Below, piece by piece: positions 1 to 64,000 of a DNA stretch of 64,000 nt. The stretch comes from Phycisphaerales bacterium (GTDB lineage Bacteria > Planctomycetota > Phycisphaerae > Phycisphaerales > UBA1924). Each line of letters begins with the position of its first letter. Position 1 is the stretch's first letter. The stretch spans positions 124,001 to 188,000 of the forward strand of contig JAJDDN010000008.1 in assembly GCA_029260295.1 (NCBI GenBank), given 5' to 3'. A program made the translations under genes and the position numbers. The notes under the pieces are model-generated. The model did not search any database and had not been told where the DNA came from. It worked only from the letters and a program-made list of their open reading frames with translations.

Positions 1-733
1 CCCGAAGCACCTTGAGCACCTGCGAACGATGCTCCACTGCAACACATGGCCAAGGGCTCAACCCATTGATCCGGCACCGGCATGCTGCTGAATTTGCGAA
101 ATCTATCCAACCATCACTCTTGAGCATCTTTGGAGCGACCGTCACCAGCCCCTCATCCTGCTTCTCCATCCGAACCTGTCCCTTGGCGTGATCCGCAAGA
201 ACCTTCAGCATCAAATCTGGTCCATCAAGCGACAACGCGTTATGCAGCTCACTGGCCGTCATCGTCGGCTCAATTAACCGCTCCGATTGCCCGAGTACAA
301 ACCCCGCATCCATCTCCTTGGCAATGGTGATGACACTGTTCCCCGAGATCGAATCTCCCGCGACAATGGCAGCATTGATTGGTGCCGCCCCGCGCCATCG
401 GGGCAGCCGGCTCCCATGCAGATTGATCGCAAACCGATCCGCGATCAGTTTCGATCCAAGGTATTGCCCGTAAGCGATCACCACCCATGCATCGGATTCC
501 CATCCTCTGATCGTTTCCCTCGCCTCATCTGTATTGATCTTCTCAGGCTTGGCCATCGGCACATTCGGCAGATACTCCGCCGCCCATTGCCCGATGGGAG
601 TGGGGGTCAGGTTCTTGCCCCGCCCGACCCGCCGGTCCGGCTGGGTCACAATCCCGGTAATTGTGTGTTGGGCAGCAAGTCGCTCAAGGGTCGGCACCCC
701 AAATGCCCCAGAGCCCAGAAAGACAATCTTCAT
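1..733 (-). CDS. fmt: methionyl-tRNA formyltransferase (3' end outside window)
   Basis: Formylates Met-tRNA(fMet) with 10-formyl-tetrahydrofolate for translation initiation in the cytosol. The reading frame opens with MKIVFLGSGAFGVPTL at 733 and stays open to the window edge, giving about 244 of the usual 310 or so residues. It shows the formyltransferase signature around residue 104 (NLHGSRLPRWRGAAPI, versus the family's LNIHPSLLPRWRGAAPI) followed by the VAGD and TIAKEMDAGFVL segments. The start is supported by a GGAGAG Shine-Dalgarno about five bases upstream. It lies 12 bases downstream of def on the same strand, the classical def-fmt pair. The C-terminal tRNA-binding part is only partly in the window. 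Confidence 0.93.
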   Translation of the reverse strand, partial: MKIVFLGSGAFGVPTLERLAAQHTITGIVTQPDRRVGRGKNLTPTPIGQWAAEYLPNVPMAKPEKINTDEARETIRGWESDAWVVIAYGQYLGSKLIADRFAINLHGSRLPRWRGAAPINAAIVAGDSISGNSVITIAKEMDAGFVLGQSERLIEPTMTASELHNALSLDGPDLMLKVLADHAKGQVRMEKQDEGLVTVAPKMLKSDGWIDFANSAACRCRINGLSPWPCVAVEHRSQVLKVLR

Positions 734-745
734 AAGTCTCTCCGA

Positions 746-1300
746 TCAGCCCTTGGCCGCTCTTTTGAAATCTCGGATTAATGACCGGTTTTTGAGCCGC
801 GACATATGGGACATCTTGTCCAGAATCATGATCCCATCAAGATGGTCGATCTCGTGCTGCCAGCACCGTGCCATGAGCCCGGTGCCCTGGAGCTTGACGG
901 TATTCCCATCAAGATCCATCGCCTGCATCGTCACGGTCGTCGGCCGCCGCACCTCGCCGGTCAGATCAGGCAGCGACAAGCACCCCTCGTCGTACGGTTC
1001 CATGTCCTTGGAGAACTCAATAATCGTGGGATTCAGGAAAACCTGGTACTCCTCAGACGAGCACGGGATCTCGGCATCGACCGGATCATCCTCATGGATC
1101 GGCACATGGGCCACAAACAGCCGCCAGCTCAGCCCCACCTGCGGAGCCGCCAGCCCGATCCCCTCGGCCTCACGCATCAGCTCGACCATCCGAGCCGCGA
1201 CGGCCCGGGTTTCATCGTTGGCCTCGATCTCCCTGCCCTTGGTCCGCAGGACCTTGGTCGGATAAATCTCGATACTGAGTTTGGCTGGATCTACGCTCAT
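746..1300 (-). CDS. def: peptide deformylase
   Basis: Removes the N-formyl group from nascent proteins; Fe/Zn metallohydrolase, 184 aa. All three family motifs are present: GIGLAAPQVG (47-56), EGCLSL with metal ligand Cys107, and HEIDH (149-153) with two His ligands and the catalytic Glu. An in-frame upstream start would add 20 residues, but the ATG at 1300 begins the usual N terminus and has a TACGAT hexamer six bases before it, so a leaderless mRNA is likely. It is first in a def-fmt unit and divergent from the TPR gene. Confidence 0.96.
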   Translation of the reverse strand: MSVDPAKLSIEIYPTKVLRTKGREIEANDETRAVAARMVELMREAEGIGLAAPQVGLSWRLFVAHVPIHEDDPVDAEIPCSSEEYQVFLNPTIIEFSKDMEPYDEGCLSLPDLTGEVRRPTTVTMQAMDLDGNTVKLQGTGLMARCWQHEIDHLDGIMILDKMSHMSRLKNRSLIRDFKRAAKG

Positions 1301-1306
1301 ATCCCC

Positions 1307-1312
1307 ATCGTA
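1307..1312 (-). promoter_or_regulatory. -10-like TACGAT for def, probable leaderless start
   Basis: TACGAT on the minus strand ends six bases before the def ATG at 1300. No Shine-Dalgarno fits in between. A partial -35 match (GGGACA) lies 18 bases upstream. Confidence 0.55.
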
Positions 1313-1429
1313 TGGCCGGCTGATGATCGGTGTCCCCGCCCGATACCATTCGGGCCACAAATCGCATACACTCTCCGGTCAATCAACCCGATTGACAATC
1401 AGAGACAGGAGCTAGGTTTACCCGTGGCG

Positions 1430-2908
1430 ATGTTTGGCAAAAAAAAGAATGTGGAAGAGGAGTCGGTAGTCTCCAACCCCGTCGCGGATGAAACCTTCAG
1501 CCCGAAGAAGGCCGAGGCGTTCTTCAAGCATGCCCGAACGGTCCACGATTCGGAAAACTACGAATACGCCATGCAGCTCTGGCTCAACGGCATACGCAGA
1601 GATCCAGGCAACATGGAGGCCCTTAATGCCTATCTCCGCTCTGCGGAGGTCTTCAGCGTTGAGAACCCCAAAAAAGGCGTCAGCAAATCTACCAAGTCGG
1701 GCATCGCCGCCAAGGGCGACATCGGTAAATACATCAACGCCCTGCTCGATTTCGGTCTCAAGCGTATGGATGTCAGCACTGCGATCAAAGCCGCCCAAGC
1801 CGCGGGCAAGCTCCAACTCTCGGGGCCAACCCAGCTCATCGGCGAACACGCCCTGACGCTCGCTCAAAAAGATCCCAAGGCTAAGAAAGACATGTTCGTC
1901 AAGCTCCTCGATGCATTCGAGACTGGGAATGTCTTTGATCTCGCTGCAATCGCGGGTGAAATGGCCTGCCGGCTGGACCCAACCGATGGCAATCTCCAGG
2001 TCCGAGTCCGCAATATGCTTGCCGCCGGAACAATCACAGGCGGTGGCTACGACAACGACGAAGAAGGAGGGTTCCGCAAGAACATCCGCGATGCCGACAA
2101 GCAACTCGAACTCGAACAACACGATTCGATTGCCAAAACCAGCGACACTAAAGATCAACTCATCGAGCGATCTGCTGCAGATTATGAATCACGCCCGGAC
2201 GATCTCGCGGTAATCACCGCCTATGCCAAAGCACTTCTTGAGCGTGGCAAGAACGCCGACGAGCTCAAAGCCATGTCGCTCTATGGCAAGGCCTACAAAG
2301 AATCCAGCCAATACCGCTTCCGCCAGCTCGCTGGCGAAGTCCAGATGCGTCGTGCCGATCGCATGATCTCAAAGCTCACAAAGCAGGTCGAGGCTGATCC
2401 TGCCAACGCAGAACTGGCCGCCAAACTTGCAGATGGCAATGAGAAGTATCTCAAACTCCAGATGAGCGAACTCAGCCTGCAAGTCGAGAACTACCCGACC
2501 GACCTGAGGCTCAAGTACCGGCTTGGCAAGATCTTCTACCAGACCGAAAAATTCAACGAGGCCATCGAGCAGTTCCAGCTCGCCCAGAACGAGCCCAAGC
2601 TCAAGCGAGAAGTCCTCGGGCTCATGGGCAACTCCTTTATGAAACTCGGCGGCTGGGAAGACGCCGCGATCCAAACCTTCCGCCAGGCCCTAGAAGGCAA
2701 AATGGAAGACGATTCGGATGTCGGCATGGATCTTCGCTACTCGCTCATGAATGCACTGACACACAAGGCCGAGAAGGATTCTGATCTCGAATCCGCGACC
2801 GAAGCAGATTCCATGGCCGCCTCACTGGCCATTCAGCAGTTCAGCTACCGTGATGTCCGCGAACGCCGCGAAACGATCAAGGACCTGATCACTAAGCTCA
2901 AGGGCTAA
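1430..2908 (+). CDS. tetratricopeptide-repeat protein
   Basis: Soluble protein of about 492 aa without signal peptide, starting MFGKKKN. TPR-like helical repeats are visible near the N terminus (KAEAFFKHARTVHDSENYEYAM) and in the C-terminal half (LRLKYRLGKIFYQTEKFNEAIEQF, then GNSFMKLGGWEDAAIQTF). A glycine-rich break (ITGGGYDNDEEGG) lies in the middle. Such proteins usually scaffold protein complexes; the partner cannot be read from the sequence. An in-frame GTG at 1424 is an alternative start and is slightly better spaced from AGGAG at 1407-1411. The long open frame reaching back to 806 is only antisense to def and is not used. kdsB follows after one base, so the two are probably co-transcribed. 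Confidence 0.82.
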   Translation: MFGKKKNVEEESVVSNPVADETFSPKKAEAFFKHARTVHDSENYEYAMQLWLNGIRRDPGNMEALNAYLRSAEVFSVENPKKGVSKSTKSGIAAKGDIGKYINALLDFGLKRMDVSTAIKAAQAAGKLQLSGPTQLIGEHALTLAQKDPKAKKDMFVKLLDAFETGNVFDLAAIAGEMACRLDPTDGNLQVRVRNMLAAGTITGGGYDNDEEGGFRKNIRDADKQLELEQHDSIAKTSDTKDQLIERSAADYESRPDDLAVITAYAKALLERGKNADELKAMSLYGKAYKESSQYRFRQLAGEVQMRRADRMISKLTKQVEADPANAELAAKLADGNEKYLKLQMSELSLQVENYPTDLRLKYRLGKIFYQTEKFNEAIEQFQLAQNEPKLKREVLGLMGNSFMKLGGWEDAAIQTFRQALEGKMEDDSDVGMDLRYSLMNALTHKAEKDSDLESATEADSMAASLAIQQFSYRDVRERRETIKDLITKLKG

Positions 2909-2909
2909 A

Positions 2910-3692
2910 ATGCAACGCGATCGCAGCAATGCCGTGGCAGTTATTCCAGCCCGTATGGGTTCCACTCGCTTTCCCGGCAAAGCCCTTGCCGATGACACAG
3001 GCATGCCAATGGTTGTTCATGTATGTGAGCAGGCATCAAAGGCGTTCTGGGTAGAGCGCGTTGTTGTTGCTACAGATTCCAACGAAATCTTTGAAGCTGT
3101 TAAATCTTATGGATATGAGGCGGTGATGACCTCGGTAGACCACGCCAACGGCACCAGCCGTCTCGCAGAAGCCGCTGCTGTCCTTAATCTCAATCCAGAC
3201 CAAGTCATTATCAATATACAAGGTGATGAGCCCGAGATCGATCCAGAGATCATTGATGCCGCCGAGCATGCTTTGCTGTTTGCAGGCGATTATGGGGTTG
3301 GGTCGGTTGTGTCACCAATTCAAACTGACGCAGAGTTCAATGACCCAAATGTGGTCAAAGCCGCACTCTCTGAAGGATTCTGTGCTCCATCCATCCCGGT
3401 CCATCGTGCATTCTATTTCTCCAGAGCACCAATCCCTTACCCAAGAGTGACACCAAACTCCTTGCCCATGCGTCATGTCGGTATTTATGCCTACACAGTC
3501 GGGGCAATCAACAAGTATCTCGCGTGGTCACCTAGCCAACTCGAACTCGCCGAATCACTCGAACAACTCCGTTGGCTGGAGCACGGTAGCGACATCATGG
3601 TTGCTCAGTGCAACTCTTCCCACACCGGCATCGACACCCCAGAACAATACCGGGCCTTCGTCGAACGCTACCAAGCCGCCCAATCCCAATAA
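2910..3692 (+). CDS. kdsB: 3-deoxy-manno-octulosonate cytidylyltransferase
   Basis: Activates Kdo with CTP to CMP-Kdo for lipopolysaccharide inner-core assembly in the cytosol. At 260 aa it matches the family length. Motifs: VIPARMGSTRFPGKAL at the N terminus (nucleotide-binding loop), VVVATDSNEIFE, and INIQGDEPEIDPEII (metal-binding QGDEP). The start follows the TPR stop by one base, so translation is probably coupled. Together with the HldD-like gene at 17909 it implies an LPS with Kdo and heptose. The local base usage is slightly richer in A and T than in the neighbours, but there is no other sign of transfer. Confidence 0.95.
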   Translation: MQRDRSNAVAVIPARMGSTRFPGKALADDTGMPMVVHVCEQASKAFWVERVVVATDSNEIFEAVKSYGYEAVMTSVDHANGTSRLAEAAAVLNLNPDQVIINIQGDEPEIDPEIIDAAEHALLFAGDYGVGSVVSPIQTDAEFNDPNVVKAALSEGFCAPSIPVHRAFYFSRAPIPYPRVTPNSLPMRHVGIYAYTVGAINKYLAWSPSQLELAESLEQLRWLEHGSDIMVAQCNSSHTGIDTPEQYRAFVERYQAAQSQ

Positions 3693-3752
3693 ATCTATTC
3701 GATCTTGTCCACATTCACCCCTCCGCCCTTGCAAGTCATACCCCACCGTATG

Positions 3753-3758
3753 TACGAT
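3753..3758 (+). promoter_or_regulatory. -10-like TACGAT for pyrG, probable leaderless start
   Basis: TACGAT ends five bases before the ATG at 3764. TTGCAA at 3729-3734 is a plausible -35, 18 bases upstream. Confidence 0.6.
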
Positions 3759-3763
3759 GAGCT

Positions 3764-5650
3764 ATGCCCGCATCCAGTGACGACACACCGGCCATCGACA
3801 TCCTCGCTCAAGCCGGCAATATCTCCGGAGCCGAACGAGAGTTCTACTCCCCGATGCCCGACGGCTACAAACCAGGAAACCACAAATATGTCGCCGTCCT
3901 CGGCACCGTCATGTCCGGGCTCGGTAAAGGCATTTTCTCTTCATCCATGGCCAAAGTCCTCAAAGACAAGGGCTTACGAGTAGCCCCCATCAAGCTCGAG
4001 GGCTATCTCAACATCGATTCGGGCACCCTCAACCCGTACCGACACGGCGAAGTCTTCGTCCTCGACGACGGCACCGAATGCGACATGGACCTGGGAACCT
4101 ACGAGCGGATGCTCGATCAGAACCTCACCAAACGAAACTTCGTCACCGCAGGCCAGATCTACTCCGAGATCCTCGACCGAGAACGCCAAGGCGTGTACCT
4201 CGGGCGCGATGTCCAGATGATCCCCCATGTCACCGGCGAAGTGAAACGCAAACTCCGCGAACTCGCACTCCGAGGCGACGGCTCTGGACCAGCAGATGTC
4301 ATCTTCGTCGAAGTCGGCGGCACCGTCGGCGATTACGAGAACGGCTTCTACATCGAAGCCCTCCGCGAGCTAGCCTTCGAAGAAGGCCCCGGCTCCGTGT
4401 GTTTCGTCGCACTCACCTATGTGATCGAGCCCAAGACCCTCGGCGAACAAAAATCCAAGGCCGCCCAGCTCGGCATCAAACGCCTCCTGGAATCCGGAAT
4501 CCAGCCGCACCTGATCGCTTGCCGTGCCAGCCAGCCCGTCACCCACAAAGTCCGCGAAAAAATCGCCATGTTCTCCAATGTACCCATGGAACGCGTCTTC
4601 TCCATGCACGACCGTGAGAGCATCTACACCATCCCCGACGAGCTCCGCGCCCAAGGCCTCGACCGAGAAATCCTCTCGACTCTCGGGCTCCATGACCGAG
4701 TAGACGCCACCGCAGAAGACCGCGCCCGCGTCCGATGGGCCACCTTTGTTGATGGCCTCACCGCAGAACGCAAGCAATCCGTCCGCGTCGGCATCCTCGG
4801 CAAGTACGCCGAACTCCGCGACGCCTACGCCTCGATCGACAAGGCCCTTGAGCACTGCGAGGCGGCATTCAAATGCGATGTCGAGCAGGTTTGGATGGAC
4901 ACCACCCAGATTAACAACGCCAATATCGCCGAGCGTCTAACTGACCTCGATGCCGTCATCGTCCCTGGCGGATTCGGTTCGCGTGGTGTCGAAGGCAAGA
5001 TCTCGTGTGTTCAGTACTGCCGCGAGAACGGCATCCCCTACCTCGGAATCTGCCTCGGATTCCAGGTCGCCGTCATCGAGTTCGCCCGCAATGTCCTCGG
5101 CATCAACGACGCGTACTCCACCGAGTTCGACCCAATGACCAACTCCGCGCTCATTTCTGAGCTCCCAGACCAAAAGAAAATCGAAGGCCTCGGAGGCACC
5201 ATGCGCCTCGGTGCTCAAGATGTCCAGATCACCCCCGGCACCCTCGCTTCGTTCCTCGCCGATGGGCACCTTTCCATCCACGAACGCTTCCGCCACCGTT
5301 ACGAGGTCGAACCCACCTACATCGAACGCCTCGAAGCCGGTGGGCTCATCTTCTCCGGTCGCCACCCAGACCAGCCCATCATGCAGATCCTCGAACTCCC
5401 ATCTGTTGCGAGCGTCGAAGAGGGCGTTGCCCCAACCGAGCCGATCACTCATCCATACTTCGTCGGCGCCCAGTTCCACCCAGAGCTGACCTCAAGCCCG
5501 CTTCGGCCCCAGCCCATGTTCATGGGACTTGTCGCCGCCGCCCTCCAGCACCGCTACTCCAACGACGACCAGTGGCAGAAACTCAAAGCTACCCCGGTCA
5601 TCAAACGCTGGCTCCGCACCCCCAACGGCCAGCACCAGCCCACCAACTAA
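3764..5650 (+). CDS. pyrG: CTP synthase (divergent subfamily)
   Basis: Glutamine-dependent amination of UTP to CTP. 628 aa, longer than the usual 535-550, with about 40 extra N-terminal residues. The synthase domain keeps the P-loop (GTVMSGLGKG, about 47-56), the HGEVFVLDDGTECDMDLG segment and FVEVGGTVGDYE. The class I glutaminase domain has PGGFGSRG, the nucleophile Cys near residue 430 in GICLGFQ, and the AQFHPEL His/Glu pair. The P-loop region differs from the common TGGVVSSLGKG form and KLEGYLNID replaces KLDPYINVD, so it belongs to a divergent branch. All catalytic elements I could check are present, so I expect an active enzyme. Confidence 0.93.
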   Translation: MPASSDDTPAIDILAQAGNISGAEREFYSPMPDGYKPGNHKYVAVLGTVMSGLGKGIFSSSMAKVLKDKGLRVAPIKLEGYLNIDSGTLNPYRHGEVFVLDDGTECDMDLGTYERMLDQNLTKRNFVTAGQIYSEILDRERQGVYLGRDVQMIPHVTGEVKRKLRELALRGDGSGPADVIFVEVGGTVGDYENGFYIEALRELAFEEGPGSVCFVALTYVIEPKTLGEQKSKAAQLGIKRLLESGIQPHLIACRASQPVTHKVREKIAMFSNVPMERVFSMHDRESIYTIPDELRAQGLDREILSTLGLHDRVDATAEDRARVRWATFVDGLTAERKQSVRVGILGKYAELRDAYASIDKALEHCEAAFKCDVEQVWMDTTQINNANIAERLTDLDAVIVPGGFGSRGVEGKISCVQYCRENGIPYLGICLGFQVAVIEFARNVLGINDAYSTEFDPMTNSALISELPDQKKIEGLGGTMRLGAQDVQITPGTLASFLADGHLSIHERFRHRYEVEPTYIERLEAGGLIFSGRHPDQPIMQILELPSVASVEEGVAPTEPITHPYFVGAQFHPELTSSPLRPQPMFMGLVAAALQHRYSNDDQWQKLKATPVIKRWLRTPNGQHQPTN

Positions 5651-5697
5651 CTCTTATTCCGGGTGCCATGGTTTGACCGTCTTCGGCAAGCCATGTC

Positions 5698-6354
5698 TTA
5701 CATCCGCTTTCTCAACGCATTAGCGCTGTCAAGCAAAATAAATGCACTCAGAATATCAGGCTTCCCAAGCGTGATGCAGCAGTTGTTCGCAAGCGTCTGC
5801 GCATGAAGCATCGCGTTCAGCCTGAGATTTACATCTTCGGCTTCTACTGATCGAATCACAAATGCATGCAGCCCCCAGGGCCGGTTAATCCCGTTGTCGG
5901 GTTGCAGTTCCCGAGTGTGCCAGTCCACAAGCCGATCCACACGATCACGCATCTCGCCCTCGGCAAGATAGTACAACGCATGCAACGCGCACAACTCAAT
6001 CAGCGTCCGATGCTCGATCGCATATCCGTGCGGATTCACTAGGCCATCCTCTTTGGTGATCAGCCCATCCCACGCCCCGAAAATCCCGTGAACCGCTTCC
6101 CACAATCGAAAGTCGAGGTCTTGGCTCTCAATTCCACCCGGTTCATATCGAATCCCAAGCACTCGACACAGCAACGCCCCGTCCGTGGCACGCCGAGCCC
6201 CGAACTCATCACGGAACGATCCAACAAACGCCCGCTTCTCGTCGTCGGTCCCGTTGATCGGCACCCCTTCCAACGGCCCAGTGGCCATCCCGTTAAGATG
6301 GGCAATCCACTGTCCAATCGTCGGGATTTGAGAGCGTTGGCGGGGGGTCTCCAT
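5698..6354 (-). CDS. hypothetical protein
   Basis: 218 aa, no signal peptide or membrane segment, predicted mostly helical. I do not recognise the family. The central part (REFGARRATDGALL, DFRLWEAVHGIFGAWDGLI) and an alanine- and leucine-rich segment (IELCALHALYYLAEGEM) look like a packed helical domain. It is divergent from gcvT, 46 bases apart, and convergent with pyrG. The start is firm because a perfect TATAAT lies five bases before the ATG. Confidence 0.75.
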   Translation of the reverse strand: METPRQRSQIPTIGQWIAHLNGMATGPLEGVPINGTDDEKRAFVGSFRDEFGARRATDGALLCRVLGIRYEPGGIESQDLDFRLWEAVHGIFGAWDGLITKEDGLVNPHGYAIEHRTLIELCALHALYYLAEGEMRDRVDRLVDWHTRELQPDNGINRPWGLHAFVIRSVEAEDVNLRLNAMLHAQTLANNCCITLGKPDILSAFILLDSANALRKRM

Positions 6355-6359
6355 CCCCG

Positions 6360-6365
6360 ATTATA
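6360..6365 (-). promoter_or_regulatory. -10 TATAAT for the 5698-6354 gene, probable leaderless start
   Basis: A consensus TATAAT on the minus strand ends five bases before the ATG at 6354. It shares a 46-base divergent region with the gcvT promoter. Confidence 0.65.
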
Positions 6366-6388
6366 GAACAATCCGAGCAACCTGGGTC

Positions 6389-6394
6389 TACGAT
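6389..6394 (+). promoter_or_regulatory. -10-like TACGAT for gcvT, probable leaderless start
   Basis: TACGAT ends six bases before the gcvT ATG at 6401; no Shine-Dalgarno and no space for a glycine riboswitch. Confidence 0.55.
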
Positions 6395-6400
6395 TCACTT

Positions 6401-7564
6401 ATGACTGAAACAACATCTCTCCGCAAGACCCCGCTCCACCAGCACCATCTCGACCACGAGGGCCAGATGGTTGACTATGCCGGCTGGGAAATGCCCATCA
6501 AATACGCCACCTCCATCCACGAAGAGCACACCCACTGCCGAACCAACGGCTCCCTCTTCGATGTCTCCCACATGGGCCGCCTCTCCGTCAAAGGCAAAGA
6601 TTCAGCAAAGCTCCTCGAGCGTGTCTGCTCCCGCCGCATGGGAAACATGCAAGAGGGCCAATGCCGCTACTCGTTCATGTGCAACGAATCCGGCGGCGTC
6701 CTTGACGATGTCATCGTCATGCGCCTCGAATCCGACGATTTCCTCGTCGTCGTCAACGGCGCAAACCGTGACAAAATCATCGCTCATATGCAGTCGGTCA
6801 TTGATGAAAGAAGTTTCAAAGTCAAGTTCGAAGACCGTACCGAAAAAACCGCCATGGTCGCCATCCAAGGCCCCAAGGTCATGGACTTTATCGGCTCAAT
6901 CTCAAAGGAAATCGCCGAACTCAAACGCTTCCGCTTCATCACCAAAAACATGATGATCATGAAAGTCCTCGTCGCCCGCACCGGGTACACCGGCGAGAAC
7001 GGCGTCGAAATCTTCCTCCCCGCCTCGGCTGTCAAAATGGCCGTCGGTCTCCTCCAGAAGGAATCCGTATCCGTCAAGTCCGACCTCGATCTCAAGCCCT
7101 GCGGCCTCGCCGCCCGCGACACCCTCCGCCTCGAAGCCGGCCTCCCTCTCTACGGCCACGAACTCGGCGAACACATCTCCGCCCACGCTGTCAACATGCC
7201 CTTCGCCATGAGCCTCGACAAAACAGTCGAAGCCGACGGCGAAACTTTCATCGGACAAGAAGCCCTCGCCAAAGAACACGATGCTGGCGGCCCACCCATC
7301 ACCCTCGTTGGCATCGAGATTGATTCAAAGCGAACCGCTCGCCAGGACATGCCAATCCTCTTCGATGGCAATCCAATCGGCAAAGTCACCTCCGGCTGCA
7401 TGTCCCCAACCCTCAGCAAATCAATCGCGATGGCCTACATCAACAAGGCCAACTCCGAGATCGGCACAAAGATCACCATCGATGCCGGGCGTACCCAGCT
7501 CGAAGGGACCATCGTCCCGCTTCCATTTTATAAAGCCCCCAAGCCCGCTCCAAAGAGTAGCTAA
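6401..7564 (+). CDS. gcvT: glycine cleavage system T protein (aminomethyltransferase)
   Basis: Takes the aminomethyl group from lipoyl-H-protein and passes the methylene to tetrahydrofolate, releasing ammonia. 387 aa, near family length. Motifs: VDYAGWEMPIKY near the N terminus, SLFDVSHMGRL, the folate-site Asp in GGVLDDVIVMR, RTGYTGENGVEIF, and a C-terminal GKVTSGCMSPTLSKSIAMAY barrel domain. Its partner gcvH is in the window at 36727, but gcvP and lpd are not, so the system is scattered. The stop abuts the stop of convergent phoU. Confidence 0.96.
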   Translation: MTETTSLRKTPLHQHHLDHEGQMVDYAGWEMPIKYATSIHEEHTHCRTNGSLFDVSHMGRLSVKGKDSAKLLERVCSRRMGNMQEGQCRYSFMCNESGGVLDDVIVMRLESDDFLVVVNGANRDKIIAHMQSVIDERSFKVKFEDRTEKTAMVAIQGPKVMDFIGSISKEIAELKRFRFITKNMMIMKVLVARTGYTGENGVEIFLPASAVKMAVGLLQKESVSVKSDLDLKPCGLAARDTLRLEAGLPLYGHELGEHISAHAVNMPFAMSLDKTVEADGETFIGQEALAKEHDAGGPPITLVGIEIDSKRTARQDMPILFDGNPIGKVTSGCMSPTLSKSIAMAYINKANSEIGTKITIDAGRTQLEGTIVPLPFYKAPKPAPKSS

Positions 7565-8284
7565 TCAGTCGTCTGATCTCGGTTTATCAACCTCATGCTC
7601 CACCCAACCTGCGTTGGTGTGCCGCACGATGGCCCCCGTCACCTGATAAATCACCTGCTCAGCGATGTTCGTGCAATGATCCGCCATCACCACGGCTTGG
7701 TGAATAATCGAATGCAGATCAAACGCATGAGCAACCCCGAGTCGCCCATCAGCGATCCGCTCTTCTGATTTCTTCACGATCACATCATAAAACTCAAGCA
7801 CTGTTCCTTCAGCGCTCAAAACCTGCTTGGCCCGCTTGGCATCATTTTCGGCAAAGCACCGCACTGAATCACGAAGAATCCCCACCACAGAGTTCGTCAT
7901 CACCATCGTGGTTCTTGGGAACGCCGAAGTCCGGTCACCCAGTGAAACCACCCGGAAAGCAATGTCAGCGGCGGCATCGGCGATTCGTTCAAGCTCGTTG
8001 TTGACCTTGACCGCAGAGAGCAGTGCTCGGATCTGCTGAGGGTTCAGCGGGCACCCGTCGTGCGAGGCCCGTTCGAGCAGGTCCACCGCATCCCGTTCGA
8101 TCTCAAGATCCGCCTGATCGACCTCGTCATCGCGGGTCATCAGTTCGAGGGCCTTATCCGTGTCCATGTCATAGATGGTCTGAAACACCTGCTCGGCGAT
8201 CTCGGTGACCAATGCCCCCTGAGCCCCGAGCCGGGCCCGGATTGAATCCAGCCGCTGATCAAACTGTTCTGGTGAGATGCCCAT
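7565..8284 (-). CDS. phoU: phosphate-signalling PhoU-type regulator
   Basis: 239-aa all-helical protein with two PhoU-type repeats; each contains the metal-binding style E/D-rich motif (MTRDDEVDQADLEIERDAVDLLER; NNELERIADAAADIAFRV; then VMADHCTNIAEQVIY). PhoU proteins restrain phosphate uptake by the PstSCAB transporter through the PhoR kinase. No pst or phoBR genes are adjacent here, so it stands alone. A GAGGAA Shine-Dalgarno lies five bases before the ATG, unlike the leaderless genes nearby. Confidence 0.9.
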   Translation of the reverse strand: MGISPEQFDQRLDSIRARLGAQGALVTEIAEQVFQTIYDMDTDKALELMTRDDEVDQADLEIERDAVDLLERASHDGCPLNPQQIRALLSAVKVNNELERIADAAADIAFRVVSLGDRTSAFPRTTMVMTNSVVGILRDSVRCFAENDAKRAKQVLSAEGTVLEFYDVIVKKSEERIADGRLGVAHAFDLHSIIHQAVVMADHCTNIAEQVIYQVTGAIVRHTNAGWVEHEVDKPRSDD

Positions 8285-8335
8285 TGAAATTCCTCGACCA
8301 TTTTCTCATCAAGCCACGAATCATGCGCACGATAG

Positions 8336-9721
<1,386 letters not shown>

Positions 9722-9733
9722 CCCCTATTCCGG

Positions 9734-9739
9734 TACCAT
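9734..9739 (+). promoter_or_regulatory. -10-like TACCAT for the M50 protease gene
   Basis: TACCAT ends six bases before the ATG at 9746, just after the eno stop codon. Confidence 0.5.
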
Positions 9740-9745
9740 CTATCC

Positions 9746-10795
9746 ATGGGTCAACCAGAATGGAAATCCTCATACGACGATGACGGCGACCGCTTCGCCG
9801 GCATCAAAAAGGTCCTTGCTCGGATCTTCGGAGACGGCGAGAACCCCCTCGCATGGGGATTCCCCCTCGCCAAACTCGCCGGCGTGCGGTTCAAGATTCA
9901 CCTTCTCATGGTGGTCTATCTCCTCGCCCAGTTGATCTTCACCATGCCTGGCCACAAAGCCGGCGCGGTGTTCGTCATCCCGAACCTGGTCGCGATGGTG
10001 ATCCTTGTATTCCTTCACGAACTCGCCCACGCCCATGTCGCCCGTCGTAACGGCGGCCAATCCGATCAACGAATGCTCTGGCCCCTCGGCGGCCTCGAAC
10101 CCGCACGGTTCGAAGATGAAGATCCCAAAGCAGAACTCCGCACCGCCCTCGCAGGTCCGGCCCTCCACCTCGCCCTCATACCCCTCTTCGCCCTCCCTCT
10201 CGTTCTCTTGACGGGTTCATGGGACGCGATTATTTTCAACCCCTTCAGCCCCTCGTCTTCAATACACACCCTGATCCTCGCGACCGATCAGACCACTCCC
10301 TGGTGGCTCATCACGATCTGGGCCTTCTATGTTGTCAATCTGATTATCCTGATGGCCAACCTCATCCCGATGCATCCATTTGATGGCGCGACTGTTCTCC
10401 GCATCATCCTCGCAAAGAAGCGGGGTGACCTCGCTGCCCGTCATCTCACCGCATTTACAGGCCTCTGGGTCGCGACCGCCGTCGGGCTCGTAGGCATGGT
10501 CTTCGTTGACGCCAAGATGCTCCTTGCCATTGCGATCGTCGCCGGGATCGTCTGCACCCTCGAACGCCGCCGCCTCCAGTTCCTCGACTACGCCCTGATG
10601 GTCCCGGGCTTCTCAAAGAGCGACTCCAAACCCGATCCAGAGCCCAAATCCGCCTCTGACCAACCAGATCACCCCCCAACCGTGGATTTGGATCAGATTC
10701 TCGAAAAAATCTCCACATCGGGGATCGAGTCGTTGACAAGAAGAGAACGACGAACACTCAAGAAAGCCACCGAATCGAGCCGAAATTCGGAATGA
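9746..10795 (+). CDS. site-2-protease-like M50 membrane metalloprotease
   Basis: 349-aa integral membrane protein with about six hydrophobic segments. The zinc site is intact: HELAH at 91-95 inside a membrane segment (VFLHELAHAHVARR) and the distal NLIPMHPFDG (205-214), whose Asp is the third ligand. Family members cut transmembrane anti-sigma factors or similar substrates; the substrate here is unknown. No PDZ domain is visible. After the last membrane segment comes a charged cytosolic tail ending in a motif (QILEKISTSGIESLTRRERR) that recurs at the end of the adjacent rhomboid protease. The two genes are probably one operon. Confidence 0.87.
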   Translation: MGQPEWKSSYDDDGDRFAGIKKVLARIFGDGENPLAWGFPLAKLAGVRFKIHLLMVVYLLAQLIFTMPGHKAGAVFVIPNLVAMVILVFLHELAHAHVARRNGGQSDQRMLWPLGGLEPARFEDEDPKAELRTALAGPALHLALIPLFALPLVLLTGSWDAIIFNPFSPSSSIHTLILATDQTTPWWLITIWAFYVVNLIILMANLIPMHPFDGATVLRIILAKKRGDLAARHLTAFTGLWVATAVGLVGMVFVDAKMLLAIAIVAGIVCTLERRRLQFLDYALMVPGFSKSDSKPDPEPKSASDQPDHPPTVDLDQILEKISTSGIESLTRRERRTLKKATESSRNSE

Positions 10796-10854
10796 GCCGG
10801 CTCTTTTGCCCAATCACTCATCGACCACCCCGATCCGACCAAAGGCACCTCCAC

Positions 10855-11760
10855 ATGGGCATCCACGACCGAGACTACAACAAATCAGGACACGGCATGG
10901 GCGGCCCACCACGCTCCGGCGGCCAAGGCATGCTCGTCCGCTCACCCGGATGGTCGGTCAACACCTGGATTATCGCGATCAATATCGCTGTCCATATTCT
11001 CGCCATCACCATCTTCATGCCAGCTCTCTACAACTTTGGTCAGCTCACCGTTCATGATGGATTCCAACGACTCGAAGTCTGGCGGCTCATCACCTTCCAG
11101 TTCCTTCATTCCCCGCAATCCATCTGGCACCTCGGCATGAACATGTTCGGGCTCTGGATCTTCGGTTCAATGGTCGAGCAATACCTCGGCGGCAAAAAAT
11201 ACCTCGCCTTCTATCTCATCTGCGGCCTCGCCGGCGGGGTGATGTTTGTTGCTCTCAATGTGCTCGGTGCATTTACACCAATCAACATCCTGAGCGACGG
11301 GTTTAATACCCCCTTGGTCGGTGCATCGGCGGGCGTCTTTGGAGTCATAGTCGCCTGTGCCCATATCGCGCCAAACCAGACCGTCCAGCTCATCTTCCCG
11401 CCGATCCCAATGAAGCTCAAGGTCTTCGCCTATGGCTATGTCGCCCTCTCTCTCGTCCAACTGCTCGGTGGTGTGAACAACGCAGGAGGAGAAGCCGCCC
11501 ACCTCGGCGGTGCCATCGCGGGCTTCTACTTCATCCGCAACTCCCACCACCTCCTCGATTTCTTCGATGTCTTCGGCGACTCCCGGAATAAGTCCCGAAA
11601 GGCCAAATCCAAAAAAACAAAGCAGCCCAAAGGCACGCCCAACTACGACGAAGTCGATCGGATCCTCTCAAAGGTCGCCACCGAAGGCATTGGCTCCCTG
11701 ACCGACAAAGAAAAGCAAACACTCAACAAAGCAAGCAAGAACCAGCAGAACAGCGGCTAA
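10855..11760 (+). CDS. rhomboid family intramembrane serine protease
   Basis: 301 aa, about six membrane segments. The catalytic dyad is visible: Ser158 in LVGASAGVFG and His216 in EAAHLGGAIAG. The HxxxN element (His92, Asn96 in WHLGMNMFG) that shapes the oxyanion hole is also present. The usual GxSG is GASA here. The C-terminal tail (NYDEVDRILSKVATEGIGSL, then TDKEKQTLNKAS) resembles the tail seen in many bacterial rhomboids and matches that of the upstream M50 protease. I chose the ATG beginning MGIHDRDY. An in-frame ATG at 10792 overlapping the previous stop would add 21 residues. Confidence 0.88.
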   Translation: MGIHDRDYNKSGHGMGGPPRSGGQGMLVRSPGWSVNTWIIAINIAVHILAITIFMPALYNFGQLTVHDGFQRLEVWRLITFQFLHSPQSIWHLGMNMFGLWIFGSMVEQYLGGKKYLAFYLICGLAGGVMFVALNVLGAFTPINILSDGFNTPLVGASAGVFGVIVACAHIAPNQTVQLIFPPIPMKLKVFAYGYVALSLVQLLGGVNNAGGEAAHLGGAIAGFYFIRNSHHLLDFFDVFGDSRNKSRKAKSKKTKQPKGTPNYDEVDRILSKVATEGIGSLTDKEKQTLNKASKNQQNSG

Positions 11761-11768
11761 CCCGTGTC

Positions 11769-11774
11769 TAGTCT
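11769..11774 (+). promoter_or_regulatory. -10-like TAGTCT for tgt, probable leaderless start
   Basis: TAGTCT ends six bases before the tgt ATG at 11781; no Shine-Dalgarno. Confidence 0.5.
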
Positions 11775-11780
11775 TGCCAA

Positions 11781-13061
11781 ATGACCAAGCCGCTCAACTT
11801 CACAATCCACAACAAACTCGGGAACGCCCGCACCGGGACCGTCGATACCCTCCATGGCTCATTCGAGACCCCCGCCTTCATGCCCGTAGGCACCCGCGCC
11901 ACCATCAAGGGCATCCTCCCGAATCTCGTCAAAGAAACAGGGTCGCAGATCCTCCTCAATAACACCTACCACCTCATGCTCCGTCCCGGATCAGACCTCA
12001 TCAAAGAGATGGGAGGCGTCCACAAGTTCATGAACTGGAACGCCCCGATCCTCACAGACTCGGGCGGGTACCAGGCGTACTCCATGGCCGACATCAACAA
12101 CATCGATGAAGACGGCGTCTCCTTCAAGTCCATCCTTGATGGCTCCATGATCCGACTCAACCCAGAGATCGCGATGCAGGTCCAGAACGACCTCGGCCCA
12201 GACATCATGATGGCCTTCGACGATTGCCCCCCATCGGTCGATCCCGCAGTGGGCCCAGTCAACCAGACCCGCCTCCGCCACGCCGCCCGGCGCGACGCCA
12301 CCAAAAAAGCAGGCTACAACCACGCCGAGCGACTGCAGATTGCCAACGAACGCACCGTCCGCTGGCTTGAGCGGTGTAAAGCTTCTCATGCCCGACCCGA
12401 TGAACAGTCCCTGTTTGGCATAGTCCAAGGCGGCACCGATCTCGACCAGCGAGATTGGTCTGTAGAACGAATCTGCAACATCGACCTGCCGGGATACGCC
12501 ATCGGAGGCGTAGCAGTAGGGGAGTCTCCAGAAGACATCGCCAAAATCGTCGCCCATACCGCGCCCCAGATGCCCGAGTCCAAGCCAAGGTATTTGATGG
12601 GTGTCGGCTACGAACGCGACATCGTCGCCGCCGTCATGGCCGGCGTAGACATGTTCGATTGCGTCCTCCCCACCCGCAACGGCCGAAACGCCAACGCGTT
12701 CACCTCAGAACCCGGCCGCAATGGCCAGATCCGCCTCCGCAATGCCCCCTTCGCCCGCGACCCGAATCCCATCGAGCCCGGCTGTGATTGCCACGCCTGC
12801 GACCCTGCCCGCCATGGCTGGGACACCCCAGATGGTCAGCCCTTCACCAGGGCCTACATTCGGCATTTGTTCATGGCCGGCGAAATGCTTGGGCCGATCC
12901 TCGTCACGCTCCACAACCTCCGATTCTTCCAACGCCTGACCACGGATCTCCGGGCCGCCATCAACGCCGGTGATTGGGCCATTCTGATCGCGCAAAGGCC
13001 CCACCTCAAAGAACTCATCGAATCCAATACCCCTCAATCAGACCCCCGCTCAACCCCATAA
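11781..13061 (+). CDS. tgt: queuine/preQ1 tRNA-guanine transglycosylase
   Basis: Exchanges the wobble guanine of tRNAs with GUN anticodons for preQ1 in queuosine synthesis. 426 aa, slightly longer than the usual 370-400. Motifs: FMPVGTRATIKG, ILTDSGGYQAYSM (base-binding Asp), FGIVQGGTD, GGVAVGE, the nucleophile region GVDMFDCVLPTRNGRNA, and a zinc site made of CDCHAC plus the later His in TLHNL. It precedes yajC-secDF, an arrangement shared by many bacteria. A QueC-like protein lacking its catalytic motif lies at 20042. Confidence 0.96.
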   Translation: MTKPLNFTIHNKLGNARTGTVDTLHGSFETPAFMPVGTRATIKGILPNLVKETGSQILLNNTYHLMLRPGSDLIKEMGGVHKFMNWNAPILTDSGGYQAYSMADINNIDEDGVSFKSILDGSMIRLNPEIAMQVQNDLGPDIMMAFDDCPPSVDPAVGPVNQTRLRHAARRDATKKAGYNHAERLQIANERTVRWLERCKASHARPDEQSLFGIVQGGTDLDQRDWSVERICNIDLPGYAIGGVAVGESPEDIAKIVAHTAPQMPESKPRYLMGVGYERDIVAAVMAGVDMFDCVLPTRNGRNANAFTSEPGRNGQIRLRNAPFARDPNPIEPGCDCHACDPARHGWDTPDGQPFTRAYIRHLFMAGEMLGPILVTLHNLRFFQRLTTDLRAAINAGDWAILIAQRPHLKELIESNTPQSDPRSTP

Positions 13062-13132
13062 GCTGGTTTGGGTGACCTACCATCCATGCCCCAACGGGAT
13101 CCCCCCGTCAGGGTCATGAAAGGTATCGTTGC

Positions 13133-13615
13133 ATGGACATCAGTACTCCCATTGCCGCATGGGCAACCCACACCATGATCGCTCAAGACTCCGGTTCTGC
13201 CGGAGGTGTTTTAGGGGCTCCTTCAGGATCACCTCAATCAGGCACCCAAGCCCTCGGCACACCTGCCGACGGAGGTGCCGGCGCAGGTAATGGCGGTGGA
13301 GGCATGGGGAGTTTGCTCCCCATCATGCTCCTTATGATGGCCGGCATCCTCATCATGACCTCCCTCTCAGGCCGCAAAGAACGCAAGAAGCACGCCGCCC
13401 TCATGGCAAGCCTCGGCAAAAAGGATAAGGTCCGGGCCGCAGGCGGGATCATCGGCACCATCATCGAAATCAAGAACGACGAAGTTCTCCTTGAAACCGA
13501 TCGGGCATCAAACACAAGAATCCGTGTAGCCCGCTCGTCGATCTCGACAGTCATCAGTCACAAATCGACACCAGTCAAAGAAGAAGAAACGGCCGAACTC
13601 GCCGATTCCAAATAA
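13133..13615 (+). CDS. yajC: preprotein translocase subunit YajC
   Basis: Accessory subunit of the SecDF-YajC complex at the inner membrane. 160 aa, longer than the usual 85-110, because about 55 residues rich in Gly, Ser and Ala precede the single membrane segment (LLPIMLLMMAGILIMTSLSG). The cytosolic part is typical (GRKERKKHAALMASLGKKDK, then AAGGIIGTIIEI). AAAGG at 13119-13123 can serve as Shine-Dalgarno. It is followed 42 bases later by secDF. Confidence 0.9.
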   Translation: MDISTPIAAWATHTMIAQDSGSAGGVLGAPSGSPQSGTQALGTPADGGAGAGNGGGGMGSLLPIMLLMMAGILIMTSLSGRKERKKHAALMASLGKKDKVRAAGGIIGTIIEIKNDEVLLETDRASNTRIRVARSSISTVISHKSTPVKEEETAELADSK

Positions 13616-13657
13616 GTATTAATTCCCCGGTTAGCCCCGGATACCAAGAGGCATTGC

Positions 13658-16600
13658 ATGCGTCACTTTACTCGAAACTCAATCCTTGCCATGGTCATGC
13701 TCGCCCTCGCGTTCTGGGCCTCCAGTCCACTTTCCGAGAAAATTAAAACGGGCAAAGATCTCCGTGGCGGTGCGTCGCTGGTCTACTCAGTTCAAATTGA
13801 TCGTTCAGAGAACGCTTCGCAGGTCATCCCAAAGGTCATCGAAGTTCTTAAAAATCGCATCGACCCCAATGGTCTCTACGATATCCTGATCATCAGCCAG
13901 GGCCAGGACCGCATCGAGATCACGATGCCTCTCCCGAGTGATTATGTCAAAGAGCTCCGAAAGGCATTCGAAGACGAACTCGACAAACTCGGCGTCGCCT
14001 CGATCAAATCCGACGAGTTTGAACGCGTCATGGCGCTCCCAACCGATGAACGGGACGCCCAGATTGTGCGGATGGGCTCAAACAGCCCCAAGGTCCTTGA
14101 TCTACTCAACCAGGCAGCCGCGGCATTCGATGATGCCGAGCGATTCCGTGCACAGCTTGAGATCTTCTCGCTCAACTTAGACACCCCAGATGAGGTTATC
14201 GACAAGCTCGTAAACGATGCCGCCGAAGCAGAGTTGGCTTACGAATCTGCACGCGACAGCGTTTTAGACAGTGCTGTTTCACCGCAGGATGTCCGCCGCG
14301 CTCTTGAGCAGTCCAAAGTGCAGAAGACGATCCGTGACAACGCTGCCGATGGCGTGATCACGCTCCCCAGTGAGCGTGAGCGTGCATTGACCCGGATCCG
14401 TGATCGCTACCCCGATCTCGCCAATCAGCTCGATCGCGTTGAAGAAGCATACGAAATCTACTCTGAGAACCGAGACTCCCTCGACGACACCGCAGACCTC
14501 AAACGCCTTGTTCAGGCGGCGGGTGTGCTGAGTTTCCGGATCACCGCAGAACCCTCCGGTGCGGGTTCATCAATTTACACGCACCCCGAAGAATCACGCC
14601 TCCGCGAAAAACTCCGCGATGCAGGCCCCTCGCAGGCGAGCGCCCGTGACGCGCGTTGGTTCAAGGTCAATAAACTCGAAAGCTGGTTCGATTCAGTTTC
14701 TGGTTACGAGAGCATGATCGCGAATCCCGCGTCGTACTTTGCATCCCGTTACAAGTATGTCGTCGAAGAGTACGAGGGAAACTATTACATGCTCGCGTGG
14801 GACACCCGCGGCCTCCGTATGACCCAGCAGGACGGGCGATGGAAAGTTGAGAACTCACGCCGCTCGGTCGACCAGCTCGGTCGTCCAGCCATCGCATTTA
14901 CGATGGATGCCTCGGGTGCAAATCGCTTGGGCGAACTCACCGGCCCCAACACCGGTGCCAATATGGCTGTTCTCCTCGATGACGAGGTCTACACAGCACC
15001 ACGACTGAACTCACGAATCTCGAGCAATGCAATTATTGAAGGCGACTTCTCGCCAGAAGAGATTGACTATGTCGTCCGCGTTCTGACCGCCGGTTCACTC
15101 CAGGCCAAGATCTCGGCCGATCCAATCTCTGAAAACACCATCGCACCGGATCTCGGCCAAGACAACCTCGAGGCCGGCGTTCAAGCCGGTGTCATCGCCT
15201 TGATCGTTGTGTCGATATTTATGTTCGTGTACTACCTCGGATATGGCTTTGTCGCCGTGATCTGTTTGACCGCAAACGCCATTCTTATTCTCGGTGCACT
15301 CGCTCTCTCCCGGGCATCGCTGACCCTCCCCGGTATCGCGGGCATCATCCTGACCTTCGGTATGGCGGTCGATGCCAATGTACTCATCTATGAGCGTGTC
15401 CGCGAAGAACTCAACCGCGGCCTCGATCTCAGGCAGGCCGTCCGTATTGGGTACCAAAAAGCACTCTCCTCGATTGTCGACGGCAATGTGACCAACCTGA
15501 TCGTCTGTTTCGTGCTCGCTAAGGTGGGCACTCAAGAGATCAAGGGCTTCGCGATTACACTCGGAATCGGCGTTGTTTGTACAATGATCAGCGCCCTCTT
15601 TATCAACCATCTCATCATGAGCGCTCTGGTTGACAAGCTCCGCATCAAGAAGATGTCCATGCTTCCGATGATCATTCAGCCACTCGAACGCTTGCTCCAT
15701 CCAAAGGTCAACTGGATCGGGCTCCGCTGGGTATTCCTCATCATTTCGACTGCTTATGTTGGACTCGGCGTCTTTATGATCGCTTACCAGGGCGAAAAAA
15801 TGCTCGATACCGAGTTCAGAGGCGGCACCCAGGTCACCATGAGTCTCAAGTTTGAAGACTCAAATGATGCTACATCACAAAGAGTTACTTCTACCCGTGC
15901 AGAGATCGAAGACCGGGTCCATGAACTCGGCGAGAATGCCGAAGAAGATTCTGCAATCCGAGCGCTCCGCAGTGCAGAAATCATTCCCGTCAACCCGCAA
16001 GCTGATGGGATCACTTCCGACAAGTTCATTGTCAAGACCTTTGCAACTGATCGCGAGGCTGTAGGCAACTCGATTAGTGCAGAGTTCCAAGATCTCCTCG
16101 ATGCCCCGCCTGCCCTCAACTTCCGCTTCTCGCAGAGTGAAACATCTGCGGGTGCTTCGGTCTATCCGATTTTGTCGGCCCGTTTAGGTGAAAATATTGC
16201 CCGCCCAGAATACCGAAACTCGGTTTCCGACTACATCGGTGGTGCGGCGATCCTCGTCGAGCAGCTCGAACCGATGCCTTCCCTTGAGAGCATCGAAGAA
16301 CGCCTCGATATTACAAGACGCAAGTCCGACTTCTCTGACTTGCTCGGGCATAAAACCGAAATCCTCATTGTGCAAGGGGATCCATCCGCTGTCGGCGCAT
16401 TTGTCCTGTTGAGTGTTGACGAAGGGCTTTCGTACTTCGATAATGCAGATGCTTGGGAAGCCGAGATTGCTTCACGCGAATGGGATCTCATCCGGGCCGC
16501 CCTGACCACTTCGTCGGATCAGCTCAGTGTTCAGAACTTCTCGCCAGCAATTGCAGAGAACTTCCGGGCGACCGCGTTTGCTGCGGTTCTCTTGTCGCTC

Positions 16601-17146
16601 CTGCTTATCCTGATCTACATCTGGGTCCGGTTCGGTTCGGTCCGGTATTCAGCCGCGGCCATTGCAGCATTGACCCACGATGTCCTGACAACCATCGGGC
16701 TTATCGCGCTTGCCGAGATCTTGTATGACCACCACATGTTCACCGATCTTGCCAGAACACTCCTCATCGAGCCGTTCAAGATCGACCTCAACCTGGTCGC
16801 GGCGATGCTCACTATTATTGGGTACTCGCTCAATGACTCGATCGTCATCATGGACCGCATCCGCGAGAACCGCGGCAAGCTGTCCTACGCGTCCAAGGAA
16901 GTCATCAACCAGTCCATTAACGAGACGATCTCCCGTACGGTGATCACCTCGGGCACGACGCTCATGGCACTGATGATCCTGTATGTTTATGGCGGACAGG
17001 GCGTCCGGGCATTCTCGTTCGCACTTCTAGTCGGTGTCATGATTGGTACATATTCATCAATCGCTGTCGCCGCACCGCTCGTGTGGTCACGTAAGAAAGA
17101 TGTGTCCAAGTCAACCCAAGACGAGCTACTCGTCCCAGAGGGATAA
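13658..17146 (+). CDS. secDF: SecD-SecF fusion, protein translocase subunit
   Basis: Proton-driven membrane component that pulls secreted proteins out on the periplasmic side. One 1162-aa chain carries SecD (about 1-650) and SecF (about 690-1162), each with its first membrane helix, a periplasmic domain and a five-helix RND-type bundle. Landmarks are GKDLRGGASLVYSV, GMAVDANVLIYERVREE in SecD, and LDTEFRGGTQV plus GYSLNDSIVIMDRIRENRG in SecF. It is about 250-350 residues longer than common SecDF fusions, with extra sequence in both periplasmic regions (about residues 125-280 and 730-950). AAGAGG, six bases before the ATG, is a good Shine-Dalgarno. Confidence 0.95.
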   Translation: MRHFTRNSILAMVMLALAFWASSPLSEKIKTGKDLRGGASLVYSVQIDRSENASQVIPKVIEVLKNRIDPNGLYDILIISQGQDRIEITMPLPSDYVKELRKAFEDELDKLGVASIKSDEFERVMALPTDERDAQIVRMGSNSPKVLDLLNQAAAAFDDAERFRAQLEIFSLNLDTPDEVIDKLVNDAAEAELAYESARDSVLDSAVSPQDVRRALEQSKVQKTIRDNAADGVITLPSERERALTRIRDRYPDLANQLDRVEEAYEIYSENRDSLDDTADLKRLVQAAGVLSFRITAEPSGAGSSIYTHPEESRLREKLRDAGPSQASARDARWFKVNKLESWFDSVSGYESMIANPASYFASRYKYVVEEYEGNYYMLAWDTRGLRMTQQDGRWKVENSRRSVDQLGRPAIAFTMDASGANRLGELTGPNTGANMAVLLDDEVYTAPRLNSRISSNAIIEGDFSPEEIDYVVRVLTAGSLQAKISADPISENTIAPDLGQDNLEAGVQAGVIALIVVSIFMFVYYLGYGFVAVICLTANAILILGALALSRASLTLPGIAGIILTFGMAVDANVLIYERVREELNRGLDLRQAVRIGYQKALSSIVDGNVTNLIVCFVLAKVGTQEIKGFAITLGIGVVCTMISALFINHLIMSALVDKLRIKKMSMLPMIIQPLERLLHPKVNWIGLRWVFLIISTAYVGLGVFMIAYQGEKMLDTEFRGGTQVTMSLKFEDSNDATSQRVTSTRAEIEDRVHELGENAEEDSAIRALRSAEIIPVNPQADGITSDKFIVKTFATDREAVGNSISAEFQDLLDAPPALNFRFSQSETSAGASVYPILSARLGENIARPEYRNSVSDYIGGAAILVEQLEPMPSLESIEERLDITRRKSDFSDLLGHKTEILIVQGDPSAVGAFVLLSVDEGLSYFDNADAWEAEIASREWDLIRAALTTSSDQLSVQNFSPAIAENFRATAFAAVLLSLLLILIYIWVRFGSVRYSAAAIAALTHDVLTTIGLIALAEILYDHHMFTDLARTLLIEPFKIDLNLVAAMLTIIGYSLNDSIVIMDRIRENRGKLSYASKEVINQSINETISRTVITSGTTLMALMILYVYGGQGVRAFSFALLVGVMIGTYSSIAVAAPLVWSRKKDVSKSTQDELLVPEG

Positions 17147-17173
17147 ACACGGTTCAGTATTTGGTGGTACACT

Positions 17174-17190
17174 GCCGATGAGGACTCGGC
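17174..17190 (+). promoter_or_regulatory. hairpin displaying the Shine-Dalgarno of the LysM gene
   Basis: GCCGA (17174-17178) pairs with TCGGC (17186-17190), leaving the loop TGAGGAC, which holds the ribosome binding site just before the ATG at 17192. A TACACT (-10-like) at 17168-17173 lies immediately upstream. Confidence 0.35.
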
Positions 17191-17191
17191 C

Positions 17192-17854
17192 ATGGAAGAA
17201 CGCTCATCCAAAGTCTACTTAGGGCTCTGCATCTTGGTGCTGATCTGGATCGGTGTCTACTGGGCGTGGGAGCCCGGAAAGTCCGACAATCTTCGGATTT
17301 CTACATTCAAACCCGCGGAAGCCCCGATTGATTCGGATCCTGTTGAGATAGAACTGTTGCCTGATCCTGTTGCAAATGAGCAGCCGGTGACCGATATTTT
17401 GCCACCAGATTCTTCGCAACCCCAATCTTCCCAGCTCATTCCTCCAGAGTTTCAGGCTCACACGGTAGTTCAGGGCGAAATCATGCAAGATATTGCCAAG
17501 AGCTACTACGGCAAATCCAGTATGTGGAATGTTATTGCACGAGCAAACCCGAGGATTGATCCCCTCAGACTCCGTGCAGGCATGAGCCTGAGAATCCCGC
17601 TCGACCCCAACAACATCCAAGGGCGCGTCGTAAACACGAGTACAGGCGACACCGATACCGCAAACGCACAGCCTACAGAACTGGTTGTTGACTACATCGT
17701 CCAGCCCGGAGACTCCCTCTCCCGCATTGCCCAGAACTATTACGGCTCAGCCCGCCATGCGGATTTTATCTACCAATCAAACCGAGACACTCTCCGGTCT
17801 AAGGATGCTATCCGGGTCGGCCAGACACTCAAACTCCCGCCATTGGACCCATAA
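17192..17854 (+). CDS. membrane-anchored protein with two LysM domains
   Basis: 220 aa. A single N-terminal membrane anchor (about residues 9-26, YLGLCILVLIWIGVYW) is followed by an acidic, proline-rich linker and two LysM modules. The first begins around HTVVQGEIMQDIAKSYYG and ends SLRIPL; the second is VDYIVQPGDSLSRIAQNYYG to LKLPPL. LysM domains bind N-acetylglucosamine-containing glycans, so it probably contacts peptidoglycan from the inner membrane. No enzyme domain is present. It follows secDF by 45 bases. Confidence 0.87.
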   Translation: MEERSSKVYLGLCILVLIWIGVYWAWEPGKSDNLRISTFKPAEAPIDSDPVEIELLPDPVANEQPVTDILPPDSSQPQSSQLIPPEFQAHTVVQGEIMQDIAKSYYGKSSMWNVIARANPRIDPLRLRAGMSLRIPLDPNNIQGRVVNTSTGDTDTANAQPTELVVDYIVQPGDSLSRIAQNYYGSARHADFIYQSNRDTLRSKDAIRVGQTLKLPPLDP

Positions 17855-17896
17855 TCAAAGGGATTCGGACTTCTCCTTTATCTCGCAAGCGAGCCC

Positions 17897-17902
17897 TAGA
17901 AT
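17897..17902 (+). promoter_or_regulatory. -10-like TAGAAT for the HldD-like gene
   Basis: TAGAAT ends six bases before the ATG at 17909; no Shine-Dalgarno. Confidence 0.55.
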
Positions 17903-17908
17903 CTCCCC

Positions 17909-18940
17909 ATGACCACGACCCAGCCAGTCTATATCATCAGCGGCGGTGCCGGATTCATCGGCGCCAATCTCGTCGCACGCCTTCAGAAAGACGAGCCCGA
18001 GGCCCGCCTTTATGTCGTCGATGATTTCTCCACTGGCTCCTATGCCAACATCGTCGAGGCATGCGCCCGCATCAACGCCGGCCCCTTCCGCGGCACCATC
18101 ATGCCCGACTCCATCACCGACCTCAACTGGCAGCCCGCGATCATGGGGCTGGCTCCAAAGGCGGTGTTCCACCTTGCCGCGATCACCGACACGCTCGAGT
18201 TTGACGAGAAGAAAATGATCGCCGTCAACACCGAGCCTTTTATCGACATTCTCGATGCCTGCGTCGAGTCAAGCATCCCCCTCGTCTACGCATCAAGCGG
18301 CGCAACCTACGGCACACCCCCTCAAGCAGAACAATGCGTCCCGTTTCCGATCAATGCCGCTGGAAATCCATCCAATGTCTACGGCTTCTCCAAATGGCTC
18401 ATGGATGTCGAAACCCAGCGTCTCTTCGAATCGTCACTTATTGAATCGGCAGAACTCCCCCATGTCGTTGGGCTCCGCTACTTCAATGTCTTTGGTCCCG
18501 GCGAAGCCCGCAAAGGCAAAATGGCCTCGATGATTTATCATCTAACCAACCAGATGCTCGCGGGGAGCAATCCAAAGATTTTCGAGCACGGCCAGCACCA
18601 ACGCGACCAGATCCATGTCGACGACATCGTCGCGGGAACACTCGCCGCCGCCAAATCAACCGCCAAACCCGGCATCTACAACCTCGGTTCAGGCACAACC
18701 ACCACCTTCAACGATATTGTAGACGGCATCAACTCTGCACTCGGGACCAACAAACAAGCCGACTACATCCCCATGCCCGAAGAGATGATTGCAAGCTACC
18801 AGCACTACACCTGTGCCGACATCTCGCAAACCAAATCGGGGCTCGGCTGGATCCCAGAACGAGTGCCATCAGATGCAGTAACTGAATACGCCGCGCAACT
18901 GGCGAAAGAACACCAGAAAGCGACGGCCACCAACGCATGA
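17909..18940 (+). CDS. NAD(P)-dependent sugar epimerase, ADP-heptose 6-epimerase-like
   Basis: Short-chain dehydrogenase fold, 343 aa. [10 protein letters not shown] near the N terminus is the Rossmann glycine motif; YASSGATYG carries the catalytic Ser and YGFSKWLMD the Tyr-x3-Lys pair. Best resemblance is to Hld[19 protein letters not shown], the following IYHLTNQM and [19 protein letters not shown] match its substrate loop, as does [18 protein letters not shown]. HldD converts ADP-D-glycero- to ADP-L-glycero-manno-heptose for LPS core. This fits with kdsB in the window. Overlaps the next gene's longest frame by four bases. Confidence 0.82.
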
Positions 18941-18996
18941 TCGACTCATCAATCCAAGAAATCAAACCGCAGGGCGGCCCACGGAGAACCAGAACA

Positions 18997-19980
18997 ATGC
19001 CAATGAAACGCATTCTCGTCACCGGCGGCGCCGGCTTCCTCGGGTCCCATCTTTGCGAGCGTCTCATTGCCCAAGGTCATGATGTCATCTGTCTCGACAA
19101 CTTCTTCACCTCTCAAAAATCTAATGTTCTCCATCTTCTGGATAACAAGAATTTTGAACTCATCCGTCACGACATCACCCATCCGGTCTGGCTGGAAGTC
19201 GATGAAATCTACAACCTCGCATGCCCCGCGGCCCCTGGCCACTACCAGTACAACCCCATCAAAACAATGAAAACATCCGTCATGGGCGCCATCAACACCT
19301 GCGGCATGGCCAAGCGATGCAATGCCAAAATCCTCCAAGCATCCACCTCCGAAATCTACGGCGACCCAACCGTACACCCCCAGCCCGAATCCTACCGAGG
19401 GAATGTCAACACCCTCGGCCCACGCGCTTGCTATGACGAAGGAAAACGAGCCGCCGAGACCCTCTTTATGGATTATCACCGTAGGCATGGCATCGATATC
19501 CGAATCGCAAGAATATTCAATACCTACGGCCCAAGAATGCACCCCTTCGACGGCCGTGTCATCTCAAACTTCATTCTCCAAGCACTCATGAATCAGGATA
19601 TCACCCTCTTCGGTGATGGCCTCCAGACCCGCTCATTCTGCTACCGTGACGACCTGGTCGAAGGCCTCATGCTGCTTATGAACTGTGATGCGGATGACAA
19701 GCATCTCCCCGTAAATCTCGGGAACGAGGGCGAGTTCACCATCAAACAGCTTGCCGAGATGACCATCGAGATGACCGGCTCCAAGTCGGCAATCGTCTAC
19801 CATGATCTCCCAGAAGACGATCCGATGCAACGCAAGCCAGATCTCACTAGAGCCAAGAAACTCCTCGATTGGACCCCGGCCATCCAGTTTGAAGAAGGCT
19901 TGTCCAAAACAATCGAGTACTTCAGAACAGTGGATTTAGATGAATACCGTGAGCCCACCCCGAACCATATCATGGCTTAA
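18997..19980 (+). CDS. UDP-glucuronate decarboxylase (UDP-xylose synthase)
   Basis: Converts UDP-glucuronate to UDP-xylose, giving a pentose donor for surface glycans. 327 aa from this start. Motifs: [16 protein letters not shown] (NAD site), [20 protein letters not shown] (typical of the UXS branch), [22 protein letters not shown] with catalytic Tyr and Lys, and [20 protein letters not shown]. An in-frame ATG at 18937 overlaps the previous stop (ATGA), but GGAG at 18983-18986 points to the ATG at 18997. Likely co-transcribed with the HldD-like gene. Confidence 0.92.
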
Positions 19981-20028
19981 ATCCACTATGACCTGCCAGG
20001 ATTGGCCCACGGGTGTCACATTTTCCGA

Positions 20029-20034
20029 TAGTAT
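20029..20034 (+). promoter_or_regulatory. -10-like TAGTAT for the QueC-like gene
   Basis: TAGTAT ends seven bases before the ATG at 20042, one base further than the other leaderless-type sites. Confidence 0.4.
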
Positions 20035-20041
20035 GTAGATC

Positions 20042-20743
20042 ATGCAGATCCCACGCTACCCCTCCGAACCCTGCCTTCTCATAACAGACGCCGGCCTTGC
20101 CTCGCTCGTCTTGACCGCTATGGCCAGCGAGCAACCCGCCGCTGACAATCAACAGAAGACCACCCTGTACCCAGGGTGGTGGACATCTCAGAGCGACATG
20201 GATCTTCGTATCCCCGCCATCGACCGGGCTGTAGAAATGCAGGCGGATCTTCTCTCGCTTACCGTAATCCGGGACCACGCTGGTTACCCAGAAGAATCGC
20301 CGTCGCGTGGGCAGCAATCATCCCTCGGTGTCCACCAGACTCGAATGCTCCTTGATGCAGCTACCCTGGCAATCCAGCTTGGAATCAAGCGGGTCATTTG
20401 GCCAATACAGGCGGATGAAACAGACGACCCAGCCCTGCACTTAGATCAGATCGCAACGGCAATTGACCGGGCACTTCTCACAGCCCGCCTAGCAACGCTT
20501 GACGCTCCAGATCAAGGCGGGGTCGAGGTCACCATTGAAACACCACTAATTGATCTCTCAAACCAACAAATCTCAGATCTGGCTGCGGACCTCAATGTCC
20601 CGATCAGTTCATGCTGGTGGATTAATACAGGCCTCCCAGACGCCCCGATGCACCACCAGAGGTGGACGAAGCAGCCGATCATCGCTTCGATGCTTGAGCA
20701 CCTCCCCGTATCTAAAAAACAAATTCCTACTTTGAATACCTAG
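20042..20743 (+). CDS. QueC-like protein lacking the PP-loop motif
   Basis: 233 aa. The C-terminal half matches QueC (7-cyano-7-deazaguanine synthase) in order: an aliphatic helix like its LLLLSLAAAYAEALGA segment (RMLLDAATLAIQLGIKRVIW), a stretch like ALDYSGYPD (ADETDDPALHLDQIATAID), then IETPLIDLSNQQISDLAADL and NVPISSCWW, close to QueC's ETPLIDLSKAEIVRLGLELG. The N terminus should hold the ATP-binding SGGLDST loop but reads CLLITDAGLASLVL, and the four zinc cysteines are reduced to one. It is therefore probably not a synthase; a binding or scaffold role is possible. tgt is elsewhere in the window. Next gene (prpB) follows after eight bases. Confidence 0.6.
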   Translation: MQIPRYPSEPCLLITDAGLASLVLTAMASEQPAADNQQKTTLYPGWWTSQSDMDLRIPAIDRAVEMQADLLSLTVIRDHAGYPEESPSRGQQSSLGVHQTRMLLDAATLAIQLGIKRVIWPIQADETDDPALHLDQIATAIDRALLTARLATLDAPDQGGVEVTIETPLIDLSNQQISDLAADLNVPISSCWWINTGLPDAPMHHQRWTKQPIIASMLEHLPVSKKQIPTLNT

Positions 20744-20746
20744 ACT
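20741..20746 (+). promoter_or_regulatory. -10-like TAGACT for prpB, probable leaderless start
   Basis: TAGACT overlaps the stop codon of the QueC-like gene and ends five bases before the prpB ATG at 20752. Confidence 0.5.
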
Positions 20747-20751
20747 CTAGA

Positions 20752-21651
20752 ATGACAGATTCTTCCTCAATCGTACATCCCGGTGATCGTCTCCGTTCCT
20801 CCATGAAATCAGGGACGGTTGCGGCACCCGGCGCGTTCAATGCGCTGGTAGCCAGAGCGGTCGCCAAGGCGGGATTCGAGGCGTGCTATGTCTCGGGCGG
20901 GGCGATCTCGGTAGCGGCGGGGGTGCCCGATGTGGGGCTCCTGACACTGGATCACTTCGCCAAGATTGTGCGTGAAGTCTCGTGGGGGTCCGGGCTACCG
21001 GTCATCGCAGACGCCGATACGGGATTCGGCGAAGAAGAGATGGTCCGTCGCACGGTAGTTGAGTACAACCATTCAGGAGCAGCGGGGCTCCACCTCGAAG
21101 ACCAGGTGTTCCCCAAGCGGTGCGGTCATCTGGACGGCAAGGCTCTTGTTTCCATCGATCAAGCGTGCTCCAAGATTCAATGGGCCGCCAAGGCCTCGGC
21201 CGATTGCTCGGGCGGATCATTCATCATCTGTGCCCGCACCGATGCAAAGGGCGTGGAAGGATTCGATGCCGCGGTTAATCGTGCCAAGGCGTATGTCCAA
21301 GCCGGGGCTTCGATGATTTTCCCGGAAGGATTGACCAGCGAGGAAGAGTTCGGAGCGTTTGCAACTGCGATGGAATCTATGGGCGATTCCAAGCCGTATA
21401 TGCTGGCCAATATGACCGAGTTTGGGAAGACGCCGATGATCCCGCTCTCGCGGTTTTCAGAGCTTGGATATGACCTGGTTATCTATCCCGTCTCAACGAT
21501 GCGGATCGCTATGGGGGCCATCGAGCGCGGGCTCGCAGAACTCATGGAGACTGGGTCGATGAAGGGGCAACTCGGCGGGATGCAGAGCCGGGATGAACTG
21601 TACAACTTGGTGGGGTACACGCCGGGGACCGCGTGGGAGTTTCCGGTCTAG
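20752..21651 (+). CDS. prpB: methylisocitrate lyase family protein (PrpB-like)
   Basis: 299-aa TIM-barrel lyase of the isocitrate lyase/PEP mutase superfamily. Signature: APGAFNALVARAVAKAGFEA, YVSGGAISVAAGVPDVGLL, the metal-binding DADTGFG, LEDQVFPKRCGHLDGK with the catalytic Cys, and ICARTDA. The KRCGH form is that of 2-methylisocitrate lyase, which splits methylisocitrate to pyruvate and succinate in propionate breakdown. No prpC or prpD is in the window, so the pathway is inferred from family only. Oxaloacetate or phosphonopyruvate hydrolase activities are less likely because of the Cys motif. Confidence 0.87.
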   Translation: MTDSSSIVHPGDRLRSSMKSGTVAAPGAFNALVARAVAKAGFEACYVSGGAISVAAGVPDVGLLTLDHFAKIVREVSWGSGLPVIADADTGFGEEEMVRRTVVEYNHSGAAGLHLEDQVFPKRCGHLDGKALVSIDQACSKIQWAAKASADCSGGSFIICARTDAKGVEGFDAAVNRAKAYVQAGASMIFPEGLTSEEEFGAFATAMESMGDSKPYMLANMTEFGKTPMIPLSRFSELGYDLVIYPVSTMRIAMGAIERGLAELMETGSMKGQLGGMQSRDELYNLVGYTPGTAWEFPV

Positions 21652-21666
21652 ATCAAGCGATCTCGA

Positions 21667-22056
21667 TCAAGCAAGATCAGAATCAGAATCTTCGTCGAAG
21701 CTCGCGAGCATCGGTGGCTGTGTTGAATGCTGATAGGGCTGAGTTGTAGTGCCGCAGTTGCTGCAAACGGTGCCATAGGTGCTCGAGGGCGATTTGGAAA
21801 GATCGCTGCCGCACCCAACGCAAGTGATTGCAGAGAGCTTTGTGGTCATGGTATTGACCATCGAATACGCGGCAACAAGTGCAACACCGATCGCGGGCAG
21901 GACCGGAACCGATAGAATTCCAACAACGCCAATCACCGCAAAGGTGAGTGCGACAAGGACTGCAAATACGCGGAGTCGTAGTTTCTGAAGCCAGCACATA
22001 AGTTGAAAGAACTCCAGTTGAATAGGTGGTGGCCGGCCAGGTCCTTCTGGCCGCAT
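21667..22056 (-). CDS. small membrane protein with C-terminal zinc ribbon
   Basis: 129 aa. Two closely spaced hydrophobic segments (about 30-47 and 50-68) form a hairpin; then CVGCGSDLSKS and CSNCG make a zinc ribbon, and an acidic tail follows. Function unknown. The ATG at 22056 has a perfect TATAAT six bases upstream, favouring it as a leaderless start; an internal ATG at 21999 with a GGAG twelve bases ahead is the alternative and would give 110 aa. Similar zinc-ribbon plus membrane architecture occurs at 25687 and 26912. Convergent with prpB. Confidence 0.72.
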   Translation of the reverse strand: MRPEGPGRPPPIQLEFFQLMCWLQKLRLRVFAVLVALTFAVIGVVGILSVPVLPAIGVALVAAYSMVNTMTTKLSAITCVGCGSDLSKSPSSTYGTVCSNCGTTTQPYQHSTQPPMLASFDEDSDSDLA

Positions 22057-22062
22057 GCACAG

Positions 22063-22068
22063 ATTATA
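22063..22068 (-). promoter_or_regulatory. -10 TATAAT for the zinc-ribbon membrane gene
   Basis: Consensus TATAAT on the minus strand ending six bases before the ATG at 22056. Confidence 0.6.
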
Positions 22069-22227
22069 TCGTCAATTTGGACCCGAGGGGGGTTTATTTT
22101 AGCCGATCTTGGGGCCAATACAGCCAGAGTGATCTAGGAATGCCCCAGAGCACACCGCCTGATATGTATTCGTATTCTGCCTCCCGCCGTTTCGTTCTAG
22201 GGCTATTTATCACTTGATTGCCAGCCG

Positions 22228-22233
22228 TATACT
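22228..22233 (+). promoter_or_regulatory. -10 TATACT for the phosphatase/M28 fusion gene
   Basis: TATACT ends five bases before the ATG at 22239 and rules out the in-frame TTG at 22218, which lies upstream of it. Confidence 0.6.
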
Positions 22234-22238
22234 CGTGC

Positions 22239-24119
22239 ATGATTAATCACACAGCCGGACTTCTCGCGTCAGTTGTCGTTTCAGTTTTGTTGTCATCTGC
22301 GACCGCTCAAGATGCTGAAAAAACCGAGAAGCCACGCTTCAAGATATCCCAGATCACGATTTCTCCACTGGAGATCGAAGACCCCTTCGCGGGCAACAAT
22401 CACGACGGCCGCCTCATCTTCGCCGATCAGCCCACCGAGCAACAACTCAGAGATTTCGCCATGCTCGGGGGCAAAGTCGTCATGAACGCCCGCACCCAAT
22501 CCGAGATGGACAATCTCAAGTTCGACGAAGCCGCTCTTTGCAAAGAGCTGGGTCTTGTCTACGCCCACATCCCGGTTACCGAATCAAAAATCACCAACGC
22601 CGAACCCTTCGCCCTCACGCAGCTCTTGGCAGAGCAATCTGGCCCAATCCTCATGCACTGCCGTTCCGGATCAAGAGCCGCAACAATCTATGGCCTCCAT
22701 CTCATCGCCACCAACCAAATGACCAACGGCCAAGCCCTAATCCACGCACTCGACATGGGCATGAGCCCGAAGTCAGTACCCTACTTTCAGAAAGCACTCA
22801 TGGACACACCCCAAAGAGCCATCGCCGCCGTAGACACCGCCCGCGTCATCGACAATGTCCACATGCTCACCTCCTTCGGCACCCGCCACACCTTGTCGGA
22901 CACCAAATCCGATACCAGAGGCATCGGTGCCGCACGCCGATGGGTGTTCAAGGCCTTCGAAGAATCCATTGCAGGACACAACAAGCCAGAAGCAACCGCC
23001 CCCTTCGTCACCTTCGACTCCCACACCGTCGAGCCCGACGGCCGCCGCATCCTCAAGCAGGTCGATGTCGTCAATGTCCTCTGCACCATCCCAGGCTCAA
23101 ACCCTGAATCCGCAAGCCGGTTGTACTATGTCCTCGCCCACCTCGACTCACGCGCCACCGACGCAATGGACTTCACATCAGATGCTCCCGGTGCAAACGA
23201 CGACGCCTCGGGCGTCTCTGCACTCATCGAACTCGCCAGAGTCCTGAGTAAAGAATCCCTCGACTCCACCATCGTCCTTATGGCCACCTCAGGAGAAGAG
23301 CAAGGCCTCTTCGGAGCCAAACTCCACGCCGCCGACCTCGTCGCATCAGGGGCCGATGTCCGTGCAGTCCTCAACAACGACACCATCGGCGACCCGGACG
23401 GGGTAGGCGATCTCGATGGATCCAAAGAAGTCCGCATCTTCTCCGAAGGCATCGGCCTCGACACCCTCGACCTCGACGACCCCGCCCAGCTCAAATCCGC
23501 CCTCCGCCGCCTCCGATCCACCGGATCAGAGTCGGATTCACCCTCCCGCCAGCTCGCCCGCTACATCAACTTCGTAGGCAAACTCCACGGCGAACTCCCC
23601 GTCAAACCCAAACTCGTATTCCGCCCAGACCGCTACCTCAGAGGCGGCGACCACACCCCCTTCAACCAACTCGGATTCACCGCGGTCCGCTTCTGCGAGG
23701 TCTACGAGAACTACGACCACCAGCACCAAGATGTCCGCATCGAAAACCAAACCCAATACGGTGACCTCGCCACCTTCGTAGACGCCCAGTACCTCGCAGG
23801 AGTTACCAAACTCAACACGGCCGTCCTCGTCCACCTCGCCAATGCCCCCTCGACCCCGACCGATGCGAGGATCATCACCGCCGACCTCACCAATGACACC
23901 ACTCTCCGCTGGACGGCCAGCCCAGAATCCGACACCGCCGGCTACGAAGTCCTCTGGCGAGAAACCATCGACCACGACTGGGCCCACTTCAAAGATGTTG
24001 GCGATGTCACCGAGGCCACCATCGATCTCAGCAAGGACAACTGGCTCTTCGCCGTCCTGGCGTATGACGCGGAGGGCTACCGATCTCCAGCGGCCTACCC
24101 AACCTCAGCGCGAGAGTAA
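22239..24119 (+). CDS. secreted fusion: DSP/DUF442-like phosphatase domain plus M28 peptidase
   Basis: 626 aa. A signal peptide (about 1-24, hydrophobic core LLASVVVSVLLSS, then ATAQ) sends it to the periplasm or outside. Residues about 40-175 resemble the tyrosine-phosphatase-like domain family: RLIFADQPTEQQL, then ILMHCRSGSRAATIY with the CX5R loop at Cys141. Residues about 190-525 are an M28 zinc aminopeptidase with all ligands in order: HLDSR (His301, Asp303), GANDDASG, the GEEQG pair, NNDTIGD, and the final His in GGDHTPF. The remaining part (about 535-620) looks like a fibronectin-III-like beta module. I know of no standard family with this order. It probably hydrolyses external peptides; the role of the phosphatase-like part is open. 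Confidence 0.82.
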   Translation: MINHTAGLLASVVVSVLLSSATAQDAEKTEKPRFKISQITISPLEIEDPFAGNNHDGRLIFADQPTEQQLRDFAMLGGKVVMNARTQSEMDNLKFDEAALCKELGLVYAHIPVTESKITNAEPFALTQLLAEQSGPILMHCRSGSRAATIYGLHLIATNQMTNGQALIHALDMGMSPKSVPYFQKALMDTPQRAIAAVDTARVIDNVHMLTSFGTRHTLSDTKSDTRGIGAARRWVFKAFEESIAGHNKPEATAPFVTFDSHTVEPDGRRILKQVDVVNVLCTIPGSNPESASRLYYVLAHLDSRATDAMDFTSDAPGANDDASGVSALIELARVLSKESLDSTIVLMATSGEEQGLFGAKLHAADLVASGADVRAVLNNDTIGDPDGVGDLDGSKEVRIFSEGIGLDTLDLDDPAQLKSALRRLRSTGSESDSPSRQLARYINFVGKLHGELPVKPKLVFRPDRYLRGGDHTPFNQLGFTAVRFCEVYENYDHQHQDVRIENQTQYGDLATFVDAQYLAGVTKLNTAVLVHLANAPSTPTDARIITADLTNDTTLRWTASPESDTAGYEVLWRETIDHDWAHFKDVGDVTEATIDLSKDNWLFAVLAYDAEGYRSPAAYPTSARE

Positions 24120-24197
24120 TCGGACGCCATCGGGTTAGAAATATGTGAATCTATCCAGCATTCCCCATCACACTTTGGACATATTTCCATCCCGGTC

Positions 24198-24203
24198 TAC
24201 CAT
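24198..24203 (+). promoter_or_regulatory. -10-like TACCAT for ppa, probable leaderless start
   Basis: TACCAT ends five bases before the ATG at 24209; no Shine-Dalgarno. Confidence 0.5.
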
Positions 24204-24208
24204 CGCCC

Positions 24209-24760
24209 ATGATCCACCCATGGCACGATGTACGACCCGGTATCCAAAACCTCGACCTCCCACAAAACTTCCGCGCGATCATCGAGATCCCGAAGGGGTC
24301 ATCGAACAAGTACGAGCTCGACAAAACCACAGGCATGCTCCGCCTCGACCGCGTCCTCTCCAGCGCCGTCTACTACACCGCCAACTACGGCTTCATCCCC
24401 CAAACCTACGCCGAAGATAACGACCCCTTAGATGTCCTCGTCTTCTGCACCGAAAAAGTACCCCCCCTCTGCATCTGCGAAGCCCGGGCCATCGGCGTCA
24501 TGACCATGGTTGACGAAGGCCAGCCAGACCACAAAATCATCTCCGTACTCATCAACGACCCCGAGTTCGAAGATCTCCAATCTATCGCCGACTTCCCAAA
24601 ACACACCTTCAAAATGCTCAAACGCTTCTTCGAAGACTACAAAAACCTCGAAGGCAAAGCCGTCGAAGTCGATGAGATCCAACCAGTCGAGCGAGCCCAC
24701 GAAATCATCGAAGACTCCCTGCAACGCTACTCCGAAGCCCGCCGCTCCGGCCACCTCTAA
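24209..24760 (+). CDS. ppa: inorganic pyrophosphatase (family I)
   Basis: Hydrolyses pyrophosphate, pulling biosynthetic reactions forward. 183 aa, typical. Landmarks: IEIPKGSSNKYELDK near the N terminus, YGFIPQTYAEDNDPLDVLVF with the catalytic Asp cluster, and the distal KTFKMLKRFFEDYKNLEGK-type segment (here HTFKMLKRFFEDYKNLEGK). Soluble, probably hexameric by family. It stands between two other leaderless-type genes. Confidence 0.97.
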   Translation: MIHPWHDVRPGIQNLDLPQNFRAIIEIPKGSSNKYELDKTTGMLRLDRVLSSAVYYTANYGFIPQTYAEDNDPLDVLVFCTEKVPPLCICEARAIGVMTMVDEGQPDHKIISVLINDPEFEDLQSIADFPKHTFKMLKRFFEDYKNLEGKAVEVDEIQPVERAHEIIEDSLQRYSEARRSGHL

Positions 24761-24808
24761 ACCTCAACATCGCCTCATTTCCACCCTGCCGATCAACGCC
24801 CCCCTGCG

Positions 24809-24814
24809 TATGAT
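24809..24814 (+). promoter_or_regulatory. -10-like TATGAT for thiG, probable leaderless start
   Basis: TATGAT ends six bases before the ATG at 24821. The short 60-base gap leaves no room for a TPP riboswitch. Confidence 0.55.
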
Positions 24815-24820
24815 TTCGCT

Positions 24821-25669
24821 ATGACCACCACAATCCAATCAGAACCAGGCCTCTCCCCTCTCACCATCGCAGGCAAGACCTTCAACTCCCGCCTCCTCGT
24901 TGGCACAGGCAAATACCCGACTATGGAATCCATGGCTCAATCCTTGGACGCCGCAGACGCCGAGGTCATCACGGTCGCCGTCCGCCGCGAACGGCTCTTT
25001 AATGCCGAAGGCAAATCCCTCCTCGAATACATCGACCTCGACCGCTACACAATCCTCCCAAACACCGCCGGCTGCTTCACCGCCGAAGACGCCATCCGCG
25101 TCTCGCGTTTAGGCCGCGACCTCCTCGAACAACTCGGGAACTCCGGAGCCGACTGGGTCAAGCTCGAAGTCCTAGGAGACAAAAAAACCCTCCTCCCAGA
25201 CCCAGTAGGCACCATCGAAGCAGTCAAAGAACTCGTCGCCGATGGATTCAAAGTCCTCTGCTACTCCAGCGACGACCCCATCACCGCCGTCCGCATCAAA
25301 GAAGCCGGAGCCCACTCCGTCATGCCCGCCGGGTCGCCGATCGGCTCCGGACAAGGCGTCCTCAACCAAAACAACCTCGTCCTCTGCCTAGAACTCCTCA
25401 AAGAAAACGACCCAACCTACCCAGTAGTCATCGACGCCGGAGTGGGCAGCGCAAGCGATGTCGCCGTAGCCATGGAACTCGGCGCCGACGCCGTCCTCCT
25501 CAACACCGCCATCGCCCACGCCAAAGACCCCGTCATGATGGCCCACGCCATGCGCAAAGCATGCGAAGCCGGCCACCAGTCCTACCTCGCCGGCCGAATT
25601 CCCAAGAAACGCTACGCCACCGCCTCCTCCCCAATGGAAGGTGCCATCTCCTACATCCCAGGCGAGTAA
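24821..25669 (+). CDS. thiG: thiazole synthase
   Basis: Builds the thiazole phosphate of thiamine from 1-deoxy-xylulose phosphate, dehydroglycine and ThiS-thiocarboxylate. 282 aa, slightly longer than the typical 255-270. Motifs: [30 protein letters not shown], the Schiff-base Lys in [22 protein letters not shown], and [19 protein letters not shown]. No other thiamine gene is adjacent, so it is apparently a solitary unit. Confidence 0.96.
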
Positions 25670-25674
25670 TCTGC

Positions 25675-25680
25675 TAATAT
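25675..25680 (+). promoter_or_regulatory. -10-like TAATAT for the 25687 gene
   Basis: TAATAT ends six bases before the ATG at 25687. Confidence 0.5.
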
Positions 25681-25686
25681 TCAACT

Positions 25687-26130
25687 ATGAATGAAGACAC
25701 ATCACCGCTCCCAGACGCGGGCGAAAACATCAACTGTCTATCTTGTGGCTACAACATTGTTGGGCTTCGCCTAGGCGAACGCTGCCCAGAATGCGGCACC
25801 CAAGTGATGCAGTTCGCGTCCCAAACCACTCAATCCAGTGGCAAAGCCATCACCTCAATGGTCCTCGGCATTGTCTCCATCGTGACTTGTATGGCCTATG
25901 GAATAATTGGGCTCCCATGTGGAATCATCGCCGTTGTCTTCGCAAAGAAAGCACGGCTCGCCATCCAAGCCGGAACCGCTCCCGTGAGTTCGCAAGGCAT
26001 GGCAACCGCCGGGCGAGTCTGTGGATGGATTGGAATCGTTCTGAGCTCGCTAATGGTTGCCTACCTTCTATTCATGATCCTCGTGTTTGTAGGTCTCTTG
26101 GCCGCCGGTGCAACTGGAGCGGGGCCGTAA
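25687..26130 (+). CDS. zinc-ribbon membrane protein (DUF4190-like)
   Basis: 147 aa. N-terminal zinc ribbon (CLSCGYNIVGL and CPECG, about residues 18-37), then two membrane segments (about 55-80 and 100-125) of the DUF4190 kind, separated by a loop with KKARLAIQAG and followed by a small hydrophobic end. Likely inserted in the inner membrane with the ribbon on the cytosolic side. Function unknown. Its stop TAA overlaps the ATG of the following methyltransferase (TAATG), so translation is coupled. Confidence 0.78.
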   Translation: MNEDTSPLPDAGENINCLSCGYNIVGLRLGERCPECGTQVMQFASQTTQSSGKAITSMVLGIVSIVTCMAYGIIGLPCGIIAVVFAKKARLAIQAGTAPVSSQGMATAGRVCGWIGIVLSSLMVAYLLFMILVFVGLLAAGATGAGP

Positions 26131-26915
26131 TGGATTTGACAGCCTTCGACAAACACGACCTCTACGAACTCTGCGTCCAAAATCCAGAGGCATGCATCCC
26201 CCTCCTCAACGCCATCCACGGCAACGCCCCAAAAATCCTCGCCGAAGACTTCGCAGGCACCGCAATCCTCTCCCATCAATGGGTCGAACAATCCGACCAA
26301 CACCACGCCATCTGCGTTGACCTCGACCAAGAAGCCTTAGACAAGCACGGCACCCACCCCCGAATCAAAAAACAACTCATCAATGTCAACGACGCAACCG
26401 ACCAAGCCGACATCCTCTTCGTAGGCAATTTTTCGATCGGCTACCACCACACCAGAGCCGAGCTCGTCACCTACCTCAAACAAGCCCACGCAAGACTCAA
26501 AGCCAACAACGGCACCTTCCTCTGCGACACCTACGGCGGAGAAAACGCCTACACCCTCGGAGGCGTCCACCGCCCAACCCCCATGGGCGATGGCAGGTTA
26601 TGCCGCTACACCTGGGAACAACGCGACGCCAACCCCCTCACCGGCATGGTCACCGATGTCATCCACTTCCGGATCGAACACGCCGGCACCATCACCGAAG
26701 AATACGACGATGCCTTCACCTACCACTGGCGCCTCTGGTCCGTCCCAGAACTCAAAGACGCGATGCTCGAAGCCGGGTTCACCAAGGTCCAGTGCTTTGC
26801 CAAACTCCCCGACGCCGTAGACGACGAGGGCAACGCCTACATCAACCCCATCGAAGACCCCCAAGAAGAACTCGAAGAATCCTTCATCGTCCTCATTGCG
26901 GCAAGAACATCTTGA
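26130..26915 (+). CDS. SAM-dependent methyltransferase-like protein
   Basis: 261 aa. The ATG at 26130 overlaps the stop of the previous gene, so the longer frame back to 25743 is not used. A class I methyltransferase fold is suggested by ILAEDFAGTAILSHQWV (position of motif I, without its canonical glycines), AICVDLDQEAL (acidic end of strand 2), ILFVGNFSIGYHH and a later FLCDTYGGENAYTLGG. The tail contains HWRLWSVPELKDAMLEAGFTK-type residues seen in several methyltransferases. Substrate unknown. Confidence 0.65.
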   Translation: MDLTAFDKHDLYELCVQNPEACIPLLNAIHGNAPKILAEDFAGTAILSHQWVEQSDQHHAICVDLDQEALDKHGTHPRIKKQLINVNDATDQADILFVGNFSIGYHHTRAELVTYLKQAHARLKANNGTFLCDTYGGENAYTLGGVHRPTPMGDGRLCRYTWEQRDANPLTGMVTDVIHFRIEHAGTITEEYDDAFTYHWRLWSVPELKDAMLEAGFTKVQCFAKLPDAVDDEGNAYINPIEDPQEELEESFIVLIAARTS

Positions 26916-27301
26916 ACAGGGATATCCCAACCCTCACCTGCCACGTCTGCGGCTACGACATGCACGATCGAAAGTGCGGGGACCCGTGCCCAGAGTGCGG
27001 GGAACCATTCGACACCCGTCCCGACGGCTATACAAAAAGATGGAAGCTCACGGTTCCAGTGGTTTGTTCAATCCTCACGATTCTCGTGATGCCCTTTATT
27101 TCAATATTTTCATTCATCTTCATGTTTCCATCTTTCCAGATTGCCAGTACGCAAAAACGAATATCGTCTGAATACCGAATCCCCTACTGGGCCAAAGAAC
27201 GACTCACTCAAAACCGAAAGCTTATCTGGATTGCCTACATTGAGTTCTGGGCCATACTGATCATCAGTACATTCTGGCCCCAAGCCCTCAACTGGTGGTA
27301 A
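26912..27301 (+). CDS. small zinc-ribbon membrane protein, TTG start
   Basis: 129 aa, opened by a TTG that overlaps the stop of the methyltransferase gene (TTGA). Starting at the next in-frame ATG would remove part of the zinc ribbon, so TTG is preferred. Cysteines CHVCGYDMHDRK and CPECGEPFD (about 10-31) form the ribbon; two hydrophobic segments (about 45-68 and 105-125) follow. The N terminus resembles the 25687 protein, so the three genes (25687-27301) look like one operon of paralogous small membrane proteins around a methyltransferase. Function unknown. Confidence 0.66.
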   Translation: MNRDIPTLTCHVCGYDMHDRKCGDPCPECGEPFDTRPDGYTKRWKLTVPVVCSILTILVMPFISIFSFIFMFPSFQIASTQKRISSEYRIPYWAKERLTQNRKLIWIAYIEFWAILIISTFWPQALNWW

Positions 27302-27363
27302 TCCAGCAGAGGAATGTCCCCAAAAGAGTGGACCCGCTCGCCCATCGAGCCGAACAATAACTC

Positions 27364-27681
27364 ATGAGCAGCGAACAGCAAACCAACACCGCCCACGCAC
27401 CCTTGAGCGTGGTCGTCGACGAGGAACGCGAAACCCAGCGAGGCTGGTCGTATCTGCTCACCCTCTCATGGAAATCCCGAGGCACCACCGAGCACGAAAT
27501 CACCCTCAGCTGGGTCGATCACGACCAACTCACCGGCGGCTCAACCCCGCCGAGCGTGCTTATAGAACGGGTCGCCACGATCGTCGCCTCGGCGATGGGT
27601 GTCGATGAGATGCCCACCAAGTTCGATGTTTCATCGATGCGCCGGGCGATCCCTGAGTTCGAGCGGCTGCTCAACTCCTGA
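27364..27681 (+). CDS. hypothetical protein
   Basis: 105 aa, acidic and soluble. A beta-rich first half (SYLLTLSWKSRGTTEHEITL) and a helical second half (VLIERVATIVASAMGVDEM). No family recognised. No Shine-Dalgarno and no good TANNNT before the ATG, so expression signals are unclear. It sits between the zinc-ribbon operon and the TauE-like gene. Confidence 0.6.
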   Translation: MSSEQQTNTAHAPLSVVVDEERETQRGWSYLLTLSWKSRGTTEHEITLSWVDHDQLTGGSTPPSVLIERVATIVASAMGVDEMPTKFDVSSMRRAIPEFERLLNS

Positions 27682-27734
27682 ACCCTCCAATCCCCTAGTA
27701 TGTCGCCTCAGCAACCTTGGCTCTCGGAGACGGC

Positions 27735-28574
27735 ATGGACCTGGATCTTATTGACATACTCATCAGAACCGCACTCGGCCTTGTCGCTGGTGTTGTCGGT
27801 GGACTGGCCGGGCTCGGGGGCTCGATCATCATGCTCCCCGCGATGGCGATGATCTGGGGCTACAAGATTGATGGCGAGGAAGACCACCAGCAGACCCGCC
27901 ACCATGTCTACATGGCCGCGGCGATGTGTGTCAATGTCGTCGTCGCGTTGTCCTCGACAATCATGCACGCCAAGAAGAAAGCCGCCCGCAAGGATGTGCT
28001 GATGTCGCTGGTGCCCTCGATGACCGCGGGGATGGCCGCGGGCGTAATGATGGCGGGCGAGTCACCAGGCCGCTGGTCGCTGGTTGCGTTTGCGGGGTTC
28101 ATCTGGATCTACTGCGCCTACAACATCATCACCACAATCAAGAATATACCAGATCACCCAATCGACGCCCCATCCCCGGCCCACTGGAAAATGATCATCA
28201 TCGGACTCTTCGTCGGTGGGATCTCAGGGTACCTCGGCATCGGTGGCGGGATCCTACTAGTGCCATTGTTGCAGATTTCAGGCTTGCCACTCCGCCATGC
28301 GATCGCTGGGAGTGCCGGCGTGATGTGGATCAGTTCGATCATCGGCGCCTCAATGAAACTCTACACACTCCCCACGATCCACTACCCGCCACCAAACGAG
28401 TCGGTTCACCTCATGATCTCCGACGCGATGAGCTTCGCGATCCCGATCGGGGTCGGCGCATTGATCGGTGCGTACCTCGGCGCATGGATCGCTCACAAGA
28501 TCAAGCTGCCGCACCTGAAGCTGGTCATTGCATTGATTCTCGCAGTGGCATCCATCAAGATGGTGATGCGTTAA
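27735..28574 (+). CDS. TauE/SafE family membrane permease
   Basis: 279 aa, about eight membrane segments. Two inverted halves begin with LGLVAGVVGGLAGLGGSIIM and VGGISGYLGIGGGILLVPLL, the glycine-rich signature of the TauE/SafE anion exporters (sulfite, sulfoacetate and similar). The substrate cannot be deduced. The ATG at 27735 has GGAG five bases ahead; a TTG at 27717 is less likely. A TAGTAT at 27696-27701 would give a leader of about 27 bases. Ends in a four-base overlap with the convergent kinase-like gene. Confidence 0.85.
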   Translation: MDLDLIDILIRTALGLVAGVVGGLAGLGGSIIMLPAMAMIWGYKIDGEEDHQQTRHHVYMAAAMCVNVVVALSSTIMHAKKKAARKDVLMSLVPSMTAGMAAGVMMAGESPGRWSLVAFAGFIWIYCAYNIITTIKNIPDHPIDAPSPAHWKMIIIGLFVGGISGYLGIGGGILLVPLLQISGLPLRHAIAGSAGVMWISSIIGASMKLYTLPTIHYPPPNESVHLMISDAMSFAIPIGVGALIGAYLGAWIAHKIKLPHLKLVIALILAVASIKMVMR

Positions 28575-29122
28575 CGCATCGACCCGAGACACCTATCGAC
28601 TAGTCGATCGAGGGGCTCGGACCCATCGAGTTCGATAAGTGTAATATGGTCTGGAAGAGTATTTAACCAAGCGGTGTGCGACTTGAGACTCCGCTGCTCT
28701 AGCCCGGCGGCATCATATCGACCGGCCCATTCAATAAACTCTCTGCAGATAGTTCCCTGAGGAGTGTCTGAGCTGAAGATGCCCATGCCGTAGCGGCTTC
28801 TTTCGCGGGCGAGCAGTCTTTGCTCGCGGATTTTCCAGGTTGTCTGAAGAAAGATGACATGGGTGAAGTTTGGGACGAGAGGGTCTCCCCATGAACACAA
28901 CGACCCTGAAAGCACCCAGCTATTCTGGTCCTTAATACGCGTTTCTATCATTTCTAAACGCTGCTGTATTGGTCGCTTCTTGCTGAACTTGATTTCGGTA
29001 GATTCCCAGAAGAAATCATCAGAATCTAGATGGCTGACGCCCAGCCGAGACGCGAGTGCATTCCCAAGCGTGGTCGTTCCAGAGCCTGATGCACCAAAGA
29101 TATGAATACGGCAAGTCCTCAC
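28571..29122 (-). CDS. P-loop kinase-like protein (adenylate/shikimate-kinase fold)
   Basis: 183 aa, no signal. The N-terminal strand and P-loop (IHIFGASGSGTTTLGNAL) are followed by HLDSDDFFWE, then FLQTTWKIREQRLLARERSR, which resembles the lid and substrate-arginine region of adenylate/shikimate-type kinases. The Walker A lysine is replaced by Thr16. Related small P-loop proteins have this variant; whether they bind nucleotide is not known to me. GTG start at 29122 overlaps the uvrB stop (GTGA), so it is translationally coupled behind uvrB. Confidence 0.68.
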   Translation of the reverse strand: MRTCRIHIFGASGSGTTTLGNALASRLGVSHLDSDDFFWESTEIKFSKKRPIQQRLEMIETRIKDQNSWVLSGSLCSWGDPLVPNFTHVIFLQTTWKIREQRLLARERSRYGMGIFSSDTPQGTICREFIEWAGRYDAAGLEQRSLKSHTAWLNTLPDHITLIELDGSEPLDRLVDRCLGSMR

Positions 29123-31317
29123 ATCCGCCGTCCGCGGCCGCGCGTGCCTGGCGATCCATGCTTGCCCTTGGCGAAGAACGCTTCGAGCTGAGATCGTTTG
29201 ACGAGTAACGGGGTCTCGTCATCGTTGTGCTGGATGAGCAGTTCCTTGACATGGAGCATCTGGTCCCGCAATGCGGCGGCATGCTCGAAGTTGGTCGCCT
29301 CGGCGGCGCCCATCATGTCCGCTTGCAGCATTCCGACAAGAACCTCAGCATCGACCACCGGATCAGTAGACTCGGCAGCAAACTTGGCGGACCTCCGCGC
29401 CTTGAGTTCAGTGTCAAGACCACGCCGGATCTCCTTGACGATGGTGGTGGGGGTGATGCCATGCTCGAGGTTGTGGGCGAGTTGTTTTTCGCGCCTCCGT
29501 GCGGTTTCGGTCATCGCCTGATCCATACCTTTGGTGATCCGGTCAGCGTAGAGAATAACCCGCGATTCACTGTTCCGTGCGGCCCGCCCCATCTGCTGAA
29601 TGAGCGAAGTCGCCGATCGCAAGAATCCTTCTTTGTCGGCGTCGAGGATGCACACCAGCCGCACCTCGGGGAGATCAAGACCTTCGCGGAGCAGGTTTAC
29701 TCCAACCAGAATATCAAACTCGCCTGCTCGAAGATCGGTCAGGATTTCTAACCGATCAAGAGTTTCAATCTCGGAGTGCAGATAACGAACCTTCAATCCC
29801 TGTTCACTCAGGTAGGTGGTGAGGTCTTCGCACAGGCGTTTGGTCAGCGCGGTGACGAGCACCCGTCCGCCCATCTCAACAACCTCTTCGCACCGCTCCA
29901 TAAGATCCGGCACCTGCCCGGAGGCCGGGCGGACTTCGACCTCGGGATCAAGCAGTCCCGTCGGGCGGATGACCTGCTCGATCACTTCGCCGCCGGTGGC
30001 TTCGAGTTCATAGGGCCCGGGCGTCGCGCTGACGAACATCATCTGAGGGACCAGCGTTTCAAACTCCTCAAACCTCAACGGGCGGTTATCAAGGCATGAT
30101 GGCAAGCGGAACCCGTGTTCAACCAGTACATTCTTACGGGCCTTGTCGCCATTGAACATCGCTTTGATCTGGGGGAGCGTCACATGCGATTCGTCAACAA
30201 TGATCAACCAGTCTTTGAGATTCGTTCTAGAAACCCCAAACTTCTGAGCATCGAGTTCGTGGTCGCGCCCGTCATCTGCTATGTCCACAGCATCTGGATC
30301 AACACTCCCCGGGGCGTAATCGAAGTAATCCAGCAGCGTAAACGGGCGTTCGCCGGGATTCCGGCCGTCCATGTAGCGGGAGTAGTTCTCGACCCCCGAG
30401 CAGTACCCGACCTCTTCGATCATCTCCAGGTCATACTTGGTGCGAGCGATGAGGCGTTGTGCTTCGAGCAGTTTGCCCTCATGCCGAAGCTCCATAACGC
30501 GGGCATCCATCTCAACCCGGATGCTATCAAGCACTTCCTTGAGCCGATCTTCTGGCATGACATAGTGAACAGCAGGGAATAAAAAATATCTTGATTCCTC
30601 GGCCAGAAGCTCACCACTCGTCGGATTAATTAGCTCGATTCTTTCGATCTCGTCACCAAAGAGCTCGATCCGTACCGCAAACTTTTCATATGCGGGCCAG
30701 ATTTCGATCGCGTCGCCGCGTGATCTGTATTGCCCGCGTTTGAACTCGATTTCAGATCGTTCGTACCGCATGGCGTTGAGTGCCAGGAACAACTCTCGCC
30801 TAGGCAGATCCATCCCCCGGCTGAGCGTATACACCCGCTCTGAATATGCACTCGGCGAACCGAGCCCAAAGATGCATGACACCGATGCGACAACCACGCA
30901 GTCACGCCGTTGTAAAAGGTTACTCGTCGTGGCAAGTCTGAGTTGATCCAGATCGTCGTTTTTAGCCGAGTCCTTCTCGATGTAGATATCGCGCCCGGGG
31001 ATGTACGCCTCGGGCTGGTAGTAGTCGTAGTAGGAAACAAAGTAGTTGACCGAGTTGTTGGGAAAGAACGCTTTAAACTCTTCGTAGAGCTGGGCCGCGA
31101 GTGTTTTATTGTGCGAAAGAATCAGTGTTGGCTTGTTGGTGTTGGCGATGACATTGGCCATCGTAAAGGTCTTGCCGGTGCCGGTTGCACCGAGCAGGCA
31201 TGAGCGTTTCTCCCCGCTTTTGACCGAAGCTACGAGCGCATCGATCGCGCCGGGTTGGTCGCCCGCGGGTTTGAACTTACTGATAACTTCGAATGGGGCG
31301 TGTGGATCTATGGGCAT
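29119..31317 (-). CDS. uvrB: excinuclease ABC subunit B
   Basis: Damage-binding helicase of nucleotide excision repair. 732 aa, close to the family (about 670-730). Motifs: ATGTGKTFTMANV (Walker A), the beta-hairpin region YDYYQPEAYIPGRDIYIEK, DESH box (WLIIVDESHVTLPQ), SATPGPYEL, LVGVNLLREGLDLPEV, QMGRAARN and a C-terminal UVR helix (AEATNFEHAAALRDQM). The ATG at 31317 begins the usual MPIDPHAPFEVISKFKPAGD; an in-frame TTG further upstream is unlikely. uvrA is in the same window on the other strand. Confidence 0.97.
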   Translation of the reverse strand: MPIDPHAPFEVISKFKPAGDQPGAIDALVASVKSGEKRSCLLGATGTGKTFTMANVIANTNKPTLILSHNKTLAAQLYEEFKAFFPNNSVNYFVSYYDYYQPEAYIPGRDIYIEKDSAKNDDLDQLRLATTSNLLQRRDCVVVASVSCIFGLGSPSAYSERVYTLSRGMDLPRRELFLALNAMRYERSEIEFKRGQYRSRGDAIEIWPAYEKFAVRIELFGDEIERIELINPTSGELLAEESRYFLFPAVHYVMPEDRLKEVLDSIRVEMDARVMELRHEGKLLEAQRLIARTKYDLEMIEEVGYCSGVENYSRYMDGRNPGERPFTLLDYFDYAPGSVDPDAVDIADDGRDHELDAQKFGVSRTNLKDWLIIVDESHVTLPQIKAMFNGDKARKNVLVEHGFRLPSCLDNRPLRFEEFETLVPQMMFVSATPGPYELEATGGEVIEQVIRPTGLLDPEVEVRPASGQVPDLMERCEEVVEMGGRVLVTALTKRLCEDLTTYLSEQGLKVRYLHSEIETLDRLEILTDLRAGEFDILVGVNLLREGLDLPEVRLVCILDADKEGFLRSATSLIQQMGRAARNSESRVILYADRITKGMDQAMTETARRREKQLAHNLEHGITPTTIVKEIRRGLDTELKARRSAKFAAESTDPVVDAEVLVGMLQADMMGAAEATNFEHAAALRDQMLHVKELLIQHNDDETPLLVKRSQLEAFFAKGKHGSPGTRGRGRRM

Positions 31318-31323
31318 CCACAG

Positions 31324-31329
31324 AGTATA
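31324..31329 (-). promoter_or_regulatory. -10 TATACT for uvrB, probable leaderless start
   Basis: TATACT on the minus strand ends six bases before the uvrB ATG. TTGTTC, 18 bases further upstream, is a weak -35. Confidence 0.55.
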
Positions 31330-31390
31330 CGCACACGACCATGATCCGAACAAAGCAAATAGTTTGAGATTCCCTTGCAAAGATTAAAAG

Positions 31391-31432
31391 GTGACCGTGC
31401 AGTCACATAAAGAATCGAAACAAGGACGATTC
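31391..31432. promoter_or_regulatory. two inverted repeats upstream of the ArsR-type gene
   Basis: GTGAC/GTCAC (31391-31395 and 31402-31406) and GAATCG/CGATTC (31412-31417 and 31427-31432) lie just before the Shine-Dalgarno. Their position suggests operators for the regulator that follows, but neither spacing is a known ArsR site. Confidence 0.4.
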
Positions 31433-31449
31433 GATTCTATGGAGGCACA

Positions 31450-31811
31450 ATGCCACAGATTCAGCATTCAACTGATCCGCTCGACAGCGTCTGGAGAGCT
31501 TTGTCGGATCCAACCCGCCGTGGGCTGATGGACCAACTCAGGGGTGGTCCAATGACCACCACTCAGCTCGTTGAATCATTTTCAGACATGACCCGATTTG
31601 GGGTCATGAAGCACATGGGAATCCTCGAAGAAGCCCGGCCGGTGGTCTCGGAGAAAGAAGGACGAACGCGTTGGTACTACCTCAATCCCCCCCCCCCCCC
31701 CTGCGGCAGGTGTACGAGCGTTGAGTCAGCAAATATAAAGACCAGTGGGCGGGATCGCTCACCAAACTCAAAGCACATATTGAACAACAACACCACAATC
31801 AAGGAGAATGA
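31450..31811 (+). pseudogene. ArsR-family HTH regulator, disrupted by C tract and TGA
   Basis: Starts MPQIQHSTDP after a strong GGAGG. Residues about 11-79 are a typical winged helix (VWRALSDPTRRGLMDQLRGG, FSDMTRFGVMKHMGILEEA, EGRTRWYYLN). After LNP the gene runs into 15 consecutive C bases (31687-31701). Past that, the family's C-terminal helix is found only in another frame (LRQVYER, then stop TGA at 31722-31724, then VSKYKDQWAGSLTKLKAHIE), ending in TGA at 31809-31811. Family members usually have Trp where the TGA is (YERW). With 15 C the open frame instead reads through to the SRPBCC gene and ends at 32265. So the regulator carries both a frameshift and a nonsense change, unless the C count is an assembly error. 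Confidence 0.7.
31687..31701. repeat. homopolymeric tract of 15 C
   Basis: Fifteen C in the coding sequence of the ArsR-type regulator. With a length of 3n the upstream frame continues into the SRPBCC gene; with 3n+1 it reaches the TGA at 31722; with 3n+2 it stops at a TAA soon after. Confidence 0.85.
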
Positions 31812-31812
31812 C

Positions 31813-32265
31813 ATGTCGGCCAAACTTATGGAACAATCCGCCCGGCTTGCCGAAGCAAAAATCGAAATTGTCATCAACGCCCCACATGAGTCGGTTTACA
31901 ACGCGTGGTTCAAGGACACCAGTGCTTGGTTCTACCATTCGGAGGAAACCAAAGCCACGCACCCGACCCACTGTGAGCATCGCATGGGTGGCAAGTTCTA
32001 CACCGCACTCCCTGACGATTGCTTTAATGTCCTCGGGGAGCTCACCATGATCAAGCCCAATGAGAAAATTTGTATCAAGGGTGATTGCACCATGCCCTCA
32101 GCAGTGATTATGAATATCACCCTCGCATTCGAGGATGTCGAGGGGGGGACGAAAGTAAGCATCGATCACCGAATGGCTGGGGAAATCCATGACGGAATGG
32201 CCGAGGAGTTTGAGGAGGGCTGGCTCGACGGCCTTACCAAACTTAAAGCGGTAGTCGAGTCCTAG
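31813..32265 (+). CDS. SRPBCC (AHSA1/START-like) domain protein
   Basis: 150 aa, all one helix-grip domain of the AHSA1 type: KIEIVINAPHESVYNAWF, a middle HRMGGKFYTALPDDCF, and the long C-terminal helix EEFEEGWLDGLTKLKAVV. AAGGAG six bases before the ATG supports independent translation. Such genes often follow an ArsR-type regulator and form an operon with it; the ligand is unknown. The upstream HTH frame is at present in phase with it, so a 271-aa fusion could also be made. Its stop shares four bases with the stop of convergent smc. Confidence 0.82.
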   Translation: MSAKLMEQSARLAEAKIEIVINAPHESVYNAWFKDTSAWFYHSEETKATHPTHCEHRMGGKFYTALPDDCFNVLGELTMIKPNEKICIKGDCTMPSAVIMNITLAFEDVEGGTKVSIDHRMAGEIHDGMAEEFEEGWLDGLTKLKAVVES

Positions 32266-35200
32266 GCCTTCACCGGCTGATCGTCACGCATCGACGCAAG
32301 CGCCGCACGCAACGCCCCCGATGGTTTCGCACCTTCGGGGGTTATTTCTACAGCAGGCTCATCAACGATCTCAACTGGCGCGTTCTTGACTGCTTTCTCA
32401 TCAATCTCGCCGTCTTCTCCGACCTGATCGAAGCGGACCTCGACGCGTTTGGACACGCCGCGTTCCTGCATGGTGACGCCGAAGAGTTTGTCGGTGGATT
32501 GCATGGTCCGCTTGTTGTGTGTGATCACAATAAACCGGCTCTGTTTGGCAAACAAATCCAGCGTCGAGCAGAACCGCCCGACATTCGCCTCATCAAGCGC
32601 GGCGTCGACTTCGTCAAGCACACAGAAGCAACTGGGTTTACTCCGGAAGATCGCAAGCAGCATCGCCACCGCGGTCATGGTCTTTTCGCCACCGGACAAC
32701 TGGTTGATCGAGCGGGGTTCTTTTCCTGGCGGCTTGGCGATGACTTCGATGCCCGATTCGAGCAGGTCCACCTCGTCGGTAACAACCTTCTCGCCATCGA
32801 TCTCTTTGATCAAAGGCATCAGGCGGACCTCGGCACGGCCGCCACCGAACAAGCGGCGGAACATCCCGTTGCGGCCACCGAACTCGTCCTTGATGAGTTC
32901 GAATACCTCACCGAAGCGGGCGCGGGAGGCGACATTGAGTTTCTCGATGAGCGTGGCGAGTTTGATTCTTGCCTCGTCGATGTCGCGGACCTGAGTAATC
33001 AGATCGTCGTTGCGTTGGGTGAGGTTGGATTCTTCTTCGATGGAGTTGATGTTGACATTGCCGAGCTTTTTGATCTCGCCTTTGAGGACATGGACGCTCG
33101 CTGTCATGGAGTTGACATCGATTCGTTCGATGCCGCCGTCGTCCATCATGTGGCGGTATTCGGGGTACTCCATGACCAGATCGACTTCAAGGTCTTCGAG
33201 TGTGCGTTCCTCGATGGTCTCGCGTTTAACCTCGGTTTCGCGGCGAGAGGTCTCGACAGCGTGCCAATCGCGGTTGAACGCATCGGCCTGGTCTCGGGCG
33301 GTGCTCATGGATTGCTGTGCGGCGTTGACCGCTTCTTCGGCGACGCGGACGACCTCCGCGTGTTCGTGCATCGAGGTTTCGAGGGACTCGATGAGCGCGT
33401 GTGCTTTGAGCTGGTCGTCGTGGGCTTCTTGGGCGACGCGGTTGTGCTCGTCGAGGTTGGCTCGGGCGCGTTCGATCATCGCTTGGGCCTGGGCGTTGCT
33501 GCGTTCGATTTCGTCGCGGCTTGTTGTCAGCGAGGACAGGTGTCGGGTTTCGGAGCGGACCTGTTCGTGCGCTGTCGAAACAGCGACGCGGACACTATTG
33601 GCCTGGTCATTGATGAGCTCAAGTGCTTCTTCGTGCTTGCCGAGCCCGCTCTGGAATCCTTCGAGAAGGGCGCGTTGTTCGCCAAGCAAACGCTCAAGCT
33701 GGCCCGCTTTAGTGGTGAGGGCCTCGCGTCCAACGCGGGATTCTTCGAGCCGCGTCGCGTGGGTGTGCTGTTCATCAACACCACGCTGCATATCACGCCC
33801 GAGGCGTTCGATCTCTGCGGTGTGCGTGTCGAGGGAGTGCTCGGTGCGGACGCGGGTCTCACGGAGTGCGGTGAGCTTGGAGTGGAGCAGGGATCGCTGC
33901 TCGCCGAGGTTCGCGGCGTCTTGATCCACGCGGGCAAGGTTGAGCTTGGCACGATCAAGGTCCGTGCGGATGATCTCGATCTGTTCTGCGAGTTCGTGGA
34001 GTTCACTCTGACGCGCGAGGAGCCCTTCGGATTCACTTCCGGATCGGGTGCCAGCACAGACGCGTCCATCGGGTTCGAGCACTACGCCGTCGCGGGTGAC
34101 GAATCGGCAAGGGGTTGATGCAAGCGGGCCCGCTCCCAGCAGGAGCGCAGAGTCGAGGTCCGAGACCAGTAGTGAGTTTCCAAGCAATCGGTCGAGCAGG
34201 GCTTCGACTCTTGCGTCTTTGTCCCGCGAGGCAACCGAGTCACGCAGGCGGCTCACGCGCCCGTTGGTTGCGTCGGTCAGCCAGCCCGGGATGGTTGATC
34301 CTGCAGAGAGCCCGACATCGACGAGCGGCAGGAAAGTGACGCGGCCGGGGAGTGCTGCGATTTCTTCCGGCGTCGGCATCGCGTCCATGGATTCGACGAC
34401 GAGTGCTTGGAGGGTGTCCTCGAGTGCCGCTTCGATGTGGCCGGCTTGGGAGCCCGATGTTTCGATCAACTCGGCTAGTGGGCCAATGACCCCCGTAAAT
34501 CCTTCGCCCCGGTCCTGCATCTCAAGGACTGCACGCACGGCATCATCGAGACCGACGCGGCCTTTGACCATCTCATCAAGGGTCGCGTGGCGGGTTTCTC
34601 TGCGGACGCGCTCTTCGTCGAGCGTGTTGACGCGTTTGGCCAAATCGCCACGCGAGGAGTCGAGTGATTCGACTCGTGCATCAAGCCCGCTGAGTTCGTC
34701 CTCGTCTTTGTTAATGCTGGCATCAACAAGGACGATCGCCTCTTCGGTCCGGGACTTGAGAAGATTGGATTCTTCGATCTGCTCATCGAGGGATCGGAGA
34801 CGCTGGGTGAGTTCGTTGACACGCTCAGTGATGGATTCGATCCGGCGATCATCGCTCTCGACGCGGGCGATCAGGGTGGCGTGCTCGCGTTCGACGCTGG
34901 CGACGACCGAGCGGGTCTCGTCGACCTTCTGGCGTTGCTCGTTGAGCGTGCGGGCGGCGTGCTCGCGTTGGTCGCTGGTTTCTTTGAGCCTTGACTCGGA
35001 CCCGCTGAGTGTTTCTTTGAGTTCTTCGAGCTTGGCGGTGTGGCCTTCGATCTGGGCGTCGATCTCAATGAGTTTGGAGCTCGATTCGCTCAGGCGGGAG
35101 GTTTCTGTTTCTACAAGATGGGCCGCGTCTTCGATGGCTTTGTGGGTCATCTCTTGGCGCTGGTTGGCCGACTCCGCCTGGTGCCTCGCGTTGGTCAGTG

Positions 35201-36371
35201 AGTTCTCGGTTTCTCGGAGCACGCGTCCGACGGTCAGGCGATTCTCTTTAGCCAGGTTGTGCGATTCCTCGGCTTCTTCGAGCATTGCCTGGGTCTGATT
35301 GCGTTCGTCTTCGAGCGAAGCGATCTGTGAGGTCAGCCCTTCGAGGCGGCGGCGGATGTCGTCGTACTGCTCAAATCCAAGGGCTAAACGCTGGGCGCTG
35401 TACTCGTCATCAAGTTCTTGGAATCGCCTCGCCTTGGCGGCTTGGCCTTTGACCATGCGCAAGCGGCGCTCGGTCGAATCGAGTTGCTCACGCGTGACGG
35501 CCAGGTTTGATTCGGCCTTGTCGAGTTTGCGCTGCGCTTCGACGCGGCGTTGGCGGTACTTCGCAATACCCGCCGCTTCCTCGAAGATGACCCGGCGTTC
35601 CATCGGGGACGCCAGGAGCATCCGGTCGACCTTGCCCTGCTCGATAATCGAATACGCGTCGGCCCCGATGCCGGTGTCGAGGAAGAGGTCGCGGATGTCT
35701 TTGAGTCGCGCGAGCTTGCCGTTGATGAGGTACTGGCTTTTGCCATCGCGGTACAAGCGGCGTTGGACCTCGACCTGGTCCGCGTCGATTGGAAGCGGAC
35801 GCGCGATGCGGCGGCGTTCGGTGATGATCGACGCGGCCTCGCTCTCGCCCTCGCTGGCGGCACGCTCGGCGTCAGCGTCAGATACGAGTTCATCGTGGGC
35901 TGGTTGATCGTCGTTTGGAGTTTCAACCAGATCGGAGGCTTCGACTTCTTCGACCTCCACAACATGGCTCTCTTGTGTTTCTTCAGGTGCTTGACCCGCG
36001 AGATCCGCGAGCATCAGTGTGGACTTGGGATTGTCAAAGCTCAGTGTGACGGCGGCCATCCCCGATGGTTTGCGTCCGGCGGATCCTGCGAAGATGCAGT
36101 CGATCATTTCTTTGCCACGGAGCGATTTGGAGGAGCGTTCGCCGAGGACCCATTTGATGGCGTCAACGACATTGGACTTGCCACAGCCGTTGGGTCCGAC
36201 GATGCCGGTGATGGGGTCATCGAAGTGGAAGGTGGTTTTGTCTGCGAAGCTCTTGAACCCGACAAGCGTGAGCTTGGTAAGCGCAAGGCCGGCGTTGGCG
36301 GTTGGGCCTGGAGTGGCTTTGGGAGGCGATTCGAGCGCGGAATCTGGGCTTGTTGTAGGAATCGTTGTCAT
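32262..36371 (-). CDS. smc: chromosome segregation protein SMC
   Basis: Condensin ATPase that organises the chromosome. 1369 aa against about 1150-1200. Walker A GPNGCGKS is at 59-66; the ABC signature LSGGEKTM and Walker B FCVLDEVDAALDE are near the C terminus; two long coiled coils flank a hinge region around residues 520-680. The extra length includes a 30-residue N-terminal tail, an insertion of about 75 residues after the first beta strands of the head (about 116-192, very rich in Asp and Glu at 130-180), and a C-terminal tail. The ATG at 36371 has GGAGG eleven bases upstream; a GTG at 36404 is less likely. Confidence 0.95.
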   Translation of the reverse strand: MTTIPTTSPDSALESPPKATPGPTANAGLALTKLTLVGFKSFADKTTFHFDDPITGIVGPNGCGKSNVVDAIKWVLGERSSKSLRGKEMIDCIFAGSAGRKPSGMAAVTLSFDNPKSTLMLADLAGQAPEETQESHVVEVEEVEASDLVETPNDDQPAHDELVSDADAERAASEGESEAASIITERRRIARPLPIDADQVEVQRRLYRDGKSQYLINGKLARLKDIRDLFLDTGIGADAYSIIEQGKVDRMLLASPMERRVIFEEAAGIAKYRQRRVEAQRKLDKAESNLAVTREQLDSTERRLRMVKGQAAKARRFQELDDEYSAQRLALGFEQYDDIRRRLEGLTSQIASLEDERNQTQAMLEEAEESHNLAKENRLTVGRVLRETENSLTNARHQAESANQRQEMTHKAIEDAAHLVETETSRLSESSSKLIEIDAQIEGHTAKLEELKETLSGSESRLKETSDQREHAARTLNEQRQKVDETRSVVASVEREHATLIARVESDDRRIESITERVNELTQRLRSLDEQIEESNLLKSRTEEAIVLVDASINKDEDELSGLDARVESLDSSRGDLAKRVNTLDEERVRRETRHATLDEMVKGRVGLDDAVRAVLEMQDRGEGFTGVIGPLAELIETSGSQAGHIEAALEDTLQALVVESMDAMPTPEEIAALPGRVTFLPLVDVGLSAGSTIPGWLTDATNGRVSRLRDSVASRDKDARVEALLDRLLGNSLLVSDLDSALLLGAGPLASTPCRFVTRDGVVLEPDGRVCAGTRSGSESEGLLARQSELHELAEQIEIIRTDLDRAKLNLARVDQDAANLGEQRSLLHSKLTALRETRVRTEHSLDTHTAEIERLGRDMQRGVDEQHTHATRLEESRVGREALTTKAGQLERLLGEQRALLEGFQSGLGKHEEALELINDQANSVRVAVSTAHEQVRSETRHLSSLTTSRDEIERSNAQAQAMIERARANLDEHNRVAQEAHDDQLKAHALIESLETSMHEHAEVVRVAEEAVNAAQQSMSTARDQADAFNRDWHAVETSRRETEVKRETIEERTLEDLEVDLVMEYPEYRHMMDDGGIERIDVNSMTASVHVLKGEIKKLGNVNINSIEEESNLTQRNDDLITQVRDIDEARIKLATLIEKLNVASRARFGEVFELIKDEFGGRNGMFRRLFGGGRAEVRLMPLIKEIDGEKVVTDEVDLLESGIEVIAKPPGKEPRSINQLSGGEKTMTAVAMLLAIFRSKPSCFCVLDEVDAALDEANVGRFCSTLDLFAKQSRFIVITHNKRTMQSTDKLFGVTMQERGVSKRVEVRFDQVGEDGEIDEKAVKNAPVEIVDEPAVEITPEGAKPSGALRAALASMRDDQPVKA

Positions 36372-36726
36372 GGTCAGCGCAACCTCCGTGTTGGCTGGCA
36401 ACACATCGCCAAATGGCGAGAACCGTCATAAGTCGATATGTCACCCCGGCTTGGTCTGGGCTCCGCCCGCCGGTTGGGTCGATTGTATCGCATTTAGAAC
36501 ACCTTTGCACGCCCAGATCCATGAATTCACGGCGTTTCCTCCGCTCTTCGGTGCCCTCCTTCAGCCCGCCTTCTGAGGCGAGTGAAGGAGGTCTTTGCAC
36601 GCCTTGTACCACCAAGACCTCATTTGCCCTCCCCTCAGGTCGGGTCAAAGGAGGGCACCCAAGATGGTTGCCTATCCGGCGAACACTTCTTAGACTCAAT
36701 CCACCCCATCCACAAGGAACGAAAAT
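36372..36726. other. 355-base intergenic region with two strong hairpins
   Basis: Lies between divergent smc and gcvH. Hairpin one: CCTCCTTCA (36555-36563) pairs with TGAAGGAGG (36583-36591), with an inner stem CGCCT/AGGCG (36567-36571, 36576-36580). Hairpin two: GCCCTCC (36626-36632) pairs with GGAGGGC (36650-36656). The word TTTGCACGCC occurs near both 36504 and 36595. A gcvH promoter is likely at TAGACT (36691-36696). No protein-coding or known RNA gene is convincing. Confidence 0.6.
36691..36719 (+). promoter_or_regulatory. gcvH promoter (TAGACT) and ribosome binding site
   Basis: TAGACT at 36691-36696 would start transcription near 36703. AAGGAA at 36714-36719 then lies seven bases before the ATG, a short leader with Shine-Dalgarno. 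Confidence 0.45.
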
Positions 36727-37104
36727 ATGACCAACCCATCCGACCGCACCTACACCGAAACCCACGAATGGCTCAAAGTGGACGGCGATGTCCTCACCAT
36801 CGGGCTCACCACCTACGCGGTCGATCAGCTCACCGATGTCACCTTCGCAGAGATGCAGCCTGTCGGCACCGAAGTAGCCCCGGGTGACTCCGTCGGCGAG
36901 GTCGAATCCGTCAAGACCTCCTCGGATGTGTATTCCCCGGTCGAAGGCGAAATCATCGAAGTCAACGAATCACTCGAATCCAACCCAGAGCAGGTTAACG
37001 CTGACCCATTCGGCGATGGCTGGCTGGTCAAAATCAAGATCACAGCCCAAGGCGCTCTCGATGAGTCCATGGATTCCGAGGCGTATTCGGCCTCAATCAG
37101 CTGA
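36727..37104 (+). CDS. gcvH: glycine cleavage system H protein
   Basis: Lipoyl carrier shuttling the aminomethyl group between GcvP, GcvT and the lipoamide dehydrogenase. 125 aa, typical. The lipoylated lysine is Lys63 in VESVKTSSDVYSP; other landmarks are YTETHEWLK, ITDVTF-like QLTDVTFAEM and DPFGDGWLVKIK. Partner gcvT is at 6401, not adjacent. The ABC transporter genes begin 40 bases later. Confidence 0.97.
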   Translation: MTNPSDRTYTETHEWLKVDGDVLTIGLTTYAVDQLTDVTFAEMQPVGTEVAPGDSVGEVESVKTSSDVYSPVEGEIIEVNESLESNPEQVNADPFGDGWLVKIKITAQGALDESMDSEAYSASIS

Positions 37105-37144
37105 TCCGACGCAACTTCCCTCCCCCAAACCCCAATACTCTCCC

Positions 37145-37888
37145 ATGATCAGATGCGTCGATGTTAAGAAGTCGTACCCGGCCGGGGAGTCCAGCGTTCA
37201 AGCGTTGCGTGGTGTGAATCTTGAGATCACCGATCCGGGGTTCTATGCCGTGATGGGGCGGTCGGGATCGGGTAAATCGACGCTCCTTCATATCCTTGCC
37301 GCGATGGACCCACCAGATTCTGGTCAGGTCATGGTCTCAGGCGAGCGCGTCGATCAACTCACCGAGCGCCAAGCGACCAAGTTCAGAAGAACCTCCATTG
37401 GGGTAATCTTCCAGGCATTCAATCTCATCCCCACGATGTCTGCACTGGAGAACACGCTCCTTCCAGGACTCCTCGCAGGCGACTCCACCGGAGCCCTCAA
37501 AGCACGAGCCCTCGAACTGCTCGATCGTTTAGGTCTGAGCGACCGAACAACGCACAGACCGCAAGCCCTCTCCGGCGGTGAGCAGCAGCGCGTCGCCATC
37601 GCTCGGGCATTGCTCTACAAACCACCCGTCGTTTTCGCAGACGAGCCAACGGGGAATCTAGATTCCTCATCGAGCTCGCTGGTGTGGGAGGTCCTTCGGG
37701 ATCTGGCGCACGAGCAAGAAGTGACAGTGCTGATGGTGACCCATGAGCCTGAAGCCGCCAGTTATTGCAAGCGGGTGTTTGTGATGGCCGATGGGCTCGT
37801 CAAGGGCGTTCTCGAATCTTCCGAGGAAGGGGGGTTCGATGCTGGCACTCTTGCGACTCGCACGCAGCATCTGCTTGGGCAGGCCTAG
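37145..37888 (+). CDS. ABC transporter ATP-binding protein (LolD/MacB type)
   Basis: 247 aa. Walker A GRSGSGKST, Q-loop FQAFNLIPTMSALEN, signature LSGGEQQRVAIARAL, Walker B VVFADEPTGNLD and switch His (TVLMVTHEPEAA) are all intact. The sequence is of the LolD/MacB/FtsE group, whose partners are FtsX-like permeases, and such a permease gene overlaps its end by 50 bases. Start chosen at ATG 37145 (MIRCVDVKKSY); the longer frame covers gcvH in another phase. Likely powers export of a lipoprotein or an envelope substrate. Confidence 0.9.
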   Translation: MIRCVDVKKSYPAGESSVQALRGVNLEITDPGFYAVMGRSGSGKSTLLHILAAMDPPDSGQVMVSGERVDQLTERQATKFRRTSIGVIFQAFNLIPTMSALENTLLPGLLAGDSTGALKARALELLDRLGLSDRTTHRPQALSGGEQQRVAIARALLYKPPVVFADEPTGNLDSSSSSLVWEVLRDLAHEQEVTVLMVTHEPEAASYCKRVFVMADGLVKGVLESSEEGGFDAGTLATRTQHLLGQA

Positions 37889-40604
37889 CCGATTGATCTT
37901 GCTCTCCGCAGCGGTGTGCATGTCGGTGGTGCTGATTTCTGCCGTCGCGTGTGTGATGGGCTCGCTCAACGCCTCGTTTACCCAGCAGATCAACACGCAG
38001 GTCGGGCTCGCTGAGGTCCGGGTTGTCGCGATCAAGGGCTCGACGATGCCCGCATCGGTCGCCGAATCGGTCAGTAAGTGGGACGGCGTGCATTCAGTAC
38101 TGCCCCGTCTCCAGCAGACCCACTCGCTCATGGTCACCCTCCCGACCGCGATGCCGGTCGATGAAAGCGATCCCAATGGCGAGCACACCGTCGTCGATCA
38201 CCGCTACCTCACCAGCGTTTTCGTCAACGGCATCAGCCCCGAATCCGAGTTCGAAGCCCGCCCCGTCGTCCTCCTCGAAGGTCGATACCCGATCGAGGAC
38301 AACGAGATCCTGATCGACGCCCGCGTCGCCCAGCGGATGAGCTGGGTCTACTCAAACGACCAATCCAAACCCGCCGCCGCAAAGGTCTTCGCCGACCCGG
38401 TCGGCTATTTGCAGTTTCATCAGCCCTTCACCGGACAACGCACCGAATCGCTTGGCGAGGCGATCACGCTCAATCGGGGCATCGGCATCCGCATCGGTGA
38501 CCGCGTCGAGTTCGCCAGGCTGTTCCGCAGCAATCTCGAACTCACCGTCGTAGGCATCGCCCAGGCCCCGCCGATGGGCGGTCGGCCGATGGGTTACACC
38601 ACCATCAACACTCTTGATCAGATGAGCCGCAAGAAGGATCAGATTTCTGATTTGGAGGTCAAGCTCCAAGATGGTGTTGACCCCGACGAGTTTGTCCTTG
38701 CCCATCTTGATGCGTATCCAGGACGGGCGATCGTCCAGACCACGGGTAGGATCACCGCTGGGGTTGAGCAAAACCTCGCGGCGGCCCAGATGGGGTTCAT
38801 GCTGATTTCGCTGATTACGCTGATTTCAGCGGCGTTCATCATCACAACGGGACTGACTACCGGGGTCGCTGAGCAACAGAAAATGCTCGGGGTTCTCCGC
38901 TGCATCGGGGCCCACCGCAGACAGCTTGGCATCGCCCAACTCCTCGTCGGATTCACCGTCTCCGGACTCGGAGCAATCGCAGGCCTCCCCCTCGGCATCG
39001 GGCTCGCGTGGATCTTGGTCAATGTGTTCGACCAGCAACTCCCCGCCGGGCTGGTCATCCCACCCGTCAGTCTGACGCTGACCCTGATCGGCGCACTTGG
39101 AGCTGGGCTCATCGGCGCCCTCTGGCCCGCGTGGAGAGCCGCGACCCTTTCGCCCATCGAGGCAATGACCCAGCAGGCCCAGCCTTCTAAACCCGCGCAG
39201 ATCTTGAAGGTCACCATCGTCGGATTCCTCGGCATCGCCCTGATGGCCGCCATCGTCATCTCGGGACTCGATGGCCAGACCTTCTTCTGGACCTACCTCT
39301 CGATCGGGCTCCCCGCGATGTTCCTCGGATACTTCCTCGCATCAGCGGCCATGATCGTGGTTGTCGCCCGGACCATCGGTCCCGTGATTTCGAGAGCGTT
39401 TGGACTCCCAGAATCCCTCCTCGTCCGCACCGTCCGCGCCACCCCATACCGCCACGGCTTCACCGCCGGCGCCCTCATGACCGGGCTCGCACTCCTCATC
39501 GCGATCTGGACCAACGGCTCAGCCGCCATGCGCGACTGGATCGACCAGATCCAGTTCCCCGACGCCTTCGCCTACGGGCTCCCGATGAGCGAAGAAGCGA
39601 TCAATATTCTCAACGATCTCGATGTCGTCGAACGGACCTGTGCAATTAACATGCTCGCAGTGGAGACTGATGCCTTCGGAGTCAAAGCCCTGCAGTCCTA
39701 CAAAACAAACTACTTTGGGTTCGAGCCCGAGGCGTTCTTTGACATGGTTCATGTCGAGTTCATCGAGGGTGACCCAGAAACCGCACTGGCCAAACTCAAA
39801 GAGGGCGGAAGCGTCATCGTCGCCCGCGAGTTTCTCGTCGCCAAAGGCTTAGGGGTGGGCGATATATTCACCTGCAAGGATTCGACCGGCCAAGAACACA
39901 GCTTCGATATCGTCGGGGTCGTCACCACACCCGGTCTCGAACTCGTTTCTCAATATTTCGACCTCGGCGAGAGCATGGTTCAGCAGGCCATCAGCTCGGT
40001 GTTCGGTTCAAGGGACGACATGATCGAACACTTCGGCGTCCGCGATCCGATGCTCATCCAGATCGACCTCGATGATTCGATCCCCACCAAAGAAGCAATA
40101 GACCAGATCGAGCGGGCCCTGATTGGCTCGGGCGTCCTCAATGTGGGATCAGGGGCTCGGATCCGCACTCAGATCGAAGCGGTATTCACATCCTCGTTTG
40201 TGGTCGTCTCGACGGTCGCTCTTGGGGCGATGCTCGTCGCGTGCTTCGGGGTTGCGAATTTGATCGTCGCCGAGGTCAGTGCCCGCAAGTACGAACTCGG
40301 GGTCCTCAGGGCGGTGGGGGCCTCCAGAGGCCAGATTGTTCGCCTCATCTGTGGCCAGGCCCTGATTATCGCGATCACCGCGTGTGTGCTTGGAACGCTC
40401 CTAGGCCTCCAAGCCGCGTGGGGAGGCCAGCAGGTCAACCGGGTGCTGGTCGGGATGGATCTGAGTTTCCGAGCACCACCGATGCTCCCGATCGTGATTT
40501 CATGGGCCGCGGCGATCTTCCTGACCCTGTTGGCGGCTGCTCCCAGCGCGATCAGGCTCAATCGATCGTCGATTCGACAGCTGATGAGTTCATCCGGCGG
40601 CTGA
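37839..40604 (+). CDS. FtsX-like ABC transporter permease (duplicated)
   Basis: 921 aa in the inner membrane. Begins with a membrane helix (about 15-45, LILLSAAVCMSVVLISAV), then a large periplasmic MacB-like domain (about 50-320). FtsX-type four-helix cores follow around 325-440 (EQQKMLGVLRCIGAHRRQLG) and 790-915 (ARKYELGVLRAVGASRGQIV), with more helices at about 470-560 and a second periplasmic part between. The two KxLGVLR(C/A)xGA(H/S)R motifs mark an internal duplication, like LolC/LolE and other mechanotransmitting permeases. The ATG follows AGGAAGGGGG and overlaps the ATPase gene. Confidence 0.88.
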   Translation: MLALLRLARSICLGRPSRLILLSAAVCMSVVLISAVACVMGSLNASFTQQINTQVGLAEVRVVAIKGSTMPASVAESVSKWDGVHSVLPRLQQTHSLMVTLPTAMPVDESDPNGEHTVVDHRYLTSVFVNGISPESEFEARPVVLLEGRYPIEDNEILIDARVAQRMSWVYSNDQSKPAAAKVFADPVGYLQFHQPFTGQRTESLGEAITLNRGIGIRIGDRVEFARLFRSNLELTVVGIAQAPPMGGRPMGYTTINTLDQMSRKKDQISDLEVKLQDGVDPDEFVLAHLDAYPGRAIVQTTGRITAGVEQNLAAAQMGFMLISLITLISAAFIITTGLTTGVAEQQKMLGVLRCIGAHRRQLGIAQLLVGFTVSGLGAIAGLPLGIGLAWILVNVFDQQLPAGLVIPPVSLTLTLIGALGAGLIGALWPAWRAATLSPIEAMTQQAQPSKPAQILKVTIVGFLGIALMAAIVISGLDGQTFFWTYLSIGLPAMFLGYFLASAAMIVVVARTIGPVISRAFGLPESLLVRTVRATPYRHGFTAGALMTGLALLIAIWTNGSAAMRDWIDQIQFPDAFAYGLPMSEEAINILNDLDVVERTCAINMLAVETDAFGVKALQSYKTNYFGFEPEAFFDMVHVEFIEGDPETALAKLKEGGSVIVAREFLVAKGLGVGDIFTCKDSTGQEHSFDIVGVVTTPGLELVSQYFDLGESMVQQAISSVFGSRDDMIEHFGVRDPMLIQIDLDDSIPTKEAIDQIERALIGSGVLNVGSGARIRTQIEAVFTSSFVVVSTVALGAMLVACFGVANLIVAEVSARKYELGVLRAVGASRGQIVRLICGQALIIAITACVLGTLLGLQAAWGGQQVNRVLVGMDLSFRAPPMLPIVISWAAAIFLTLLAAAPSAIRLNRSSIRQLMSSSGG

Positions 40605-40611
40605 AGAACTG

Positions 40612-40628
40612 GAATCGTGCGACGATTC
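40612..40628. other. inverted repeat GAATCGT-GCG-ACGATTC
   Basis: A 7-bp perfect stem with a three-base loop directly after the permease stop. No T run follows, so it is not a classical terminator. GAATCG/CGATTC is also the arm of the repeat at 31412-31432. Confidence 0.4.
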
Positions 40629-40741
40629 GTCCGATATAACCACTATCCGCTTGCTTTCTGGCATGCAGGATGGTTCAATACATAAAGCCCATTGAGAGGG
40701 CCAGCCCAGCATGTCGCTGGGGTCACAACGATCGTTCCACC

Positions 40742-40756
40742 AGGAGATTTGACATC
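40742..40756 (+). promoter_or_regulatory. Shine-Dalgarno and ATC start of infC
   Basis: AGGAG at 40742-40746, a seven-base spacer, then ATC at 40754-40756. The ATC is in frame with the conserved IF-3 N terminus. No ATG, GTG or TTG lies in frame between the Shine-Dalgarno and that N terminus. Confidence 0.7.
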
Positions 40757-41524
40757 GCTCGCAGACGCTTCTTCCGCCAACAAGGTCCCGTTCAACGGAC
40801 ACGAATTAATCACATGATCCGCCTCTCCCCGATCCGCTTGATCGGAGAAGAAGGCGAGCAGCTCGGGGTCGTAGAGACTCCCGATGCCATGCGCATGGCC
40901 CAGACCGCCGGGCTCGACCTCGTCGAGGTCGTCTCCGACTCGCGCCCGCCTGTGTGCAAGATCATGGACTACGGCAAATACAAATACGAACTCTCCAAAC
41001 GCGAAGGCAAATCAAAGTCAACCGGCCACGAGATGAAAGAGATCCGTCTCGGTCGGTCCATCAAAATCGATCCGCACGATGTCCAGATCCGAGTAGACCA
41101 GTCACGCCGGTTCCTGATCGCGGGCCACAAGGTCTCGATCACCCAAAGGTTCCGCGGGCGCGAGATGATGCACAAGCAGCTCGGCGAAGAACGCTTGTTC
41201 CAGATCTGCCAAGACCTGAGCGATGTCGCCAAGATCGAGATGGCCCCGCGTACCGCCGGACGCCAGATCACCCTTGTGCTCGGACCAGACAAAGCGAAGA
41301 TCGAATCCTACAAAGCCAAACGAGCCCAAGAGGGTAAGGAAGCCGAAGAGGATCTCGCCAAGCTCGAAGCCGAGGTCGCCGCACAGAATGCAGCGATCGC
41401 AGCCAAGGAAGAATCCGAAGACAAAGCGGATGATTCAAAGTCCAAAAAGGGCAAAGGCCCCAAGGATAACCGGGCATCAAACCCCGTTGACGATGAGATC
41501 GCAGACCTCCTCGGCGAGGCCTAA
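40754..41524 (+). CDS. infC: translation initiation factor IF-3, ATC start codon
   Basis: Binds the 30S subunit, prevents early 50S joining and checks the start codon. The protein begins ARRRFFRQQGPVQRTRINHM and has LIGEEGEQLGVV, DLVEVVSDSRPPVCKIMDYGK, EIRLGRSIKIDPHD and RFRGREMMHKQLG. Rare start codons on infC (AUU, AUC, AUA) let IF-3 repress its own synthesis; here an ATC stands seven bases after AGGAG. An in-frame ATG at 40670 has no Shine-Dalgarno and would add 28 unrelated residues. 256 aa against about 175-180 because of an acidic, lysine-rich C-terminal tail of about 75 residues. rpmI and rplT do not follow. Confidence 0.9.
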   Translation: MARRRFFRQQGPVQRTRINHMIRLSPIRLIGEEGEQLGVVETPDAMRMAQTAGLDLVEVVSDSRPPVCKIMDYGKYKYELSKREGKSKSTGHEMKEIRLGRSIKIDPHDVQIRVDQSRRFLIAGHKVSITQRFRGREMMHKQLGEERLFQICQDLSDVAKIEMAPRTAGRQITLVLGPDKAKIESYKAKRAQEGKEAEEDLAKLEAEVAAQNAAIAAKEESEDKADDSKSKKGKGPKDNRASNPVDDEIADLLGEA

Positions 41525-41550
41525 TCTCCTAATCTGAATACTTTGATATG

Positions 41551-41584
41551 CACCCGCTGCTCACACGAACAGCGGGTGTTTTTT
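41551..41584 (+). terminator. rho-independent terminator of infC
   Basis: CACCCGCTG (41551-41559) pairs with CAGCGGGTG (41570-41578), followed by six T. The T run overlaps the stop codon of convergent plsC. Confidence 0.9.
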
Positions 41585-42251
41585 ATCGCAAGCTCTCGGC
41601 CTGAGCAATCAGTTGCTCGACATGCTCTTGAAGAACACGGATCGCGGCATCAGGGCCTTGGGCAAGCAGGTCCTTGGTATCAATCGGCTCGCCATACACC
41701 ACCGCGACTGGCCGTGTAAACAGCCGAGGGAACCGTTTGTGTCTCGGCCAAATATCCCACACCCCCGCGATCCCCACAGGGACAACCACGCAATCGGCAC
41801 GCTTGAGCAGCACCGAGATACCACGCGCAAACGGCTGGATCGCCCCATCATCAGTCCGTGATCCCTCAGGAAAGACGAGCACCGCTTTGCGTTCATTCAG
41901 GCGTCTGATCGTCTCCTTCATCGCCCCCGTGTCGCCCGCTCCCTGTTTGATTGGGGTTGCATTCAGGGTGGAAATCAGCCATGCGAATGGCTTGAACTTA
42001 AAGAGCCCGCCGCGAGCGAGAAAGTCAGTATCACGCGTCGTCAATGTGCCGCCAATTAATGGTGGATCAAAGAATGATTGATGGTTGGCAACCAAGAGCA
42101 CACCACCGGTCCTGGGGACATTCAGAGCACCCCGACTTCGGCACCGATAAAGCACAAGAAAGAACGCATGGGCAAACATGCGGAAGCCGTTATAAAACCC
42201 AATATGCAGCAGCGATGAGCCCGGGTGTTTGGATCTGATTCTGCTGAGCAT
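41583..42251 (-). CDS. plsC: 1-acyl-sn-glycerol-3-phosphate acyltransferase (PlsC family)
   Basis: Adds the second acyl chain to lysophosphatidate in phospholipid synthesis. 222 aa, membrane-associated. The HX4D site is NHQSFFD; the glycerol-3-phosphate contact motif is FPEGSR; ARGGLFKFKP and VPVGIAGVW follow the family. The ATG at 42251 sits one base after the cmk stop; an in-frame ATG at 42284 would overlap cmk. cmk-plsC is a common pairing. Confidence 0.92.
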   Translation of the reverse strand: MLSRIRSKHPGSSLLHIGFYNGFRMFAHAFFLVLYRCRSRGALNVPRTGGVLLVANHQSFFDPPLIGGTLTTRDTDFLARGGLFKFKPFAWLISTLNATPIKQGAGDTGAMKETIRRLNERKAVLVFPEGSRTDDGAIQPFARGISVLLKRADCVVVPVGIAGVWDIWPRHKRFPRLFTRPVAVVYGEPIDTKDLLAQGPDAAIRVLQEHVEQLIAQAESLR

Positions 42252-42252
42252 G

Positions 42253-43035
42253 CTATAAATCGTGCTCGGGCAGATCGGCGACATGGGCCATCGTGTGTTT
42301 GATCATCAAATCTACGACCGCTTCGATCCCAAGTCCAGATGTATCCACCCGGACAGCGTCATCCGGGCAAACCAATGGTCCGTCGTCACGCGATGAATCA
42401 ATCCGATCACGCTCAACAATCCGCTGGCACATCGTTTGGAGTGACATAGTTTCAGGGTCGAGACCCAGCTGGTCGATCCGCCGGCGAGCACGAATCTCTG
42501 GATCAGCGTCGAGGTAGAATTTTACGGCCGCATCAGGGAAGACCACCGATCCCTGATCGCGCCCCTCGGTCACCAGGTGAGGGTGTTGAGCAAAGATGAT
42601 CCGCTGCTTGCGGACCATATGCTGGCGGAGTTCCGAGAGCGTCGCAACAAAAGACACCGCATCGGTGACTTCCTGGGATCTGATCCGGTGATCAATCGGG
42701 GCATCCCAAGCCAGAATAGTCGGAGGATCTTGAGACCAATCAAAGTGCATGTCCGCACCGATGACCTCGCTGACAAGTTCGCCGGCTTGTTCTTCACTGT
42801 AGTTTTTGTCGATCATGATTGCCGCGGCGGCTCTGTACATCGCTCCGGTATCAAGAAAGTCCAGACCCAACCGAGCAGCGAGCATTCGGGCGACGGTGGA
42901 TTTACCCGTACCCGCTGGCCCGTCAATGGTGATGATGATTGGGCGATTGGTGGGCACGGGGGTCGGTATCCCTTGCGGAGTAATCAGTTCTTCAACGACG
43001 AGCGGTTTGACTGTTGGACTAGTGGGCGTGCTCAC
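42253..43035 (-). CDS. cmk: cytidylate kinase
   Basis: Phosphorylates CMP and dCMP. 260 aa with about 30 extra N-terminal residues before the P-loop IDGPAGTGKSTVARML. LDTGAMYRAAA, the CMP-binding insert region, VTEGRDQGSVVFPDA (GRD motif), LDADPEIRARRR and ERDRIDSSRDDGPL are typical. It uses GTG as start with GAGAGG eight bases upstream. Confidence 0.95.
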   Translation of the reverse strand: MSTPTSPTVKPLVVEELITPQGIPTPVPTNRPIIITIDGPAGTGKSTVARMLAARLGLDFLDTGAMYRAAAAIMIDKNYSEEQAGELVSEVIGADMHFDWSQDPPTILAWDAPIDHRIRSQEVTDAVSFVATLSELRQHMVRKQRIIFAQHPHLVTEGRDQGSVVFPDAAVKFYLDADPEIRARRRIDQLGLDPETMSLQTMCQRIVERDRIDSSRDDGPLVCPDDAVRVDTSGLGIEAVVDLMIKHTMAHVADLPEHDL

Positions 43036-43096
43036 TGGCGGGACCTCTCATCAAATCAGACTCGGCGGGATTGTTCTCAGCAGTACATTAGCAGGT

Positions 43097-44017
43097 TCAG
43101 TCCTTGAGTGCAGCCAAGGCCTCTTCGATTGCCTCTTTGGAGTGGATAACACCCAGCGATTCGTCCCCATCGCCACGATAATCAATCGAAACCGTCCCGT
43201 CGAATCCCACAGCCGCGATCGCTCCAACCAGCGAAGGTAGGTCATATCCCTCATGGACGGGGATCGGGTCATCTTCCATCATCATCCCCTCAAGCTCAGC
43301 AGCCAGAGCATCAAGCCCGCTGAGTTCTGGTGCATCATCAGTCGGTTCTTTTTCATTCTGCTTCGATTCTGATGCAGACTCAGGGTCGGGTACAGTGAAC
43401 CCCAGTGTTGAAGCATTGACCACTGACGCATAAGGCGTCAATTTTTTGAGGTATCCAACCGGGTCCCCAGACTTAGCCGCTGTTTCAAAGTCGGGCATCG
43501 TCCCTATACGGAACCCGCCGATTCCCTTGAGCAGGTCGGTTAGTCGGTCGGGGTCTTCGGTCAGGCCGCTCGTTGGTGCGATGAGCACATTGATCTCGGC
43601 CCGGTCTGCCGCCTGAAGAATGTGCTTCATGCTCTCGGACGCCTGTTCAAAGGCAGCATCCGTGTCCTTCGCCTTGATCGAGAGTGAGACCGCATTGCAT
43701 CCCATCAGTGACGCGGCTTTGACGACGCGTGTCATCCGCTCGATCCCCTCGATTGCTTTGTCGCCCTTCACATCGCCCAGTGGCAGCGGGATCGACTGAC
43801 TCAGAAGCAAGCACGAGCACCCGATCCGATCCCCAGAATCTCGGATGAGTTCCAGATCCTTTGGTGCCAGCCCGGCGAGTTGGTCCGTAGAGAAGTTAAT
43901 AGCCCGCAGCCCGAACTGGTCCATCGTATATTTGGGCAGATCCATTGGCGACATCGCTCGGGCGCCTCTCCGTTTGAGGACGCTGCGGATCGAGTTGGTA
44001 TTGAGCGAAAACATCAT
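43097..44017 (-). CDS. sugar phosphate isomerase/epimerase-like TIM-barrel protein
   Basis: About 306 aa. The start MMFSLNTNSIRSVLKRR and the segment FGLRAINFSTDQLAGL resemble AP-endonuclease-2/xylose-isomerase-like barrels, with VKAASLMGCNAVSLSI and a C-terminal GFDGTVSIDYRGDG that would carry metal-binding residues. Between barrel strands lies an acidic insert of about 45 residues (SESKQNEKEPTDDAPELSG onward) unlike the rest. Substrate unknown. ATGs at 44047, 44017 and 44014 are all possible; TAGAGT eight bases before 44017 favours that one. Confidence 0.7.
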   Translation of the reverse strand: MMFSLNTNSIRSVLKRRGARAMSPMDLPKYTMDQFGLRAINFSTDQLAGLAPKDLELIRDSGDRIGCSCLLLSQSIPLPLGDVKGDKAIEGIERMTRVVKAASLMGCNAVSLSIKAKDTDAAFEQASESMKHILQAADRAEINVLIAPTSGLTEDPDRLTDLLKGIGGFRIGTMPDFETAAKSGDPVGYLKKLTPYASVVNASTLGFTVPDPESASESKQNEKEPTDDAPELSGLDALAAELEGMMMEDDPIPVHEGYDLPSLVGAIAAVGFDGTVSIDYRGDGDESLGVIHSKEAIEEALAALKD

Positions 44018-44086
44018 GTGAACCCACTCTAGGGGGGCCATCATCAAGTGTGTGGAATCTTTTGACTCGATTGCGTTGCCGGCGAG

Positions 44087-44740
44087 TTACTCGCTCTCGA
44101 CAAACTCCCAAACCGTCACAGGCACCTGCCGAACGCCCCATTGGAGGGCGATCTCATGGGTTGGATAGAGCAGATCAAGGCGATTCCCCTTGATCGCGCC
44201 GCCGCAATCCAGAACTGGAACCACCTCTGTATTGGCGTAACCAGGGATCGAAACCATTGACCAGTAAGGCAATACCCGCGGGTCGGCAGCGACCAGCTTC
44301 ATGCCATTGGTCCAGACGGATTTCATCGTGGCTGTTTTGCCATCTGCAAACTCGCCACACGACCGGGAATCAGGAGAATACCCGGTGACGGTCATGTAGA
44401 TTACCCGAGCAGGGCGGACGAGCTTGCCATCAAACCAACGGTACGAGGGATCGATGACCGGCGTCGATTCAGTTGCTGCGTCCGAAGTGATTGCAGGCTC
44501 AGGAGTTGGTTGTTTGATGTCCTCAACCAGGACGAGTGGTTCAGTTTCAGTTGGCTCATCAACTACCATTACCGAGCGATCAATCCCGACCAATGCCGGG
44601 AGCGTGCCTGTTTGTTTGGTCCATATGGCACTTGTAACAACAAGTGTTAACGCTACCAGCCATGCTGCTCCATCAAGAACACCCATCGCGCGAGCGTGTA
44701 TGTGGATAGTGAATCTTGAGTTGTTTAGAGTCTTGGGCAT
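44087..44740 (-). CDS. membrane-anchored 3D-domain protein
   Basis: 217 aa. One membrane helix (about 23-41, GAAWLVALTLVVTSAIW), an acidic linker of about 60 residues, then a beta domain with MTVTGYSPDSRSCG and the 3D motif VPVLDCGGAIKGNRLDLLYP near the end. The three Asp around that motif are those of the double-psi barrel found in lytic transglycosylases and cell-wall-active secreted proteins. It probably acts on peptidoglycan from the inner membrane. No Shine-Dalgarno or clear -10 before the ATG. Confidence 0.82.
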   Translation of the reverse strand: MPKTLNNSRFTIHIHARAMGVLDGAAWLVALTLVVTSAIWTKQTGTLPALVGIDRSVMVVDEPTETEPLVLVEDIKQPTPEPAITSDAATESTPVIDPSYRWFDGKLVRPARVIYMTVTGYSPDSRSCGEFADGKTATMKSVWTNGMKLVAADPRVLPYWSMVSIPGYANTEVVPVLDCGGAIKGNRLDLLYPTHEIALQWGVRQVPVTVWEFVESE

Positions 44741-44991
44741 ATGGGTGAGCGATGATCCGAATCCCGAGCCGGCCTTGGCTAGTAGTGGGAATGTGAGTGA
44801 GGGCGCTCCTTGCCCGAGGCTGCAATGGTATCCCCTGAAATAGCAAGGGGGTATGCACAGGCTGCAATGTAAAAAAAGGCAGTGTGATTAAATGATTCCG
44901 GCCCAAATTAGGCCCATCCAATGCCTGATAACGCTCAATGGCACATCTTTGGGGTGGGTTTTGGTCGGGTATGCGGATACAGTGTAACCCC
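44741..44991. other. 251-base intergenic region with an 11-base direct repeat
   Basis: Between divergent 3D-domain and small membrane protein genes. AGGCTGCAATG occurs at 44817-44827 and again at 44859-44869, 42 bases apart. Between and after them are G- and A-rich stretches. No open frame or known RNA is convincing. Confidence 0.5.
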
Positions 44992-45201
44992 ATGAGCAAC
45001 TTCAATCATCCCAACTCAACACCGAGCAGCTTTCGCTCAAAACTGGGGTCCTATGCGACCGGTTTGGCGATCGGATGTATCCTGATGGGATTCTTCTTCT
45101 ACCAAAAACACCGCGCCCAGCAGCGGAACTCTCAACACATCGAGCAACTCCTCGATCAGCAACAGCAATCACCCAACACCCCGGTGGAATCAACCCCGTG
45201 A
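44992..45201 (+). CDS. small membrane protein
   Basis: 69 aa. One hydrophobic segment (about 20-36, SYATGLAIGCILMGFFFYQ) with a polar tail rich in Gln (HIEQLLDQQQQ). I do not recognise it. TACAGT ends eight bases before the ATG. Its stop codon overlaps the GTG start of uvrA, so the two are translationally coupled. Confidence 0.6.
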   Translation: MSNFNHPNSTPSSFRSKLGSYATGLAIGCILMGFFFYQKHRAQQRNSQHIEQLLDQQQQSPNTPVESTP

Positions 45202-48200
45202 GCCCGGCTTCCAAAACATCTCAAAAAGCATCCAAAAAAACGACCAAGAAGAAAAAAGTCGTCAAAAAGAAGATCGCAAAGCCCGCGGCCAAGTCTGTCG
45301 TTGACCCAACCAAATGCATCCGCATCCGCGGCGCCAAAGAACACAACCTCAAATCCCTCGATATCGACATCCCCCGCGACCAACTGGTCATCATCACGGG
45401 GCTCTCTGGATCGGGCAAATCTTCCCTCGCCTTTGACACCATCTTTGCCGAGGGCCAGCGCAAATACATGGAGTCGCTCTCCGCCTACGCCCGCCAGTTC
45501 CTCGATCAGCTCAAAAAACCAGACATCGAAGAAATCGAAGGCATCCCCCCGACCATCGCCATAGAGCAACGCTCATCGTCCCACAACCCCCGCTCGACCG
45601 TCGCGACCACCACCGAAATCTACGACTACCTCCGCCTCCTCTACGCCCGCTGCGGCACGCCCCGCTCATGGGCACCCACCAAGAAAAAGAAAGACGGCAC
45701 CGTCACCGCCCGCTCCGGTCGACCCATCGAATCGTCGTCGGCGACCCAAATCGTCGATCATGTTATGGAATTCGGCAAAGGCACCAAGCTCATGATCCTG
45801 GCTCCCGTCGTTCGTGCCAAAAAAGGTTTCCATAAGGACACCCTGGAAGACTTCACCAAGCAAGGCTGGAACCGAGCCCGCGTCAACGGTGACATCACCG
45901 ACCTCCGTCAGGCCCTCAAAGAAGACACCGAGAACCCCCTCAATCTCCACCGTCACAAGAAACACTCGATCGATGCGGTCGTTGATCGGATCGTCATCAA
46001 GGACGACGCCCGCCAGCGGCTCGTCGAATCCATCGAAGCCGCTCTGCGACTCGCCGAGGGATCAGTCATCATCGCGATCAACGATCCAAAGGACAAAGAC
46101 CTCTGGACCGACCACGCCTTCAGCGAGCACTTCGCAGACCCGGACAACCCGGAGATTTCACTCAGTGAGCTCTCTCCGCGATTGTTCTCGTTCAACTCAC
46201 CCTTCGGCGCATGCCCGGATTGTCACGGGCTCGGAGTGATCCTTGAGTTCGGCGATGAACTCGTCGTCCCCAACAAAGATGTCGCGATCCTCAACAACGC
46301 GATCCAGCCCTGGAAGAAGAACGGCCCCGGCGGGATGATCTACCCACGCATGCTCAGGAGATTCTGCCGGGCCTTTGAGATCCCGCAGTCCATGCACCTC
46401 AGTGCCATGTCTGACGACCTCTTCAACCTCCTCATGCACGGCACCGAATACGCTAACGATCATCTCACAGGAAAGAAGAAGTACCGCAAGCAATGGGACG
46501 GCGTCTACCCCATGCTCCACAACTGGTTCCACAAAACCGAATCAAGCTGGGTCAAGGACCACCTCCACCAATACCAACAAGAAATCACCTGCCCAAAATG
46601 CTGCGGCGACCGTCTCAAAATCTCCGCACTCCATGTGACAATTGATTCGACGCACAAAGCCGACATGAACAAAGCCGGCTCCCCGAACATCATCGGACGC
46701 CCAACAAGCGACGGCACCACCCTCAACATCTCCGAACTCGCCCGCCTCAATATCACCGACGCGATCGACTTTATTGACAATCTCAAGCTCTCGACCGAGC
46801 ACGCCCATATTGCAGAAGCAATCTTGCGAGAAATCATCAACCGGCTCAGGTTCCTCGAATCCGTCGGGCTTGATTACCTCTCGCTCGACCGCCGCACCGC
46901 GACACTCTCAGGCGGAGAAGCCCAGCGCATCCGCCTCGCCACCCAAGTCGGATCGGGACTCGTCGGCGCGTGCTATGTGCTCGACGAACCCACCATCGGC
47001 CTCCACCAACGCGACAACGCCCGCCTCATCCGAACGCTCCGCCACCTGACCGACATCGGGAACGCCGTGTTGGTTGTCGAGCACGACGAGGACACGATCC
47101 GAGCCGCGGATCATGTTATTGATATTGGGCCTGGTCCGGGTGTCCATGGCGGGACGGTCGTAGCGCAGGGTTCAATCGACGACATCATGAAAGCGAAGAA
47201 CTCGCTGACCGGCGATTACCTTGCCGGGCGTAAGAAAATCGAAGTGCCAAAGACCCGCCGCAAGTTGAACATGAAGAAGACGATGACCGTTAAGGGCGCC
47301 AAGCACAACAATCTTCAGAACATCGATGTCCCCTTCCCCATCGGGGGCATGATCGCCGTCACCGGCGTCTCGGGCTCAGGCAAATCGACTCTCGTCAACC
47401 AAATCCTCCTCCGTGCCGCCAAGCAGCATGTGATGGGCACCGCCGCGTCCCGCAAAACTCAGCCTGGCGAGCATTCGCGCATTACGGGTCTTCAGCACAT
47501 CGACCGGATTATCGAGGTCGATCAATCCCCGATCGGCCGCACACCACGCTCCAATCCAGCTACTTACACAGGCATCTTCGACGAGATCCGCAAGGTCTTC
47601 ACCGCCACCAAAGAATCCAAGATCCGCGGCTACAAGCCCGGCCGATTCTCATTTAATGTCGCCTCAGCAAAGGGCGGCGGCCGCTGCGAAGCGTGCTCAG
47701 GCCAGGGCATGAAAAAAATCGAAATGCACTTCCTCCCCGATGTCTTCGTCGAGTGCGAGGTCTGCCACGCCAAGCGATACAACCGCGAAACGCTGGAAGT
47801 GAAATACCGAGGCAAGAGCATCGCCGATGTCCTGGCGATGACCGTCGAAGATTCCTGCGACTTCTTCGAGAACCACCCCAAGATCCTCCGCTTCACCAAA
47901 TGCCTGAGAGATGTGGGCTTGGGATATATCACCCTCGGGCAACCCTCAACGACTTTGAGTGGAGGCGAAGCCCAACGCGTCAAACTCGCGACAGAACTCG
48001 GCAAAGGCACCAAACACGACGGCACCCCCAGCTCCGAGCACACCCTCTACATCCTCGACGAACCCACCACCGGGCTCCACTTCGAGGACATCAACAAACT
48101 CATAACCGTTTTGAACCGCCTCGCCGATGCGGGCAACACGCTGATCGTCATCGAGCACAACCTCGATGTCATCAAATGCGCCGACTGGGTCATCGACCTC

Positions 48201-48311
48201 GGCCCCGAAGGCGGCGACAACGGCGGCACACTGCTGGCAACAGGAACACCCGAAGAAGTGGCCAAGGTGAAGGCGAGTTATACCGGGCAGTATCTCAAAG
48301 GGATGCTCTGA
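45198..48311 (+). CDS. uvrA: excinuclease ABC subunit A
   Basis: ABC ATPase that finds DNA lesions and loads UvrB. GTG start overlapping the previous stop (GTGA); the earlier in-frame ATG at 45075 is less likely. 1037 aa, with about 45 lysine-rich residues (KTTKKKKVVKKK) ahead of the usual CIRIRGAKEHNLKSLDIDIP. Both ATPase halves are complete: GLSGSGKSSLAF and GVSGSGKSTLVN, two LSGGEAQR signatures, and Walker B regions. Zinc modules are CPDCHGLGV/CPKCCGDR and CEACSGQGMK with CEVCHAKRYN. uvrB is at 29119. Confidence 0.96.
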   Translation: MSPASKTSQKASKKTTKKKKVVKKKIAKPAAKSVVDPTKCIRIRGAKEHNLKSLDIDIPRDQLVIITGLSGSGKSSLAFDTIFAEGQRKYMESLSAYARQFLDQLKKPDIEEIEGIPPTIAIEQRSSSHNPRSTVATTTEIYDYLRLLYARCGTPRSWAPTKKKKDGTVTARSGRPIESSSATQIVDHVMEFGKGTKLMILAPVVRAKKGFHKDTLEDFTKQGWNRARVNGDITDLRQALKEDTENPLNLHRHKKHSIDAVVDRIVIKDDARQRLVESIEAALRLAEGSVIIAINDPKDKDLWTDHAFSEHFADPDNPEISLSELSPRLFSFNSPFGACPDCHGLGVILEFGDELVVPNKDVAILNNAIQPWKKNGPGGMIYPRMLRRFCRAFEIPQSMHLSAMSDDLFNLLMHGTEYANDHLTGKKKYRKQWDGVYPMLHNWFHKTESSWVKDHLHQYQQEITCPKCCGDRLKISALHVTIDSTHKADMNKAGSPNIIGRPTSDGTTLNISELARLNITDAIDFIDNLKLSTEHAHIAEAILREIINRLRFLESVGLDYLSLDRRTATLSGGEAQRIRLATQVGSGLVGACYVLDEPTIGLHQRDNARLIRTLRHLTDIGNAVLVVEHDEDTIRAADHVIDIGPGPGVHGGTVVAQGSIDDIMKAKNSLTGDYLAGRKKIEVPKTRRKLNMKKTMTVKGAKHNNLQNIDVPFPIGGMIAVTGVSGSGKSTLVNQILLRAAKQHVMGTAASRKTQPGEHSRITGLQHIDRIIEVDQSPIGRTPRSNPATYTGIFDEIRKVFTATKESKIRGYKPGRFSFNVASAKGGGRCEACSGQGMKKIEMHFLPDVFVECEVCHAKRYNRETLEVKYRGKSIADVLAMTVEDSCDFFENHPKILRFTKCLRDVGLGYITLGQPSTTLSGGEAQRVKLATELGKGTKHDGTPSSEHTLYILDEPTTGLHFEDINKLITVLNRLADAGNTLIVIEHNLDVIKCADWVIDLGPEGGDNGGTLLATGTPEEVAKVKASYTGQYLKGML

Positions 48312-48315
48312 ATCC

Positions 48316-48780
48316 ATGGCCGACAAACTCGTCAAAACCGTATTCCTCGACAACCAGCCCGTAGAAATCTACGAGCGGTCACAGATGGTCTGGCTCGGCT
48401 CGTTCATGGCCCCGGTCGTCGTCGAATGTTTTTATAAACTCCCCGCACCAAACTGGCCCAAGGTCCAGATCCGCGCCCGCCGTGGCATCGCCAAGCTCTG
48501 GTACAAGTTCGGAAGCCGCACCGGGATCATGCTCGACGACGATGCCTTTAACGCCGCCTACAAAGTGACGAGTAAGGACGAAGAGTTCGCCATCATGCTC
48601 CTGAGCCCGCAGCTCCAAGCGTTCATCATGGACAAGCCCACCGTCGACTGGAGCGCAGGCAAAGGGGCGATCAAGCTCTGGTACAAGGGCAAGCTCAAAA
48701 AGAAACGCATCGACAACGCACTCGATCGCCTAGGCCGTTTCCAATCACTCATTGCTCCCGAACTCTTCGACTGGGATTGA
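48316..48780 (+). CDS. hypothetical protein
   Basis: 154 aa, soluble, four bases after uvrA and likely co-transcribed. Tryptophan- and tyrosine-rich, with two similar segments (KLWYKFGSRTGIML and KLWYKGKLKKKR) that hint at a duplicated beta unit. N terminus VKTVFLDNQPVEIYERSQM. No family recognised; the coupling to uvrA may be coincidental. Confidence 0.68.
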   Translation: MADKLVKTVFLDNQPVEIYERSQMVWLGSFMAPVVVECFYKLPAPNWPKVQIRARRGIAKLWYKFGSRTGIMLDDDAFNAAYKVTSKDEEFAIMLLSPQLQAFIMDKPTVDWSAGKGAIKLWYKGKLKKKRIDNALDRLGRFQSLIAPELFDWD

Positions 48781-48790
48781 TCATCTCGCA

Positions 48791-48796
48791 TACCCT
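48791..48796 (+). promoter_or_regulatory. -10-like TACCCT for the HIT-like gene
   Basis: TACCCT ends five bases before the ATG at 48802. Confidence 0.45.
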
Positions 48797-48801
48797 TTGG
48801 C

Positions 48802-49272
48802 ATGACCACAACCAACACACTCCCGATCACCAACCGCGTCAACCGGATCAAAGCCGGGAGCGATCCCGAACTCATCTGCGAGATGCCCTCAGGATACGCC
48901 ATCCTCGGCAAATATCAGCCCGATCCCATCACCGGCTGCTGCATGCTCCTTCCCAAAATCGTCGTCGCCTCCCCCAATGACCTGAGCCACGCAGACCGCG
49001 GCCAGTTCTTCAGTGACCTCACACTCCTCGGCGACGCGATCATGCAAGCCACAGGATCGACCCGCATCAACTACCTCGTCCTCTGCAACCAGGTCCCCGA
49101 ACTCCACGGCCACTGCATCCCACGCTTCGACAGCGAAGACTCCACCAAACGAATGCAAGGCCCCTTCGAGGCCTACGACTTCGGAAACGCCCGAATCGCC
49201 GATGCAAGCGGAGCGGATCAAGAACTGTACCAGAAACTCAAACAAACACTCCAATCGTTGCTCAACGGTTGA
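48802..49272 (+). CDS. HIT-like nucleotide-binding protein
   Basis: 156 aa. The strand-helix arrangement and the segment INYLVLCNQVPELHGHCIPRF correspond to the HIT core (family: HxHxHxx). His102 and His104 are present; the third His is Ile here. GCCMLLPKIVVASPNDLSHA is the usual strand and turn before the helix. HIT enzymes hydrolyse or transfer nucleotides; without the third His the activity may be altered. Substrate unknown. Confidence 0.66.
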   Translation: MTTTNTLPITNRVNRIKAGSDPELICEMPSGYAILGKYQPDPITGCCMLLPKIVVASPNDLSHADRGQFFSDLTLLGDAIMQATGSTRINYLVLCNQVPELHGHCIPRFDSEDSTKRMQGPFEAYDFGNARIADASGADQELYQKLKQTLQSLLNG

Positions 49273-49294
49273 TCCCAAGAAGAAGCAATCCACG

Positions 49295-49326
49295 AAAAAA
49301 CCCGCCAGATGAGCGGGTCTTTCTTT
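49295..49326. terminator. bidirectional rho-independent terminator
   Basis: ACCCGC (49300-49305) pairs with GCGGGT (49313-49318). A runs of T on the plus strand (CTTTCTTT) and of A on the other side (49295-49300, six A) let it stop both the HIT-like gene and the tRNA transcript. Confidence 0.82.
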
Positions 49327-49340
49327 GGTTCAAACCAAAG
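49323..49340. repeat. short inverted repeat next to the tRNA 3' end
   Basis: CTTTGGTT and AACCAAAG are separated by two bases, next to the discriminator base of tRNA-Gly on the minus strand. It may form a trailer hairpin removed in 3' processing. Confidence 0.4.
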
Positions 49341-49410
49341 CGGGTGAACGGACTCGAACCGTCAACATTCAGCTTGGAAGGCTGACGCTCTACCATTGAG
49401 CTACACCCGC
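49339..49410 (-). tRNA. tRNA-Gly(UCC)
   Basis: Cloverleaf on the minus strand: acceptor GCGGGTG/CACCCGC, D arm GCTC/GAGC, anticodon stem TCAGC/GCTGA with loop CTTCCAA (anticodon TCC), T arm GACGG-TTCGAGT-CCGTT. Discriminator U at 49339 agrees with bacterial glycine tRNAs. CCA is not encoded. 72 nt with discriminator. Confidence 0.96.
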
Positions 49411-49456
49411 ATGCGTGCGTATCCTAGACCTGAAACAAGCCCGCCGCCATTGAAAA

Positions 49457-51232
49457 TCAAACCGGTTTGATCGATCGGATCGCCATGAACATCGGGATCT
49501 CTATCCGTGCCTTATTCTCAGCATCGGCGCGTGGGCCGGGCTGGCTCACACGCTTGCTCGACCATTCCTCGACGGCATCAATCATCATCCCGCTGCTGGC
49601 CATCGCGTTGATGTACGCACCCATCGGGCGGTGGTGGGTCTGGGTTGTGATTGCTGTGGCACCCGAGCTCACCTGCCCGGGGTTCATCACGATGTCTGTT
49701 GTTCGGCTGGTCATGTAGGTGTCGACCCTGCGGAACTGCACCGGCTGGCGGGTGCGTTCATCCAAGAGCCAGCCCCACGCGGTCGCGCCCGGGTTCCGGA
49801 ATGCCGGGTGGATGATCACGCTGACCATCTTCCCGCCGGGCTTGAGCCGGGCCATTGCTCCGGCGAACACCTCTTCAATTTTATCTATATTCATCAACGC
49901 GAGCACGCACACCACTGCGTCATATTGTTCATCTCCAAGATCAAGATCACCAAGTGTCCGGGCATCGCCGACCACATATGAAATGGATTCAGGCGATTGC
50001 CCGTGAGCGCGTTCGATGAGTCTTTCGGAGAGGTCGACGCCGGTCGCGGTTGCCCCGGGTTGCTTACCGATCATGTGCCGAGCAACAAGACCCTGCCCGC
50101 AAGCAATATCGAGCAGCCGATGGCCGCTCTCAAGCCCGATCAATCGTTCAACGCCAGGAAGCACGAGGTTCTCGTGGTGATCCGACCCTTTGACTGAGAG
50201 CAGGTTGTCGTACCATCCTGCGACCCGGTCCCATCCTTCTTCATCAGCATTTTTGGGAAGCTCGGCTTCCTCGCTCGCCATAAGAGGTGCGGGCTCGACA
50301 CCCATAACACTCCAGAACGACCGAGGCGCTGGCACACGGATCCGCGAAACTTTCTCAGTCTCTGGATCCTCATACCGAATCTCAAAGGCATGCATCCCCA
50401 AGCGATACAAATCATCCCGGGTAGACCCGAGATCCTTATCGCCAACGATTGGATGCCCGATGCTCGCCAGGTGCTGGCGGATCTGCCCATCAAGGTCAGG
50501 CCTCGCGCGAACCTGTAATAGCGAGAGCTCGCCGTTGGTTTCGAGAACACGGAAGTGGGTAACAGGGTTGGCACCGGTGCTGGTGCTCCCGACAACCTTT
50601 CCATTAATCGAAGAGCCTGATTTGGCGATGTCTTCGTCGAACGCGCCTTCAACAACACAGAGGTAGTTGGTCTCAGGCCGGGTCAACTGCCGGGGTGTGT
50701 CGGTCTCGTCGCGTGTCTTGACGAGCAGCACAGCGCCCGAAGCGAGCGTGTCGATCTCATGAGCCGGACGCATCTTCTCCCTGCGAACAAACGCCAACTG
50801 CCACACCGATTCTCGGAGCGTGTTGTGATCTTCCCCACGGATCGGAAGCCCCGCCGGCTTGTCAACCACGCACACCCAATCGTCCTTGAAGACCACATTG
50901 GCCTTGGGAGGCGTCGGAATCTTCTCATCACGCTGATCGCGTGGATCTCTTTGGTCGTAACGCCCGCCCTGCTGATTGCCACGGTCTCCCCCGTAGCCGC
51001 CCTGCTGGTCGCCGTACCCGCCCTGTCCTCTGGGTGGTCCACCACGCCCACCGCCGCCACCATACCCGCCGCCGTGTCCGCCGCCGCCATATCCGCCACC
51101 GTGTCCGCCACCACCTTGGCCACCGCCGTACCCGCCGCCGCCGCCACCTCCACCAAATGATGGTCGGTCTTGCCCGCGATTATCTCCAAATGAAGGCCGC
51201 CCACGATCGGGGCGTGAATCAAAGTTTGACAT
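49457..51232 (-). CDS. fusion: Gly-rich N terminus, RluA-like pseudouridine synthase, methyltransferase
   Basis: 591 aa in three parts. Residues about 1-105 are low-complexity Gly with Arg, Gln and Tyr, like RNA-binding RGG tails. Residues about 110-310 are an RluA-type pseudouridine synthase: VVDKPAGLPI, the catalytic loop AHEIDTLASGAVLL with Asp161 (family HRLDxxTSG), and DGQIRQHLASIGHPIVGD. Residues about 333-591 are a class I methyltransferase with LLDIACGQGLVARHM (motif I), TGVDLSERLIERA and YDAVVCVLALMNI. The ATG at 51232 gives the natural N terminus MSNFDSRPDRG; the longer frame runs antisense to coaB. It overlaps coaB by 14 bases. The RNA target of either activity is unknown. Confidence 0.8.
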   Translation of the reverse strand: MSNFDSRPDRGRPSFGDNRGQDRPSFGGGGGGGGYGGGQGGGGHGGGYGGGGHGGGYGGGGGRGGPPRGQGGYGDQQGGYGGDRGNQQGGRYDQRDPRDQRDEKIPTPPKANVVFKDDWVCVVDKPAGLPIRGEDHNTLRESVWQLAFVRREKMRPAHEIDTLASGAVLLVKTRDETDTPRQLTRPETNYLCVVEGAFDEDIAKSGSSINGKVVGSTSTGANPVTHFRVLETNGELSLLQVRARPDLDGQIRQHLASIGHPIVGDKDLGSTRDDLYRLGMHAFEIRYEDPETEKVSRIRVPAPRSFWSVMGVEPAPLMASEEAELPKNADEEGWDRVAGWYDNLLSVKGSDHHENLVLPGVERLIGLESGHRLLDIACGQGLVARHMIGKQPGATATGVDLSERLIERAHGQSPESISYVVGDARTLGDLDLGDEQYDAVVCVLALMNIDKIEEVFAGAMARLKPGGKMVSVIIHPAFRNPGATAWGWLLDERTRQPVQFRRVDTYMTSRTTDIVMNPGQVSSGATAITTQTHHRPMGAYINAMASSGMMIDAVEEWSSKRVSQPGPRADAENKARIEIPMFMAIRSIKPV

Positions 51233-51929
51233 GAGAGGTAGACTCCGTGTTTGTATGTGCAGGACTGATTCGCTCAGCGACGAGCGAATCGAGATGGCCA
51301 AGCAGCCAAGCCGCAAACGCGTCTTTGCTGATCGATCCATCAGTGGTTTGGTCAATGTTCATCCCACGATCCTGATTGCCTATCAGCCGTGCATGGATCG
51401 CGTCGGCATCCATCGTTTCGAGCGGGTTGGCAACGATCAGATCGATATTTTTTTCACCCAGTTTCCTCAGGGCAGAGGCCTCGAGTTCATCAGCCGGCTC
51501 AAGAGCGAATCCGACGAGCAACTGGTTGCTGCGGGCATTTTTCGAGCATCCCGCGAGGAGATCGGGCGTCGATTCGAGCGAGATACTGAGATCTCCACCG
51601 GTCCGCCGTCGTTTGCCCGAGCAGTCCACCTCGCACGCTTTGGGCCGATAATCTGCGACCGCCGCCGCCATTACCAGGCAGTCGCACCACGCAAGGTGCT
51701 GCCCTAGAGCATCTTGAAGATCCTGTGCCGATGCGAACCGGATAACATCTACCCCATCCTCTATAGGAAGGACAGCGTTTGGTCCGAGCAGAATTCGGAC
51801 TTCCCACCCCAGTTCCGCCGCCCGATCGGCCAAGCTGGACCCCAACTTCCCAGACGAACGATTCCCGATAAAGCGGACCGCATCAATGGGTTCATAGGTC
51901 GGGCCAACTGTAATCAAAATCCGTGCCAT
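51219..51929 (-). CDS. coaB: phosphopantothenoylcysteine synthetase domain protein
   Basis: 236 aa. Joins cysteine to phosphopantothenate with CTP in coenzyme A synthesis. Only the CoaB half of the usual CoaBC fusion is here: ITVGPTYEPIDAVRFIGNRS near the N terminus, VMAAAVADYRP, VGFALE and NPLETMDADA late. No CoaC (flavoprotein decarboxylase) half is attached, so that is presumably separate. AGGA six bases before the ATG. Divergent from the pilus operon, with a 251-base gap. Confidence 0.9.
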   Translation of the reverse strand: MARILITVGPTYEPIDAVRFIGNRSSGKLGSSLADRAAELGWEVRILLGPNAVLPIEDGVDVIRFASAQDLQDALGQHLAWCDCLVMAAAVADYRPKACEVDCSGKRRRTGGDLSISLESTPDLLAGCSKNARSNQLLVGFALEPADELEASALRKLGEKNIDLIVANPLETMDADAIHARLIGNQDRGMNIDQTTDGSISKDAFAAWLLGHLDSLVAERISPAHTNTESTSHVKL

Positions 51930-52180
51930 GGGCGGTCCTGCTTAATGGGGTCTTGCTTCGGGGGGTACTTCGGTTGGAAGAGAGAATCTGGTCCAATGGA
52001 ACAGATCGTGGCCTGTATCGTAGAACCTTCATGTCCAGTAGTCCCCAATTCGTGTCGGTTCAGCCCTTTCTATATACAGGAATGATCCCGATTCAGGCCC
52101 CAGCAGGGGGGTATGGGACGCTATAGTGACACTCGATCAACCCCGGCCTCAAGAGCCGGCTCAAAGGGATCTGTTTATCC
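51930..52180. other. 251-base divergent region before the pilus operon
   Basis: Contains TATAGT at 52122-52127, a possible -10 for the pilus genes, and the hairpin CCGGC/GCCGG (52143-52147 and 52155-52159) just before the first ATPase gene. Nothing else recognisable. Confidence 0.45.
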
Positions 52181-53917
52181 ATGGCCAGAAGTCGCAAGAA
52201 ACTCGGTGAAATCCTCATTGCCCAAGGCGTCATAGACGCTAAGCAGGTCAACGACGGACTCAAAAAAGCAAAAGAAAGCAGTACCCGAATCGGTGAAGCC
52301 CTCGCTGAACTCGGGCTGTGCACTGATCACCAGGTCCTCAAGGCCCTTGCTGTACAGCATGGGATCAAGTATGTGGATCTGGCCAACGAAAAAATTGCCA
52401 AGCTCATAGACAAAGACGCCATTGACAAGAGCGTCATGAAGAAGCATCTCGTTCTGGGCATGGGTAAATCCGGCGGCAAAATGCGTGTCGCAATCCACGA
52501 CCCCAACGACCTCCAAGTACTCGACAACCTCCGCTTTGTCCTCAACTGCGATGTTGAACCCTTGCTCGCCACCAAATCCCAGCTCAAAGACATTATTTCT
52601 GGTGGCGAAGCGTCCGATAGCGGCGGTGGGGGAGTCCCGCAGCAATCGCTCGTCACCGATTCAATCGATCGCTCAATCGACCGCTCTGTTGACCGGTCGA
52701 TGGACAAATCGATCGATGTTTCCTCAGAAGATTCACCAGTTGTCAAACTGGTCAACCGGATCCTCGATGAAGCGGTCAAACTGAGAACTTCTGATATCCA
52801 TGTAGAACCAATGGGTGACCGCGTTCGGCTCCGCTATCGCGTAGATGGCGTCTGCTCCGAACGCGACAATCTCCCTAAACGCATGCAGAACGCGATGCTC
52901 TCTCGTCTCAAACTCATGGCCGGGATGAATATCTCTGAAAAGCGAGTTCCCCAAGATGGTCGCATCAAAATCCATGTTGATCTTGGTGATCCAGAGCCGA
53001 CCCCTATCGACTTCCGTGTCTCGGCGTGCCCCGCCTACCACGGCGAGTCGATTGTTCTTCGTATTCTCCGCCCAGATGCAGTCCGCATCGGCCTCGCCAA
53101 TATCGGCTTTGAACCTGAAAACCTAGAAGTTTTCAACCGCATCATCAAACGCCCCAACGGCATCTTCCTGGTCACTGGACCGACCGGTTCTGGTAAAACC
53201 ACGACTTTGTACTCCGCCCTCGATGTGTTAAACCGTCCAGACAAGAAGATTATCACGGCCGAGGATCCCGTTGAATACAACTTCGACGGGATCAACCAGT
53301 GCCAGATCCGCGAAGATATCGGGTTCACATTCCCCAGTGTTCTCCGCTCTATGCTGCGTCAGGCACCCAATGTCATCCTCGTCGGTGAAATTCGAGACCG
53401 TGAAGTCGGTGAAATCGCGATCCAGGCGGCTTTGACCGGTCACTTGGTATTCTCCACACTTCACACCAACGACGCACCAAGTGCGATGACCCGCCTTATT
53501 GATATGGGCATCAAGCCATTCCTTGTTGCTTCATCCATCCAAGCGGTCATGGCACAACGGCTCGTCAGGGTTCTGGCCAATACCAAAACGCTGGCCAAGG
53601 AAGAGGACCTCGATCACAAGTACCTCAAGTTGATTAATCTCAAGATGGAAGATGCTCTGGGCAAAGTCTACAAGCCGGTTCCAACGACGGATATCCCAAA
53701 CGGGTACAAAGGCCGGAAAGCCATCTTTGAGATGATGCTAATGAATGCCGAGATCAGGGAGCTGACCTTTAACAAGGCTCAGGCTGCCGATATACGCAAG
53801 GCGGCTATTGCAGCAGGTATGAAAGAACTCGTCGAAGACGGGCGTACCAAAGTGCTCAATGGAGTTACGACACCAGAAGAAATCGCAGCCGTTAGCCAAG
53901 TTAGCGGCGGACACTAA
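52181..53917 (+). CDS. type IV pilus/type II secretion ATPase, GspE/PilB family (first copy)
   Basis: 578 aa. N-terminal GspE-type domain (KLGEILIAQGVIDAKQVNDG), a linker with repeated Ser-Ile-Asp-Arg units (about 160-180), then the ATPase core: SDIHVEP, VTGPTGSGKTTTLYSALDV (Walker A), AEDPVEYNFDGINQCQI (Asp box), ILVGEIRDRE (Walker B) and LTGHLVFSTLHTNDAPSA (His box). The tetracysteine zinc module of most PilB/GspE (two CxxC) is missing before YKGRKAIFEM. Drives pilus or pseudopilus extension. AAAGGG precedes the ATG by 12 bases. Confidence 0.91.
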   Translation: MARSRKKLGEILIAQGVIDAKQVNDGLKKAKESSTRIGEALAELGLCTDHQVLKALAVQHGIKYVDLANEKIAKLIDKDAIDKSVMKKHLVLGMGKSGGKMRVAIHDPNDLQVLDNLRFVLNCDVEPLLATKSQLKDIISGGEASDSGGGGVPQQSLVTDSIDRSIDRSVDRSMDKSIDVSSEDSPVVKLVNRILDEAVKLRTSDIHVEPMGDRVRLRYRVDGVCSERDNLPKRMQNAMLSRLKLMAGMNISEKRVPQDGRIKIHVDLGDPEPTPIDFRVSACPAYHGESIVLRILRPDAVRIGLANIGFEPENLEVFNRIIKRPNGIFLVTGPTGSGKTTTLYSALDVLNRPDKKIITAEDPVEYNFDGINQCQIREDIGFTFPSVLRSMLRQAPNVILVGEIRDREVGEIAIQAALTGHLVFSTLHTNDAPSAMTRLIDMGIKPFLVASSIQAVMAQRLVRVLANTKTLAKEEDLDHKYLKLINLKMEDALGKVYKPVPTTDIPNGYKGRKAIFEMMLMNAEIRELTFNKAQAADIRKAAIAAGMKELVEDGRTKVLNGVTTPEEIAAVSQVSGGH

Positions 53918-53957
53918 CCACACACTTCGATCAAATATTTTCAGAGGAAACTGACCA

Positions 53958-55085
53958 ATGTCTACAGTCCAGATCGACAGATTGCTCGATACAGTCGTCA
54001 AAACCGGCGGCTCGGACCTTCACCTCACTGTTGGGCGTCAGCCCACCATTCGTCTCCATGGCGGGCTCCGGAATCTCGAAACAAAGGTTCTTGAGTCCGA
54101 CGACATGGTTTCATTGATGAAGTCCATCACCCCAGAGCGCAATCAGCAAGAACTCCAAGAAGAAGGCGGGACCGACTTCGGCTTCGCCTACGGCGAAGCC
54201 GCCCGTTTTCGCGTTTCGGTCTTCCGTCAGCGTGGCGACATCGCGATCGTGCTTCGGCAGATTCCAAACAGGCTCCTGACCTTTGACCAGATCGGCCTGC
54301 CTGATATTTGTAGGGATCTCATCCGCCGTCCTCGTGGGCTCTTCCTGGTCACGGGCCCTACGGGCTCTGGTAAGACGACCTCGCTTGCGACCATGATCGA
54401 CCATGTGAATCAGACCATGGATCGGCACATCGTAACGATGGAAGATCCAATCGAATACTACCACGAACATCAGAAGTCCATCGTTAACCAGCGTGAGGTC
54501 GGGAACGATGTTCCCAGCTTCGCAGAGGCACTCCGTCGTGCCTTGCGTCAGGACCCCGATGTCATCCTGGTGGGCGAAATGCGTGACCTCGAGACGATCG
54601 AGGCCGCGGTCCGTGCCGCCGAAACCGGTCACCTTGTGTTTGGAACGCTCCATACCACTGGTGCCGCCAAGACGATTGACCGTCTTGTCGATGCGTTCCC
54701 GGTATCTCAGCAGAACCAGATCCGCGTCCAGCTCTCGACTGCCCTGATCTGTGTACTCTCACAGGTGCTTCTCGGACGCGTTGATACCAAGGGGATGGTT
54801 GCCGCATATGAGTTCCTAGTCGTGACCCCCGCGATCGCGAACCTCATCCGTGATAACAAGTCGTACCGGATCGACTCGGCAATCCAGACCGGTAAAAAAT
54901 ACGGTATGCAACTCCTCGATGACCACCTGTGGTCGCTCTATGCCCGGGGCATGATCGATGCAGAAGAAATGATCGACAAGTGCAAGGACTCAACTGCGGT
55001 CCGTACCAAGGTGCATCAGGCGGGCGGCGTAATCGGTCGTCCAGAGCTCGATGACCCCGATGCCGATGTTGAACCCGAAGATTAA
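53958..55085 (+). CDS. pilT: twitching motility/retraction ATPase PilT
   Basis: 375 aa. Hexameric ATPase that depolymerises type IV pili. PAS-like N terminus (SDLHLTVGRQPTIRLHG), Walker A VTGPTGSGKTTSLATMID, Asp box MEDPIEYYH, Walker B ILVGEMRD, His box TGHLVFGTLHTTGA and the retraction motif AIANLIRDNK (family AIRNLIRE). GAGGAA stands a few bases before the ATG. Presence of PilT favours a true retractable pilus over a pure secretion system. Confidence 0.95.
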   Translation: MSTVQIDRLLDTVVKTGGSDLHLTVGRQPTIRLHGGLRNLETKVLESDDMVSLMKSITPERNQQELQEEGGTDFGFAYGEAARFRVSVFRQRGDIAIVLRQIPNRLLTFDQIGLPDICRDLIRRPRGLFLVTGPTGSGKTTSLATMIDHVNQTMDRHIVTMEDPIEYYHEHQKSIVNQREVGNDVPSFAEALRRALRQDPDVILVGEMRDLETIEAAVRAAETGHLVFGTLHTTGAAKTIDRLVDAFPVSQQNQIRVQLSTALICVLSQVLLGRVDTKGMVAAYEFLVVTPAIANLIRDNKSYRIDSAIQTGKKYGMQLLDDHLWSLYARGMIDAEEMIDKCKDSTAVRTKVHQAGGVIGRPELDDPDADVEPED

Positions 55086-55237
55086 GAGCGAATTAGCCCC
55101 GGCTCGCAAGAGCCACTAGCCAGGTGTCGCAACGCAAAAATCTAGTTAACAGGCGGAATCGGGCCAACCGGACTCGGTTTCTATGCGAACATTACCACAC
55201 GCCGATCATGGATCGGCATTGATCACGGAGTTGGCAC

Positions 55238-56968
55238 ATGGATCCTTCTGAACTCAAAGGCCGCAAGATAGGGCGTGTGCTCACCAAGATGGGTGTGATT
55301 ACGCGTGAGCAGGTCCACCAGGCGATTGGTGTTCAAAAAGGCCGGACACAAAAAATTAAAGTCGGTCAGATTTTGATTGAACTCGAGATGTGCAGCCAAA
55401 TCGATATTGACCGGGCCCTCGCCGGCCAAGCCGGGATGGAATATGTTGATATAGATGGAATCGAGTTGACCGACGAGATCATCGGATCGATCCCTGCTGA
55501 AAATGCCAAGGCTTATCAGTGTGTCCCGATCGAGTATGAGCCCAAGTCCAGAAGGCTTAAGGTCGCCCTCAAAAGTCCGGATAACTTCCAGGCTGTTGAC
55601 GACCTTCGTTTGCTGATGGGGGCAAAGGTAGAGGCGGTCATCGCTTCGCCGGACTCAATCGATAAGTTGCTCGCCAAGCACTTCGCCAAATCCGAATCAA
55701 TGGAAGAGGTGATGGGGGCCTTGGCGGCCGATGACAACCTCAAAAATCTTGGCGGCACATCGGACCAGTCCATCGACCTCGACGCGGTTATGGATGCTGC
55801 CGATGACAATCAGGTCATCAAGCTGCTCAATATGGTGTTGCTCCAGGCGATCCGCGACCGGGCATCGGATATCCACTTCGAGCCCTTCGAGCACGAGTTC
55901 AAAATGCGGTATCGGATCGACGGGGTTCTCTATGAGATGGTCCCCCCGCCCAAGCACCTCGGCGGTGCGATTACCTCGCGTGTTAAGGTCATGGCCAATC
56001 TAGACATCGCTGAACGACGCTTGCCTCAAGACGGTCGTATCGAGCTGACCGTTGGTGGGAACCCTGTTGACCTTCGTGTTGCTGTTCTTCCCACTATCTA
56101 TGGCGAGAGCGTCGTAATGCGTGTGCTCGACCGCGGGAATGTCGAACTTTCATTGGATCGTGTTGGTTTCCGTCCAGAAGAACTCGAAACTTTCCATGGC
56201 CTCATCCGCAAACCCAACGGCATTGTTATTGTGACGGGGCCAACGGGTTCAGGCAAAACAACCACGCTGTATGCCGCGCTGTCGGAACTGAACAACATCG
56301 AGACCAAAGTCCTGACGGCAGAAGACCCTGTCGAATACGATATCGACGGCCTATGCCAGGTTCAGGTCAACTCCGAGGTCGGTCTTTCGTTCGCAAGTGC
56401 ACTCCGGTCATTCCTGCGTCAAGACCCCGATGTTATTCTCGTTGGTGAAGTCCGTGACCTTGAGACCGCCCAGATCGCGGTCCAGGCATCGCTCACCGGT
56501 CACCTCGTGCTGACAACACTTCACACCAATGATGCGCCAAGTTCGATCATTCGTCTGGTTGACCTCGGGATTGAGCCGTTCTTGTTGACCGCAACAATCG
56601 AGGGCATTGTTGCCCAGCGACTGGTCCGTACGCTCGATCCGAAATCCAAAGAAGCCTATATGCCGACAGAGCAAGAGCTCATGGAACTCTCGCTGCGCCC
56701 TGATGATGTCAAGGGCAGAAAGTTCTTCCGTCCGGGATCATCCAGCGGTGTCGGGGGCGGATACAAGGGGCGGATGGCGCTCTTTGAGATCATGACACTC
56801 GATGACGAGATGAGAGAGCTCATCGTTAAAAACGCAAGCACAACCGTGCTCAGAAACCTGGCACGGAAAAAAGGCATGCGGTCATTGCGTGATGGCGGGA
56901 TGCTCGCTATTTACGAGGGGCAGACGACGATTGACGAGGTCGTCCGCGAAACACTGGCTGAAGAATAA
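55238..56968 (+). CDS. type IV pilus/type II secretion ATPase, GspE/PilB family (second copy)
   Basis: 576 aa, same architecture as the copy at 52181: N-terminal GspE domain (IGRVLTKMGVITREQVHQAI), SDIHFEP, Walker A VTGPTGSGKTTTLYAALSEL, AEDPVEYDIDGLCQVQV, ILVGEVRDLE, LTGHLVLTTLHTNDAPSS. Again the zinc cysteines are absent. GGAG in front of the ATG, in a 152-base gap that also holds the hairpin GGCTC-GCAA-GAGCC (55101-55114). The two ATPases differ clearly, so they may serve different assemblies or form a mixed motor. Confidence 0.92.
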   Translation: MDPSELKGRKIGRVLTKMGVITREQVHQAIGVQKGRTQKIKVGQILIELEMCSQIDIDRALAGQAGMEYVDIDGIELTDEIIGSIPAENAKAYQCVPIEYEPKSRRLKVALKSPDNFQAVDDLRLLMGAKVEAVIASPDSIDKLLAKHFAKSESMEEVMGALAADDNLKNLGGTSDQSIDLDAVMDAADDNQVIKLLNMVLLQAIRDRASDIHFEPFEHEFKMRYRIDGVLYEMVPPPKHLGGAITSRVKVMANLDIAERRLPQDGRIELTVGGNPVDLRVAVLPTIYGESVVMRVLDRGNVELSLDRVGFRPEELETFHGLIRKPNGIVIVTGPTGSGKTTTLYAALSELNNIETKVLTAEDPVEYDIDGLCQVQVNSEVGLSFASALRSFLRQDPDVILVGEVRDLETAQIAVQASLTGHLVLTTLHTNDAPSSIIRLVDLGIEPFLLTATIEGIVAQRLVRTLDPKSKEAYMPTEQELMELSLRPDDVKGRKFFRPGSSSGVGGGYKGRMALFEIMTLDDEMRELIVKNASTTVLRNLARKKGMRSLRDGGMLAIYEGQTTIDEVVRETLAEE

Positions 56969-56987
56969 GTTCTCAATGGGGCACTTC

Positions 56988-57004
56988 GGGAACCACCCGT
57001 TCCC
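56988..57004. other. inverted repeat GGGAAC/GTTCCC between second ATPase and pilC
   Basis: Six-base arms at 56988-56993 and 56999-57004 with a CACCC loop, lying before the pilC ribosome binding site. No T run follows. Confidence 0.35.
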
Positions 57005-57042
57005 AACAGGATCCTGAGTTGGATCACCGGAAGGATGAAGTC

Positions 57043-58338
57043 ATGGCGACATTTGTATACCAAGCACTCAATGCGGCAGGCAAAGCCCAGAAGGGGACCG
57101 TCGAGGCGGCCAGTTCAGAAGATGCGATTCAACGAATCAAATCCCAGGGCTATTTCCCCACTTCAGTACAGCCTCAAAAAGAGAAAAAAAGCAAGGGCGG
57201 AGCAAAGGGCGGCTTGGCCGCAAGTGCATCGGCAACCAAAAAGAAGAAAAAGAAGAAGGGCGGCGGATTTTCAATCGGCGGTGTCAGCGCCAAGTACCTC
57301 ACTCTCTTCACACGCCAGCTCTCAACGCTTCAAGACGCGGGCCTGCCCCTGCTCCGTTCGCTCCAGATTCTTGAAAGTCAGCAAAAACCAGGCGTGCTCA
57401 AGAATGTGCTCCAGAATGTGACCGAAGAGGTCGAGGGCGGTTCGTCACTTTCAGAAGCGATGGCTAAGCAGCCCAAAGCTTTCGATCATCTCTATGTCAA
57501 AATGGTCAACGCCGGTGAAATCGGTGGTGTTCTTGACATCATCCTCCAGCGTCTATCTGAGTTCATGGAAAAATCCGAACGCCTCAAGCGGAAGATCAAG
57601 GGCGCGATGGTCTACCCGATCGTGGTCGTCTTCATCGCACTTGTCATTTTGACTGCGATCATGGTCTTTATCATCCCTCAGTTTGTTGAAATCTTTACCG
57701 ACTTTGAGGTCGAACTCCCGGGGCTGACCCTTTGGCTCATGAGCACCTCAAACTGGGTTGTCGGGAAACTTCCAGGCCAAGAAATCCCCGGCTGGGTGAT
57801 CATTATATTTGGTCCGTTTATCATCTTCTTCGGTGTCAAACTCATCCGAAAGACCAAGCCCGGCAAGGCGGTCCTCGATAGGCTCATGCTCTGGACCCCG
57901 GTGTTCGGAACTCTTGTCAAGAAAACAACCATCGCACGATTCACAAGAACGCTCGGCACGCTTATCAGCGCCGGCGTCCCCATCCTCGAAGCCGTCACTA
58001 TTACCGGGCAAACCTCGGGCAACTATGTGTTCGAGAAAGCACTCCGCAAGGTCCATGATTCGATCCGAGAGGGTGAAACCTTTGCCGACCCTCTCCGTGA
58101 ATCCAAGGTTTGTGATGCCATTGTGGTCAACATGATCGATGTTGGCGAAGAAACCGGTGACATGGACTCGATGCTCATGAAAATCGCGGACAACTACGAC
58201 GAAGAAGTCGATGTCGCGGTCGAATCACTCGTCTCGCTCCTCGAACCCATTATGGTGGTTCTCCTCGGGGGCATGGTCGGCACCATCGTTGTTGCGATGT
58301 TCCTCCCCATGGTCAAGATGATCGAAAGCCTCCAGTAG
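57043..58338 (+). CDS. pilC: type IV pilus/secretion inner-membrane platform protein PilC/GspF
   Basis: 431 aa. Starts MATFVYQALNAAGKAQKGTV, typical PilC. A lysine-rich stretch (about 47-74) lies before the first GspF domain (LFTRQLSTLQDAGLPLLRSL). GspF repeats at about 90-210 and 290-420, and three membrane helices (about 190-212, 240-285, 400-425). GGAAGGATGA before the ATG supports the start; an in-frame TTG at 57019 is unlikely. It anchors the ATPases to the membrane and lies directly after the second copy. Confidence 0.93.
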   Translation: MATFVYQALNAAGKAQKGTVEAASSEDAIQRIKSQGYFPTSVQPQKEKKSKGGAKGGLAASASATKKKKKKKGGGFSIGGVSAKYLTLFTRQLSTLQDAGLPLLRSLQILESQQKPGVLKNVLQNVTEEVEGGSSLSEAMAKQPKAFDHLYVKMVNAGEIGGVLDIILQRLSEFMEKSERLKRKIKGAMVYPIVVVFIALVILTAIMVFIIPQFVEIFTDFEVELPGLTLWLMSTSNWVVGKLPGQEIPGWVIIIFGPFIIFFGVKLIRKTKPGKAVLDRLMLWTPVFGTLVKKTTIARFTRTLGTLISAGVPILEAVTITGQTSGNYVFEKALRKVHDSIREGETFADPLRESKVCDAIVVNMIDVGEETGDMDSMLMKIADNYDEEVDVAVESLVSLLEPIMVVLLGGMVGTIVVAMFLPMVKMIESLQ

Positions 58339-58421
58339 CCCGCGACTGACAACTCAAGCATCCCAGAGCTTTGATTCGACGACCCAAACGCCAACTGTTC
58401 TTTACAACGGAGTTCCAACCA

Positions 58422-59606
58422 GTGCACACGCACAAATCACATCCTGAACGCCTCGGCAATCCCGCCGCTCAGAGTCGTGCATTCTCGCTTCTCGAGCTTG
58501 TGGTTGTGACGGCTCTCATTGTGCTGCTGATCACCTTCCTGGCCTCGGCTCTTGGGCGAGCCTCAATCAGTGCCCGCCAAACCGCCAGCCAGCGATCCGC
58601 CGAGGCGATCGCGGTCGCTGTTGAGCACTTCCGCCTCGAGTTTGGGTTCCTCCCGCCATTGGTTCATGATGGCGAGATCATCAATGCCAACGGCGACTTC
58701 TACCCGTGGGACGTCATCGCAAACGGCCTTTCATCAGACGATGGTCCTCTCAAGGATGGGCCCAACAGTGTCACCTACGCATACAAAACACTCGTTGTTT
58801 GGTCTGAAGGCGCCGACTTTAGCTTCTTCCGGCGTCGTGACTCCAATGACGCCGCTGACCCTGTGGATATTCCTGGCGCCGGCTCGTGGGACATCGAATC
58901 CGCATGGGACGACCGCCGCTATTCTCGCTACGCCCTCGCTTACTACCTCACCGGAGCCCTGCCCCGCTCGGCAGATGGTGTCGCCGGGCAAGGGATGGCC
59001 AGGCCCATGGCCAACGGTGGCTTTGCCAATGTCGGCTATCCTGTCGGCAGCACACGCGATCGCTATCAGCCGACCATCGACACAAACCGCGCAGGAATCA
59101 AGGTCAGAGCCGGTTACGCCCGTCCAATAGAAATCGCCGAGCATGACGCGTCGATTACTGACTTTGATTCTCTCAGCCCCGACATGGTCTACGACCTCTA
59201 TGCCAACGAAGACCAGGACCTCCTCGTAGCTCTGGTTGATAACTTTGGCACCGCCTACCGCTATTACCGCTGGGAATCGGGGCGATACAACAACAACCGA
59301 AGGCTGGTCGTCGAATCGACGCTCGATCTCAATATCCCGCCGATCCTGCTCAACCCGCTCACACTCGTTGAACTCGAAAACAACGACACCGATGCCCAAG
59401 AGTATGACCTGACCGAAGGGAACCTGGAACTCAGAAACGCACGGTTCGCCATCGTCGGTGCCGGTGCTGATGGGCTCTTTGGCACCGAGCCAATCGACTA
59501 TCTGGTCTCTCAACTCAGCCGACGAGATCCCGAAGGCGATCCCGAAGAAATCGCGAGACTCCGCCAAAGAGCGATGGACGACAATGTCATCGCCCTCGGA
59601 AAATAA
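58422..59606 (+). CDS. large prepilin-like protein (GspG-like N terminus)
   Basis: 394 aa, GTG start with GGAG nine bases ahead. A 20-residue leader is followed by the cleavage site RA/FSLLELVVVTALIVLLIT, with the conserved Glu at +5 and one N-terminal membrane helix. The rest is a soluble domain of about 330 residues, much longer than the 120-180 of normal pseudopilins, rich in Asp, Asn and Tyr. Cut after Ala rather than Gly. First of four such genes. The passenger domain is unrecognised. Confidence 0.85.
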   Translation: MHTHKSHPERLGNPAAQSRAFSLLELVVVTALIVLLITFLASALGRASISARQTASQRSAEAIAVAVEHFRLEFGFLPPLVHDGEIINANGDFYPWDVIANGLSSDDGPLKDGPNSVTYAYKTLVVWSEGADFSFFRRRDSNDAADPVDIPGAGSWDIESAWDDRRYSRYALAYYLTGALPRSADGVAGQGMARPMANGGFANVGYPVGSTRDRYQPTIDTNRAGIKVRAGYARPIEIAEHDASITDFDSLSPDMVYDLYANEDQDLLVALVDNFGTAYRYYRWESGRYNNNRRLVVESTLDLNIPPILLNPLTLVELENNDTDAQEYDLTEGNLELRNARFAIVGAGADGLFGTEPIDYLVSQLSRRDPEGDPEEIARLRQRAMDDNVIALGK

Positions 59607-59648
59607 GTTTATAGAAAATAGATTCAGGAAGCACACAAGAAGATCACA

Positions 59649-60986
59649 ATGAACACCAATCGAACATCACAACCCCGCTCGACGAACGCCCTTCGTACAG
59701 CATTCACGCTTGTGGAGGTCTTGGTCGTGATCGTGATCGGGCTGATCATTCTGACCATTTCTGTTCCGGTATTTCAGACCATCATCGATTCTTCAGACCG
59801 CTCACTGGCGATCAACTCTCTCCAGACTGCCGTGCAAGCCGCCCAGGATATCGCACTTGAAGGCAGAGAAGGAGAGGACGGCGCCATCGTGTTCCTGGTC
59901 GACGACAACGGTCGTCTCTCGATGATTCCCGCCGTTAAAATCGGCACCTACCGCGAGCCATACCTCGCCCCGCCGGGCGATCTCGGATCTCAATCCTTCG
60001 ATTACGATTATGTTGTGATGGAAGTGTTTAGCCCGCTTGATTCGGGCAGTTCGATACAACTTCCCGAGTCATGGTTTGTGAGAGGGTACGCGTCCGTCGG
60101 GAGCATGATCGACCGCTTTGTGCCGGCCGACATTAATGGCGGACGCTCGATCGCAATCTGGTACAACTCCCCGCTTTATGGCGGCTCAGATGTGAACAGC
60201 GCAATCAAAGATGAAGGACACTGGGTATTCCCAGAAACAAACCTCTTTGCCAAAGACGCGCAGCATGTTGGTGGCGACCCGGTAACGGGAAATCTCGGTG
60301 CGATGCAATCGCAGTTCCGTTCACCAAGACAGTCATTCATGATCCGGTTCGATGGCCGAACCGGTGAACTCAGCCGATCGACCGCGCCGGCCCTCTTTAT
60401 CGATCCTCGTTTGAGCAGGGAACGCCCGTTCGGGGATCAGCCAGCAATCGAAGACCAATGGAAGCGTGTAGATCTCTCTGAAAGCACCCGGCGGTGGGGG
60501 ATCCGCATGCTCTCTGTAGCAGACACCGATTCAAACGGCTCGCCTTGGACTAACGGCGACCAGTTCACCCGTTCACTCTGGCTGGGCAATATCTCCCACG
60601 ACACAGTTCTTGTCAAATCGGTCACTCGTATCGCGCTCTACAACGAGCAAGATTTGGCCCGTGATCTCGGAGCCAGAGGGCTCAATCAAGTCACCGGCAC
60701 ACTCTACAAAGACTACGACCAAAGCGACTCCCAATCAGAAATCGAGTTCGATTTCGATCTCTGGCCGACCAACACCCCAGACGCTCAACAACTCCTTACG
60801 GCGATCGATCGCTGGATCCAAGGCGACACCGGCGGACCATTTGTGAACGGTCGCCCTTGGCCAGATGGTGTCATCAGATTTACAGATGATACAGATCCAG
60901 ATAGTGCCGCTGAGTTCGACGAACCACGCTCCCGCCTCTACCTCATTCAGCCATATTCAGGCAAACTCCAAGAGGTGATGCGATGA
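59649..60986 (+). CDS. large prepilin-like protein (GspH-like N terminus)
   Basis: 445 aa. Cleavage site TA/FTLVEVLVVIVIGLIILTI with Glu +5, one membrane helix, then about 400 residues of beta-rich sequence. Substantially larger than known minor pilins. Its end overlaps the next gene by four bases (ATGA), so all downstream genes are coupled. Function beyond pilus or pseudopilus assembly is unknown. Confidence 0.83.
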   Translation: MNTNRTSQPRSTNALRTAFTLVEVLVVIVIGLIILTISVPVFQTIIDSSDRSLAINSLQTAVQAAQDIALEGREGEDGAIVFLVDDNGRLSMIPAVKIGTYREPYLAPPGDLGSQSFDYDYVVMEVFSPLDSGSSIQLPESWFVRGYASVGSMIDRFVPADINGGRSIAIWYNSPLYGGSDVNSAIKDEGHWVFPETNLFAKDAQHVGGDPVTGNLGAMQSQFRSPRQSFMIRFDGRTGELSRSTAPALFIDPRLSRERPFGDQPAIEDQWKRVDLSESTRRWGIRMLSVADTDSNGSPWTNGDQFTRSLWLGNISHDTVLVKSVTRIALYNEQDLARDLGARGLNQVTGTLYKDYDQSDSQSEIEFDFDLWPTNTPDAQQLLTAIDRWIQGDTGGPFVNGRPWPDGVIRFTDDTDPDSAAEFDEPRSRLYLIQPYSGKLQEVMR

Positions 60987-62161
60987 ACAATCAATATTCA
61001 GCACATCGTGAATCTCGCCAAAGCGGCTTCACGCTCATCGAGGTTCTCATCGCGATCCTCATCCTCGCCCTGGGATTGCTCGGGCTCGGTGCCGTCTTCC
61101 CCGCAGTCATCGCCCAGCAGCGGAAGGCTGTAGGGACCGTCGAAGGCGAAAGCGTCGCCAGCATGGCCGAGGCCATTGTCACATCAAACCCAGAGATTAT
61201 CGATTTCTCACCTTGGTTCGATCCCACGAGCAACTTCGGTAAGGACAACTTAAATACCGATACATTCGAATGGATCGTTGGTCCACTCGTGCCTTACAAC
61301 TCCTATCTTGAGCGTCCCGGCTTCTTTGATGATAATGGCGACGGGAACTTCCCATTCCCTGGCTCTCAGGATGGCTTCTGGTATCCAAATCTAGTCGATC
61401 TCGATACCAGCCCAACCAGCTCCACGGATCTTAATAAGGCATTATCTGTTGCCGACCGTCTGATCCCTCAGCCATTCTCCGGCAAAGATCCCAAGTATGT
61501 CTGGGACATTGTCGCCAGGCGTGCCCCGGGCAGCAACCGTCCTCAACTCGGTATCTTTATCCGCCAGATCGACCAACGCATCAATGTTCCACTCAATAGC
61601 ACACTCAGCGATGTACTCGTGCGAACCGCGGGCACCGTAGGCGGAGCCCCGGCTCTCCCGGTCGCCATTGACAAAAGCAATGGCCGCCCAACGGTCGACA
61701 CCACAGCCGATTACGCCGACAGCGACGACATCGTCTACGCGGCCCCACAAACTCTCCAGGTCCAGGTTGTCAGCGATCATCTTGATTGGTTGATCATCGA
61801 GGATGCCGGCAACTTCTTCATCGACACCTCGATCTCCTTCGCAACCAAGCCCGGTCAAAAACTCCTCGACAACACCGGCACCGTCCGCACCGTATTGGGG
61901 CCAGCAATCGGGGTTGATCAGAGTGATCCCATTGCCACCGATACCAGGATCATCAGGGTTTCTCCTCCCTTCCAGCCAAGCCAAGCCGCCGGTGATTCCG
62001 GGTCCTATACCGAGGATCTCAACAACCCCGACACCTCCCCTCTGGTTTCGGATGAAGCTTCAAAGAGGGCGGCCCGCGCCTCGTGGGTCCGCCAGATTGT
62101 CTTTACCCCACGCACACCATTCGCTATCCGTGTCGTTACCCTCGAGGAGAACTCGCCATGA
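60983..62161 (+). CDS. large prepilin-like protein (PilV/GspI-like N terminus)
   Basis: 392 aa. Leader MNNQYSAHRESRQSG, cleavage SG/FTLIEVLIAILILALGLLGL with Glu +5. The ALGLLGLGAV continuation is characteristic of PilV/GspI minor pilins. The remaining 350 residues are a large Asp- and Pro-rich domain. Start and stop both overlap neighbours by four bases. Confidence 0.83.
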   Translation: MNNQYSAHRESRQSGFTLIEVLIAILILALGLLGLGAVFPAVIAQQRKAVGTVEGESVASMAEAIVTSNPEIIDFSPWFDPTSNFGKDNLNTDTFEWIVGPLVPYNSYLERPGFFDDNGDGNFPFPGSQDGFWYPNLVDLDTSPTSSTDLNKALSVADRLIPQPFSGKDPKYVWDIVARRAPGSNRPQLGIFIRQIDQRINVPLNSTLSDVLVRTAGTVGGAPALPVAIDKSNGRPTVDTTADYADSDDIVYAAPQTLQVQVVSDHLDWLIIEDAGNFFIDTSISFATKPGQKLLDNTGTVRTVLGPAIGVDQSDPIATDTRIIRVSPPFQPSQAAGDSGSYTEDLNNPDTSPLVSDEASKRAARASWVRQIVFTPRTPFAIRVVTLEENSP

Positions 62162-63990
62162 GTATGAGCCATCCTCAGCAACATCCACGCCGAATCCATA
62201 CCAACATTGGATTCACCATCATCGAGGTGCTCGTCACCATTGGCATCCTTGTCATTATCGCCGTTGGCGTTTCGACTATTTTCTCTTCGGTTTCCGAAAC
62301 GGTCAATAAGGGCAAACGAATCTCCGAGATCAACCGTTACGCAGCGCAGTTTGAACGCATCATGCGCGACGACTTCCAGAACATGACCCGCGACGGGTTC
62401 CTCGTTATTGTTCATCAGAACGCTGAGGGTGCCAACTTCGACCGTGATGTCCAGCTCTCGCCCGGGGATATCTCCGGACTCAATAACAAGGGCCGCCCAC
62501 GCCGCGTTGATGAGATCATGTTCTTCAGCCAGGGCCAGTTTGAATCCTCGCGCCGCGCCATCGCGACCGACATGGTCGCCAGATCTTCCGAAGCCGCCAT
62601 CTACTACGGCCACGGCCAAAAGCGAGTCCCAGACCTCGTAGATCCGAGCCCAGGAAATCCCAACAACCTATTTTTCAATCCAATAGTCACCGATACCAAC
62701 TACGAGCCCGACGCTCGTCTCGGGCTCGCACCCAGCGGCATTGTCAACCCCAACCAGTATGCCCGTGATTGGTCGCTCCTCCGCCATGTTACCCTTCTCG
62801 CCCAGCCACAATCCGCCGGTCAGGCCCTCCCAGATGATGTCTACGGCGTCACACGAATCGGGACAGATCGCCAGTGGCTCGAAGATTCACAGCGACAAAT
62901 CGCCCTCCAGCCCGCAGGGCGGTCCATCTTCAACTCGCTATCGCAAACCGGATTCGCCGGAGCCCTTCCAGCAACCGCAAACTATGACCTCCCGAAGTGG
63001 TACAGGCAGTACCAACCCGCCGGCGGTCCGATGCCCTTCGGATTTGTTGACCCCGTTCTTCGCTCCTCAGGCCTGCTCGACATCGTTACCGAAGACCTCG
63101 CAAGTATTCAAGCCACTTTGTACGGTGTTTCATTTTCCGATAGCCCACTCGACTACTGGACCCGTAACAACCTCAATCAAAACCCCGCTTCCATGAGTAG
63201 TTCTTATGACAGGTTCGCTTTGGATTTCTGGGATCCGTTGACCTCACCGAGCCCGGCCAATGCGAACAACCTCAGTCTACCGGTCAACGGCGGATCGTCG
63301 CCGCACTTCGACAATGTCCGTGACTGGATGATCGATGCGATGCCTTCCCTTTGGGATGTCAACTTCGACCCGCCGGTTCAACTCTCACGCGTTCGCTACG
63401 AGGACATCCCCACGCGTCTCCTGTATGACAGCGATGCATTCGGCAACCCAAGCAATCAAGCAAATCAGCGGTCACGGATCTACGCCGAGGCCGATCAAGA
63501 AATGCTCGGTTCTTCTGTATTCATTCCGCAATGCACCGAGTTCGTTATCGAATGGTCATTCGGATTCATTGACGCTTCAATCACTGATCCTACAGATCTG
63601 AGATACAAAAAAATGCTCTGGTACGGGCTCGATCGTTGGATCGATTCAAATCAGAACGGCTTGATAGAACCATCAGGCAACGGACTGGTAGCCGGCCAAG
63701 ATCAACTCGTGGCAGAGTACTATAACAAACGCCCAGCTGTCCCCGCGATCCCCAACTTTGATCGAGGCCCAGACCCAGAACTTATCGTCGGCCACCCCGC
63801 GATCGCGGGTGGCTTCGGCACCCCTCCGGCATTAGAAATCTCCACCTTTGCCTACCCAGACCTCAACGGCACCCAGTGGCCATGGCCAAAGTTCATCCGG
63901 GTCACCATCTCCATCGCCGATCCAAACGATTTAACCCTCGAACGAACATTCCAGATGGTCTTCGATATACCAGAGGCGTCCAACAACTGA
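62158..63990 (+). CDS. very large prepilin-like protein (GspJ-like N terminus)
   Basis: 610 aa from the ATG at 62158, which overlaps the previous stop and follows GAGGAGA. Cleavage IG/FTIIEVLVTIGILVIIAVGV with Glu +5, then GVSTIFSSVSETVNKGKRIS, the GspJ/PulJ-type helix. The passenger is about 560 residues, several times the usual size, rich in Asn, Pro and Tyr. The longer frame starting at 62083 would overlap the preceding gene. Ends 10 bases before the window edge. Confidence 0.83.
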   Translation: MSMSHPQQHPRRIHTNIGFTIIEVLVTIGILVIIAVGVSTIFSSVSETVNKGKRISEINRYAAQFERIMRDDFQNMTRDGFLVIVHQNAEGANFDRDVQLSPGDISGLNNKGRPRRVDEIMFFSQGQFESSRRAIATDMVARSSEAAIYYGHGQKRVPDLVDPSPGNPNNLFFNPIVTDTNYEPDARLGLAPSGIVNPNQYARDWSLLRHVTLLAQPQSAGQALPDDVYGVTRIGTDRQWLEDSQRQIALQPAGRSIFNSLSQTGFAGALPATANYDLPKWYRQYQPAGGPMPFGFVDPVLRSSGLLDIVTEDLASIQATLYGVSFSDSPLDYWTRNNLNQNPASMSSSYDRFALDFWDPLTSPSPANANNLSLPVNGGSSPHFDNVRDWMIDAMPSLWDVNFDPPVQLSRVRYEDIPTRLLYDSDAFGNPSNQANQRSRIYAEADQEMLGSSVFIPQCTEFVIEWSFGFIDASITDPTDLRYKKMLWYGLDRWIDSNQNGLIEPSGNGLVAGQDQLVAEYYNKRPAVPAIPNFDRGPDPELIVGHPAIAGGFGTPPALEISTFAYPDLNGTQWPWPKFIRVTISIADPNDLTLERTFQMVFDIPEASNN

Positions 63991-64000
63991 CCCTCTCAGA

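Follow-up and report, generated by a model that had tools for sequence, protein, structure and literature searches.

A pseudouridine synthase-methyltransferase fusion of Planctomycetota in which the synthase half may be turning into a docking module

We analysed a gene in a 64,000-nucleotide stretch of DNA from a Phycisphaerales bacterium (contig JAJDDN010000008.1, positions 124,001 to 188,000; hereafter the window) that joins an RluA-type pseudouridine synthase domain to a class I methyltransferase in a single frame. We give a probability of roughly 55% to the reading that, in the clade of the window protein, the synthase half has turned or is turning into a docking module without catalytic activity that serves a working methyltransferase. 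Across this clade the alignments show no base-flipping Arg in the synthase, and several lineages have lost further catalytic residues, whereas the key residues of the methyltransferase and the fold of the synthase persist. In the proposed mechanism, the methyltransferase would be the working enzyme and would act on a putative RNA substrate. The synthase half of the window protein would not isomerise uridine at a useful rate and would present RNA or a ribonucleoprotein to the methyltransferase, and the Gly/Arg tail may be a flexible arm that adds RNA binding. The features of the gene and its nearest neighbours are as follows, in window positions.

49457..51232, minus strand: fused gene, 591 aa, with N-terminal tail, RluA-type synthase domain and class I methyltransferase (open reading frame and Pfam)
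50918..51232, minus strand: Gly/Arg-rich low-complexity tail, residues 1-105 (composition)
50315..50905, minus strand: RluA-type pseudouridine synthase domain, residues ~110-306 (PF00849; model and PDB matches to RluC, RluA and RluD)
50756..50758, minus strand: Glu159 codon, at the base-flipping Arg position, R62 of E. coli RluA (alignment with E. coli RluA)
50750..50752, minus strand: Asp161 codon, catalytic Asp, RluA D64 (same alignment)
50663..50665, minus strand: Tyr190 codon, RluA Y96 (same alignment)
50477..50479, minus strand: Arg252 codon, motif III, RluA R165 (same alignment)
49460..50257, minus strand: class I SAM methyltransferase domain, residues ~326-591 (Pfam and structure matches)
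50090..50110, minus strand: methyltransferase motif I, DIACGQG, residues 375-381 (alignment)
51219..51929, minus strand: upstream CoaB-like gene, 236 aa (Pfam PF04127, DFP)
49339-49410: tRNA-Gly(TCC), after the fused gene

The fused frame is intact, starting at an ATG and running without an internal stop, and a GGAG can be read 10 nt 5' of the ATG. The end of the CoaB-like gene, whose sole Pfam domain is PF04127, overlaps the start of the fused frame by 14 nt. The two genes are probably co-transcribed, and the CoaB-like gene stands outside the proposed mechanism. Two further frames lie nearby on the plus strand. One (45075-48311), which we take by eye to encode a UvrA-like protein, carries a Lys-rich N-terminal extension of ~70 residues that may reflect the choice of start codon. 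The other (48802-49272) encodes a HIT-domain-like protein that scores 21.3 bits, just below the Pfam cut-off of 21.5.

The initial annotation had described an RluA-like domain keeping its catalytic Asp161 within AHEIDTLASG, followed by a class I methyltransferase in the same protein, and both assignments held. Pfam places PseudoU_synth_2 (PF00849) at residues 121-257 (38.2 bits; cut-off 26.8) and Methyltransf_11 at residues 374-470 (59.7 bits; cut-off 21.2), and alignment with E. coli RluA recovers the catalytic Asp. The NCBIfam model for the RluA subfamily, TIGR00005, scores 84 bits, below its cut-off of 192.7. Besides PF00849, the only Pfam domains found are methyltransferase families, a result that says little about a TrcP-type deaminase, since the TrcP deaminase is reported to lack the usual deaminase motif (PMC9553926). 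A structural model, also suggested at the outset, was built with AlphaFold2 for residues 98-591 from 38 sequences; its mean pLDDT is 86.8 and, because its pTM is 0.56, the arrangement of the domains within it is uncertain. By Foldseek, the first half of the model matches RluC, RluA and RluD and the second half matches methyltransferases of the 3bkw type. Furthermore, VIA-align superposes model residues 9-207 on RluA chain 2i82_C with a Z-score of 20.2 and an rmsd of 2.6 over 189 aligned residues at 23% identity. The second half displays a Rossmann-type fold, the motif I DIACGQG and PDB matches at Z >20, as in class I methyltransferases.

The initial annotation also considered that homologues might encode the domains apart, with the frame joined here only by an error. 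Separate homologues do exist, but the joined frame is conserved: both domains lie in one frame in all 82 proteins examined, from 82 different genomes, so the fusion is no frame error. A match spanning both domains is present in 17 of the 20 other genomes of the genus, and the remaining three (84, 56 and 61% complete) gave weak matches or none. An assembly or sequencing artefact that joined two neighbouring genes would agree with the relatives that carry separate genes and with a synthase broken across two frames in L089 (G261) and at its N-terminal end in L086 (G258), yet the frame shared by so many genomes leaves it a negligible probability. The same-genus genomes and the one-frame proteins together rule out a frame-joining error.

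Homologues (E <=1e-25) occur in 112 of the 136 genomes of the family that are >=85% complete, the source genome included, and are absent from 24. The methyltransferase (E <=1e-25) is found in 74 of 248 genomes of the class, and across the phylum 35 of 343 genomes match at E <=1e-40. Fused proteins also occur beyond the class (L141, L150, L189 and L190), and the named database relatives of the fused protein come from two Phycisphaerales MAGs and one Phycisphaeraceae MAG. We examined 56 methyltransferase loci, four of them from members of the genus. Synthase and methyltransferase share a single frame in 24 loci (L086 counted here), the methyltransferase has no synthase within the stretch fetched in 30, and the two are adjacent genes on one strand in one (L039, G041). 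In the last of the 56 (L089, G261:C387) the synthase is split over two overlapping frames beside an intact methyltransferase. In L086 (G258:C212) the synthase has its N-terminal piece in a different frame, again with the methyltransferase intact; sequencing error or decay could account for either case. Genomes G045 and G106 carry the synthase and methyltransferase genes far apart.

Trees of both domains, which were made quickly, without bootstrap, and contain many open forks, fit a single origin of the fusion. In the synthase-domain tree (70 rows), 42 fused rows fall on one side of a branch with an SH-aLRT value of 91. Closest to them among the non-fused rows are L039 (G041), L165 (G045) and L171 (G106); the genomes of all three encode the methyltransferase separately too. 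In the methyltransferase tree (95 rows), a group with a value of 98 unites 43 fused rows and a single stand-alone row on a long branch, L143. This stand-alone methyltransferase (G445:C226) sits inside the fused clade and possibly lost its synthase half. Repeated independent fusions are not needed, as both trees are consistent with one event; a single fusion followed by inheritance, loss or transfer is the simplest reading of the sequences and the probable one. The other RluA-type proteins of the source genome (L001, L002 and L003) have canonical motifs II and III and lie outside the fused group.

The case for docking begins at the active site. The window protein retains the catalytic Asp (D161), the Tyr (Y190) and the motif-III Arg (R252) and lacks the base-flipping Arg of the HRLD motif, which is replaced by E159. 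The initial annotation had noted a Glu where most synthases have Arg, and the wider comparison bears this out: the R62 position is E in 12, I in 3, D in 2 and F in 1 of the 18 fused proteins of the genus and Arg in none, against Arg in 27 of 28 non-fused RluA-type domains. Motif III is altered as well, reading DLDGQIR in the window protein versus GRxHQ(I/L)R in RluA-type enzymes. Among the 82 fused proteins, 42 keep all four of R62, D64, Y96 and R165, although one of these (L044) departs from the norm elsewhere in motifs II and III, and 40, including the window protein, lack R62; because the added proteins were selected by hand from the matches, the 42:40 ratio is no frequency. Sequential pseudouridylation and methylation is plausible for the 42 canonical relatives, which may pseudouridylate first and then methylate the same or a nearby nucleotide. 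A non-fused RluA-like paralogue (L181, G216:C35; 573-aa frame) reads NAMGTSG at motif II, where the catalytic Asp is absent.

The proteins without R62 have lost further residues: D64 in 10 of the 40, Y96 in 9 and R165 in 10. By parsimony on a tree built without the motif columns, in which some deep forks are weak, the fewest changes are two for the non-canonical state at R62, five for D64, three for R165 and three for Y96. Outside the genus, the 22 non-canonical proteins retain D64 in 13, R165 in 12, Y96 in 13 and R62 in none, while K28, G69 and Q163 are kept in all 22; loss of the catalytic residues beside these invariant positions indicates that constraint has eased on catalysis but not on the fold. 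The methyltransferase shows no parallel decay: the motif I Asp and both of its Gly residues, the H, P and R of HPxxR and the Glu-Trp of EEW are each present in 82 of 82 proteins. The Gly of GRxHQ(I/L)R is changed to Asp in 37 of the 40 non-canonical proteins, and conservation of this substitution points tentatively to a gain of function, not simply to degeneration.

Published biochemistry on related enzymes bears on the missing Arg. The base-flipping Arg is reported to fill the position that the flipped-out base leaves; replacing it by Met or Lys made RluA inactive, and RluB R108A retained 0.6% activity (PMC3919597). Therefore, Glu159 more likely disables the synthase than re-aims it. The same report gives ~3% residual activity for a Tyr-to-Phe variant of RluB (PMC3919597), so a missing Tyr would not by itself show that a synthase is inactive.

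These observations need to be weighed against the possibility that both halves are active, with another residue flipping the base, a new specificity for the synthase and subsequent methylation of the same RNA, much as deamination and pseudouridylation are coupled in TrcP. Another residue could take the place of the Arg, since enzymes of the TruB family are described as flipping with His (PMC3919597). In the genus, D64 is retained in 17 of 18 proteins (one has Glu) and Y96 and R165 in 18 of 18. These are among the most conserved columns, and a structural module would not obviously need them, which argues against docking. That 42 of the 82 fused proteins are canonical at the four residues and that TrcP offers a precedent (PMC9553926) likewise favour two active enzymes, as does purifying selection on the synthase. 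We nonetheless regard activity of both halves as rather doubtful, given the reported need for the Arg in RluA and RluB (PMC3919597), the change from GR to DL in motif III and the five changes of the catalytic Asp on the tree while the methyltransferase was kept. Thus, of the earlier suggestion that the window enzyme merely has a new specificity, the Glu substitution stands, and working pseudouridylation is weakened by the RluA and RluB data and by the losses within the clade.

Selection was estimated as NG86 dN/dS. Five pairs within the genus have dS <1.4 in each of the two domains (L009-L010, L018-L019, L018-L020, L019-L020 and L013-L022). In these, the synthase gave values of 0.02-0.05 and the methyltransferase values of 0.03-0.06, with the synthase lower in three of the five pairs. 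For five pairs outside the genus, they were 0.09-0.37 and 0.07-0.30, respectively, with the synthase slightly higher in each; other pairs were saturated in dS. Purifying selection thus acts on the synthase half about as strongly as on the methyltransferase. Such constraint speaks against junk and would suit either a scaffold or docking function or a changed activity.

For docking, the altered synthase domain would need to bind RNA. Such binding is only putative, and the loss of positive charges at motifs II and III counts against it. We rejected net charge as a measure of lost RNA binding. The mean for the synthase domain is -1.7 in the genus, +9.9 in canonical fused proteins and +8.2 in other non-canonical fused proteins; E. 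coli RluA has +2, the canonical paralogue L001 of the source genome -4, and 19 non-fused domains run from -5 to +17, so that net charge decides nothing.

The N-terminal tail could supply part of the RNA binding. The initial annotation gave it about 100 glycine-rich residues, in agreement with the abundance of Gly and Arg that we find, alongside some Tyr, across residues 1-105. Extensions in the genus contain 21-44% Gly and 10-19% Arg, and that of L195, from a neighbouring genus, has 40% Gly and five RGG. Other relatives mostly carry basic extensions, rich in Arg/Pro or Lys and of varied length, a few of them partly Gly-rich (L044, L216 and L233). Lengths are upper bounds, since extensions were counted from the first Met of the open frame; the L011 sequence is cut by the contig end. 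In L042, a canonical member, the front part of the protein weakly matches S4 (20.9 bits, below the cut-off of 22.8). A basic N-terminal extension thus seems to be old and its strongly Gly-rich form recent. A search of the source genome with residues 1-97 matched only the fused gene, within the limits that low complexity sets on such a search.

The methyltransferase may also act on a protein, for instance a ribosomal one, or on a small molecule, with the synthase-like domain doing no more than tethering it to the ribosome or another partner. Its best solved relatives (3bkw, 3g5l, 3e8s and ToxA) are either unnamed in function or small-molecule enzymes, in keeping with this alternative, as are the 30 of 56 loci in which no synthase was found in the fetched stretch. 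Among solved structures, 3bkw scores best with the profile of the methyltransferase family (98.3 bits) and ranks first by Foldseek E-value. Our search found no named function for this methyltransferase family, and we know of no RNA substrate for it. Fusion to an RluA-type synthase, and adjacency to one in L039, point to RNA. The tRNA enzymes CmoM and METTL6 share the fold at Z 20.5 and 21.3, but small-molecule enzymes match equally well, and the fold therefore cannot tell one type of substrate from another. We consider action on a protein or small molecule unlikely.

Gene neighbourhood yields no functional hint. Neighbours were clustered by single linkage, and antisense frames may be included. 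One cluster with an example resembling the T2SSE-type gene of the window occurs in 21 of the 56 loci, 19 of them from the window's family, and among these 56 loci the stand-alone methyltransferases have no neighbour gene common across families.

Returning to the docking reading, a broader version of it may be put forward tentatively, at well under even odds: the fused family of Planctomycetota would pseudouridylate RNA and then methylate it with a class I methyltransferase, and in one large clade, that of the window protein, the synthase would have been converted to a catalytically inert RNA reader steering the methyltransferase, with forms intermediate in this conversion still in existence. 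The family could show how a docking module may arise from an RNA-modifying enzyme, and the fusion gives the methyltransferase family a candidate RNA-linked role.

Both folds are known. The combination of domains and the graded loss of synthase catalytic residues are absent from the open-access literature among the matches listed. No title listed there describes an RluA-methyltransferase fusion, and no natural RluD-RlmH fusion appears among the literature matches listed. A Trypanosoma fusion was set aside as a precedent because, in the available part of its report, it combines a PUA domain with a methyltransferase and has no synthase (PMC3714255).

The synthase half resembles the RluA family (E. 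coli RluA, RluC and RluD; PF00849, TIGR00005) in its fold and in the positions of the catalytic Asp, Tyr and motif-III Arg. It differs in having Glu for the flipping Arg and DLDG for GRxH, in falling below the TIGR00005 cut-off and in being fused to a methyltransferase. The other half is closest to 3bkw, a SAM methyltransferase of Mesorhizobium loti that, unlike the window protein, stands alone; identity is 26% and the entry title names no function. To our knowledge, the known pseudouridine methyltransferases, RlmH among them, are SPOUT enzymes. A pathway in which one base is first pseudouridylated and then methylated is established in E. coli, where RluD forms pseudouridine 1915 of 23S rRNA and RlmH then methylates it; there, however, two proteins are involved and RlmH is described as a SPOUT enzyme, not class I (PMC5430550). 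As the fused family has canonical and altered members, it could directly test pseudouridine as a prerequisite for later methylation.

Among the literature matches listed, TrcP, the C-to-pseudouridine tRNA editor of Vibrio cholerae, is the only bacterial protein that carries an RluA-type synthase and a second modifying enzyme. In it, a synthase domain paralogous to RluA is joined to a second RNA-modifying domain, a deaminase without the usual deaminase motif, and the two are reported to act in sequence on one nucleotide (PMC9553926). The window protein shares the joining of an RluA-type domain to a second enzyme; it differs in that TrcP combines its active synthase with a cytidine deaminase and a long helical domain (PMC9553926), whereas the window protein has a class I methyltransferase and a synthase that is probably disabled.
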